40,793 bases of DNA from Gammaproteobacteria bacterium (GCA_024275935.1 JAJRYF010000126.1:1-40793); one strand, 5' to 3'; shown: positions 1-40,793, counted from the stretch's first letter. Numbers and translations are program-made. Notes: a model not told the origin generated them from the sequence alone.

Positions 1-63
1 GAGCTGTACCGCCAGTTAAGTTTGTTTTATCGTCAAGACCCAGGTTTGAGGCTAGAGGCTTAA
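1..63 (+). CDS. Possible 3' end of a CDS entering from the left edge (20 codons)
   Basis: Frame 1 is open from the first base to a TAA at 61-63 and encodes a C-terminus ending in DPGLRLEA. Only 20 codons are visible, no domain can be recognised, and a run this short can be open by chance. No convincing terminator follows it. I assign no function. The sequence to the left of the window would settle whether this is a real gene end. Confidence 0.3.
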   Translation, partial: ELYRQLSLFYRQDPGLRLEA

Positions 64-339
64 TAAAAGAATTACAGCCCTCTTACGATCCCTTGCCGTG
101 GAAGACACAAGGGTGAGTTAGTCGTACGACTGCATGGAAGCGGGAAGTACGACCTCATGGGTGGGGAAGGTAGGGTTGAGTCTGGAACAGAGGCCGAGAG
201 CAACGCATATGTCCATGGATGGGCGGTAGTAGGATAATGCAGGAGCAATTATCGAGGAGCGGTTGCCGAGGCGTCCGTTGCAAGTTCCGTCGTTCCGGGG
301 AGTGGGGAGTGGGTAGTCTATGGCGGGTTAAGCTTACAC
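64..339. other. Gene-free purine-rich stretch, possibly structured
   Basis: No plausible gene lies here on either strand. The plus strand is strongly G/A-rich from about 155 to 320. It contains a perfect 10-bp palindrome GTCGTACGAC (121-130), and its first half can also pair with GTACGAC at 147-153 to form a stem-loop. The composition recalls a structured RNA or a decayed mobile element, but I could not match it to RNase P RNA, tmRNA, 6S RNA or a recognisable group II intron core. The opposite strand lies just downstream of the DUF3465 gene, so it could also be that gene's 3' region. Confidence 0.4.
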
Positions 340-789
340 CTATTGGTAACGCTGCTCCCGGTATTCAATCCAGCCACCTTGACGCCGTCCACCAGGGTCG
401 TGATGGGTCCAATGTAAAACTCCACCCTTATTGGTCCACTCGTACTCCCCACGCAATGTAATCGAGTCGCCTGCGCGCACCGGGACTCTTGGCGCAATAT
501 CTATATTATGTGCCACCAGCACAGAGAAACCGAAGCCTGGGTCAATAATAAAGCGCTGGTGTTGGTCGCCTTTGCGATCATCCGGGAGAGTGCGAACAAC
601 TTTTGCCTGAATCGTAACCCACAGGTTTGATTGTTGTTGCGCATAAGCCCGCGTGAGCAAGCTAATATCGCTATTGGTAGCATTAAAGCTACTTGAGTCG
701 TCGCTATACTTATCTATTCCACGACTAACTGCAACGGCAAGTATGATTACTATAAAAGCCAGAGTGCGACGAGAGAAAGGTAGTTTCAT
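340..789 (-). CDS. DUF3465 domain-containing protein
   Basis: 149 residues starting at the ATG whose complement is at 787-789; a longer frame upstream only reads through the rhomboid gene out of frame. The N-terminus has one hydrophobic segment (about residues 9-22), a signal peptide or anchor, so the protein is probably periplasmic. The C-terminal half carries the conserved family blocks: VVRTLPDDRKGDQHQRFI, VAHNIDIAPR and GVLHWTHHDPGGRRQGGW. The family is small and has no established function; its strand-rich sequence is consistent with an OB-like fold (inference). It starts 2 bp after the rhomboid stop codon, with an AGGT just upstream, so the two genes are probably co-transcribed. Confidence 0.8.
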   Translation of the reverse strand: MKLPFSRRTLAFIVIILAVAVSRGIDKYSDDSSSFNATNSDISLLTRAYAQQQSNLWVTIQAKVVRTLPDDRKGDQHQRFIIDPGFGFSVLVAHNIDIAPRVPVRAGDSITLRGEYEWTNKGGVLHWTHHDPGGRRQGGWIEYREQRYQ

Positions 790-791
790 AA

Positions 792-1427
792 TTACCTGCG
801 AAAAGGCCGCCAACCCCACTGCCATAGAAGTATAGCACCAAATAGCATACCGCCGAGGTGGGCAAAATATGCCACATTTGAACTGGGATTGTATACCCCG
901 AGAAAGAATTGCAGGCCACCATAAATAATCACAAACCAACGAGCTTGTATAGGTATTGGTGGGATTAACAACATAATTCGCTGGCGTGGCCACATAGCGC
1001 CAAAGGCTAGCAATAAACCAAATACTGCTCCAGAGGCACCAATTGTTGGTGCCGGTGGGCTGCTGCCCCAAGTAACCAGTAACTGTATTAGGCCGGCCCC
1101 AATCAGGCAGGTAAAGTAGTAGGTGCTAAAGCGTTTCTTGCCCCAATATTGCTCTAGCGGCAGGCCGAACATATACAGCGCGAACATATTAAAGAACAGA
1201 TGAGTTGTAGAGCCATGCAGAAACCCGTAGGTAACTATTTGCCAAGGTTGAAACTGCGGGTAGTTAGCCGCGATATAGGCCTCTGGCGTGCCTGCTGACC
1301 AAAGACCCAGCCAGTAGAGTAATTCCATACCCGCACCAGTTCTTTGCAACAGGTAAATAATTACACTGGCAGCTATTAATAGCCAGGTAAGCGGCATGGT
1401 CTTAAGATTGAAGCTGGATTGTTGCAT
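792..1427 (-). CDS. Rhomboid family intramembrane serine protease
   Basis: 211 residues with about six membrane segments. The catalytic serine lies in GASGAVFG (S132) and the catalytic histidine in AYFAHLGGM (H190). HLFFN around N80 matches the conserved oxyanion-region asparagine of rhomboids. It would cleave transmembrane substrates in the inner membrane; the substrate is unknown. I chose the ATG at 1427. An in-frame TTG at 1466 would add 13 residues, but it lies inside a terminator-like hairpin (1441-1473), and the ATG gives a normal rhomboid N-terminus. No strong Shine-Dalgarno precedes the ATG. The DUF3465 gene follows 2 bp downstream. Confidence 0.88.
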   Translation of the reverse strand: MQQSSFNLKTMPLTWLLIAASVIIYLLQRTGAGMELLYWLGLWSAGTPEAYIAANYPQFQPWQIVTYGFLHGSTTHLFFNMFALYMFGLPLEQYWGKKRFSTYYFTCLIGAGLIQLLVTWGSSPPAPTIGASGAVFGLLLAFGAMWPRQRIMLLIPPIPIQARWFVIIYGGLQFFLGVYNPSSNVAYFAHLGGMLFGAILLWQWGWRPFRR

Positions 1428-1440
1428 AAGGCTTAAAACA

Positions 1441-1473
1441 CAAGCGATTGCAGGGGGTATCTGCAACCGCTTG
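1441..1473 (-). terminator. Rho-independent-type hairpin after the DUF4136 lipoprotein gene
   Basis: A 13-bp stem (1441-1453 paired with 1461-1473, one G-T pair) closes a 7-base loop and is followed on the minus strand by TGTTTT. It sits between the lipoprotein stop (1494) and the rhomboid ATG (1427), so it should end or attenuate the lipoprotein transcript. Confidence 0.7.
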
Positions 1474-1493
1474 TTGTTATTAGTTGGGGAAGA

Positions 1494-2105
1494 TTATTTT
1501 TCTATAACTTTAGGCGTGGCGTTGCCAGCAGTGAATGGATAGGTCGCCATAATTTCGCCGACCACTCGGCCAATTGCATTCTCTAGGTCCGCCATTTTCT
1601 TTTCATTTACCCGGCCAACAACCACACCTTCCCAAACCAGTTGTTTCATGCGCGGGTCAACTAGGTCAACATTCACTGTACCCTCTGTATATTGGGAAAC
1701 ATTAGTGGTATTGAAGTTGTAGCTTCCCCATGCGGCATAATGTCCACCACGGTAGCCATAGTAGCCAGGGTGGCCCATGCCAACACCAACACCTACTGAA
1801 GGGGAGTTGGTGACCTTGACCTTATCGGTCAGTTTGGCATTAAAATTTACTAACAAGTCGGGCTTAGCTTCGGTATATATATAACCCCGCTTGTTCATTT
1901 CTAGTCGCAGTGAGTCTTTGAAATACTGGGTGGTCAGGGTTGAGTACTGGGCTTTATCGGTCGCCTGATTATCAAAAAATCCATAGGTTTTGTAATCGGC
2001 AAAGTTAGCTGAACGATCATAATCTGTATGGATTACAGGCGTGCTGCTACAAGCTGCCAATACGAATAAAGCGAGAATCAGTGTTAGTGTTAGTTTAATT
2101 TTCAT
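1494..2105 (-). CDS. DUF4136 domain-containing lipoprotein
   Basis: 203 residues. The N-terminus MKIKLTLTLILALFVLAAC is a type II signal peptide with the lipobox LAAC (lipidated Cys19). The next residues are SSTP, not Asp at +2, which favours outer-membrane sorting by the Lol rule. The mature part shows the DUF4136 pattern: YDRSANFADYKTYGFF near the start, DLLVNFNAKL in the middle, then a Gly/Tyr-rich patch (about 105-128) and VDLVDPRMKQLVWEG. The function of this family is not established. It is divergently oriented from the LOG-family gene and separated from the downstream rhomboid gene by a terminator-like hairpin. Confidence 0.85.
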   Translation of the reverse strand: MKIKLTLTLILALFVLAACSSTPVIHTDYDRSANFADYKTYGFFDNQATDKAQYSTLTTQYFKDSLRLEMNKRGYIYTEAKPDLLVNFNAKLTDKVKVTNSPSVGVGVGMGHPGYYGYRGGHYAAWGSYNFNTTNVSQYTEGTVNVDLVDPRMKQLVWEGVVVGRVNEKKMADLENAIGRVVGEIMATYPFTAGNATPKVIEK

Positions 2106-2209
2106 AGTTAAAGAGCCTCGACTCAGTTAATTGGTTCATAGAACAACTACGATAATAACACGGGATACATTATCATATACATGCCTCATCAATAGCTACG
2201 GCAAATTTT

Positions 2210-2815
2210 ATGCACAAAATTAACCAGATCACTGTATACGCGTCCGCCTCAAACCTCCTGGCCCCGGTATATGACCAGGCAGCATCCCAGTTAGGTGGGG
2301 TAATCGCTGGCCTTAATTGCGGTATTATTTATGGTGGTGGGGGCATTGGCTTAATGGGTAAGCTGGCCGATGCCGCGCTTACTGCAGGTGGTAAAGTGCA
2401 TGGGATAATCCCGGGTTTTCTTGATGGCATAGAGCACGGGCATCAAGCACTGACCAGCAAAGAAATCGTTAGTGATATGCGTATTCGTAAACAACTTATG
2501 CTGGAGCGTGGCGATGCAGTAGTGGCCTTGCCCGGCGGCTCTGGAACTTTTGAAGAGTTGTTTGAGGCGATAACCCTGAAACGCCTTGGTCAGTATCTGG
2601 GGCCAATAATACTGATTAACACGAATCATTATTATGATCGCCTAATTGAGTTTTTAGAGCAATCTGTAGAGGAAGGTTTTATGGCAGAACAGCATTTAGA
2701 CATGTGGCAGGTAATTGCCAGCCCCGCCGAGCTTTCTCAGGCATTTGCCGATACCGTGCCGTGGTCGGCTGAGGCCTTGTCATTTGCCGCTAACGGGAGT
2801 TTACGAAATGTCTGA
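2210..2815 (+). CDS. LOG family (TIGR00730) cytokinin riboside 5'-monophosphate phosphoribohydrolase-like protein
   Basis: 201 residues with a Rossmann-type fold. The nucleotide-binding glycine block YGGGGIGLMG (41-50) and the signature PGGSGTFEEL (108-117) define the LOG family, formerly mis-annotated as lysine decarboxylase. Members hydrolyse the N-glycosidic bond of nucleoside 5'-monophosphates (AMP or cytokinin ribotides) to the free base plus ribose 5-phosphate, in the cytoplasm. The true substrate in bacteria is often unclear. Its end overlaps the start of the next gene by 8 bp, so the pair is probably translationally coupled. The ATG at 2210 has no strong Shine-Dalgarno. Confidence 0.9.
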   Translation: MHKINQITVYASASNLLAPVYDQAASQLGGVIAGLNCGIIYGGGGIGLMGKLADAALTAGGKVHGIIPGFLDGIEHGHQALTSKEIVSDMRIRKQLMLERGDAVVALPGGSGTFEELFEAITLKRLGQYLGPIILINTNHYYDRLIEFLEQSVEEGFMAEQHLDMWQVIASPAELSQAFADTVPWSAEALSFAANGSLRNV

Positions 2816-3653
2816 GCCTGAGTTTAGGATAGTTGAGACAGCTAAGGGTATGCAATGGATGGTTGAGGCCTGGGGATTTATGGGTGAGCATGGTAAGTCG
2901 TTATTCCGTGCCACACTGTTATTATTTTTGCTTTGGTCGTTGGTTAGAATCCCTGTTTTGGGCATGATTATAGGTGTCTTTGACCCGGTTTTTCGCGCTG
3001 GCCTATTGTTGGGAGTAGGGAGTGCACTAATGCGGCAAGCTGGTCCGCAGGCCACGAAAATCAATCTGCTGGATGCCTGGAAGCGCCCTGAGTTGCGTCA
3101 GCCGCTGATGTTGCTGGGTTTGGCGCTGATTGCGGTTTCGTTCTTATTTGCTGCCTGGGTGGCTGCTGATTTACAACTACTCCAGGAAGGTATAGCGGCA
3201 GGAACTTTGCCGGTAGAAGCTTTTCAGCAAGTCTTATTTGCTATCGCGGTAAATGTTTCATTGATAGGGGTTACGCTGTGGTTGGGCTTGCCGGAAATAA
3301 CCTTTCGTGGTGGCTCGCTAGTAACGGCAATTTCGCGGGGACTTCGGGCTACGCTAGCGAACTGGCGGGCATTAAGTATGCTGGGGTTATGGTTAGCCTT
3401 AGGAGCTATGGTGGCGCTCTTGGTTATAACAATGGTGACGATAATGCTACTAAATGTATTATCAGCAGTTCCGCTGGTTGGAATGATTGTATTGATACCA
3501 GGAGTATTTGTAGTGATTTACCTGATTGCCTTTATTTTTGTGCTGCAGTTTATCTGCTGGCGCGACATACTTTCGCCAGCAGGGACGAAGATGGACGCAG
3601 GTGTATCCAAGAATAACTCAGAAACCGAGACTGAAACCAGCGTAGTAGCCTAG
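2808..3653 (+). CDS. BPSS1780-type polytopic inner-membrane protein
   Basis: 281 residues. I start at ATG 2808, preceded by GGGAG at 8-9 bases; the frame is open further upstream, but that part lies inside the LOG gene. It has about five hydrophobic segments (roughly 37-57, 62-77, 108-130, 151-172, 200-260). The order and the soluble N-terminal and Ser/Thr/Glu-rich C-terminal tails match the BPSS1780 family of uncharacterised membrane proteins. No catalytic motif is visible. The stop codon overlaps the tatC stop on the other strand: CTAG at 3650-3653 serves both genes, leaving no room for an intergenic terminator. Confidence 0.75.
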   Translation: MSEPEFRIVETAKGMQWMVEAWGFMGEHGKSLFRATLLLFLLWSLVRIPVLGMIIGVFDPVFRAGLLLGVGSALMRQAGPQATKINLLDAWKRPELRQPLMLLGLALIAVSFLFAAWVAADLQLLQEGIAAGTLPVEAFQQVLFAIAVNVSLIGVTLWLGLPEITFRGGSLVTAISRGLRATLANWRALSMLGLWLALGAMVALLVITMVTIMLLNVLSAVPLVGMIVLIPGVFVVIYLIAFIFVLQFICWRDILSPAGTKMDAGVSKNNSETETETSVVA

Positions 3654-4417
3654 GGTTGTTCAGCGCGCTGTGTAACCAATACCCGTGAAAGTATTATCCC
3701 AATCTCAAATAATATCCACATCGGGATTGCCAGCAGGGTTTGCGAGATCACGTCGGGTGGCGTTAGTAACATCCCTAAAACAAATGCACCAACCACCACA
3801 TAGCCGCGCTTGGCAGCAAGTTTTTCCGGGGTGGTTACTTTTAACGCCACCAGAATGATAGTTGCTACCGGTACCTCAAAGGCCAGCCCAAAAGCCAGAA
3901 ATAAAGTCAATACAAAGTCCAGATACCGGGATATGTCAGTCATTACCGTCACCCCCTCGGGAGCAACTCTGGCGAAGAAACCAAACATTAATGGAAAGAC
4001 TACATAGTAAGCAAAGGCGCAGCCAGCATAAAACAGGATGGTGGAAGAAAATAGCAGTGGCCGAGTAATGCGTTTTTCTGCCTTATACAGCCCCGGGGCT
4101 ACAAATGCCCACAACTGGTAAGTGATAATCGGAATTGCCAGCAATAATGCCAGCATCAGGGTCATTTTGAATGGTGCCAGAAAGGGTGAGGCGACATCAA
4201 TAGCCACCATTTGCGAACCAGCGGGTTGGTGTGCCAATAAAGGCTCTGCCAGCAGCGCATATAGCTGACCTGAAAATGGTAACAGCACCAGCAGAATCAG
4301 CAATACCGCAAGGGAGGCTTTTAGCAGGCGTGAGCGCAGCTCAACCAGATGGCCGATAAAGCTCATTTCCTGGTTTTCTTCGGTTGCCGGGTTTGCGGGC
4401 TGTTCTAGTTTAGGCAT
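3650..4417 (-). CDS. tatC: Sec-independent protein translocase subunit TatC
   Basis: 255 residues with six predicted membrane segments, the normal size for TatC. The N-terminal cytoplasmic region with FIGHLVELRSRLLK is the conserved TatC signature and includes the glutamate that helps recognise the twin-arginine signal. Later conserved parts include YQLWAFVAPGLYKAEKR and a P-rich loop before the final helices. TatC is the receptor for folded proteins carrying twin-arginine signals. Its start overlaps the tatB end by 8 bp, completing a tatABC operon. MsrP at 32519-33460 is a likely substrate in this window. Confidence 0.97.
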   Translation of the reverse strand: MPKLEQPANPATEENQEMSFIGHLVELRSRLLKASLAVLLILLVLLPFSGQLYALLAEPLLAHQPAGSQMVAIDVASPFLAPFKMTLMLALLLAIPIITYQLWAFVAPGLYKAEKRITRPLLFSSTILFYAGCAFAYYVVFPLMFGFFARVAPEGVTVMTDISRYLDFVLTLFLAFGLAFEVPVATIILVALKVTTPEKLAAKRGYVVVGAFVLGMLLTPPDVISQTLLAIPMWILFEIGIILSRVLVTQRAEQP

Positions 4418-4721
4418 CTGGGCTTGCTGACTTGTCTTTCCCGGGGTTGGCTTCTGGAACTAATGGGATTTCTGTTTCCAGGGTTTCCTTTAAGTCTTTG
4501 GCGGTACCCTCAACTTCGCTTTGCACTTGGGAGAGAGCTTTGCGTAACTCTTCAGCATCCAGCTCCGCTTCAACTGATTGCTTAATATTGCCCCATGCAT
4601 TTCGCGCCTTGCGCAGATACAAACCTACTGTACGGGCAGCCCGCGGTAGCCGCTCCGGGCCTAATACCAGCAAGCCAATTAACATCAACAAGGCCAGCTC
4701 GGTAAAACCGATATCAAACAT
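4410..4721 (-). CDS. tatB: Twin-arginine translocase subunit TatB
   Basis: 103 residues. The N-terminus MFDIGFTELALLMLIGLLVL is the classic TatB membrane helix, followed by the GPERLP hinge that separates TatB from TatA. An amphipathic helix and a charged tail (about 25-103) follow. TatB forms the receptor complex with TatC in the inner membrane. It begins 2 bp after the tatA stop and overlaps tatC by 8 bp. The tail is somewhat shorter than in E. coli TatB, which is common outside the enterics. Confidence 0.96.
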   Translation of the reverse strand: MFDIGFTELALLMLIGLLVLGPERLPRAARTVGLYLRKARNAWGNIKQSVEAELDAEELRKALSQVQSEVEGTAKDLKETLETEIPLVPEANPGKDKSASPDA

Positions 4722-4723
4722 GC

Positions 4724-4966
4724 TTATTTATCTTTTTGAGCGTCAGCAACTGTGCTTTCATGAACGCTCTGTTGGCTTGCTGCTTTATCATCGGCATCGA
4801 GCTGTTCACTGGGTTTCTTATCTTCATCCTCGGCCATGCCCTTGCGGAAACCTTTAATTGCTCCACCAAGGTCACCACCAATATTGCGCAAGCGCTTGGT
4901 GCCGAAAATAACCACCACTATCGCAAGCAATATAAGTAACTGCCAAACACTAATACCACCAAACAT
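4724..4966 (-). CDS. tatA: Twin-arginine translocase subunit TatA
   Basis: 80 residues from the ATG at 4966. A TTG at 4978 is in frame, but it begins the GGAG Shine-Dalgarno that serves this ATG. The sequence [20 protein letters not shown] is the short TatA helix; [10 protein letters not shown] is the conserved hinge and start of the amphipathic helix, followed by [10 protein letters not shown] and an acidic tail. TatA polymerises to form the transport pore once TatBC has bound a substrate. It is the first gene of the tatABC operon; the 115-bp space upstream presumably holds the promoter. Confidence 0.96.
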
Positions 4967-5093
4967 AAGCTTCTCCAATTATCAGAATTAATCTGCTACA
5001 GCGCATATTGTATGCTACTGGCAGGTAAATTAGGGAGTCTTTGGGGGATATTCGCAGCTTACGAGCTTCTATCTGGAAATCGGAGCTTGAGGG

Positions 5094-6023
5094 TTAAACC
5101 TGGTTACGAATGCTAAAGCCACCAACGAGCAGTAGTAGTAAGATCATAAATATAGCAGAGAAGCCGCTAAGTGTAGGAATAGAAGCTATATTGCTAGTGG
5201 CCGCACTGCAACCCCCGGGGCCGGAAATAGCCAGGCTTTCAAAGCCAATAACGCTGGTTTCTGCGATTGCTTCCGCTTTGCCTGTGGCAGTATCAATTTT
5301 CAGAATTTGCGATGGACGATCTTGATTGTTTATATTGAAGCGATCGGTTATGGCCCAGAGTTGGCCGGAGAGGTCAAAGGCCATGCCAGCATTGGCATAA
5401 AGTTTAGCGGCCCCACCTAGCGGCCCCACCAGAGTGCTATTTCCAGTGGTGATATCTATTTCGTACAGATTGGGATTTAGTGGCTGATTGTCGGCGCTAC
5501 CTTGGCCCAGTCCATATACTTTCGTGCCCCAGGCAGCGAGCGCGGTAATCGGAGCATTGAGGCTAGCTGTGCCAATGGGAGTCGCAGATCCATCATCACT
5601 ATTTAGCAGGTACAGGATCTGATTGTTATCAGAGGCCATAAGCAAGATGCCCTGGCAGGTAAAAGTTAAACCGAAGTCGTAATTACTACCGCTGGGGATT
5701 TTCAGATTAAACGGATTACCACTGACTGACTCCCCAAGCCCGCTAGTGGTGCTTATTCTTAACAGTGTTTCATCTGCATCATCAACCCCGTAGAGGCCGC
5801 CATCTGACGCAAAGGCAAGGCCTTCGATATCAGAATTTAGCCGAGGCTCATTCAGGCGTACTTTTTCAATGCGGGTGGTTTCGCCATTGGCAAGATCAAT
5901 TTTATACAGGCTGTCTGAAGTACCACTATCTACTCCATTTGAATTAACAGAATAGGCTATCGGCGCAGCCGTAACCGACCCCGCCGTAATCAACAGCAAC
6001 AATGTAAGTATAAATTGACGCAC
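5094..6023 (-). CDS. Secreted beta-propeller-like protein with IPTL-CTERM-like sorting tail
   Basis: 309 residues. Residues 1-20 form a signal peptide ending TAA. The mature part has repeated strand-rich units with motifs such as IEGLAFASDGGLYGVDD and AGMAFDLSGQLWAITDR, resembling DUF4394/SMP-30-type propeller blades. The C-terminus is IPTLSGFSAI, then a hydrophobic helix, then RNQV. This is the architecture of the IPTL-CTERM signal recognised by an exosortase, but the usual Trp-Gly after IPTLS is replaced by Phe-Ser and the basic end is short. It is probably exported and then anchored or sorted at the cell surface. No exosortase is present in this window, and no function can be assigned to the propeller. 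Confidence 0.75.
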   Translation of the reverse strand: MRQFILTLLLLITAGSVTAAPIAYSVNSNGVDSGTSDSLYKIDLANGETTRIEKVRLNEPRLNSDIEGLAFASDGGLYGVDDADETLLRISTTSGLGESVSGNPFNLKIPSGSNYDFGLTFTCQGILLMASDNNQILYLLNSDDGSATPIGTASLNAPITALAAWGTKVYGLGQGSADNQPLNPNLYEIDITTGNSTLVGPLGGAAKLYANAGMAFDLSGQLWAITDRFNINNQDRPSQILKIDTATGKAEAIAETSVIGFESLAISGPGGCSAATSNIASIPTLSGFSAIFMILLLLLVGGFSIRNQV

Positions 6024-6448
6024 TATTTTATATCACTCCAAACCAGCAGTCCCCCTATGCTTCTTTAGCAAAGGTTGAGGCTAGCCAGTAGTTTAGCAGA
6101 AAAGAATACAAAAAACAGGATGTTAGCGATAGCCGCAATAATAATGGTAGGGTTTCTTTACATATGTTGCATTACTACTACAGACGAATTCCGGTGATTA
6201 AAATTATACGCCCGTATATATGTCGCCAAAGCCCACAAAACCAAAAGCTTAGATCGTAATGCTTTTATTCCACGAAGTTTAGAAGCCCACAGAAATATAC
6301 GCTGTTGTATTTTAGCCACTCTAAGCTAAATCCTCGGGATTTTTTGTAGAACAGGTTAATTTCAACGAAGATGGAGTTACAATTCGGGGTGCCAGCTAAA
6401 GCAGGCAACCTGTGAAAACTGATAAAAGGTTGAAGTTCACCCGAATAA
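6024..6448. other. Gene-free interval between the IPTL-CTERM gene and tRNA-Met
   Basis: This 425-bp AT-rich interval contains no credible reading frame on either strand. One small hairpin is visible (6328-6333 with 6337-6342, three-base loop), followed on the plus strand by a short T-run, although no plus-strand gene precedes it. A weaker imperfect inverted repeat lies at about 6390-6412. The part next to 6023 should hold the promoter of the IPTL-CTERM gene, and the part next to 6449 the 3' trailer of the tRNA transcript. Confidence 0.5.
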
Positions 6449-6525
6449 TGGTGGCTATGGGTGGACTTGAACCACCGACCTCAGCATTATGAATGCCGCG
6501 CTCTAACCAGCTGAGCTACATAGCC
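6449..6525 (-). tRNA. tRNA-Met (CAT), elongator type
   Basis: A 77-nt cloverleaf read on the minus strand. The acceptor stem GGCTATG pairs with CATAGCC, followed by discriminator A and an encoded CCA (6449-6451). The D arm is TAGCTCAGCTGGTTAGAGC. The anticodon loop is TTCATAA, with anticodon CAT complementing 6489-6491. The T arm contains GGTTCAA. The G1-C72 pair and overall similarity to other gammaproteobacterial elongator genes argue against initiator tRNA. Isoleucine-2 tRNA also has a CAT anticodon and is less likely but not fully excluded by eye. Confidence 0.95.
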
Positions 6526-6562
6526 AAATAGGCAATTTACCGATTTTTAATCGGGGCGGGAG

Positions 6563-6591
6563 ATTGTCTACATCTACCCCGTGTTTGTCAA
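6563..6591 (-). promoter_or_regulatory. Sigma-70-type promoter for tRNA-Met
   Basis: On the minus strand a perfect -35 TTGACA (6586-6591) and a -10 GACAAT (6563-6568) are separated by exactly 17 bases. Transcription would begin near 6556, about 30 bases before the tRNA. The leader contains a perfect 6-bp hairpin (6540-6554, CCGATT/AATCGG). The promoter lies just past the end of the upstream PfkB-family gene. Confidence 0.8.
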
Positions 6592-6605
6592 GCCCTAAAA
6601 GCCTA

Positions 6606-7547
6606 TTATAACTGCAAACTGTAGCCGAATTCCTGCAAAAACTGCTGTTCAAACTCTGTCTTGGTAAAGCTGTGGTTTTGTGGTCCTTGGTGGCTGATTT
6701 TGATGGAGCCAAGTAATGAGCCGATACGGCATGCAGTCGGTAAGTCCATATCGTTGAGTAAGCCGTGAATTAGCCCGGCGCGGTAGGCATCTCCGCAGCC
6801 GGTTGGGTCAACTACATTTTCTACTCTAGGCGTACTCACATTGGTACTGCCAGCCTGGGTATAGATGGTAGACCCTCTGGGGCCGTGGGTAACAATATAA
6901 GCATCTAGGTGGGCGGCAATTTCGGTGGCGCTCCAGCCAGTTCTTTCCTGCATTATCTCCGCTTCATAGTCATTAACGATTACCCAGGTGGCGCGGTCGA
7001 CAAAGGCGCGTAAATCTTCTCCCTGAAATAATGGCATTGCTTGCCCGAGGTCGAAAATATGCGGGATTCCGCGTTGGGCCAATTGCAGGCTGTGTTGGAT
7101 CATACCCTCACGGCTGTCTGGTCCTACCAAGCCGAGCTTAATGTCATCTCCAACTTCCAAAATCTGGTTGCGGGTGCTGAACATCATGGCGCCTGGGTGG
7201 AAGGCAGTAATTTGGTTGTCGTCGAGATCGGTGGTTATAAATGCTTGTGGGGTGAATTGGTCTTCAATTATCTGAACATAATCAAGCGGTACTCCCAGTT
7301 TCTCCAGGCGCTCCTGATATGGTCCGAAGTCTTCGCCTACAGTTGCCATTGGGTAGCAGGTGCTGCCGAGTAATTTCAGGTTGTAAACTATGTTTCCGGC
7401 AACTCCACCAAATTCACGGCGCATTTCCGGCACCAGAAAAGCCACATTTAACATATGAACTTTGTCCGGAAGGATATGCTCCTTGAAACGGTCGGGGAAT
7501 ACCATGATGGTATCGTAGGCAAGTGAGCCACAAATCAGAGCTGACAT
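6606..7547 (-). CDS. PfkB-family carbohydrate/nucleoside kinase (adenosine kinase-like)
   Basis: 313 residues, typical of the ribokinase/PfkB superfamily. The N-terminal GG-type signature is FGGVAGNIVYNLKLLG (46-61). The C-terminal signature is DPTGCGDAYRAG (247-258), with D253 as the expected catalytic base and the glycines forming the anion hole. The overall sequence resembles the bacterial proteins annotated as adenosine kinase or carbohydrate kinase; the substrate cannot be fixed by eye. It is cytoplasmic and stands alone, divergent from mreB across about 210 bp. Confidence 0.9.
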   Translation of the reverse strand: MSALICGSLAYDTIMVFPDRFKEHILPDKVHMLNVAFLVPEMRREFGGVAGNIVYNLKLLGSTCYPMATVGEDFGPYQERLEKLGVPLDYVQIIEDQFTPQAFITTDLDDNQITAFHPGAMMFSTRNQILEVGDDIKLGLVGPDSREGMIQHSLQLAQRGIPHIFDLGQAMPLFQGEDLRAFVDRATWVIVNDYEAEIMQERTGWSATEIAAHLDAYIVTHGPRGSTIYTQAGSTNVSTPRVENVVDPTGCGDAYRAGLIHGLLNDMDLPTACRIGSLLGSIKISHQGPQNHSFTKTEFEQQFLQEFGYSLQL

Positions 7548-7692
7548 TTTTTATATCCAAGTCGGTAAATAACAGTTTGGGAGTTTAACTCAATTGCTGA
7601 AAGAAGTGGCTGAAATCAGCTCTGAGAGGCTTATTTGCCGGTACTTTTAGCTTATTGTGTGAAATCTATGTTAAAGCGGGTAATTAACTCCG

Positions 7693-7721
7693 TTTACAGC
7701 TTGCGGAAGCCCCGCTATACC
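7693..7721 (+). promoter_or_regulatory. Candidate promoter upstream of mreB
   Basis: TTTACA (7693-7698) and TATACC (7716-7721) are separated by 17 bases, a fair sigma-70 match about 37 bp before the mreB ATG. It is the best candidate in the 210-bp divergent region for driving the long cell-shape run. There is no experimental support. Confidence 0.45.
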
Positions 7722-7758
7722 TGCTAGATTAGACCTTTTTCAGGGAAGATTAAAGCCG

Positions 7759-8805
7759 ATGATTTTTAAAGGCCTTCGCGGTATGTTCTCAAGTGATCTA
7801 TCAATCGAGTTGGGTACAGCAAATACACTTATATATGTTCGTGGAGAAGGAGTGATCCTGAACGAGCCATCTGTGGTTGCCACCCGTGGAGTTCGCGGTA
7901 TAGGTACCCCGCAAGTAGTGGCCGCTGTCGGCACTGATGCAAAAATGATGCTTGGGCGAACGCCGGGTAATATTCATACTATCCGGCCACTGAAGGACGG
8001 AGTAATTGCCGATTTTGATATGACTGAAGCTATGCTTCAGCACTTTATTAAAAAAGTACATAGTTCGCGTTTTTTGCGGCCCAGCCCCAGAGTGCTGGTG
8101 TGTGTTCCCTGTGGATCTACTCAGGTAGAGCGCAAGGCAATCAAGGAGTCTGCGGAGGGCGCAGGTGCCCGCGAGGTCTTTTTAATTGAAGAGCCTATGG
8201 CAGCGGCTATAGGTGCTGGTATTGCGGTTAATGAAGCCCGCGGCTCGATGGTGCTTGATATTGGTGGTGGTACCACTGAAATTGCTGTTATTTCTCTTAA
8301 TGGCTTGGTGTACGCAAATTCCATTCGGGTTGGTGGTGATCAGTTTGATGCCGACATAATCAACTATGTGCGGCGCAATTATGGCACCTTGATTGGTGAA
8401 AGCACTGCTGAAAGAATCAAGATTGAAGTTGGTTGTGCCGCCCCACTGGAGGTGGAAAAAGAAATTCAGGTGTCTGGGCGAAATTTGGCAGAAGGAATCC
8501 CCAAGCGGTTCACCATAACTAGTACTGAGGTGATGGATGCACTACGGGAGTCTTTGAACTTAATTTTGGTAGCAGTGAAAACCGCACTTGAGCAAACGCC
8601 ACCTGAATTATGTGCAGATGTTGCGGAAACCGGAATTGTAGTGACTGGCGGTGGGGCTTTACTTGAGGGTTTAGATAAGCTTATTTCAGAGGAGACCGGA
8701 TTACCGGTAGTGGCCGCTGAAGACCCGCTTACCTGTGTGGCGCGGGGTGGTGGTCGTGCTTTGGAGCTGATGGATCAGAATCGCGGTGATTTCCTCTCAC
8801 TTTAA
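7759..8805 (+). CDS. mreB: Rod shape-determining actin homologue MreB
   Basis: 348 residues, full length. Actin-fold ATP-binding blocks are visible: [11 protein letters not shown] (phosphate-1, about 16-26), [14 protein letters not shown] (phosphate-2, from about 166) and [15 protein letters not shown] (adenosine region). [15 protein letters not shown] is the conserved MreB connecting segment. MreB filaments lie under the inner membrane and direct lateral cell-wall synthesis by PBP2-RodA through MreC and MreD. Its presence predicts a rod-shaped cell. Unusually, a 135-bp spacer with two strong hairpins separates it from mreC. Confidence 0.98.
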
Positions 8806-8843
8806 AAAGGCTCTGATTAATAGACATATCCTCAGCTTGCTCT

Positions 8844-8912
8844 CATTCCCATGCTCAGCGTGGGAATGCATACGATGATAGCAGCGAGTTAGATATGGGT
8901 TCAACTCGCTGC
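8844..8912. repeat. Paired hairpins in the mreB-mreC spacer (REP/MITE-like)
   Basis: Two strong inverted repeats sit side by side. The first pairs CATTCCCATGC (8844-8854) with GCGTGGGAATG (8858-8868), leaving a three-base loop and one mismatch-type pair. The second pairs GCAGCGAGTT (8881-8890) perfectly with AACTCGCTGC (8903-8912) around a 12-base loop. Neither has a T-run, so they are not classic terminators. Their tidy pairing resembles dispersed intergenic palindromes, but no second copy occurs in this window. They could slow decay of, or attenuate, the mreB-to-mreC transcript. Confidence 0.65.
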
Positions 8913-8940
8913 ACCCAGAATAAACCAGAGGCTTCTTTCA

Positions 8941-9858
8941 ATGCCCGCACAGCTAAAAGCTAGCTCTTCCAAGTTATTTACTCACTCCGGGTTTTCGCCA
9001 GCCCGACTTATATTCTATGGAGTTGCAGCGGTTTTATTGATGTTTATGGACCAGCGTGGATCCTATAACCAAAAAGTTCAAGAATCATTGGCAACCCTCG
9101 CGCTCCCCGTGCAATCGCTGGCCGCATTGCCTGCAAAAGTTGCTGCTTTTGTTGGCGATGGCTTCCGTAAACAGCAATCATTATTGGCAGATAATCAAGG
9201 TCTGACAGAGCAATTGTTAACCCAAAAAGTTAAGTTGATGCGTCTGCAAGTACTCACCAACGAAAACCAGCGTCTGCGCTCTTTGCTTGGTGCGCGTGCG
9301 GGTTTGCGTGAGCAAACCATGGTAGTTGAGTTTCTGGAGGTTGACCTGGACCCATTCTCTCACCGGGTAGTAGTAGACCGGGGCCTGGATGATGGCGTTT
9401 ACTCAGGCATGGTGATGCTCGATGCTAATGGCATTATGGGTCAGGTTGATGTGGTAACTTCCAGCAGTGCGGAGGTGGTTTTGATTTCAGACCCTGATCA
9501 CGCGCTACCGGTACAGCTTGCAAGAACCGGGTTGCGCTCAATTGCATTTGGCACCGGCGACTCGGCTGTGCTTATGTTGCCGAGCGTGTCTATTAACGCT
9601 GATATAAAACGCGATGATATATTGCTGACATCAGGCTTGGGCAAGCGTTTCCCGGCGGGTTATCCAGTTGCCAGAGTTATGTCGGTGGAGCGCAGTGCTG
9701 GGCGCCCATTTGCTAAGGTTTGGGCGCTACCGTTGGCGCAGTTAGAGCGTACTAAGGAGGCTTTGTTGCTTAGACAGATGCCGCTTGAAATAGATAAATC
9801 GATTGAGGATGTGGCCACTGAGTTGCCTGCTGATAGCGGCGAGGTTGAGTCAGAATGA
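8941..9858 (+). CDS. mreC: Rod shape-determining protein MreC
   Basis: 305 residues. A short cytoplasmic N-terminus is followed by one membrane segment (about 20-36), a coiled-coil (about 75-120, with LLADNQGLTEQLLTQKVKLM) and a periplasmic beta-rich domain containing VVVDRGLDDGVYSGMVMLD and the conserved LLTSGLGKRFPAGYPVARV. MreC links the MreB filament to PBP2 in the periplasm. The ATG at 8941 has an AGAGG upstream. It overlaps mreD by 4 bp (ATGA). The last 30 or so residues are an acidic tail. Confidence 0.95.
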   Translation: MPAQLKASSSKLFTHSGFSPARLIFYGVAAVLLMFMDQRGSYNQKVQESLATLALPVQSLAALPAKVAAFVGDGFRKQQSLLADNQGLTEQLLTQKVKLMRLQVLTNENQRLRSLLGARAGLREQTMVVEFLEVDLDPFSHRVVVDRGLDDGVYSGMVMLDANGIMGQVDVVTSSSAEVVLISDPDHALPVQLARTGLRSIAFGTGDSAVLMLPSVSINADIKRDDILLTSGLGKRFPAGYPVARVMSVERSAGRPFAKVWALPLAQLERTKEALLLRQMPLEIDKSIEDVATELPADSGEVESE

Positions 9859-10349
9859 GTTCTGTACGCTCAAGTAAAAAAATCTTCTATATATTTCTTG
9901 CGCTTGGGCTGGTGCTGTCGTTAGTACAATTGCCAGCATACCTGCAGCCGTTCAGGCTCCCGTGGATTTCTTTAGTATTGATTTATTGGGCGCTTGAATT
10001 ACCCCGTTCTGTAACTTTAGGGCTGGCATTCTCTCTGGGATTACTAATGGATGTGCTCCTCAGCAGTCTGTTGGGGTTGCATGCCCTGCAATGGGTTTTG
10101 CTGGTCTTTTTGGTCACTCAGTACTCATCGAGGATTCGCTTTGCGCCCATCTGGCAGCAAGCCATTACTGTATTTTTATTGCTCCTGAGCGAGCGCTTGA
10201 TCCTGCTTATAGTATTGATTTTTACTGGAGAGCAGGTTTTCAACATGCAGCTGTGGATGCCCGCTTTGACGGGGGCACTATTATGGCCGTGGCTATTTTT
10301 GCTTATGAGTCGTTTGCGCCAACGCGAGCAGTTCAAAGGGCGTAATTGA
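9855..10349 (+). CDS. mreD: Rod shape-determining protein MreD
   Basis: 164 residues, almost entirely hydrophobic with five or so membrane segments, the usual size for MreD. Family features include LGLAFSLGLLMDVLLSSLLG (the conserved G-x-DxxxxxxLG block). It is an inner-membrane partner of MreC in the elongasome. It begins by a 4-bp ATGA overlap with mreC, and its stop overlaps the possible TTG start of the PBP2 gene, so coupled translation is expected. Confidence 0.93.
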   Translation: MSSVRSSKKIFYIFLALGLVLSLVQLPAYLQPFRLPWISLVLIYWALELPRSVTLGLAFSLGLLMDVLLSSLLGLHALQWVLLVFLVTQYSSRIRFAPIWQQAITVFLLLLSERLILLIVLIFTGEQVFNMQLWMPALTGALLWPWLFLLMSRLRQREQFKGRN

Positions 10350-12304
10350 GAATTGTGCGTATGTTTCGCAGCCTTCACCACATCAAGGATGAGCACGCTG
10401 AAAAGTCATTGTTTCGGCGGCGCAGCATTAGTGCGATGGTCATTGTTATTTTGGCGATGTCGTTGTTGGCGGCAAGGTTTTTCTACCTGCAAGTATGGGA
10501 ATATAGTAGTTTGCAGACACAGTCTGATAACAACCGTATTCGGCTGCAGGTTGTGGCCCCCAACCGAGGCTTGATTTTTGACCGCAACGGAGTCTCTCTG
10601 GCGGAAAACCAGCCAGCTTACCGACTGGAAATTACTCCCGAAAGGCTATCGCGTAAGCGCCCAGGAAAGCCAAGAATATCTATGGACGAGGCCCTATTGG
10701 AGACTCTGGATAAACTGGAAAAATTAGTTGCGATCAACCCAACCCAGCGCCAGCGGTTGCTGGATAGCTGGAAGCGAAGCAAAGCATTTCAGGCTATAAC
10801 TTTGCGGTTGTCGCTTACAGCGGCAGAGGTGGGAGTGTTGGCAGTTAACCGGCACCAGCTTCCAGGAGTTGAGATTACCCCTTACCTGAATCGCTACTAC
10901 CCCGGTGGCGAGGCAATGACTCATCTGACCGGCTATGTGGGGCGAATTGATGATAACGACCTGGTGGGTCTAGATACGGATAATTATCGGGCCAACACTC
11001 ATATTGGCAAAACCGGCATCGAGCTTTATCGGGAAAAGCTGTTACACGGGCTCAGTGGTTATCAGAAGATCGAAACCAATGTTCAGGGGCGTCTGATTAG
11101 GGTTTTAGAGCGTAGTGACCCGCAGGCAGGCCAGGATCTAATCCTTGCCATAGACACTCGTTTGCAGCTGGCTGCCTGGGAGGCTATGGGCGAGTATGCC
11201 GGCTCGGTGATTGCCCTGGACCCGCGCAATGGCGATGTTCTGGCAATGGTTAGCAAACCATCTTTTGATGCCAATTTATTTGTTAATGGAATCAGCCAGG
11301 CGGCCTACGACCGAATCTTACATGCCGAGGGTCGCCCGCTGTATAACCGCGCATTAAAAGGCGGTTATGAGCCCGGTTCAACGCTTAAACCTTTTGTTGC
11401 ACTGGCAGGGTTGGAAGCTGGTTTGATAAATGCTTCAACTCGAATTTTTTCTTCAGGAGATTTTTACTTGCCTGGGGTTAGTCGGCCATACCGTGATTGG
11501 AAAAAAGGCGGGCATGGCTGGGTCACCTTACGCCCGGCATTGGCGCAATCTGTGAATACTTATTTTTATGATCTGGGAGTTAAGCTGGGTATAGATGGGA
11601 TGCATGATTATATTCAGCAGTTTGGGTTTGGTGCGCCTACGGGGATAGATTTATTCGGTGAAGCGGTGGGCGTACTGCCTTCCAGAGAGTGGAAGCGCAA
11701 GCGTAATAATCAACCGTGGTATCCCGGGGAGACAGTAATTGCCGCTATTGGGCAGGGGTTCAATGTGGCTACACCACTGCAATTGGCCACCTCTACGGCG
11801 GCCCTGGCAATGAATGGGAAACGCTATGTGCCAAGGTTAGTGCGTGGAATAAAGGCGCATGGCGCGGAAGAAACTCAGTGGTTGCCACCAGTAGCGGCCT
11901 CTTCTGTGCCGATAGTAAACTTGCAAGATTGGGAGTTGGTCAGGGAGGGAATGGTAGATGTTGTGCACGGTGCTACCGGTTCAGCTCGGGCAATAGGTGT
12001 GGATTCAGCTTATACCATTGCCGGTAAATCGGGTACAGCCCAGGTATTCGGCCTGGCTGAAGGCGAGGAGTACGATGCCAGCAAGGTTATTCGACGCTTA
12101 CGCAATCATGCCCTGTTTGTGGCCTGGGCTCCGGTGGCCGAGCCTAAAATAGTAGTTGCGGTAATAGTCGAGCATGCCGACGGTGGTGGTTCGACAATGG
12201 CAGCGCCGATTGCCAAGATTTTGATGGATACCTGGCTGCTTGAAGCCGGGCATTTAGGTGGCGATAAAGGAAAGATTGTTGCTGGTGGGGAGAGTATCGA
12301 GTGA
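10346..12304 (+). CDS. mrdA: Penicillin-binding protein 2 (peptidoglycan DD-transpeptidase)
   Basis: Up to 652 residues. One N-terminal membrane segment (about 29-50) is followed by the PBP dimerisation domain with NRGLIFDRNG and the transpeptidase domain. The active-site motifs are present: SxxK in GSTLKP (S345), SxN in AQSVNTY (S402) and KSGTAQ (K561). PBP2 cross-links peptidoglycan during cell elongation together with RodA. The start is uncertain: TTG at 10346 (AAAGGG five bases upstream, overlapping the mreD stop), GTG at 10355 and ATG at 10361 are all in frame, and family N-termini would fit the later ones. It overlaps rodA by 4 bp. Confidence 0.96.
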   Translation: MRIVRMFRSLHHIKDEHAEKSLFRRRSISAMVIVILAMSLLAARFFYLQVWEYSSLQTQSDNNRIRLQVVAPNRGLIFDRNGVSLAENQPAYRLEITPERLSRKRPGKPRISMDEALLETLDKLEKLVAINPTQRQRLLDSWKRSKAFQAITLRLSLTAAEVGVLAVNRHQLPGVEITPYLNRYYPGGEAMTHLTGYVGRIDDNDLVGLDTDNYRANTHIGKTGIELYREKLLHGLSGYQKIETNVQGRLIRVLERSDPQAGQDLILAIDTRLQLAAWEAMGEYAGSVIALDPRNGDVLAMVSKPSFDANLFVNGISQAAYDRILHAEGRPLYNRALKGGYEPGSTLKPFVALAGLEAGLINASTRIFSSGDFYLPGVSRPYRDWKKGGHGWVTLRPALAQSVNTYFYDLGVKLGIDGMHDYIQQFGFGAPTGIDLFGEAVGVLPSREWKRKRNNQPWYPGETVIAAIGQGFNVATPLQLATSTAALAMNGKRYVPRLVRGIKAHGAEETQWLPPVAASSVPIVNLQDWELVREGMVDVVHGATGSARAIGVDSAYTIAGKSGTAQVFGLAEGEEYDASKVIRRLRNHALFVAWAPVAEPKIVVAVIVEHADGGGSTMAAPIAKILMDTWLLEAGHLGGDKGKIVAGGESIE

Positions 12305-13395
12305 GGTCGAACTTGATTCCCGGCTGGGTTAGCCGCCCGCGACTTGATTACCCACTGTTGGTGGCTCTAATTATGACCTCGATACTTGGTCTATTGGTGC
12401 TTTATAGCGCTAGTGATGGTAATCAACGGGTAGTCATTAACCAAGCTGTTCGCTTGGGGGTGGGTTTCTTGGCGCTGTTTGTGTTGAGCCTTTTCCCGCC
12501 ACGAATTCTACGCTCCTGGACGCCATGGTTGTATCTTCTAGGGATGCTATTGCTGCTTGCCACAGCTTGGTTAGGAGAGGGGCGTGGAGCCAACCGCTGG
12601 CTGGATTTGGGGTTTTTGCGTTTTCAACCATCGGAAATTATGAAATTAATGGTGCCGATGGCGGTAGCGGCGTGGCTGCATAGCAAGTTATTGCCACCAA
12701 ATTGGAAAGCCATAACTATTGCCATAATTATTATTGTGGCTCCAATGATGCTAATTGTCAGACAACCTGATCTGGGAACGGCATTGCTGGTTGGTATGAG
12801 CGGTGTCTGGGGGATATTTCTGGCTGGCATACGCTGGCGAGTGGTTCTGGCAGGTTTAGGGTTTATAGTTGCGGCAGCACCGCTGCTGTGGTTGTTTATG
12901 CATGAATATCAACGCAACCGGGTACGTACCTTCATCAACCCTGAGGCTGACCCTTTGGGGCAGGGCTGGAATATAATTCAATCGAAAATTGCGGTAGGTT
13001 CCGGCGGTTTGAGCGGTAAGGGCTGGATGCAGGGAACCCAGTCACAGTTGGAGTTTATCCCAGAGCACACGACGGATTTCATCTTTGCGGTGTTTGCTGA
13101 AGAGTTTGGCTTGATTGGAGTACTGTTATTGCTCAGCCTATATATATTTATTATTGGCCGCAGCTTGTATCTGGCTAGCCAGGCCAGAGACACATTCTCT
13201 CGACTACTATGTGGTAGTCTGGCACTGATATTTTTTGTATATGTGATGGTAAATGGCAGCATGATTATCGGTATTTTGCCGGTAGTTGGGGTGCCGTTGC
13301 CATTAATTAGTTATGGCGGTACTTCAATAGTCACCTTGCTGGCAGGTTTTGGCCTGATTATGTCAGCCTGGGGGCATCGAAAGTTTATACGCTAA
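12301..13395 (+). CDS. rodA: Peptidoglycan glycosyltransferase RodA (SEDS family)
   Basis: 364 residues, about ten membrane segments. SEDS signatures are visible: GRGANRWLDLGFLRFQPSEI (about 90-109) and GVPLPLISYGGTS near the C-terminus. RodA polymerises glycan strands from lipid II in the inner membrane and works with PBP2. It starts at GTG 12301, overlapping the mrdA TGA (GTGA). The segment from about 200 to 260 with NPEADPLGQGWNIIQS is the conserved large periplasmic loop. It is part of the uninterrupted mreCD-mrdA-rodA run. Confidence 0.97.
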   Translation: MRSNLIPGWVSRPRLDYPLLVALIMTSILGLLVLYSASDGNQRVVINQAVRLGVGFLALFVLSLFPPRILRSWTPWLYLLGMLLLLATAWLGEGRGANRWLDLGFLRFQPSEIMKLMVPMAVAAWLHSKLLPPNWKAITIAIIIIVAPMMLIVRQPDLGTALLVGMSGVWGIFLAGIRWRVVLAGLGFIVAAAPLLWLFMHEYQRNRVRTFINPEADPLGQGWNIIQSKIAVGSGGLSGKGWMQGTQSQLEFIPEHTTDFIFAVFAEEFGLIGVLLLLSLYIFIIGRSLYLASQARDTFSRLLCGSLALIFFVYVMVNGSMIIGILPVVGVPLPLISYGGTSIVTLLAGFGLIMSAWGHRKFIR

Positions 13396-13421
13396 ACACA
13401 CTAAGACTTGGAGATAATAAA

Positions 13422-14417
13422 TTGAGTAGGAAAGCTTTAATTATAGCAATAACTTTTATTGGCTTACAGTTGCCGTTATTAAGCGTGGCTGAAGGTACCG
13501 CCAAGGAAAATTGGCCAGGGCAGGCAGAATTCGTCAAACGGGTAGTTGCAACTGGGCAATACAATACAGCCGAAGTAAACGCTATCTTGGCTGGAGCGGT
13601 ACACAAACAAGCTGTTCTGGATATTTATAAGCGTACGGCAGAGTCCAAGCCCTGGTATACCTATCGACCGATTTTTATGACCGACCAACGCTTACAGGAA
13701 GGCCTGGTCTTTTGGCGAGAAAACCAGCAAGCCATTACTGAAGCCTCCAGGGAAAGCGCTGTTGAGGAAGAAATTATTGTTGCCATTATCGGTATAGAAA
13801 CCTATTACGGCCGAATTTTAGGGAATTACCGGGTACTAGATACGCTAACCACCTTGGGCTTTCACTTTAAGCGGCGGCAGGAGTTTTTCTCTAAAGAACT
13901 ACTAGAGTATTTATTGCTTAGCAAGGAAGAAAACTTACCACTGACTGAAATTAAGGGAAGTTATGCCGGGGCTATGGGTTTGGGCCAGTTTATGCCTAGC
14001 AGTTATCGTGCTTATGCGGTGGATGCAGATGGCGATGGCCGGCGTGACCTGTGGGGCTCTAAAGCAGATGCGATTGCCAGTGTAGCCAATTACTTTAAAG
14101 TGCATAAATGGCGCCATGGTGAGCAGGTTGCAGTGCCAGCTAAGCGGACAGAAGCTGCCGAATCACTGAGAATGAAATTGGGTAAGCCAGCATCAACGCT
14201 AGCGGAGTATGCCAGTAAGGGTTATGTTGGCGAGACCGAGCTGGCAGCAGATACCGCCGTCAATTTGATCGTTCTGGAGCAGGAAAAGGGCCATGACTAC
14301 TGGTTGAGCCTGCATAATTTCTATGTAATTACTCGCTATAATCGCAGCCCCATGTATGCCATGGTAGTTAAGCAGTTGAGCGAGCAATTAGCGGCGGCGA
14401 GGAAGGCCGGCAAGTGA
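13422..14417 (+). CDS. mltB: Membrane-bound lytic murein transglycosylase B
   Basis: 331 residues. The N-terminus has a signal peptide (about 1-23), here without an obvious lipobox, so the protein may be soluble periplasmic like SltB-type members. The catalytic glutamate is E126 in IGIETYYGR; GSYAGAMGLGQFMPSSYRAYAVDADGDG follows in two conserved blocks of GH103 lytic transglycosylases. It cleaves glycan strands to 1,6-anhydro products. The start is TTG 13422, with GGAG about 8 bases upstream; no nearby ATG is in frame. It overlaps rlpA by 4 bp. Confidence 0.94.
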   Translation: MSRKALIIAITFIGLQLPLLSVAEGTAKENWPGQAEFVKRVVATGQYNTAEVNAILAGAVHKQAVLDIYKRTAESKPWYTYRPIFMTDQRLQEGLVFWRENQQAITEASRESAVEEEIIVAIIGIETYYGRILGNYRVLDTLTTLGFHFKRRQEFFSKELLEYLLLSKEENLPLTEIKGSYAGAMGLGQFMPSSYRAYAVDADGDGRRDLWGSKADAIASVANYFKVHKWRHGEQVAVPAKRTEAAESLRMKLGKPASTLAEYASKGYVGETELAADTAVNLIVLEQEKGHDYWLSLHNFYVITRYNRSPMYAMVVKQLSEQLAAARKAGK

Positions 14418-15187
14418 AGTGGTTATGGCTAATATCAGCAGTGTTGCTACTATCTGCCTGCGGTGGTAGCAAGCAGCCAATTGCACACGATGGGCCGCCT
14501 AAGAAAAGCATTGATGCGGATAAAGTGGTGGTGCTTACGCCGCGCCCGGAGCCTAGGGCTCGTTACGGTAATAAATCTCCATATACGGTCTTAGGCAAAA
14601 CTTACACGGTGCTACCTACAGCTGAAGGCTATCACCAGCGGGGAATAGCTTCCTGGTATGGCAAGAAATTCCATGGCCGTAGGACTTCCAGTGGCGAATT
14701 GTACGATATGTATTTACCTACAGCGGCACATAAGTCATTGCCTCTGCCGGCTTATGCGGAAGTGACCAATTTGGATAATGGACGCAAATTGATTGTTAAA
14801 ATCAATGATCGCGGACCGTTTCATGCAGATAGAATGATTGACCTTTCCTATGGTGCTGCGGTAAAACTAGGGGTAATTGAAACTGGCACAGCGCGAGTGG
14901 ATGTACGCGTAATTAGCTTTGATAAGAGCGAAGACCACTCAAGTGTCAAGGTCAAAATAACTTACCAGGTTGGTGCATTTGCAGAGAAAAGTGCTGCCAA
15001 AGGGGTGGTAAATAAACTTGAAAGCGCTGGAATCAAGCAAGTTAAACTTGAGAAAGGTCGATCTTCTGCGGGTAAAAAACTATGGCGGGTTAGAGTGGGG
15101 CCTATAATAACTACTGAGTCTGCTTGGCGAATAGAGCAGGAAATCATTGAATTAGGGCTCGGTCGCCCCCATCGTGTAGGGCGTTAA
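14414..15187 (+). CDS. rlpA: Septal ring lytic transglycosylase RlpA family lipoprotein
   Basis: 257 residues. The type II signal peptide ends in LLLSAC (lipidated Cys16). The double-psi beta-barrel domain (about 77-170) starts GIASWYGKKFHGRRTSSGE and contains INDRGPFHADRMIDLS, the conserved catalytic block of RlpA enzymes. The C-terminal SPOR domain (about 180-257, starting YQVGAFAEKSAAK) binds glycan stripped of stem peptides, as found at division sites. In Pseudomonas, RlpA is a lytic transglycosylase specific for such naked glycan. It starts at GTG 14414 in a GTGA overlap with mltB and lies just before dacA, the standard order. Confidence 0.94.
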   Translation: MKWLWLISAVLLLSACGGSKQPIAHDGPPKKSIDADKVVVLTPRPEPRARYGNKSPYTVLGKTYTVLPTAEGYHQRGIASWYGKKFHGRRTSSGELYDMYLPTAAHKSLPLPAYAEVTNLDNGRKLIVKINDRGPFHADRMIDLSYGAAVKLGVIETGTARVDVRVISFDKSEDHSSVKVKITYQVGAFAEKSAAKGVVNKLESAGIKQVKLEKGRSSAGKKLWRVRVGPIITTESAWRIEQEIIELGLGRPHRVGR

Positions 15188-15212
15188 CGAAATATATGTG
15201 TACTTTAATCCT

Positions 15213-16421
15213 ATGAAAAATAAATATTTTAGCGGGACATGGCTGATCAGCTCCTTATTGATTCTTGGAGCGGTGACTATGAGCCCACAACTATGGGCAC
15301 AAACAAAGCAGCCTGCAACGGCAGCCCTGCCAGTTCCGGCAGCGCCACAGCTTGGTGCTCGCAGCTATATTTTGCAAGATTTTTCCAGCGGCAGAATTTT
15401 GGTTGAGAAAAATGCGGATATGCGGGTTGATCCAGCCAGCATTACCAAATTAATGACCAGCTATGTAGTATTTAGCGAGCTGGCGCAAGGCAAGCTCAAG
15501 CTTGATGACATGGCTACCGTTAGCGAAAAGGCCTGGCGCACGGAAGGCTCGAGGATGTTTATCGAAGTCGGCAAGCAGGTACTAATTGAAGATTTAATTA
15601 AAGGCATGGTAATTCAGTCGGGTAATGATGCCTCGGTAGCACTGGCGGAGCATGTTGCTGGAACTGAAGCGGCCTTTGCCAGCCTGATGAATCACTATGC
15701 CGAGCAGCTTGGTCTGAGTAGTAGCCATTTTGTGAATGCTACCGGCCTGCCAGACCCTGAGCACTATATAACCGCGCGTGATGTGGCTACTTTATCAGCC
15801 GCCATTATTCGCCAATTTCCTATTTACTATGCTTGGTATTCTGAAAAAGAATTTACCTTTAACAAGATTCGCCAGCATAATCGCAACGCCCTATTGTGGC
15901 GCGATCCGGCGGTTGATGGCCTGAAAACCGGGCATACTGAAGCTGCTGGCTATTGCCTGGTGGCCTCTGCCAAGCAAAAAGGCATGCGCTTGCTGGCTGC
16001 GGTTATGGGTGCTGAGTCTCAGAAGGCCAGAGAGGCAGATGTTCAGGCTTTGCTGAATTATGGATTTCGCTTCTTTGAAACCCATCAACTCTATCAAGCC
16101 GGGCAAAGCCTGACTGAAACCAAAGTTTGGAAAGGCAAGCTAGACACAGTTTCACTAGGCCTGGAAGATGAATTATTTGTCACAATTGTACGCAACCGCT
16201 ACGACGATTTAGATGCCAGGGTAAGCATTAATCCTGAGCTTTCAGCACCAATTAGTAAAGGCCAGCAACTAGGCCAACTACAAATTTACTTAGATCAACA
16301 GGAAATCGCCAGCCGACCATTGATTGCTATGGACGATATAGCTGAAGCGGGTTTCTTTGGGCGCAGTTATGACGGCATAAGCCTCTGGGTTGGGGGTTTG
16401 TTTGGAGATGACGATGAATGA
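15213..16421 (+). CDS. dacA: D-alanyl-D-alanine carboxypeptidase (PBP5/6 family)
   Basis: 402 residues from ATG 15213. An in-frame GTG five codons earlier is possible, but the ATG gives a clean signal peptide with cleavage after LWA. The active-site motifs are SITK (S76, K79), SGN (S136, N138) and KTG (K238). The C-terminal beta domain and terminal amphipathic helix (GFFGRSYDGISLWVGGLFG) would tether it to the outer face of the inner membrane. It removes the terminal D-Ala from pentapeptides and so controls cross-linking. No clear Shine-Dalgarno is seen. Its end overlaps ybeD by 8 bp. Confidence 0.96.
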   Translation: MKNKYFSGTWLISSLLILGAVTMSPQLWAQTKQPATAALPVPAAPQLGARSYILQDFSSGRILVEKNADMRVDPASITKLMTSYVVFSELAQGKLKLDDMATVSEKAWRTEGSRMFIEVGKQVLIEDLIKGMVIQSGNDASVALAEHVAGTEAAFASLMNHYAEQLGLSSSHFVNATGLPDPEHYITARDVATLSAAIIRQFPIYYAWYSEKEFTFNKIRQHNRNALLWRDPAVDGLKTGHTEAAGYCLVASAKQKGMRLLAAVMGAESQKAREADVQALLNYGFRFFETHQLYQAGQSLTETKVWKGKLDTVSLGLEDELFVTIVRNRYDDLDARVSINPELSAPISKGQQLGQLQIYLDQQEIASRPLIAMDDIAEAGFFGRSYDGISLWVGGLFGDDDE

Positions 16422-16716
16422 GTCAACTCACCTGGAGCCTGAAGGCATCAGTGGTAAAGAAACAGAATTAATGCAGTTCCCATGTGAGTTTGCTATCAAG
16501 GCAATGGGCCGCAGCACTCCGCAGTTCGAAGCGCAGATAAAATCATTGGTATTGCCGCATGTTAATGACGGCAAATTAATTTCTATCGATACACAGCCAA
16601 GTAAGGCTGGCAATTTTGTGTCAGTAACTATCAGAATAATGGCTGATTCCCGGCTGCAAATGGATGCCATTTACTATGCCTTGAGCGATTGTGATGAAGT
16701 GCTTATGGCCCTGTAG
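16414..16716 (+). CDS. ybeD: YbeD/DUF493 family protein
   Basis: 100 residues from ATG 16414, chosen because GGAG (16403-16406) lies 7 bases upstream; an ATG at 16408 would be too close. It carries the DUF493 pattern: [11 protein letters not shown] near the start, then [29 protein letters not shown]. The family has an ACT-like alpha/beta fold and is commonly placed between dacA and lipB, where a regulatory role in lipoylation has been suggested but not settled. The predicted protein is cytoplasmic. It overlaps dacA by 8 bp, with lipB 17 bp downstream. Confidence 0.93.
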
Positions 16717-16733
16717 GGCTCAACACCATTCTA

Positions 16734-17420
16734 ATGAGTGAAATCCCTCGCCCAGTTGCAGCTTATGAAATGAATACCCTTGGGGTGCGTGATTTGGGCC
16801 CGCGTGAGTATTTGCCAGTATGGCAAGCTATGCAGCAATTCACCGATCAGCGCGATGAAAACACCCCTGATGAGCTCTGGTTGCTGGAGCATCCAGCAGT
16901 GTTTACCCAAGGGCAGGCGGGCAAGGCCGAGCACCTATTGGCACCGGGCGATATTCCGGTAGTTCAGGTAGACCGTGGCGGCCAGGTTACCTATCATGGC
17001 CCGGGTCAGATTGTTGCTTATCCACTACTGGATATTAAGCGCCGCTCTTTGGGGGTGCGCGCTTTGGTGCAGGCTTTGGAAAGAGCAATAATCAATACCC
17101 TGGCAACATATGAAATCGAAGCAGTCTGTCGTCAGGAATCGCCAGGAGTATATGTCGGTGACAGCAAGATTGCATCACTTGGCTTGCGCATCCGGCAGGG
17201 CTGTAGTTTTCATGGTCTGGCACTTAATGTGGCTATGGATATCGAGCCATTTTCGCGAATTAATCCCTGTGGTTATCAAGGTTTAGTAGTCACACAAATG
17301 CAAGATATGAGTGCTGTAGAAATCAATTTACCCCAAGTTAAAGCAGTGCTAGTTACACAGTTGGCAGAGCAACTGCAATACACGAGCTTGCAAAAGCTAG
17401 TGGCCGGAATAGGTATATGA
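16734..17420 (+). CDS. lipB: Octanoyl-[acyl carrier protein]:protein N-octanoyltransferase LipB
   Basis: 228 residues. LipB moves octanoate from acyl carrier protein to lysines of lipoyl domains, the first step of lipoate assembly. The conserved block [13 protein letters not shown] (about 81-93) is complete. The catalytic pair is present: K145 in [11 protein letters not shown] and C179 in NPCGYQGL, where the acyl-thioester intermediate forms. It is a cytoplasmic enzyme. Its stop overlaps the lipA ATG (ATGA), so the two steps of the pathway are translationally coupled. Confidence 0.97.
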
Positions 17421-18412
17421 GTAAAGATACATTAAAGCGTAATAGCATTCCCTTAGAGACGCTGGCAGCGAGCCAGTCGCCTGTTAAAGAGTTGGGTGCG
17501 GATAAAATTAGCCGCAACACCGCCAACTTTCAAACCGCGGAGGTTTTGCGCAAGCCTGACTGGATTCGAGTCCGCCTGCCATTAGGCAATGCGGTGGCGA
17601 AATTAAAGTCGAAATTACGCGATCAGCACCTGGTTACCGTTTGTGAGGAAGCTTCCTGCCCTAATATTCATGAGTGCTTTGGTAAGGGTACGGCCACTTT
17701 CATGATTTTGGGAGAAGTATGTACCCGGCGCTGTTCATTTTGTGATGTAGCTCATGGTAAGCCGCTGCCGGTAAACCAGGAAGAGCCGCAAAAACTCGCT
17801 GAAACTATTGCCGCTATGGGGCTTAAATATGTGGTGATCACCTCGGTTGACAGGGATGACTTACTCGACGGTGGAGCCCAGCATTATGCGGATTGTATTA
17901 CTGCAATCCGGGCGCTGAGCCCGACAATTAGAATTGAGATTTTAGTGCCTGATTTTCGTGGCAAAGGCAGGATGCAAAGAGCCCTGGATATTCTGGACAC
18001 AGCATTACCGGATATTTTCAACCATAACCTGGAAACGGTAGCGCCTCTGTACAGAAATGTTCGGCCAGGGGCGGATTATCAGTGGTCTCTTGATTTGCTC
18101 CAGGAATTTAAGCGCAGACATCCGCAAATCCCAACTAAATCTGGAATTATGTTGGGATTGGGCGAGAACTTGGAGCAGGTAGAGAAAGTATTGGTTGATC
18201 TAAATATTCATGCTGTCGATATGCTTACAATCGGGCAATATTTACAGCCCACCCCGCATCATCATCCAGTAATGCGCTATTGGACCCCTGCTGAATTTGA
18301 GTATTTGGCGAAGCTGGGGGATGAAATGGGCTTTTCGCGTGTTGCCAGTGGTCCCTTGGTACGGTCTTCCTATCATGCGGATTTGCAGGCGGAGAGTGTG
18401 GTGGTTAATTAA
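17417..18412 (+). CDS. lipA: Lipoyl synthase LipA (radical SAM)
   Basis: 331 residues. It inserts two sulfurs into the octanoyl chain made by LipB. The radical-SAM cluster motif is CTRRCSFC (C102, C106, C109). The auxiliary cluster that donates sulfur is held by [12 protein letters not shown] (C76, C81, C87), with the serine of [10 protein letters not shown] near the C-terminus as the conserved fourth ligand. The N-terminal extension of about 50 residues is variable in this family. It is the last clear member of the cell-wall/lipoate run; a GNAT-like gene starts 26 bp later. Confidence 0.98.
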
Positions 18413-18438
18413 CAGGCCCTCTAGTGTTGGAGCAAGAA

Positions 18439-18930
18439 ATGACAAAAAATGAAATTAATTATATAGATGTCTGGCCTGATTGCCCTGAGAAGTGGCAGGT
18501 GGCTAGTAAGGAATTCTGGCTTGAGTCAAATGCCTTACCCGCTGGCGCTGAGCTTGCTACGCGCCTGAAACAGTTGTGTACGCTGGCAGTCGATGGCGAC
18601 CGCCTGATTGGGGTTAGCACGGTATTTAAAGCCAACTATCAGCCTCTGCGTTGCGAGCTGTATTTCTTCCGCTGCCTGGTATTGCCAGAGTATCGCCGGA
18701 AGTCAGTAGCCCGTCAGTTGACTATTAATTGCCGCAACACTCTGGAGGCGTTTTCTACCGAGAACCCAACAGCAAGCGCGGCTGGAATGGCAGTTATAGT
18801 TGAGTCACCTGCGCTTTCGGAAATATCTCGCAGAGCGATCTGGCCTACTACCGGGTTAAATTTGGTTGGCTACACAAGTCAGGGTCAACAAGTCCGAGTG
18901 GCATGGTTTAAAGAAGCGTTGCTAAAGTAG
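18439..18930 (+). CDS. GNAT-like acetyltransferase-type protein, function unknown
   Basis: 163 residues from ATG 18439, with GGAG six bases upstream; the frame is open to GTG 18424, but the Shine-Dalgarno lies within that extension. The segment RCLVLPEYRRKSVARQLTIN (about 80-100) resembles the acetyl-CoA-binding motif A of GNAT enzymes, but the usual glycines are replaced (RRKSVA instead of R/Q-x-x-G-x-G/A). The sequence CELYFFRCLVLPEYR gives the strand before it. No substrate can be inferred. It may be the final gene of the lipA transcript or a separate unit. Confidence 0.65.
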   Translation: MTKNEINYIDVWPDCPEKWQVASKEFWLESNALPAGAELATRLKQLCTLAVDGDRLIGVSTVFKANYQPLRCELYFFRCLVLPEYRRKSVARQLTINCRNTLEAFSTENPTASAAGMAVIVESPALSEISRRAIWPTTGLNLVGYTSQGQQVRVAWFKEALLK

Positions 18931-18966
18931 CTGTGAGATTATGATTCAATGCAACCTCATGCGTTA

Positions 18967-18994
18967 TTTACGGTCTTATGCTACATTGTATCTA
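18967..18994 (+). promoter_or_regulatory. Weak candidate promoter upstream of prc
   Basis: TTTACG (18967-18972) and TATCTA (18989-18994) are separated by 16 bases, about 40 bp before the chosen prc start. A small hairpin (GGGTAG with CTATCC) follows in the leader. The match is only moderate. Confidence 0.3.
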
Positions 18995-19034
18995 TGGGTA
19001 GGGTTTTCTATCCTTAAACTTGAGGTTTCTAATA

Positions 19035-21260
19035 GTGTCAAACAAGTTTCAATATAAGTATTTAATCCTGCCATTGCTTTCTCTGGTTCTCAGCAGCAGC
19101 CTCTGGGCACTGCCAACCACCCCACAGTCTAGTGAGGTGCTGCTAAAGCAAACCATGTCACAGCGTTATGCATCTAACCTTACAGTTAATTTCCTTACTA
19201 ACTGGCACTATAAAGATGTGCAGCTGAATGATGAATTATCCAGCAAAATACTAGATCAGTACATAGAGACCTTGGATCCGAATCGGGTATATTTCTTGCA
19301 GGCAGATATCAGCGGCATGGAGCAATGGCGCACTAAGCTAGATGATGCCTTGCGTCATGACGATTTAGGTGCGGCTTTTGATATATTTAATCTATATGTG
19401 TTGCGGGTGCGTAATAGAATCAATTTCGCTCGTCAGTTAATCAAGCAACCGTTTGATTTCAGCGTAGATGAAGAGTACCAGTTCGACCATTCCGAGGCTG
19501 CCTGGATTAAGGATGTCGAAAGCCTGGATGACCACTGGCGCAAGCGGGTAAAGAATGACTGGCTACGCTTGAAGCTGACCGATAAAGAAGAAGATAAAAT
19601 TCGGGAAACCCTGGATGAGCGCTTTGTTAACCTGGACCGCCGCATTACAGAGCTTAATTCTGACGATGTATTCCAGTTCTTTATGAATTCAGTAACCCTG
19701 GCAGTTGAGCCACATACTGCTTATATGTCGCCACGTAATTCGGAAAACTTTGATATTTCTATGAAGCTTTCACTTGAAGGCATCGGTGCATTGTTACAGC
19801 GAGATAATGAATATACTTCAATCGCCAGAGTTATTCCTGGGGGGCCTGCTAATAAAGATGGTCGCTTGAAGGTAAAAGATAGAGTTATAGGGGTTGCCCA
19901 GGGCCGCGAGGGCAAAATGGTTGATGTCATCGGTTGGCGACTGGATGATGTAGTTAATTTGATTCGCGGCCCGAAAGATTCAGTTGTTCGCTTGGAGTTG
20001 TTACCAGACGCTGCTGGCCCGGACGGGCCCAGTAAAGTAATTGAGATTGTTAGGAATGAAGTAAAACTGGAAGAGCAAGCGGCGAAAAGTCGAATTATTG
20101 AAATACCTCAGGGTGATGAAATCACCAAAGTTGGGGTTATTGATCTACCAGTTTTTTATCTGGATTTTGTTGGCCGTGCTGAAGGCAAGAAAGATTACCG
20201 CAGCACTACGCGGGATGTGCGTAAGCTGATTGCTGAAATGAAACAAGAAGGCATCGAGGCGCTGGTTATTGATTTGCGTAGTAATGGTGGTGGCTCTTTA
20301 CACGAAGCGACAACTCTTACTGGTTTGTTTATCGACCAGGGACCAGTGGTACAAATCCGTGACTCCCGCGGCCGGATACAATTGGAAAGAGATGAAGAGC
20401 CGGGCATGGCTTGGGACGGTCCTCTGGCAGTTTTAGTGAATCGTTATAGCGCCTCGGCTTCAGAAATATTCGCCGCCGCTATCCAGGACTACCAACGCGG
20501 CTTGATTGCCGGTGAACCAACCTATGGCAAGGGTACTGTTCAAAATTTAGTAAATCTGGACGATTATGCGCCAGTTGATAAAAAGCGGCTGGGCGACCTG
20601 AAGTTAACCATGGCTCAGTTTTTTCGTGTAGACGGGGGCTCTACCCAGAACCGTGGTGTGATTCCAGATATTCGTTTCCCATCCCCTGGGGATGCGTCAG
20701 AATATGGTGAAAGCTCATATAAGAATGCCTTACCATGGACGCAAATTGCAGCCGTAGATTATCAAGCAGTTAACCGAGTATCAGCAATGTTACCAGCGCT
20801 TAGCAAACGCTATCAAGAGCGCTTGAAGAGCAGTGAAGAGTTTTCCTGGATATATGACGATATTGCCGAGTATGAATTAAAAAAGGACAAGAAAACCGTT
20901 ACTTTGCTAGAGGATGTAAGACGCAAGGAGATGGACGAGAACAAGCTACAGGCGAAGCAACGCAAAGAACGCCGCTACCACTTGCATGGTCTACCAGTGC
21001 CAGAGGATAAAGACGAGGAAGATACTGACACAATAGCGGCTAGTACGAACTCGGAAGGGCAGGTAATAACTGAAACTAATGACGCTCAAGCTGGTGCTGA
21101 AACTAATGCTGCAGAAGCTGAAGAATTGCCAGATTTAATCCTCGAAGAAACCGCCAGAATTGTAGCCGATGCCGCGCGCTTATCGGCGAAGAAACCGATG
21201 CTGGCACAGAACCCTGGCAACAAGGCAACAGTAACCACCAAGCCTGAACTCGTAAATTAA
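19035..21260 (+). CDS. prc: Carboxy-terminal processing (tail-specific) protease Prc/Tsp
   Basis: 741 residues from GTG 19035, which has GAGG nine bases upstream and begins directly with a signal peptide (to about residue 26). A TTG at 19020 would add five residues. The order is: N-terminal helical domain; PDZ domain (about 230-320, SLEGIGALLQRDNEYTSIARV); and S41 protease domain. The Ser-Lys dyad is S474 in YSASASEIFAAA and K499 in PTYGKGTVQ, 25 residues apart as in E. coli Prc. It degrades or trims periplasmic proteins, including cell-wall hydrolases. An acidic, Ala-rich C-terminal tail makes it somewhat longer than E. coli Prc (682 residues). Confidence 0.96.
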   Translation: MSNKFQYKYLILPLLSLVLSSSLWALPTTPQSSEVLLKQTMSQRYASNLTVNFLTNWHYKDVQLNDELSSKILDQYIETLDPNRVYFLQADISGMEQWRTKLDDALRHDDLGAAFDIFNLYVLRVRNRINFARQLIKQPFDFSVDEEYQFDHSEAAWIKDVESLDDHWRKRVKNDWLRLKLTDKEEDKIRETLDERFVNLDRRITELNSDDVFQFFMNSVTLAVEPHTAYMSPRNSENFDISMKLSLEGIGALLQRDNEYTSIARVIPGGPANKDGRLKVKDRVIGVAQGREGKMVDVIGWRLDDVVNLIRGPKDSVVRLELLPDAAGPDGPSKVIEIVRNEVKLEEQAAKSRIIEIPQGDEITKVGVIDLPVFYLDFVGRAEGKKDYRSTTRDVRKLIAEMKQEGIEALVIDLRSNGGGSLHEATTLTGLFIDQGPVVQIRDSRGRIQLERDEEPGMAWDGPLAVLVNRYSASASEIFAAAIQDYQRGLIAGEPTYGKGTVQNLVNLDDYAPVDKKRLGDLKLTMAQFFRVDGGSTQNRGVIPDIRFPSPGDASEYGESSYKNALPWTQIAAVDYQAVNRVSAMLPALSKRYQERLKSSEEFSWIYDDIAEYELKKDKKTVTLLEDVRRKEMDENKLQAKQRKERRYHLHGLPVPEDKDEEDTDTIAASTNSEGQVITETNDAQAGAETNAAEAEELPDLILEETARIVADAARLSAKKPMLAQNPGNKATVTTKPELVN

Positions 21261-21266
21261 CCAGCA

Positions 21267-21299
21267 ACCCCGGCCCGGTCAGGGCCAGGGTGTTGTTTG
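21267..21299 (+). terminator. Terminator between convergent prc and mscL
   Basis: ACCC-C-GGCCC (21267-21276) pairs with GGGCC-A-GGGT (21282-21291), giving a 9-bp G/C-rich stem with one internal mismatch and a five-base loop, followed by GTTGTTTG. It lies just after the prc stop and before the convergent mscL stop, so it mainly serves prc and may also work from the other side. Confidence 0.7.
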
Positions 21300-21303
21300 C
21301 GAG

Positions 21304-21705
21304 CTATTCTTTGCGGAGTAAATCTCTGATTTCTGTCAGCAGAACTTCTTCTTTACCTGGTGCTGCTGGCGCGGCCGGTTTTTCTTCTTCTTTTTTACGC
21401 ATATTGTTCATTACTTTGATCATCATGAAAATTGCGAAGGCAACGATTAAAAAGTCGAGAACATTCTGTATAAAAGCGCCATAGTTAAGGGTCACGGCTT
21501 CAACGCCGTCGGTTGCATCTTGAATAACCATTCTCAGGTCAGCAAAATTAACTCCTCCCATCATCACCCCTATCGGTGGCATAATAATATCTTTGACCAA
21601 TGATGAAATAATTTTCCCAAATGCCGCGCCGATGATAATACCAACTGCCATATCAACAACATTACCGCGCATTGCGAAGTCTTTAAATTCTTTTGCCATT
21701 CCCAT
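21304..21705 (-). CDS. mscL: Large-conductance mechanosensitive channel MscL
   Basis: 133 residues, normal length. [20 protein letters not shown] is the conserved N-terminal helix and start of TM1; [21 protein letters not shown] follows as two family blocks. TM2 contains [16 protein letters not shown], and the charged C-terminal helix ends [11 protein letters not shown]. It forms a homopentameric inner-membrane channel that opens under osmotic downshock. The start at 21705 has GAGG eight bases upstream. It is a single-gene unit, divergent from priA across 50 bp and convergent with prc. Confidence 0.98.
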
Positions 21706-21755
21706 AGTGCTTCCTCAGTTATTATGTGTGAGTCCTTATACTACCTTAAATCGCC

Positions 21756-23963
21756 ATGTCAGATAAGAGCTTGACCATTATCAAGGTGGCGCTGGCGGTG
21801 CCACTGAATCAATTGTTTGATTATTATTTACCCGTTGATATGGCTACTCCTCAGCCTGGCTGTCGGGTAGAGGTGTGTTTTTCCGGAAGATCAAAAATTG
21901 GCTGGGTTGTAGCGCAGGCAAATAGTAGTAAAGTTGCGCCAGCTAAATTGTTGCCAATAATCGCGGTAATTGATGAGCGACCACTTTGGTCAGCATCATT
22001 ATGGCAACTACTTAAATGGTGCTGGAGTTATTACCACCACCCGCCGGGCGAGGTTTTGGCTACAGCCCTACCACCACTGCTGAGGGGTTTCAAAGCGGCT
22101 CTTGCCCCGGAAACTCAGGCTTGGCGATTAACTCAGGCGGGTGCATCTGAGGACTTGGAAAAGTTAAGCAAGCGCGCCCCAAAACAAGCTGCGCTAATAG
22201 CGGCGTTATCTAAACCAGCTAGTGCTGAGCATCTTGCCGAGCATTTTGCTGGCGCTAGCTGGCGACCAACTTTACGCAGTTTGGAGAAAAAAGCTTGGGT
22301 GGAAGCGTGCTCTTCGGCCATTGTGGAGGCTGCGGCACCAATTTCTGGGCCAAGCCTAAGTTCTGAGCAAGAGCGAGCGGTGGTAGAGATTGGCCAGAGC
22401 CTTGATAAGTATGCCTGTCACCTGCTGTACGGGGTCACCGGCAGCGGAAAAACTGAAGTTTATTTGCAATTGGCAGTACAGACCCTGGCTGCTGGTAAAC
22501 AAGTGCTGATGTTGGTTCCGGAAATCGGTTTGGTTCCGCAACTTGCCCGCAGAGTGCAGCAACGCCTGGGACTAGAGCCGGTATTAGTCCACTCTGCCCA
22601 GAGTCCAGGTCAACGCTATCGTGCCTGGTATAGAGCCTCAACCGGTGATGCTAAAGTGGTAATTGGTACTCGCTCGGGGCTATTTACCCAGATGCCGAAA
22701 CTAGGCCTGGTGATTGTGGATGAAGAGCACGACAGTGCCTATAAACAACAGGATCATTGGCGTTATAGCGCCCGGGATGTGGCGGTAAAGCGAGCCAACT
22801 TAGAGAATTGTCCAGTAGTGTTGGGAAGCGCAACTCCGTCCTTAGAATCATTACAGAATGTTGCAACCGGCCGTTATCAGTTCTCACAGCTACAACAACG
22901 GGTTAATCAGCAAGTGATGCCCGCCTGGCAGCTGTTAGAAATGCGCCAGCAGTCGGTGACAGAGGGTTTGCTACCGGAAACCATGGAGCTAATTAGCGCC
23001 GCATTAGAAAACCAGCAACAAGTTTTGGTGTTTTTGAATCGCCGGGGTTATGCGCCGGTTATCATGTGTCATTGGTGCGGTTGGCAAGCGGACTGTGAGC
23101 GTTGTGATATCCCGATGACCTGGCATCGGCGGGCAAACCACCTTGATTGCCACCGCTGCGATGCCCGCAAGCGGGTACCGAAAAAATGTCCGTCCTGTGA
23201 CAGTCTGGATTTACGCCCACTTGGAGAAGGTACAGAGCGGGTCGCAGAATTTTTACAGCAGCAGTTCCCACAAACTCCGGTGATTCGTTTTGACCGCGAC
23301 ACCACCCGACGGAAGAATGCCGCTGCCGATATTTTAACTGGTGTGCGCGAAGGTAAGCCATGTATCTTGGTAGGCACGCAGATGCTAGCGAAAGGACATC
23401 ACTTACCAAAGGTCTCCCTGGCAGTAATATTAAATATAGACCAGTCTTTGTTTAGCACCGATTTTCGGGCTATAGAAAAACTCAGCCAGTTACTAACCCA
23501 GGTTGCTGGCCGTTCCGGGCGTGGACAGGAAAAAGGCTTAGTAGTATTACAAACCTATCACCCAAGACATGCCCAATTAGTGCAGTTGTTAGATGCGGGA
23601 TATCTATCTCTGGCCAAAAGCATGTTGGCCGAGAGGCGCCAGGCTGAATTGCCACCATACAGCTATCAAGCGATGCTACGGGCGGAGTCATTAGATCCAG
23701 TCGCACTAAACACAGCACTTACAGAGCTTGCGTCCCAAGCCAGCAAGTTGGCCAAAGCCCAAGCGAGTCAACTAGAGGTTTACGGTCCTATGCCAGCAAT
23801 TCAGGCCCGGCGGGCAGGCAAGCAACGGATGGTTCTACTGCTGCAATCTATAAGCAGAAAAGAGTTAGATGCTTGCCTAAGAATTTTGTTACCCGGTTTG
23901 CCAGCATTATCCGGTGGCAGAAAAGTACAATGGGCGATTGATATTTCTCCGCAGGAGATTTAA
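21756..23963 (+). CDS. priA: Primosomal protein N' (replication restart helicase PriA)
   Basis: 735 residues, full length. The N-terminal 3'-DNA-binding domain (about 1-105) is followed by superfamily 2 helicase motifs: Walker A GVTGSGKT (226-233), then a DEEH box in VIVDEEHDSAYKQQ, and GSATPSLES. Eight cysteines in CHWC, CERC, CHRC and CPSC form the two zinc sites inside the helicase core. The C-terminal RecQ-like part contains QVAGRSGRG. PriA rebuilds replication forks away from oriC. In Pseudomonas, priA is usually beside argS; here argS lies 10 kb away. Confidence 0.97.
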   Translation: MSDKSLTIIKVALAVPLNQLFDYYLPVDMATPQPGCRVEVCFSGRSKIGWVVAQANSSKVAPAKLLPIIAVIDERPLWSASLWQLLKWCWSYYHHPPGEVLATALPPLLRGFKAALAPETQAWRLTQAGASEDLEKLSKRAPKQAALIAALSKPASAEHLAEHFAGASWRPTLRSLEKKAWVEACSSAIVEAAAPISGPSLSSEQERAVVEIGQSLDKYACHLLYGVTGSGKTEVYLQLAVQTLAAGKQVLMLVPEIGLVPQLARRVQQRLGLEPVLVHSAQSPGQRYRAWYRASTGDAKVVIGTRSGLFTQMPKLGLVIVDEEHDSAYKQQDHWRYSARDVAVKRANLENCPVVLGSATPSLESLQNVATGRYQFSQLQQRVNQQVMPAWQLLEMRQQSVTEGLLPETMELISAALENQQQVLVFLNRRGYAPVIMCHWCGWQADCERCDIPMTWHRRANHLDCHRCDARKRVPKKCPSCDSLDLRPLGEGTERVAEFLQQQFPQTPVIRFDRDTTRRKNAAADILTGVREGKPCILVGTQMLAKGHHLPKVSLAVILNIDQSLFSTDFRAIEKLSQLLTQVAGRSGRGQEKGLVVLQTYHPRHAQLVQLLDAGYLSLAKSMLAERRQAELPPYSYQAMLRAESLDPVALNTALTELASQASKLAKAQASQLEVYGPMPAIQARRAGKQRMVLLLQSISRKELDACLRILLPGLPALSGGRKVQWAIDISPQEI

Positions 23964-24039
23964 TGACGCTTTTGGTGGCTTGTGAACATGTTACGCTGTG
24001 CCCCATAACTCAACCGTTAGGAACAAAGGAGAGCAATCC

Positions 24040-24402
24040 ATGAAATCTGCTTCCTGCCATTGCGGCGCCATTTGTATAGAATTTGATGAATATCCGGAAT
24101 CACTAACAGAGTGTAACTGTTCAATTTGCCATAGATTAGGAGTTCTTTGGGCCTATTACACCCAGCAACAAGTTCGGGTTATTTGTTCACCTGGGTCGAT
24201 ATCAACCTATGTTTGGGGTGATAAGTGTATAGAGTTCTGTCATTGCAAAACTTGCGGCTGTGTAACTCATTACACCAGCGTTGAAAAGAATGATGATAGC
24301 CGAATTGCAATCAACGCACGAATCATGCGGTTGGAGGAAGTTTCTTCAATTTCTATCAGGAAGTTTGATGGCGCATCTATGCCGGTGCACGGAAATACCT
24401 AG
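24040..24402 (+). CDS. GFA family (CENP-V/GFA domain) zinc protein
   Basis: 120 residues from ATG 24040, preceded by AAAGGAGAG; an upstream in-frame ATG at 23998 lacks a Shine-Dalgarno. Zinc-binding cysteines match the glutathione-dependent formaldehyde-activating fold: CHCGAICIEF (start), CNCSICHRLG (about 27-36) and CHCKTCGCVTHY (about 67-78). GFA proteins were named for binding S-hydroxymethylglutathione, but most small members have no proven activity. It is cytoplasmic and monocistronic by position, with 446 bp of gene-free DNA after it. Confidence 0.88.
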   Translation: MKSASCHCGAICIEFDEYPESLTECNCSICHRLGVLWAYYTQQQVRVICSPGSISTYVWGDKCIEFCHCKTCGCVTHYTSVEKNDDSRIAINARIMRLEEVSSISIRKFDGASMPVHGNT

Positions 24403-24848
24403 ATGAATCGAGGAGCAACCAATAAGCACTGCCTTAACACACATAAGGCTTGGTAGCTCCCGCAAAAATAAACAAAGTCAAAAGTAGAAAATTCTCGTAA
24501 ACTAAGGGCTAAGGTTGGCTACCCAGTTAATTTTGCCCAAATCCAGACATAGAAACATGCATAGTGACCATTTGCACTGTAAGCGCGTCTATATTTAACC
24601 AGGATTCGTAGGTTCAGGGCGGCTATAGAGTGCATGATATTGACTTCACAGTGGAATCAAAAAATCTTAGCCTCACCCAAAGGTTAGGCGGGTATTTTTT
24701 GAACCGCTGTGGAGTCAAGAGCTTGTGCTATGTGCCGTCATGAACCTACGGATTCAGGTTTATGGCAAAATAGCCGAACTTTGGTAGACACAAATTGTCC
24801 CAATAAATCCCAGTATCAGACAGTCATTGATCCCAAGTAGCAGGAATT
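24403..24848. other. Gene-free interval before the Bat operon, dominated by a large palindrome
   Basis: No credible gene is present on either strand of this 446-bp interval. The middle (about 24596-24762) is a large imperfect inverted repeat listed separately. The last 86 bp before the moxR ATG presumably hold the operon promoter and include the AGGAATT Shine-Dalgarno. No transposase remnant was recognised in the flanks. Confidence 0.55.
24596..24762. repeat. Long imperfect palindrome (MITE-like or structured RNA)
   Basis: The arms pair over most of their length. Outer arms: CGTAGGTTCA (24607-24616) pairs perfectly with TGAACCTACG (24741-24750), with weaker pairing extending to AACC (24596) and GGTT. 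Middle arms: TTGACTTCACAG (about 24640-24651) pairs with CTGTGGAGTCAA (one mismatch), continuing through an AAAAAAT/ATTTTTT pair. Core: GCCTCACC pairs with GGTTAGGC around CAAA. The segment between the outer and middle arms is poorly paired. The shape suggests a decayed non-autonomous mobile element or a long structured transcript. There is no second copy in this window. Confidence 0.65.
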
Positions 24849-25850
24849 ATGGAAGAATTAATTAAAGAAGACTCACAGCAGAACCCTTTAGTCGAAGCAT
24901 TTCATCGCTTACAGGCTGATGCAGAAACTAAAATCATCGGTCAGACAGCTCTGGTAGAGCGCCTATTGATTGCCTTGTTGACCCACGGTCATTTGCTGGT
25001 CGAGGGTGCGCCCGGGCTGGCTAAAACGACTGCAATTAAAGTCTTGGCAGAACGAATTGAGGGTGATTTCCACCGGGTTCAATTTACTCCTGATTTACTC
25101 CCGGCAGACCTTACCGGTACTGAAATATATCGCCAACAGAGTGGTGACTTTGAATTCCAGCCAGGCCCCCTGTTCCACAATCTCATCCTTGCCGATGAGG
25201 TTAACCGGGCGCCAGCGAAGGTGCAGTCTGCGCTGTTGGAAGCAATGGGCGAACATCAGGTAACTGTAGGTAGCGAAACCTATCAGTTGCCCAAGTTGTT
25301 TTTGGTTATGGCGACGCAAAATCCAATTGAACAGGAAGGCACATACCCTTTACCCGAAGCTCAGTTGGATCGGTTTTTGATGCACGTCACTATTGGCTAT
25401 CCGGATGCCGATGCCGAAACTGCAATTTTAAAACTCGCGCGCCAGCAAGCGCGTGAGGAGCTGAGTAGCCATGTAGCCCCTGAGGTCTTTCTCTCGCAGA
25501 AGCAAGTGTTTGAGGCCCAGAATCAGGTGCTTGATATGGAGATGGTGCCAGAATTAGAGACCTATATCGTGCAGTTGATTTTAGCTTCTCGTGACCCAGC
25601 AAAATATGACCCGGATATGGCACGGATGATCTCTTACGGTGGCAGCCCACGCGCTACTATAAGCTTGGACCGCTGTGCCCGTGCGCATGCCTGGCTGGCT
25701 GGCAGAAGCTTTGTCTCGCCCGATGATATTCACGCCTTGGCTGCGGATGTTCTACGGCATAGATTAATATTATCCTATGAAGCTGAGGCTGATGGGGTGA
25801 GCAGCGATGAGATAATTCAACGGCTGCTTGAGGTCGTGCCGGTTCCATGA
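24849..25850 (+). CDS. MoxR family AAA+ ATPase
   Basis: 333 residues. Walker A is GAPGLAKTT (53-61); Walker B and its MoxR-specific continuation is ILADEVNRAPAKVQSALLEA. ATQNPIEQEGTYPLPEAQLD is the conserved sensor-1 region; SPRATISLDRCARA is the family C-terminal block. MoxR ATPases act as chaperones that activate or assemble VWA-containing partners. Here the partners follow directly: DUF58, DUF4381 and two VWA proteins. The ATG has AGGAA upstream. It is the first gene of an operon with overlapping junctions. Confidence 0.95.
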   Translation: MEELIKEDSQQNPLVEAFHRLQADAETKIIGQTALVERLLIALLTHGHLLVEGAPGLAKTTAIKVLAERIEGDFHRVQFTPDLLPADLTGTEIYRQQSGDFEFQPGPLFHNLILADEVNRAPAKVQSALLEAMGEHQVTVGSETYQLPKLFLVMATQNPIEQEGTYPLPEAQLDRFLMHVTIGYPDADAETAILKLARQQAREELSSHVAPEVFLSQKQVFEAQNQVLDMEMVPELETYIVQLILASRDPAKYDPDMARMISYGGSPRATISLDRCARAHAWLAGRSFVSPDDIHALAADVLRHRLILSYEAEADGVSSDEIIQRLLEVVPVP

Positions 25851-26800
25851 GCCGTATGGGCAAGCCCAGCTTGAACCGAGAGCCGGCTTTTAGTGGTGAC
25901 GGTATTCATGTCAGCAAAGCAGAATTAATTGCTTTGGAACGGCGTTGTAGTCGGCGTTACCTGTCATCCAGGCGGGCAGCCCGCTCAGCTTTGGCAGGGG
26001 CGCATGAGTCCAAGTTCCGTGGCCGTGGGGTAGACTTTCTGGAGTCACGCCATTACTTGCCCGGTGATGATATTCGCAATATGGATTGGCGGGTAACCGC
26101 ACGCACTGGCAAACCGCATACCAAAATATTTCAGGAAGAACGCGAACGCCCGGTAATTTTGGTAGTTGACCGCAACCCAAGTATGTTTTTTGCCACCAGA
26201 GGGCAGTTAAAAACCGTAATGGCAGCAAAGATAGCCACGGCTTTAGCCTGGACTGCGGCCCGCCGTGGCGACCGTAGTGGGGCGGTAATTTACGGTGGTG
26301 GGGTACATCATGAATTGCGCCCAAGAGGTGGCCGGCGTGGGGTTTTGCGGATGATTCAGCAGCTTGAGCGCTGGTGTAACCCGGGTAATTTACCGCAACA
26401 ACGAGACCCTTTGGCAGCTTCGTTACAACGGCTTAGAAATGTGGTTCGCCCAGGCAGTCTGGTGGTGATTTTGAGCGATTTCTATCGCTTAGATGAGGAT
26501 TGCAACCGACATATATCCCGCTTGTCTCAACATAATGATTTGGTGGGTTGCCAATTGCTGGATCCGCTAGAAATTGAAATGCCAGCAGGAGTATTCCCAG
26601 TTACTGATGGCGAAAACTCCCGCAGCCTGGATACACGCAACCGCCAGCTGCGCAGGAATATGCTGGTGCGTGAGCAACAACATCAGGCAGTGCCAGCTAA
26701 TTTATTCAGAAAAAATGGCGCTCGCTGGATGCAGGTATTAACCACTGACGACCCATTATCGGCAATCGAACGAGGCCTGGGAATAAGCTTGCGTGGCTGA
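25847..26800 (+). CDS. DUF58 domain-containing protein
   Basis: 317 residues, cytoplasmic. The DUF58 signature is complete: FLESRHYLPGDDIRNMDWRV (about 64-83), then ERPVILVVDRNPSMFF, a degenerate VWA-like strand and metal site. The family is nearly always found beside MoxR ATPases and VWA proteins, and its biochemical role is unsettled. It starts by a 4-bp ATGA overlap with the moxR-like gene and overlaps the DUF4381 gene by 8 bp, so all are expected to be made together. Confidence 0.93.
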   Translation: MSRMGKPSLNREPAFSGDGIHVSKAELIALERRCSRRYLSSRRAARSALAGAHESKFRGRGVDFLESRHYLPGDDIRNMDWRVTARTGKPHTKIFQEERERPVILVVDRNPSMFFATRGQLKTVMAAKIATALAWTAARRGDRSGAVIYGGGVHHELRPRGGRRGVLRMIQQLERWCNPGNLPQQRDPLAASLQRLRNVVRPGSLVVILSDFYRLDEDCNRHISRLSQHNDLVGCQLLDPLEIEMPAGVFPVTDGENSRSLDTRNRQLRRNMLVREQQHQAVPANLFRKNGARWMQVLTTDDPLSAIERGLGISLRG

Positions 26801-27278
26801 AACAGAAGACAATATTCTAAAGTTGTTAAAAGACATTCACCCTTCGGCGGCAGCTGAGTGGTGGCCGCCTGCAATTGGTTGGTGGCTACTGGCAGCAATA
26901 CTGCTGGCTTTGGGTGTCTGGTTGCTCAGGAAGGCACTGGCTGCCTGGCGAAGGTATCGCTTTAGATTGCATACCGAGGCGGCCGTTAAGCATATCTTCA
27001 GTAGTTATTCGCAGCAGTCCCGCCAGCTTTTGGTGGAACTTAATCAGCTACTAAAGCGCTGGTTGGCGTATTTAGGGCAGTCTGGCGGCAACCTTACTGG
27101 CTCAGACTGGGCAGAGTTTCTACTAGATAGTAGTGTGACGCCATCAGTCGCTGAAAGGGTAGAGATTGAGTTGTTAACCAGTGCTCACTATCAGGCCGAA
27201 GTGCCCGAGCTCGATACCCAAATCTTGCGCGACTGGGCACTGCGTTGGGTTCGCCTGCAGGAGCGTCGGCATGGCTGA
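26793..27278 (+). CDS. DUF4381 domain-containing membrane protein
   Basis: 161 residues from GTG 26793. A short cytoplasmic N-terminus with LLKDIHPSAAAEWWPPAIGW is the family hallmark. It is followed by one membrane helix (about 28-46) and a helical cytoplasmic domain with LLVELNQLLKRWLAYLG. This small protein is a standard member of gammaproteobacterial MoxR/Bat operons and has no known activity. It overlaps both neighbours by 8 bp. The membrane anchor suggests it helps hold the complex of MoxR, DUF58 and VWA proteins at the inner membrane (inference). Confidence 0.9.
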   Translation: MAETEDNILKLLKDIHPSAAAEWWPPAIGWWLLAAILLALGVWLLRKALAAWRRYRFRLHTEAAVKHIFSSYSQQSRQLLVELNQLLKRWLAYLGQSGGNLTGSDWAEFLLDSSVTPSVAERVEIELLTSAHYQAEVPELDTQILRDWALRWVRLQERRHG

Positions 27279-28284
27279 GTTTGTATTTGCCTGGCCATGG
27301 ATGTTTGCATTGCTACCATTACCATGGCTGGTATGGCGCATATTGCCCAGAGCCAAAGCCAGATTGGGTGGTGCTGTGCGCGTGCCTTTTTACCACTGGT
27401 TAGGCGATAACAGTACGGCTGCTGGCGGTAGTTCGTGGGCTTTGCGAATATTGGCGGGGTTACTTTGGGTGCTGCTTCTGGCCGCTGCTGCCAGACCGCA
27501 ATGGATCGATGAGCCGTTGAGGTACCCAATCAGCGGCCGTGATTTGCTGATGGCAGTTGATGTTTCCGGCAGTATGAGCACTCAGGATATGCAGCTAAAT
27601 GGGCGCGTGGTAAATCGTTTGACTATGGTAAAAAGTGTGATGTCGGACTTTATTGAGCGCCGCCACGGTGACCGGGTAGGTTTGATTCTATTTGGCTCGC
27701 AAGCTTATATGCAAACCCCACTAACTTTTGATACCAAAACCACGGCACGCTTGATGGATGAGTCCGAAATTGGCCTGGCTGGGCGGGAAACTGCGATTGG
27801 TGATGCTATTGGCCTGGCGTTAAAACGCTTGCGTGATGATAGCGAGGCCGACAGGGTTTTGATTCTACTTACCGATGGTGCCAACACCGCAGGTGCGGTA
27901 GCGCCGATTCAGGCGGCGGAATATGCAGCCAAAGAAGGCCTAACTATATACACCATTGGCGTTGGCGCCGATGAGATGCTGGTGCGTGACTTGTTTGGTA
28001 CACGGATGGTTAATCCGGCCACTGCTCTGGATGAAAAGAGCATGCAGATTATTGCCGGGAAAACCGGGGGCAGATATTTTCGCGCCCGTGATACCGCCGG
28101 ATTGGAGAAAATTTATACCATTATTGATGAGCTGGAGCCGGTTAGCTCAGATGCGGTGGTGATTCGTCCGGTTTCAGAATGGTTCTGGATGCCCTTGATG
28201 GCCGCCACTATCCTTGGCTTGCTGGCTAGTTTATTAAATCTGTTACGGCATTCGGTGTTGTTCCAGCGCGGGGGTATGGGTTAG
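27271..28284 (+). CDS. batA: VWA domain-containing protein, BatA-type
   Basis: 337 residues from ATG 27271, which has CAGGAG upstream; the longer in-frame ORF starts inside the DUF4381 gene. The layout is: a membrane hairpin at the N-terminus (about 8-22 and 52-70), a VWA domain (about 85-290) and a C-terminal membrane helix (about 310-328). The metal-ion site is intact: DVSGSMS (D-x-S-x-S) and LLTDGANTAG. The VWA domain should face the periplasm. Bat proteins were named for aerotolerance in Bacteroides; in gammaproteobacteria their role is envelope-stress related but poorly defined. Confidence 0.92.
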   Translation: MAEFVFAWPWMFALLPLPWLVWRILPRAKARLGGAVRVPFYHWLGDNSTAAGGSSWALRILAGLLWVLLLAAAARPQWIDEPLRYPISGRDLLMAVDVSGSMSTQDMQLNGRVVNRLTMVKSVMSDFIERRHGDRVGLILFGSQAYMQTPLTFDTKTTARLMDESEIGLAGRETAIGDAIGLALKRLRDDSEADRVLILLTDGANTAGAVAPIQAAEYAAKEGLTIYTIGVGADEMLVRDLFGTRMVNPATALDEKSMQIIAGKTGGRYFRARDTAGLEKIYTIIDELEPVSSDAVVIRPVSEWFWMPLMAATILGLLASLLNLLRHSVLFQRGGMG

Positions 28285-30134
28285 TGGAGTTGGCAAATTT
28301 ACACTGGCTCCGGCCAGCCTGGTTGTGGTTATTGCCGTTAGTCTGGATAGCAGTAGTCATGATGTGGCGTCGGCATCAGCTTGGTGGTGACTGGGCTAAA
28401 GTAACTGACCCTCATTTGCTGAAGTTTCTCAGTGGCGCTGATGCTCAGCAGGGCAGCTATACCCGGCATGGATTTAGCCTATTGGTTGCCACTTGTTTGT
28501 CATTGGCATTAGTGGCATTGGCGGGGCCGGCCTGGGAAAAGTCGGCGGCGGGTAGCTTTAGTGCCCACCATGCCCGGGTGGTAGTATTGGACTTGTCCAG
28601 GTCAATGCTGGCGGAAGATATCAAACCAAATCGTAGCGCACAGTCGCAGTTTAAGTTAATGGACTTGTTAGATAAGGTGGAAGAAGGTCAGGTGGGCCTG
28701 GTTGCCTATGCCGGGCGAGCTTTTGTAATCGCTCCATTGAGTAGCGATATGGAAACTATTAAGAATCTGGTGCCGTCTTTGGCCCCTGATATTATGCCGG
28801 TATCCGGTAGTCGTACCGATGAGGCACTCTTGCTGGCGGCGGATTTAATCCGTCAGGCAGGTTTTACTGTTGGTAAGATAATTTTGATTGCAGACAGCGC
28901 CAATTCAAAGTCGGTTACTGTTGCTGCAGGCTTGTCAGATCAGGGTTTTAGTATTTCCGTATTGGGTATAGGCAGCGAGAAGGGTGCGCCAATCCCAAGC
29001 GGGCGTGGGTTTATTAAAGATAATACTGGCCAGATTGTGGTTAGTAGACTGGAGCGTAAGCGCCTGCAAGCTTTAGCTAAGGCCGGGGGCGGCCAGTTCT
29101 TTATGTTGCGGGCAGATAATTCTGAACTGGAAGAATTGCTGGCTGAGAATAAAGATGATTTTGTAGCCTCTCAAGGTGCTGATGCGGCCCTTGATACCCG
29201 CTGGCTGGACCAAGGCTATTGGCTACTACTGCTACTGCTGCCATTAAGTTTGCTACTGTTTCGGCGGGGCTGGATTTTTGTGCTGCCACTCTTTTTGTTG
29301 CCGTATATGGCAGACCCGCTAGAGGCTCAAACTGTAGCGGCAGAGGAACCGGAATTGACTGAGCAGCAGCTACCAACGACTGCTGGATTATTTTGGCAAA
29401 GCCTGTGGCTGAACCGTGATCAACGGGCAGAGCAGGCACTCCATAGCAAGACTTATGAGCGGGTACTTGAAGGTGAAGTCTCAGCGCGCTTCCGTGCTGA
29501 AGCGCTGTATCGTAGTGGCGCATATGCCGAGGCGGAGGAGCTTTGGCAGGGGCTGGAAAACTCAGCTACAGATACCCGGCAACAAGCGGATGCTGCTTAT
29601 AATTTAGGCAATTCTCTGGCTGCTCAGAATCAACTGGACGATGCCATTGCAGCTTATGCCCGTAGCCTGGAGATAGATCCAGAGAACGAAGACGCTAAAG
29701 CTAACAAACAAATTTTGGAGCAGCTCAAAGAGCAACAAAACCAACAAGGCGACGAGCAGCAAAGTGACGAGGAAAACCAAGAGCAGGAACAGAGTCAAGA
29801 CCAAGAGCAGCAGCAACAAGAACAAGAACAACAACAAAACCAGGAAGATCAAGAGCAGCAGAGTGAAGATGAATCCGCCGATGCTGCCGAGAATGAAGAA
29901 GAGTCAGCAGAGGCAGAAAAAGAACCACAGCCAGAGCCAGAGGCAGATCCAGGGCAGGCAGAGGAAGAGCCAGTAGAGTTGACCCAGGAAGAGCAATGGA
30001 CTGAAGAAGACGAGCAAGCAAAAGAACAATGGTTACGCCGAATTCCAGATGACCCGGGCGGTCTGTTGCGGCGTAAGTTGAATCAAGAATATAAGCGCCG
30101 GGATCGCCAAGCAGAGACTAACCAGCCATGGTAA
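28284..30134 (+). CDS. batB: VWA and TPR protein, BatB/BatC fusion-type
   Basis: 616 residues from GTG 28284, sharing one base with the batA stop. N-terminal membrane helices (about 12-25 and 60-78) precede a VWA domain (about 92-290) with DLSRSMLAED; the later metal-site position reads IADSANS instead of the usual TDG. Two more hydrophobic segments (about 312-345) follow, then TPR units (about 400-475, ADAAYNLGNSLAAQNQLDDA). The tail (about 480-595) is extremely rich in Glu and Gln. The combination corresponds to BatB plus BatC joined in one chain. It overlaps batD by 7 bp. Confidence 0.9.
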   Translation: MELANLHWLRPAWLWLLPLVWIAVVMMWRRHQLGGDWAKVTDPHLLKFLSGADAQQGSYTRHGFSLLVATCLSLALVALAGPAWEKSAAGSFSAHHARVVVLDLSRSMLAEDIKPNRSAQSQFKLMDLLDKVEEGQVGLVAYAGRAFVIAPLSSDMETIKNLVPSLAPDIMPVSGSRTDEALLLAADLIRQAGFTVGKIILIADSANSKSVTVAAGLSDQGFSISVLGIGSEKGAPIPSGRGFIKDNTGQIVVSRLERKRLQALAKAGGGQFFMLRADNSELEELLAENKDDFVASQGADAALDTRWLDQGYWLLLLLLPLSLLLFRRGWIFVLPLFLLPYMADPLEAQTVAAEEPELTEQQLPTTAGLFWQSLWLNRDQRAEQALHSKTYERVLEGEVSARFRAEALYRSGAYAEAEELWQGLENSATDTRQQADAAYNLGNSLAAQNQLDDAIAAYARSLEIDPENEDAKANKQILEQLKEQQNQQGDEQQSDEENQEQEQSQDQEQQQQEQEQQQNQEDQEQQSEDESADAAENEEESAEAEKEPQPEPEADPGQAEEEPVELTQEEQWTEEDEQAKEQWLRRIPDDPGGLLRRKLNQEYKRRDRQAETNQPW

Positions 30135-31873
30135 AAACTTATACAGCAACTATCTCAACTACTCATAAACTGCTTCTGGCAGCGTTGCTCTGGCTGTTTA
30201 CGCAAGCAGCAATAGCAACTGTAAATGCGCATGTAGACCGCAACACTTTGCGTCTGGGCGAGACAGTTACACTGGTGTTGGAAGCCGCAGATACCGCACA
30301 AACTCTGGAGATAAATAGAGATTTATTAACGGCTGACTTTATACTTATTGATACCCGTAGCGAGTCAACGGTTAAATATGTTAATGGCCGACAGACTTCC
30401 AGTGTACGGGTTTTGTATGTACTGGAGCCTAGAAAAACCGGGGAGCTAACAATCCCGGCATTTAGTCTTGGGAGCGTGACCACCAAGGCGATAAATTTAA
30501 CAGTTAACCCCGCCCCTGCTGAGATTGACGGTGAGCCACCAATGGTATTTGTGGAAGTGGGCCTGAGCGAAGGCCAGTCCTATGTGCATTCTCAACTGGT
30601 ATTAACGGTGAAGCTTTACTACCGCTATAACTTGAGCGAGGCTAATTTAGCAGACCCACAAATAGACCATGCGGCGGTGATCAAGCTAGGTGAGAAGCCA
30701 ATGAATGCAAATCGTCATGGGGTAAATTACCGTGCATTGGAGCGAGTGTATGCTGTTTTCCCGGAACGAAGTGGTGAATTGACAATTCCTCAATTAGAGT
30801 TCTGGGGGCGGGTAAACGACCCAGCAACCCGGCGTAGTGGAAGCTTGTTCTCGCCCTTAAATCGGGGTCGACGAGTGCGTGCAAGCAGCGAAGCTTTGCG
30901 GATTATAGTTGCCCCAAAACCGGCACAGTATCCAGAGACCGCAAGCTGGCTACCGGCGCAAGAACTGAGTCTAAACTCAGAGTTAAAAACTTCGGGTCAC
31001 GAAATCCGGGTGGGCGAGCCGCTAACTCGGGTTGTTCAGATGCGGGCTACTGGCTTATTGGACACCATGTTGCCGGATATAAACTGGCCGGCCCTAGAGG
31101 GCGCGAGAGTTTACCCAGACACCCCTGAAACTATTGCCCGCTCAGCAAATAATTGGGTGACTAGCCTGAAAACCAGTGGTTTTGCTATTGTGCCAGAGCG
31201 TGAAGGTGAGCTTTTATTGCCAGAAATCAGCATTCCCTGGTGGGATGTCAAAGCAGATAAGTTGAAGTACGCAATTGTTCCAGCAGAAAGGGTGCAAGTC
31301 TTACCTGCCCGTGATGGCGTAGTTGCAGCTGCTCCTCCTCCTGTAACTACAGTAATACCACCGGTGGTTAATAATCCCGTTAACGAAGTTTCAGCGGCAG
31401 CTGTTAATAGTGGGGAAGTTGGTTTCTGGCGGACACTGGCAGTTGCTGGTTTTAGTCTGTGGCTGCTAACTATAGTTTTGTTTCTGGTGATGCGCAGAAA
31501 TAGACAACACAAACCAAAGCGCGAGTCGTTGGAAGTAAGTCACGGCGATGCCTTTGCGGAGTTGGAGCGGGCCTGCAAACAAGGTAAAGAGAAGCTAGCG
31601 GTTACCGCATTGCGAAAGTTCTCCCAAAACGAGCTGGGTATAGCTGACGGACTTAGCGGACTGGCACAGTATTGTGCTGAAGATGGCTACACTACGCTTG
31701 CAGCTAGTATTAATGCTATGAATCGGGATCTATACTCAAGCCAGCTTGAAGCTCAGAGCTTATGGGATGGTAGGAATTTTGTGCAACAGCTAAAAGGCTG
31801 GTTAAAAGAGCGTGCCAAGAATTCAAGCCAGCAGCGAGATCAGAACTCGTTGCCGCCGTTTTATCCTGAATAA
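30128..31873 (+). CDS. batD: BatD family protein (oxygen-tolerance-type)
   Basis: 581 residues. A signal peptide (about 14-31) is followed by tandem beta-sandwich regions (VDRNTLRLGETVTLVLEA opens the first; LVLTVKLYYRYNLSEANL and FPERSGELTIPQLEFWG lie in the second). A membrane helix near 437-457 and a helical cytoplasmic tail follow. This matches the BatD family, a large periplasmic protein anchored in the inner membrane and expected to act with BatA and BatB. It is the last gene of the operon and converges on msrQ with only 27 bp between stops. Confidence 0.9.
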   Translation: MVKTYTATISTTHKLLLAALLWLFTQAAIATVNAHVDRNTLRLGETVTLVLEAADTAQTLEINRDLLTADFILIDTRSESTVKYVNGRQTSSVRVLYVLEPRKTGELTIPAFSLGSVTTKAINLTVNPAPAEIDGEPPMVFVEVGLSEGQSYVHSQLVLTVKLYYRYNLSEANLADPQIDHAAVIKLGEKPMNANRHGVNYRALERVYAVFPERSGELTIPQLEFWGRVNDPATRRSGSLFSPLNRGRRVRASSEALRIIVAPKPAQYPETASWLPAQELSLNSELKTSGHEIRVGEPLTRVVQMRATGLLDTMLPDINWPALEGARVYPDTPETIARSANNWVTSLKTSGFAIVPEREGELLLPEISIPWWDVKADKLKYAIVPAERVQVLPARDGVVAAAPPPVTTVIPPVVNNPVNEVSAAAVNSGEVGFWRTLAVAGFSLWLLTIVLFLVMRRNRQHKPKRESLEVSHGDAFAELERACKQGKEKLAVTALRKFSQNELGIADGLSGLAQYCAEDGYTTLAASINAMNRDLYSSQLEAQSLWDGRNFVQQLKGWLKERAKNSSQQRDQNSLPPFYPE

Positions 31874-31900
31874 TTAGCTGTTCGACAGCCTTACTCAGGC

Positions 31901-32515
31901 TCAATGATTGCGGCGGCGCCAGTAGTCAGCAATTCTGCGGCTGGTGAGCACCCTATATCCCAGCAGTGTCATTAGTATAAGCGCATAAACCAAGGCCTCA
32001 GTGGTATCCAGTTTAACTTGCCAGAAAAAATGCCAGACCCCGAGAATTGCTATTGGGTAAATCAGTCTATGTAATTTTTTCCAGTTCTTCCCTAGGCGCC
32101 GCATCCAGCCGTTGGTGGAAGTGATCGCCAGTGGTGTTAGCAATATTAAAGCCAGCATTCCAAGGGTTATATATGGTCTTTTAAGAATATCCTCGAGGAT
32201 CATTGGCCAGTTTAGGCTTTGATCTAAAATTGCGTAGCTTAGAAAGTGCATGAGTATATAAAAGAAACTAAACAGGCCAAACATACGGCGCAGTTTGAGC
32301 AACCAAATTGGCCCGCCAAGTTTGCGTAAAGGCGTGATTGCCAGAGTAATGAGTAAGAATCGCAAACCCCAGATGCCAAGCTCATGTATTAGTTTTTCAA
32401 CCGGGTTTGCCCCAAGGGATTGCCCAGCCAGCTCGAAAGTTGCCAATACCAATAGCACAAAAGGGATCAGGCAAGTGAGCAGCACCACTAGTTTGAGAGT
32501 GTTTGTTTTGGGCAT
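31901..32515 (-). CDS. msrQ: Heme-binding membrane subunit MsrQ of the periplasmic methionine sulfoxide reductase
   Basis: 204 residues, about six membrane helices, ferric-reductase-like fold. Histidines placed for heme ligation include those in LMHFLSYAIL and LHRLIYPIAILGVWHFFWQ, the conserved MsrQ block. ELGIWGLRFLLITLAITPLR matches the family N-terminal signature. MsrQ passes electrons from the quinone pool or a flavin reductase to MsrP. It is 3 bp downstream of msrP, the standard gene pair. The two products depend on each other. Confidence 0.95.
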   Translation of the reverse strand: MPKTNTLKLVVLLTCLIPFVLLVLATFELAGQSLGANPVEKLIHELGIWGLRFLLITLAITPLRKLGGPIWLLKLRRMFGLFSFFYILMHFLSYAILDQSLNWPMILEDILKRPYITLGMLALILLTPLAITSTNGWMRRLGKNWKKLHRLIYPIAILGVWHFFWQVKLDTTEALVYALILMTLLGYRVLTSRRIADYWRRRNH

Positions 32516-32518
32516 TAA

Positions 32519-33460
32519 TCAGTAATTACGGCGTAAATCCAGCCCGCTATACAAACTAGCGACTTCATCGCTATAGCCATTGAACATTAAAGTCGGCTGC
32601 TTGGCGGTAAACAAGCCTTTACCTATAGCTCTTTCCCGTGCTTGTGACCATCTTGGATGGTCTACCTCAGGGTTAACATTGGCGTAAAAACCATATTCTC
32701 GCGGAGCTGACATTTCCCATGAAGTGCGTGGCTGTTTTTTACTAAAGCTTATTTCTATAATCGACTTTATGCTTTTAAAGCCATATTTCCAGGGCACAAC
32801 CAGGCGTAATGGCGCACCGTTCTGGTTGGGTAAAGTTTTACCATACAGCCCTACTGCCAAAATAGTAAGTGGATGCATAGCCTCGCTCATAGTCAGCCCT
32901 TCACGATATGGCCAGCGCAAAACCCTACGGCGTTGCCCGGGCATTTGCATAGGGTCGTGTAAGGTTTTAAACGCTACATATTTGGCCTTAGAGTTGGGTT
33001 TGAAGCGTTTCAATAAATCTGCCAATGAGAAGCCCACCCAGGGGACTACCATTGACCAGGCTTCCACACAGCGGAGTCGATAAATTCGGTCCTCAAGTTG
33101 ATGCGGAGCCAGAATATCTTCCAGTAGATAGTCACCGGGTTTATCACATTCACCAGAGATAGTGACTTTCCAGGGGTCGGTTATCAGGCTGCTGGCATAA
33201 CGCTCAGGGTCGTCTTTACCAAGGCCGAACTCATAAAAGTTATTGTAAGTTGTAATATCTTTCCAGCTGTTTGGCGTCTGTGAAGTGCTATATTTGCTGG
33301 CGATGGTATTCAGGTTTTTGATTTCTGCAGTAGCTCTATCTGGCAACCCGGTGAGCGTAGCGCCAAGGCTGGCCGCCCCGGTTAATTGCAGAAACTCCCG
33401 GCGCTTGAGATAAACACTTTCATCGGTGATTTCACTTGGCTTGATCTGGTTAGATTTCAT
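32519..33460 (-). CDS. msrP: Protein-methionine-sulfoxide reductase catalytic subunit MsrP
   Basis: 313 residues. It repairs oxidised methionines in periplasmic proteins. The N-terminus has a twin-arginine signal, [20 protein letters not shown] (R20-R21), so it is exported folded by TatABC, which is also in this window. The sulfite-oxidase-type molybdopterin domain follows; the cofactor-binding cysteine is C131 in [35 protein letters not shown] is another conserved block. It is co-transcribed with msrQ. The 180 bp upstream contains no other gene. Confidence 0.96.
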
Positions 33461-33642
33461 TGTCTTTGGCCGTATAGTTGGTTTTCTCCAAGCAAGCGTG
33501 TCACAGTTTCAGAAGATCCCGTAAACTCGGACCGAGCTGGCGCGCCTGAAGTGCTTATAAAAGAGACAGGCTTAAGGGCAAATATCTTACATGTTTATAA
33601 GTTATATACAGGCTTATTAACGGGGCTGGCCCATAGCGGGTG

Positions 33643-33852
33643 TTATTGGGTAAAGAAGTCGAAAAAATTACCCAATTTACTGCTGCTGGTTCTGTAAAGT
33701 TCAGTGAAAGTACAGCGGCTACAGGTTACCGTGGTAAAGCGCTTGTTTTGTACATCGAAGATTTTAGCAAACATACCACCAGTAGCTCTAAATTGATCTG
33801 TTTCAAACTCGCGGTTGGCACATTTTGGGCATTGCCAGTTTTTGTTTTGCAT
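33643..33852 (-). CDS. Small zinc-ribbon protein (DUF2082/COG3478-type)
   Basis: 69 residues. CPKC near the N-terminus and CSRC about 35 residues later form a zinc ribbon. The stretch between, FETDQFRATGGMFAKIFDVQ, then NKRFTTVTCSRC, matches the DUF2082 family of predicted nucleic-acid-binding zinc ribbons. There is no experimental function. It follows the ftsN-like gene by 1 bp, so it probably shares the argS transcript. The longer plus-strand frames across it are shadows. Confidence 0.85.
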   Translation of the reverse strand: MQNKNWQCPKCANREFETDQFRATGGMFAKIFDVQNKRFTTVTCSRCTFTELYRTSSSKLGNFFDFFTQ

Positions 33853-33853
33853 T

Positions 33854-34447
33854 TTATTTCACCTTGTACACACGGGAATCAATGCCACTGTTAGTCAGCA
33901 GCTTACGCATGGTCTCGACTTCCTGGGCACTGTTATAGGGCCCGGCGCGTACGCGTTGCCAGCTGTTGCCATCGATACTAACTTTCTGGATATGTGCCTG
34001 AGCGCCAAGAAAGGCTAATTGAGCTTTCATTGCCTCGGCATCTTTGGGGTTGCGGAAAGAACCAACCTGGATGACAAAACCTTTGCCGGTTGGCGTGACC
34101 TTCGGGTCTGTGGATACTGGCTGGCTGGCCTCGCTTGCAGCCTGCTCGCGGATCTCACGCTCAGGCACTACTACCTCTACTTCTTCGAGCACTGTAAAGA
34201 AATCATAAGCAGGCTTTTTAGGTCGCTTGCCGGAACTGTCTTCGAGTAAACCCTGTTGGTCTATTTTGCTGGTTTGATTAGGGGTTGGCAGCGTTGGGTT
34301 ATTTGCACTGTGCTTTGGTTGCGGTATATAGCCTTCAAGAACCGCCCAGGTGGAGGCTCCAAGACCAATTAGAATCCCGACCAATAGCCACAGCCACGCT
34401 GGCAGTGGTTTCTTTTTGCTGCTGGTTCTACGCCGAGTTTTTGCCAT
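33854..34447 (-). CDS. ftsN: FtsN-like SPOR domain cell-division protein
   Basis: 197 residues. A basic cytoplasmic start (KTRRRTSSKKK) leads into one membrane helix (about 18-40). A linker is followed by a C-terminal SPOR domain (about 122-197), beginning FVIQVGSFRNPKDAEAMKAQ and including SWQRVRAGPYNSAQEVE. This topology and its position right after argS match the gene called ftsN in Pseudomonas. FtsN activates septal wall synthesis and binds stripped glycan at the septum. It could instead be a DedD-type SPOR protein; the argS neighbour favours ftsN. Confidence 0.85.
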   Translation of the reverse strand: MAKTRRRTSSKKKPLPAWLWLLVGILIGLGASTWAVLEGYIPQPKHSANNPTLPTPNQTSKIDQQGLLEDSSGKRPKKPAYDFFTVLEEVEVVVPEREIREQAASEASQPVSTDPKVTPTGKGFVIQVGSFRNPKDAEAMKAQLAFLGAQAHIQKVSIDGNSWQRVRAGPYNSAQEVETMRKLLTNSGIDSRVYKVK

Positions 34448-34472
34448 GTTCTGAGTGTACCATGAGATTGTT

Positions 34473-36242
34473 TTATTGTGAGTCCATTCTATCAGGTGCA
34501 GTGACCCCGATTATCCTCAGACCGTTACGAAACACTTGGCGAGTTGCATCAATTAGGGACAGTCTGGCATTTCGCAGGTTTTCATCCTCGACCATGAATT
34601 GATGGGCGTTGTAATAGGAGTGAAAGCCATTTGCCAAGTCCTGCAAGTAATAGGCGAGCATATGTGGTGAGCGCGAGCGTGCAGCTAGTTCAATAGTTTC
34701 CGGATAGCGGCTCAGTAAGCGGCAAAGGGCCACTTCGTGTTCTTGGGTCAATAGGTCAAGCGCTGCCTCGCCTATGGCACAGTTATAGCGAAGGTCCTTT
34801 TGCTCGGCCGCGTTGAAAACACTACAGATACGGGCATGCGCATATTGAATGTAGTACACCGGGTTATCGTTGCTATGTGATTTTGCCAAATCCAGGTCAA
34901 AATCCAGGTGCTGGTCGTGTGAGCGCATTATGTAGAAAAACCGAGCAGCATCATTGCCGACTTCTTCACAAAGCTGACGCAGAGTAACAAACTGACCAGA
35001 GCGGGTAGACATTTGTACTTTAGCTCCCTCGCGGTAGAGCACTGCAAACTGCACCAGAAGAATTTCCAATTTCTCCGGGTCTTCGGCAAGACCAATAGCG
35101 GCAGCTTTCAGGCGGGCTATATAGCCGTGATGGTCGGCCCCAAAAATGTAAATAGCCTTGTCGAAGTTGCGTTCCATCTTGTCCAGGAAGTAGGCGATAT
35201 CTGAGGCAAAGTAAGTGCCGCGGCCGTTTTCACGAATAACTACACGATCCTTCTCATCACCTAAAGCGGATGCCTTGAACCAGATTGCGCCATCCTTTTC
35301 ATATAAATGATTACCTTTCCTCAGGTAGCTTATGGCCCGATCTATGGCTCCGGATTTTTCTAATTCGCGTTCAGAAAACCAGAGGTCATAATTGACTCCA
35401 AACTGTGCCAGGTCTTCTTTGATGCCATCAAGAATAATAATCAGGGCGGTGCTAAATACTGTCTGAAAATTATTCTCGCCAATTAATTCCCGGCAACGGT
35501 TAATCATGGCATCAATGTATTTTTCCTTATTGCCACCGGCAGACTCATCGGCAGGCAGACCATCGAACACCTCAAAAGCCTTGAAGCGCATGCTATCGCC
35601 GTGTTCACTACGAACCTCACGGGCTATTTCGTAAACATATTCGCCCTGATAGCCATTATCAGGAAAATCCAGTTGTTCGCCGCAAAGCTCCAGATAGCGC
35701 AGCCAGACACTGGCTGCCAGAATGTCCATCTGGCGACCATTGTCGTTAACATAATATTCGCATTGAACATCATGCCCTGCAGTTTTTAATATTGCCGCCA
35801 GAGTAGCGCCATAAGCAGCCCCCCGCCCATGACCAACATGCAGGGGACCGGTTGGGTTAGCAGAAACAAATTCAACAGTTAGCCGCTCCAGAGAGTTCGG
35901 CTCGTTACAGCCAAAACTTTCCTTATCATGCAAGACATCTTTAACTACCATTAGGCGGGCATGCGGGGTAAGGGAGAAATTGATAAAACCTGGCCCAGCT
36001 ATGGCGGTTTTTTCCAGATGCCTGGACTCCGGAATTCGTTTGATAATCATTGCGGCAATATCCCGCGGGGCTTTTTTTGCCACTTTAGCCAGAGTCATAG
36101 CAATATTACAGGCGAAGTCGCCATGTTCTGGATTCCGGGTACGCTCAAGGACTACCTTGGGCTCCAGGCTGTCGGGTAACTGTCCATCCCGCTGTAAATG
36201 GAGCAGGGATTGGCTGATTAATTCTTCAAGATGTGCGCGCAC
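34473..36242 (-). CDS. argS: Arginyl-tRNA synthetase
   Basis: 589 residues from GTG 36242, which has AAAGGA seven bases upstream; a longer in-frame start at 36290 has no such signal. Class I features are: FVSANPTGPLHVGHGRGAAYG as two adjoining blocks with HVGH, the N-terminal arginine-tRNA additional domain (to about 110), and KVQMSTRSGQFV in place of the usual KMSKS. The C-terminal DALR anticodon-binding domain ends in GLRIIGVTAPDRM. It charges tRNA-Arg with arginine. It heads the argS-ftsN-zinc-ribbon run. The upstream gap holds a cluster of DnaA-box-like sites. Confidence 0.97.
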   Translation of the reverse strand: MRAHLEELISQSLLHLQRDGQLPDSLEPKVVLERTRNPEHGDFACNIAMTLAKVAKKAPRDIAAMIIKRIPESRHLEKTAIAGPGFINFSLTPHARLMVVKDVLHDKESFGCNEPNSLERLTVEFVSANPTGPLHVGHGRGAAYGATLAAILKTAGHDVQCEYYVNDNGRQMDILAASVWLRYLELCGEQLDFPDNGYQGEYVYEIAREVRSEHGDSMRFKAFEVFDGLPADESAGGNKEKYIDAMINRCRELIGENNFQTVFSTALIIILDGIKEDLAQFGVNYDLWFSERELEKSGAIDRAISYLRKGNHLYEKDGAIWFKASALGDEKDRVVIRENGRGTYFASDIAYFLDKMERNFDKAIYIFGADHHGYIARLKAAAIGLAEDPEKLEILLVQFAVLYREGAKVQMSTRSGQFVTLRQLCEEVGNDAARFFYIMRSHDQHLDFDLDLAKSHSNDNPVYYIQYAHARICSVFNAAEQKDLRYNCAIGEAALDLLTQEHEVALCRLLSRYPETIELAARSRSPHMLAYYLQDLANGFHSYYNAHQFMVEDENLRNARLSLIDATRQVFRNGLRIIGVTAPDRMDSQ

Positions 36243-36725
36243 GGTTATTCCTTTATGGAGCTCTATATTGTTATACGCATATTTTAGCACTTACCCGCGT
36301 ATCTTTGCGGCCTACAGGGGCAAGCAAAAGCTTATCCACAATTCCTGTGGATAACTCTGTGAATAAGATTAATTATCAGGCTTTCTGCGCTTGGGGCGGG
36401 GTGTGCTCTGCTAGAATGGTCAAAAATTGAGCATATTTAATTATCTTTTATTAATCATATAGATATGACAGTAAAGAGAGAGTATACGTATCAATACATG
36501 ATCTAAGCGCTTGATTATTTCTATTTCTCGGTGGTGTGTATAAATTTTCCAATTACTGGCACGGTTTTTCTGCGAAGTGCCTATTAAAACCCTTACTGTA
36601 TTTGGGGCGCGCCAAGAATTCATACTTAAAATAGTTAACGGGACAGTACTATCTTGGGCCACATATCTGGGTGCTGCTTAAATGGGTTATTATGAGCCTT
36701 AATAAAACTGATTTATGATCTCGAT
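36243..36725. other. AT-rich gene-free interval between argS and the kinase-like gene
   Basis: This 483-bp divergent region contains no gene I would support. It holds the argS leader at its left end, then a DnaA-box-like cluster (36332-36366), and then an AT-rich stretch (about 36420-36560) with many ATTAAT/TATAT runs. A minus-strand frame at 36441-36662 has no recognisable protein features. Promoters for argS (minus) and the kinase-like gene (plus) must lie here, but I see no strong sigma-70 match. Confidence 0.5.
36332..36366. promoter_or_regulatory. Cluster of three DnaA-box-like 9-mers
   Basis: TTATCCACA (36332-36340) and its exact inverse TGTGGATAA (36346-36354) form a perfect 9-bp inverted repeat around ATTCC. 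A third site, TGTGAATAA (36358-36366), also fits the DnaA consensus TTWTNCACA in reverse. Two perfect consensus boxes and one permissive box in 35 bp is unlikely by chance. It could bind DnaA to regulate argS or the kinase-like gene, to titrate DnaA, or as part of an origin. No dnaA, dnaN or gidA gene is nearby. Confidence 0.65.
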
Positions 36726-38141
36726 ATGTTTATTTATAGACCACTACTAATAGGCTCCATGTTGCTGGTATTAAACATCACCCAGCTAGCAGCGAAACCG
36801 GTACACCAGTCTTTTACTTCTTCGAATGGGGTGGTAGAGGTTTGCCGGGCATTGCCACCGATTCCTGATGGTGAGTACAAATCTAAAGATAGCCAGAGCG
36901 AGTCTGAGTACTGCCAATATGATTTGTATTCAGGAAATGTGGCAATGTGCCCAAAAACTTGGAGTACAAGCCCAGGGACTATTTTCTATTCAACCGCTGG
37001 GGGTGAATTTGCAGGGCGGGCGGAAGCTTTCGAGCAGCAGTGGTGTAGTAACACCAAGTCTCGCAATTTACCGGCTGAGAAAGTGGTCAAGTTCAAGACC
37101 ACTATGAATGGTCTTAAAACCAGCGCGACTTTTTCTCCAGCATCTTTACTGTATTACCATTTTTCTCGCTATTTTGACACGGTGGTTAAAATTCCGCCAA
37201 GCGTTTGGCGCAGTATCGACCGCAAGGAGCACCTACGCCGAGTCACGCGCAATGGAGTTAAATGGAGCTCGCACTCAAAAATGATTAATGCGGGCTGGGT
37301 AAAAATGGAGAAGGCTGAAGAAAATCCGGAATCCTACCGCCCCGCTGGGGAGTTATTTAGCCCCGATCGTAATACCATTTATGGGATTTTGATTAACTCA
37401 CCTGGGAGTCGCTACGGGGTCGAGTTTAACGGCACCAGGGAGTCCGGCTGGGGTGTGGGGCAAAATCTAGATTTTCAGAAAACTCCGCCATATCTGGCTC
37501 TGAGCAGTTCGGAGCCGCTGCTGGAAGCAATTGCCAGTGGTCTGTCGCAGGCCAGTAAAAACAGTAAATTACGCAAGGCCATTGGTAAGGGTTTTTCTGA
37601 GCTACAGATGACATTTTGGATGCAGGAACTCACCGAAATTACTTTGCTTGACTTTATTTTCAGCCAGCAAGACCGCATCGGTAATATTGATTACCGCTGG
37701 TATTGGTATTGGCTTGAAGGTGGAGAGTTAAAACATCGCCTGTCAAAAAGCAGAACAGTGCCCGAGGAGTTGGCTGGGTTTAAGCCACAACGGCTCAAAC
37801 GCACTTGGCTGAGTGATAATGATGCTGGTGGTAGAGTTGCTTATGTGAACTTTACCCGCAAGGCAAAAATGCTGGAAAAGCAGCGTCATTACAATCCTGA
37901 CTTATACAGCAAACTTCAGTCCCTTGCTGCCGATTTTAGAGACCAAGGAGAGGTCTATCAGTACTTGGTCAGCAGTTTCGGCTTGAATACTAGGCAGCTA
38001 AAGCAGATTGTCAGTAATACCCAGACTGCGGCGGAAATATTGCGTGGAAACTGTGTGGCGGGTCAGTTGCGCTTTGACTTAGATGCCACAGCTTTTGCTG
38101 TGAGTGGTGCGGCAGTGGAGCGGCGAGTTAGTTGTGAATAA
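36726..38141 (+). CDS. Exported protein of unknown function with atypical-kinase-like motifs
   Basis: 471 residues. I do not recognise it as a named family. Residues 1-23 are a signal peptide, and Cys40, 63, 75 and 107 suggest disulfides in the periplasm. The central part has an order seen in HipA/Fam20/PI3K-like kinase folds: a lysine strand EKVVKFKTT (K122), a helix then PP loop (SLLYYHFSRYFDTVVKIPPS, 140-159), a catalytic-loop-like DFIFSQQDRIGN (D316, N320) and a metal-site-like WLSDNDAGGR (D364, D366). This is a visual resemblance only. The next gene, a phosphoesterase, overlaps by 8 bp, suggesting a linked function. Confidence 0.6.
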   Translation: MFIYRPLLIGSMLLVLNITQLAAKPVHQSFTSSNGVVEVCRALPPIPDGEYKSKDSQSESEYCQYDLYSGNVAMCPKTWSTSPGTIFYSTAGGEFAGRAEAFEQQWCSNTKSRNLPAEKVVKFKTTMNGLKTSATFSPASLLYYHFSRYFDTVVKIPPSVWRSIDRKEHLRRVTRNGVKWSSHSKMINAGWVKMEKAEENPESYRPAGELFSPDRNTIYGILINSPGSRYGVEFNGTRESGWGVGQNLDFQKTPPYLALSSSEPLLEAIASGLSQASKNSKLRKAIGKGFSELQMTFWMQELTEITLLDFIFSQQDRIGNIDYRWYWYWLEGGELKHRLSKSRTVPEELAGFKPQRLKRTWLSDNDAGGRVAYVNFTRKAKMLEKQRHYNPDLYSKLQSLAADFRDQGEVYQYLVSSFGLNTRQLKQIVSNTQTAAEILRGNCVAGQLRFDLDATAFAVSGAAVERRVSCE

Positions 38142-39087
38142 ATTTCTGCGCTGTTACTGGCTTGCGCTACTATTATTGGTTAGTGCAACGGCCGAGGCTA
38201 GCAGTGTGCGACTGGTGGTTATCTCTGACTTAAATAGCAGTTATGGAAGTCTTACATACCCGCAAACTGTACCAGCAGCAATTAAGCGTATCCTTGAGCT
38301 AAAGCCGGACCTCGTATTGATTACTGGCGATATGGTAGCGGGTCAGCGTCCCTCGAAGCTTCTAAATGAGTTGGAGTTGACTGCAATGTGGGAGGTTTTT
38401 GAGCGTGTAGTAGCCAAACCATTACGCCAGGCTGGTATTCCGCTGCTGGCGGTAGCCGGGAATCACGATGCTTCAGCGGAACCGAAATTCAAGCGGGAGC
38501 GCAAGGCCTTCAACGACTACTGGCAATCACGCCAACCAAAGCTCCAGGCGGTTGCTAAAAATACCCCGCTACAATGGGCCTGGAAGCTTAATAATCTGAC
38601 AGTTGTGGGCGTGGATGCCACCCAGCATGGGCCGCTAAGGCCAACGGCTCAGCGTGATTGGTTAGTGCAAGCTCTCAGGGGCCTTAAGCCTGCCACCAGC
38701 GAGGTTATTGTAGTCGCCGGCCATTTACCGATTTGGGCCTTTGCCAAGGGACGGGAAAGCGGTATATTGAAGGATCCAGAGCTAGAGTTATTACTTTTGG
38801 AAAACGGGGTAGATGCCTATATCAGCGGCCACCACCACGCTTTTTATCCAGCTATTCATAACGAGTTACTGCAGTTTTCTATGGGCGCATTGGGCAGTGG
38901 TCGGCGAGCTTTGATTGGCAGTCGCAAAAAAGCACCAGCAAGTTTTCTGTTGATGGATATTGCTGTTAATGGAGAGTTTAGTTATCACGCTCTGTGGGGC
39001 AAAGGTTTTCGCCAGCAAATTAAGGTGGAGCAACTGCCGAAAACCATTCGCAGTAATGAAGTTATGTTGCTCCGTGCGGGCGGTTAA
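38134..39087 (+). CDS. Exported calcineurin-like metallophosphoesterase
   Basis: 317 residues from GTG 38134, which has GCGAG upstream and starts right at a signal peptide (to about residue 24); an in-frame GTG at 38104 lies inside the previous gene. Metal-site motifs are present in order: ISDLN, ITGDMVAG, AGNHD, AGHLPIWAF and SGHHHAF. The first reads D-x-N where most relatives have D-x-H. It should hydrolyse phosphoester bonds in the periplasm; the substrate is unknown. It overlaps the kinase-like gene by 8 bp and converges on the symporter gene, sharing TTAA (39084-39087) as overlapping stop codons. Confidence 0.88.
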   Translation: MNKFLRCYWLALLLLVSATAEASSVRLVVISDLNSSYGSLTYPQTVPAAIKRILELKPDLVLITGDMVAGQRPSKLLNELELTAMWEVFERVVAKPLRQAGIPLLAVAGNHDASAEPKFKRERKAFNDYWQSRQPKLQAVAKNTPLQWAWKLNNLTVVGVDATQHGPLRPTAQRDWLVQALRGLKPATSEVIVVAGHLPIWAFAKGRESGILKDPELELLLLENGVDAYISGHHHAFYPAIHNELLQFSMGALGSGRRALIGSRKKAPASFLLMDIAVNGEFSYHALWGKGFRQQIKVEQLPKTIRSNEVMLLRAGG

Positions 39088-40793
39088 TCTTCTGTCGGTG
39101 GATCACCCCATTTGAGCAGATTATCCATAATTGACCAGCGGGTGACATGCGGTGTCGCCCCTTCTCCCAAAATCCAGTAGGTATAGGCATGCTGAACTGT
39201 GCCAGTGGCTTTTTTGGCTACCAGCCAACGACCGAGGGTGGCGGCAAAATCATGTTGTCCTTTAGCTACGGCAAAGCCTAGGGGCATTTTTTTACGGGTC
39301 ATGCCAGCTGGGATTACAGTGGTGTAGTCCGGATAGAGCAGCGTCCAGGCGGTCCCAATTTCCACTTCAACTAAAAGCGCATCGTAGACACTGTCTTGTT
39401 GCTCGAAGAACTCGCGGAAATTAGTGATTTTAGTCCAGTTGACGGCATGTGTAGGATAGTTCCGGGTAACGGATTGCTTTATGTTTTCAACCGGCCCGGT
39501 ATAGGCAATTGAGAGCTTGCCAACTTCGCGCAGTGACTCAATGCTATTAAATTCGCTTTTGCGATAGTCTAGCACTACAAGGCTGAGTTCTCCGTCAAGG
39601 TAGGCATCGGAAAGGTCCACAACTTTTAGCATTTCCATAGACAGAGGAATTGTGCCCATCAAATCGATTTCGCCACGGCTCAACTGTTCTGGCAGAGTCT
39701 CAAAGCTGGTTGGAACAAATTCCAGACTAACACCTAACTCCAAAGCCAGCTCAGAAACCAGCTCTACATCGAAGCCCACCAGTTGGTCGTGGTCGTTAAA
39801 GAAAGTAAATGGCAGGCGCTTATAGTCATAGCCAACCCTGAGAACGCCAGAGTCGGAAATTTGTTGCATCACATTGGTGTGTGGGTCGAGTATCCGTCGC
39901 GGTAGAGCTTCTGGCAGGCCACGAATAACCTTGGTCTCTACCAGCGAATCTTCCAAATTCATTGAAAGAATCATTTTGTCTTTGGTATAAGCGGTGTCGA
40001 TACTGTAGGCAAGAAATACCTTGGTTAATAGTACCGAGGCAAACAAAATCACCAGGCTCACAAGCCCCAGCCGGAGTATCTTGAACATATTAAAGCGCAG
40101 GTGGCCGGTCAGGGCAGCAGTGCCGATTACCGAAAATGCCAGCAGGTTCATGGCCGAGACCATGGTATCGAACTTGCCGTTGATGATTCCGGTGGGGATA
40201 TATAGCTGGAATAAATCCTGGGGTAATTTCTGGTGATCGAGCAGGAATGGTAGGGCAACTTGCGCCTTGGCGAAATAACTCGCCAATCCCGTCAGCAGAA
40301 ACGATGGGTACTCATAGACTGCCATTGGCGTGCTCGACTGCCAGGCGACATATGGCACGAACAATAAAGAGAGTAACTTACCGGCATTTGGGAAGTTAAA
40401 AGTGACTGGTACGATTACTTCTGAGAGAGAATCTACATCATCTGACATCAGCCCGTAATCCCGATAAAGCTGGCGACTTGCCTCAATTAGCATTGGCAGG
40501 ATAATAAATACATTTTGGGTAATGAAGGCAGTAATTAACGCATCTTTGGAATAGCGGAATATATCCCGGTACTTGAAGGGTGTAAGGGTGCTTATTAGCA
40601 CCGGCATAACCCATAAAGACAGATATAGAGCAGCGACTATATATACTGCAAAATATACCTCTAACTTGCGAATATCTTCCAGAGTCATGGTCCCGGCGGC
40701 AACCGCAATAATTGCAAACACCCCAATTGGGGTAAGAGCAACCATGAATTTCGTGACTTTAGTCAAGGCATCAATTAGTACTCTGAAGCCATC
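39084..40793 (-). CDS. Dicarboxylate/amino acid:cation symporter fused to a periplasmic solute-binding domain (5' end beyond window)
   Basis: 569 residues are visible and the frame is still open at the right edge, so the start is missing. The first part (to about residue 265) is the C-terminal portion of a DAACS/SDF-family symporter: MVALTPIGVFAIIAVAAG, SKDALITAFITQN and VPVTFNFPNAGK are family blocks. From about 305, after a linker, comes an SBP_bac_3 domain: GVLRVGYDYKRLPFTFFN, LVGFDVELVSELALELGV and RGEIDLMGTIP. Joining a solute-binding domain to this secondary transporter is uncommon, because these carriers normally act without one. The substrate may be an amino acid or dicarboxylate. Confidence 0.85.
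   Translation of the reverse strand, partial: DGFRVLIDALTKVTKFMVALTPIGVFAIIAVAAGTMTLEDIRKLEVYFAVYIVAALYLSLWVMPVLISTLTPFKYRDIFRYSKDALITAFITQNVFIILPMLIEASRQLYRDYGLMSDDVDSLSEVIVPVTFNFPNAGKLLSLLFVPYVAWQSSTPMAVYEYPSFLLTGLASYFAKAQVALPFLLDHQKLPQDLFQLYIPTGIINGKFDTMVSAMNLLAFSVIGTAALTGHLRFNMFKILRLGLVSLVILFASVLLTKVFLAYSIDTAYTKDKMILSMNLEDSLVETKVIRGLPEALPRRILDPHTNVMQQISDSGVLRVGYDYKRLPFTFFNDHDQLVGFDVELVSELALELGVSLEFVPTSFETLPEQLSRGEIDLMGTIPLSMEMLKVVDLSDAYLDGELSLVVLDYRKSEFNSIESLREVGKLSIAYTGPVENIKQSVTRNYPTHAVNWTKITNFREFFEQQDSVYDALLVEVEIGTAWTLLYPDYTTVIPAGMTRKKMPLGFAVAKGQHDFAATLGRWLVAKKATGTVQHAYTYWILGEGATPHVTRWSIMDNLLKWGDPPTED

Follow-up and report, generated by a model that had tools for sequence, protein, structure and literature searches.

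The window analyzed here is the whole stretch of 40,793 nucleotides from a gammaproteobacterial genome, and near its end a kinase-like protein and a phosphoesterase are encoded by overlapping genes (Table 1). The remainder of the window is ordinary gammaproteobacterial housekeeping DNA (mreBC, mrdAB, dacA, lipA, priA, and argS), with a MoxR/BatD cluster and a molybdopterin/haem sulfoxide-reductase-type pair. Both reading frames stand as the initial annotation had placed them, and so does the 8-bp overlap, which results when the phosphoesterase frame is started at GTG 38134; with this start, a good signal peptide (VNKFLRCYWLALLLLVSATAEA) is predicted. Longer alternative GTG starts are present at 38104 and 38107. 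The convergent gene beyond the phosphoesterase, an SDF/SBP_bac_3 fusion, has family members near the kinase gene in at least six loci (the window, L021, L052, L058, L059, and L077), and it is a recurrent but not constant neighbor. An SDF symporter with a periplasmic solute-binding domain beside the kinase was seen in both gamma- and betaproteobacteria.

Table 1. Features of the kinase locus in the window; residue numbers are those of the kinase-like protein.
Feature	Position	Strand	Remarks
Putative exported Fam20-like kinase, 471 aa	36726..38141	+	ATG start; family without annotation
Predicted signal peptide, residues 1-23, MFIYRPLLIGSMLLVLNITQLAA	36726..36794	+	Read from sequence
STSPG turn, residues 80-84	36963..36977	+	Joins strands 72-79 and 82-89 of the model
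K124, strand lysine	37095..37097	+	Identical in 55/55; strand 118-125 of the model
Putative catalytic-loop segment, residues 309-322, DFIFSQQDRIGNID	37650..37691	+	D309, Q314-R317, G319, N320, and D322 invariant
DNDAG, putative metal-site motif, residues 364-368	37815..37829	+	Candidate counterpart of Fam20 LDNG
Predicted exported calcineurin-like metallophosphoesterase	38134..39087	+	317 aa from GTG 38134; open frame from GTG 38104
SDF symporter fused to SBP_bac_3 domain	39084..40766	-	Pfam SDF and SBP_bac_3; convergent with the phosphoesterase gene

The signal region of the kinase-like protein is strongly hydrophobic (KD12 2.45), a trait shared by every exported homologue, and is missing in one clade. 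The protein has six cysteines: the four early ones that had been pointed out together with the signal peptide (C40, C63, C75, and C107), and also C443 and C470. No Pfam or NCBIfam family was matched by the window protein, and its 55 homologues gave no Pfam match above chance in hmmscan with E up to 1. NgoBV endonuclease (E 0.1) and NlaIV (E 0.69), which appeared in the Pfam, NCBIfam, and PDB sequence searches, were chance matches. A match of the family profile to phosphorylase kinase gamma (E 0.0016) was rejected because C-terminal helices were aligned with its catalytic-loop region and the residues did not correspond.

At least 79 kinase loci were among the best 80 matches when 84,980 genomes were scanned once. 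More members are likely to exist, because the scan used only two degenerate peptide patterns and only the best 80 matches were kept. The matches listed cover Pseudomonadota, Bdellovibrionota, Acidobacteriota, Binatota, and Aquificota, and the Pseudomonadota loci belong to Rhodobacterales-type alphaproteobacteria, many gammaproteobacteria, and two Burkholderiales. Many loci are contigs of metagenome-assembled genomes (MAGs), and lone odd taxa, such as one Aquificaceae, may be binning errors. The distribution is patchy, with 9 of 299 genomes in a sample of the window's order and 3 of 274 in a class sample, the latter including one weak 54-residue match that is not counted as a relative. The kinase is a real, selectively conserved open family and not a chance frame. 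The plasmid and phage records searched held no relative, leaving a plasmid- or phage-borne cassette unsupported, and a search of viral structures found nothing. A partial homologue (L095, 3001-3492) comes from a short IMG/VR contig that is classed there as viral and is probably a stray bacterial fragment. At another locus (L081), tandem paralogues in overlapping frames (1434-2900 and 2827-4269) both carry the DRxGN and DND motifs; they may be a pair of kinases comparable to Fam20A/Fam20C.

Invariance was counted in an alignment of 55 diverse kinase homologues (A2). Residues K124, D316, R317, G319, N320, D322, D364, N365, D366, and A367 are identical in 55/55, as are S80, T81, S82, N128, H145, P157, D309, Q314, and Q315. 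The D-R-x-x-N motif (D316, R317, and N320) and the D-N-D motif (364-366) of the initial annotation are therefore both present and unchanged throughout. Its lysine strand (118-125) was placed correctly but the lysine was not: K122 is Lys in only 27 of the 55, and the invariant lysine is K124. With that shift, the lysine passes the conservation check together with D316 and D364. The proposed PP loop survives in half, since P157 is invariant and P158 is mostly Val among the homologues.

In the AlphaFold2 model, the STSPG turn joins the first two N-lobe strands and is a candidate nucleotide-binding loop. The strand of K124 lies between this strand-turn-strand and helix 138-150, a position as in a kinase N-lobe, and K124 is the candidate ATP-binding lysine. 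D316-R317-x-G-N320 follows helix 292-312, and D364-N365-D366 follows strand 355-361; this modeled order is the one expected for a catalytic loop and then a metal-binding motif. D316 is the candidate catalytic base and N320 a candidate metal ligand. DNDAG was equated with the Fam20 DN[GA] motif by order in the fold and in the sequence, and loop 367-372 at this site has pLDDT below 50. The ion-pair and metal-binding Glu of the N-lobe helix in Fam20C is Glu306, a residue altered in Fam20A. Helix 138-150, where that Glu would be expected, contains no invariant acidic residue in the 55 homologues, so this family either forms the ion pair at another position or lacks it.

The model of the window kinase was built from nine input sequences (pLDDT 85.5, pTM 0.86). 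Foldseek against the PDB placed Fam20 structures (Fam20C, Fam20A, and worm and hydra Fam20) at all of ranks 1-26, with a best E of 6e-5 for Fam20C/Fam20A and probabilities of 0.99-1.00. Structural realignment gave Z 16.6 for the Fam20B-like hydra Fam20 (4.1 Å over 287 residues) and 15.4 for zebrafish Fam20C, the Fam20 range being 16.6-14.1 over 279-292 residues. Other kinases followed, with PI4K II beta at 13.8, CtkA at 10.9, CotH at 9.0, and HipA at 8.6. Because of these Z values and a match list made up solely of kinase-fold proteins, there is little doubt that the predicted fold is that of a Fam20-type atypical kinase. The kinase resemblance first seen by eye is borne out by this confident model; among the families then named, Fam20 is the best fit, with HipA and CotH further away.

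The Fam20 relation was also approached by profile-profile comparison. Catalytic regions of Fam20 were taken from the PDB with a human Fam20C segment, confirmed by 5yh3, as bait, and four sequences were aligned. The sole match between the two families joined MQELTEITLLDFIFSQQDRI to a 20-residue Fam20 segment and scored 32; none of the 30 column-shuffled controls exceeded 22, and the reversed profile reached 12. The match is short and its stated probability low (15%); it falls on the catalytic segment, the DFLMGNMDR site of Fam20, and pairs D316 with the catalytic Asp of Fam20C (the D of DRHHYE). In hydra Fam20, the residue equivalent to D316, Asp299, is the catalytic base (PMC5865150).

The second gene encodes an exported phosphoesterase, as had been proposed: it matches Pfam Metallophos (PF00149, E 4.7e-18) and has the predicted signal peptide described above. 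Its motifs DxN/GDM/GNHD/H/GHHH are conserved in 58 paired copies and correspond in the window protein to D42-x-N44, GD76, GNH121D, H207, and GHHH242-245. The first of them (window 38227-38235) reads DxN in place of DxH in 57 of the 58 copies.

Co-occurrence of the two genes elsewhere, on which the proposed coupling depended, was found side by side across phyla. The window's order was sampled with 299 genomes: the kinase and the phosphoesterase (E <=1e-40) were present in the same nine and adjacent in 9/9, against 0/290 of the others (Fisher 2e-17). In the alphaproteobacterial order of G579, the Flavimaricola genome that holds L072, 244 genomes were searched, and the phosphoesterase was present in 12 of 14 kinase genomes and 0 of 230 others (Fisher 1e-18); since the genomes are related, both Fisher values overstate independence. 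Among the matches listed, 56 exported-type loci extend at least 1.5 kb to either side of the kinase, and in 51 of these the phosphoesterase lies within 1.5 kb. It usually lies downstream, overlapping or touching the kinase gene, and is divergent upstream in L066, L069, and L074. Pairwise distances of the two proteins are correlated (r 0.81, 56 pairs), which adds little in the absence of a neutral-gene yardstick. The genomes of some exported kinases (L014, L056, L068, L072, L075, L081, and L082) contain no phosphoesterase copy. The phosphoesterase is the usual, not obligatory, partner of the exported kinases.

The clade without a signal sequence, the non-exported Thiothrix clade, serves as a natural control. 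Six kinases, among them those of Thiothrix, two other Thiotrichaceae, and one Aquificaceae MAG, form one clade with support of 100/99. All keep the catalytic residues. Five of the six have replaced both C40 and C63 (by Ala/Leu or Ser/Val), and the remaining one (L057) has kept C40 and lost C63. No phosphoesterase copy was found in their genomes at E 1e-20, and their neighbors, mostly housekeeping-like, include none common among them. The joint loss in this clade suggests a possible C40-C63 disulfide and a tie of the phosphoesterase to export, although the clade is one evolutionary event and the correlation is one of a single case. Retention of the same residues where cytosolic ATP is at hand argues that the fold may be enzymatically competent.

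A third gene accompanies the kinase in about 45 of the loci listed, mostly immediately upstream; its product is exported and about 200 residues long. The carriers are mainly Rhodobacterales-type bacteria, and also Bdellovibrionota, Methylococcales, and Binatota; examples are L025 (3308-3952), L071 (5312-5965), and L066 (7401-8147). From its model (pLDDT 89.6; Z 12.9 to DUSP23, 12.0 to Siw14, and 11.2 to TpbA), we are confident in predicting a dual-specificity phosphatase (DSP) fold. Its P-loop reads HCxxGxH[AS], with the Arg of Cx5R changed to Ala or Ser in 28/28 aligned copies. In the 244-genome sample, the genomes with this gene are the 12 that have the phosphoesterase and no others. The genome G666 carries the full set of three genes twice, on contigs C12 and C36. 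In the window's genome, the gene was not detected (best E 0.12), so it is not part of the window cassette. Close to the cassette, many Rhodobacterales-type loci also encode a membrane protein, whose match to DUF4956 is weak and falls below cut-off, and an SdiA-regulated/phytase-like propeller; an example is L049 (7785-8588 and 8407-9432). Two apparent antisense neighbor families (3 and 6) were shadow ORFs of real genes.

We consider it fairly probable that the protein is an exported ATP-dependent Fam20-like phosphotransferase with the phosphoesterase as its counter-enzyme, or eraser; here we infer catalysis, donor, substrate, and direction. The kinase would be exported via the Sec pathway and held together by disulfides outside the cytoplasm. 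Its K124 and STS loop would bind the phosphates of the donor, probably a nucleotide triphosphate, with D316 as the base and N320 and D364/D366 holding a divalent metal. The substrate may belong to the envelope or the extracellular space and be either protein or glycan. The co-translated exported phosphoesterase would then be a dedicated counter-enzyme, most likely removing the phosphate that the kinase adds and, less likely, clearing the nucleotide product. In the Rhodobacterales-type bacteria and some others, the DSP-fold protein would probably be a reader of the phospho-substrate or a second eraser. A nucleotide donor is conceivable because periplasmic ATP in the micromolar range is reported in E. 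coli (PMC7432876). The donor is the weakest step, since no route is known by which ATP would enter the periplasm and many ATP-hydrolysing enzymes are present there (PMC7432876).

Scarcity of periplasmic ATP would also suit a protein that keeps the Fam20-like fold as an exported binding partner or scaffold for the phosphoesterase and transfers no phosphate, by analogy with Fam20A serving Fam20C. The absence of an invariant acidic residue from the helix of the Fam20C ion-pair Glu, the position changed in Fam20A, and the constant partnership with one enzyme point the same way. We nevertheless judge such a pseudokinase unlikely, for K124, D316, N320, D364, and D366 are invariant in 55/55, which is unusual for pseudoenzymes, and the cytoplasmic clade keeps the active-site set without the phosphoesterase. 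Sharing of regulation alone by two exported proteins without common chemistry is highly improbable. Overlapping genes can be coupled in translation without acting jointly, but this would hardly explain the strict co-occurrence in two orders, the retention of the pair while neighborhoods are re-arranged, or the absence of the phosphoesterase from the non-exported clade.

Two further readings concern the target. The enzyme might be a kinase of a small molecule, lipid, sugar, or metabolite, or a transferase of AMP or another group, whose product the phosphoesterase hydrolyses. PI4KII and CtkA are also strong structural neighbors, the top match, hydra Fam20, is a glycan kinase and not a protein kinase (PMC5865150), and the DUF4956-like gene, itself a weak match, and the phytase-like propeller follow in many Rhodobacterales loci. 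Fam20 structures nonetheless head the list and nothing points to a specific small molecule, and we think this reading rather improbable. A kinase released to act on other organisms, in predation or on a host or competitor, and not on its own envelope, would find external ATP available, and the family does occur in Bdellovibrionota and marine Rhodobacterales. Most carriers, however, are free-living or sediment bacteria, and no secretion-system or effector genes recur beside the kinase, which makes this quite improbable.

Taken more broadly, the proposed phosphotransferase and its eraser may represent an export-coupled write-and-erase module of at least four phyla, in which a Fam20-like kinase, a phosphoesterase, and sometimes a DSP-fold protein would act on envelope or extracellular proteins or glycans. 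We advance this tentatively, with the balance tipped slightly against it. If true, the animal secretory-pathway kinases would have in this module a bacterial counterpart, perhaps one related to them by descent, and something outside the cytoplasm would have to serve as a usable phosphoryl donor. A kinome survey called FAM20 eukaryotic- or Metazoa-specific (PMC9758233). Our literature search, with subscription papers and preprints outside its reach, found no report of such exported bacterial kinases. As to where the animal Fam20 enzymes came from, the family may be a prokaryotic relative, and it sharpens the question of periplasmic phosphate supply. Regulated phosphorylation outside the bacterial cytoplasm is testable in the culturable Shimia, Ruegeria, Roseovarius, and Thiothrix.

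Several known systems resemble parts of the cassette. Purple acid phosphatases are the nearest solved relatives of the phosphoesterase (TRAP5, E 9e-8) and share the Metallophos fold, but their Tyr ligand in GDxxY is replaced in the partner family, which has GDM[VI]A (GDMVA in the window). The third cassette protein shares the DSP fold with exported phosphatases of the TpbA/DUSP type, whereas the arginine of HCx5R is absent from it. Type II phosphatidylinositol 4-kinases are the second structural group but differ in being cytoplasmic, lipid-directed, and lower in Z than Fam20. HipA and CtkA are kinases of related atypical fold; the former is a toxin-antitoxin kinase of the cytoplasm, and Pfam HipA_C matched neither the window kinase nor the 55 homologues. 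CotH is a bacterial atypical kinase similar to Fam20C and a known bacterial relative of Fam20 (PMC12189002). A DUF4956 gene adjoins CotH in Pel loci (PMC7112168), comparable to the weak DUF4956-like match near the Rhodobacterales kinases. CotH is structurally more distant, however, and has other partners, and Pfam CotH found no match in the 55 members (hmmscan, E up to 1).

The closest comparison is with the Fam20 kinases, from which the window family is separate in the strict sense because of its DRxGNxD loop, the lack of the Fam20 disulfides, and the lack of a Pfam match. Identity to the window kinase is about 12%, and the loop reads DR[IVPF]GN[IVT]D in the window family and DRHH[YF]E in Fam20. 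The four conserved disulfides of Fam20 have no counterpart: the Fam20 cysteines lie between the VPP motif and the C-terminus, whereas the window kinase has no Cys between 107 and 443, and only C443 could correspond to one of them. Pfam Fam20C (PF06702) matched neither the window protein nor the 55 homologues, nor anything else in the genome, where a control search was equally silent and the result therefore carries no weight. The window family is also bacterial and paired with a phosphoesterase gene. In the metal motif, LD[NH][GA] of Fam20 stands against the invariant D364-N365-D366, matched by order only. The two groups are nevertheless alike in having a DFxxxxxDR catalytic segment and a DN[G/D] metal motif, and the action of Fam20 in the secretory pathway has its parallel in the signal-peptide export predicted for the window kinase.
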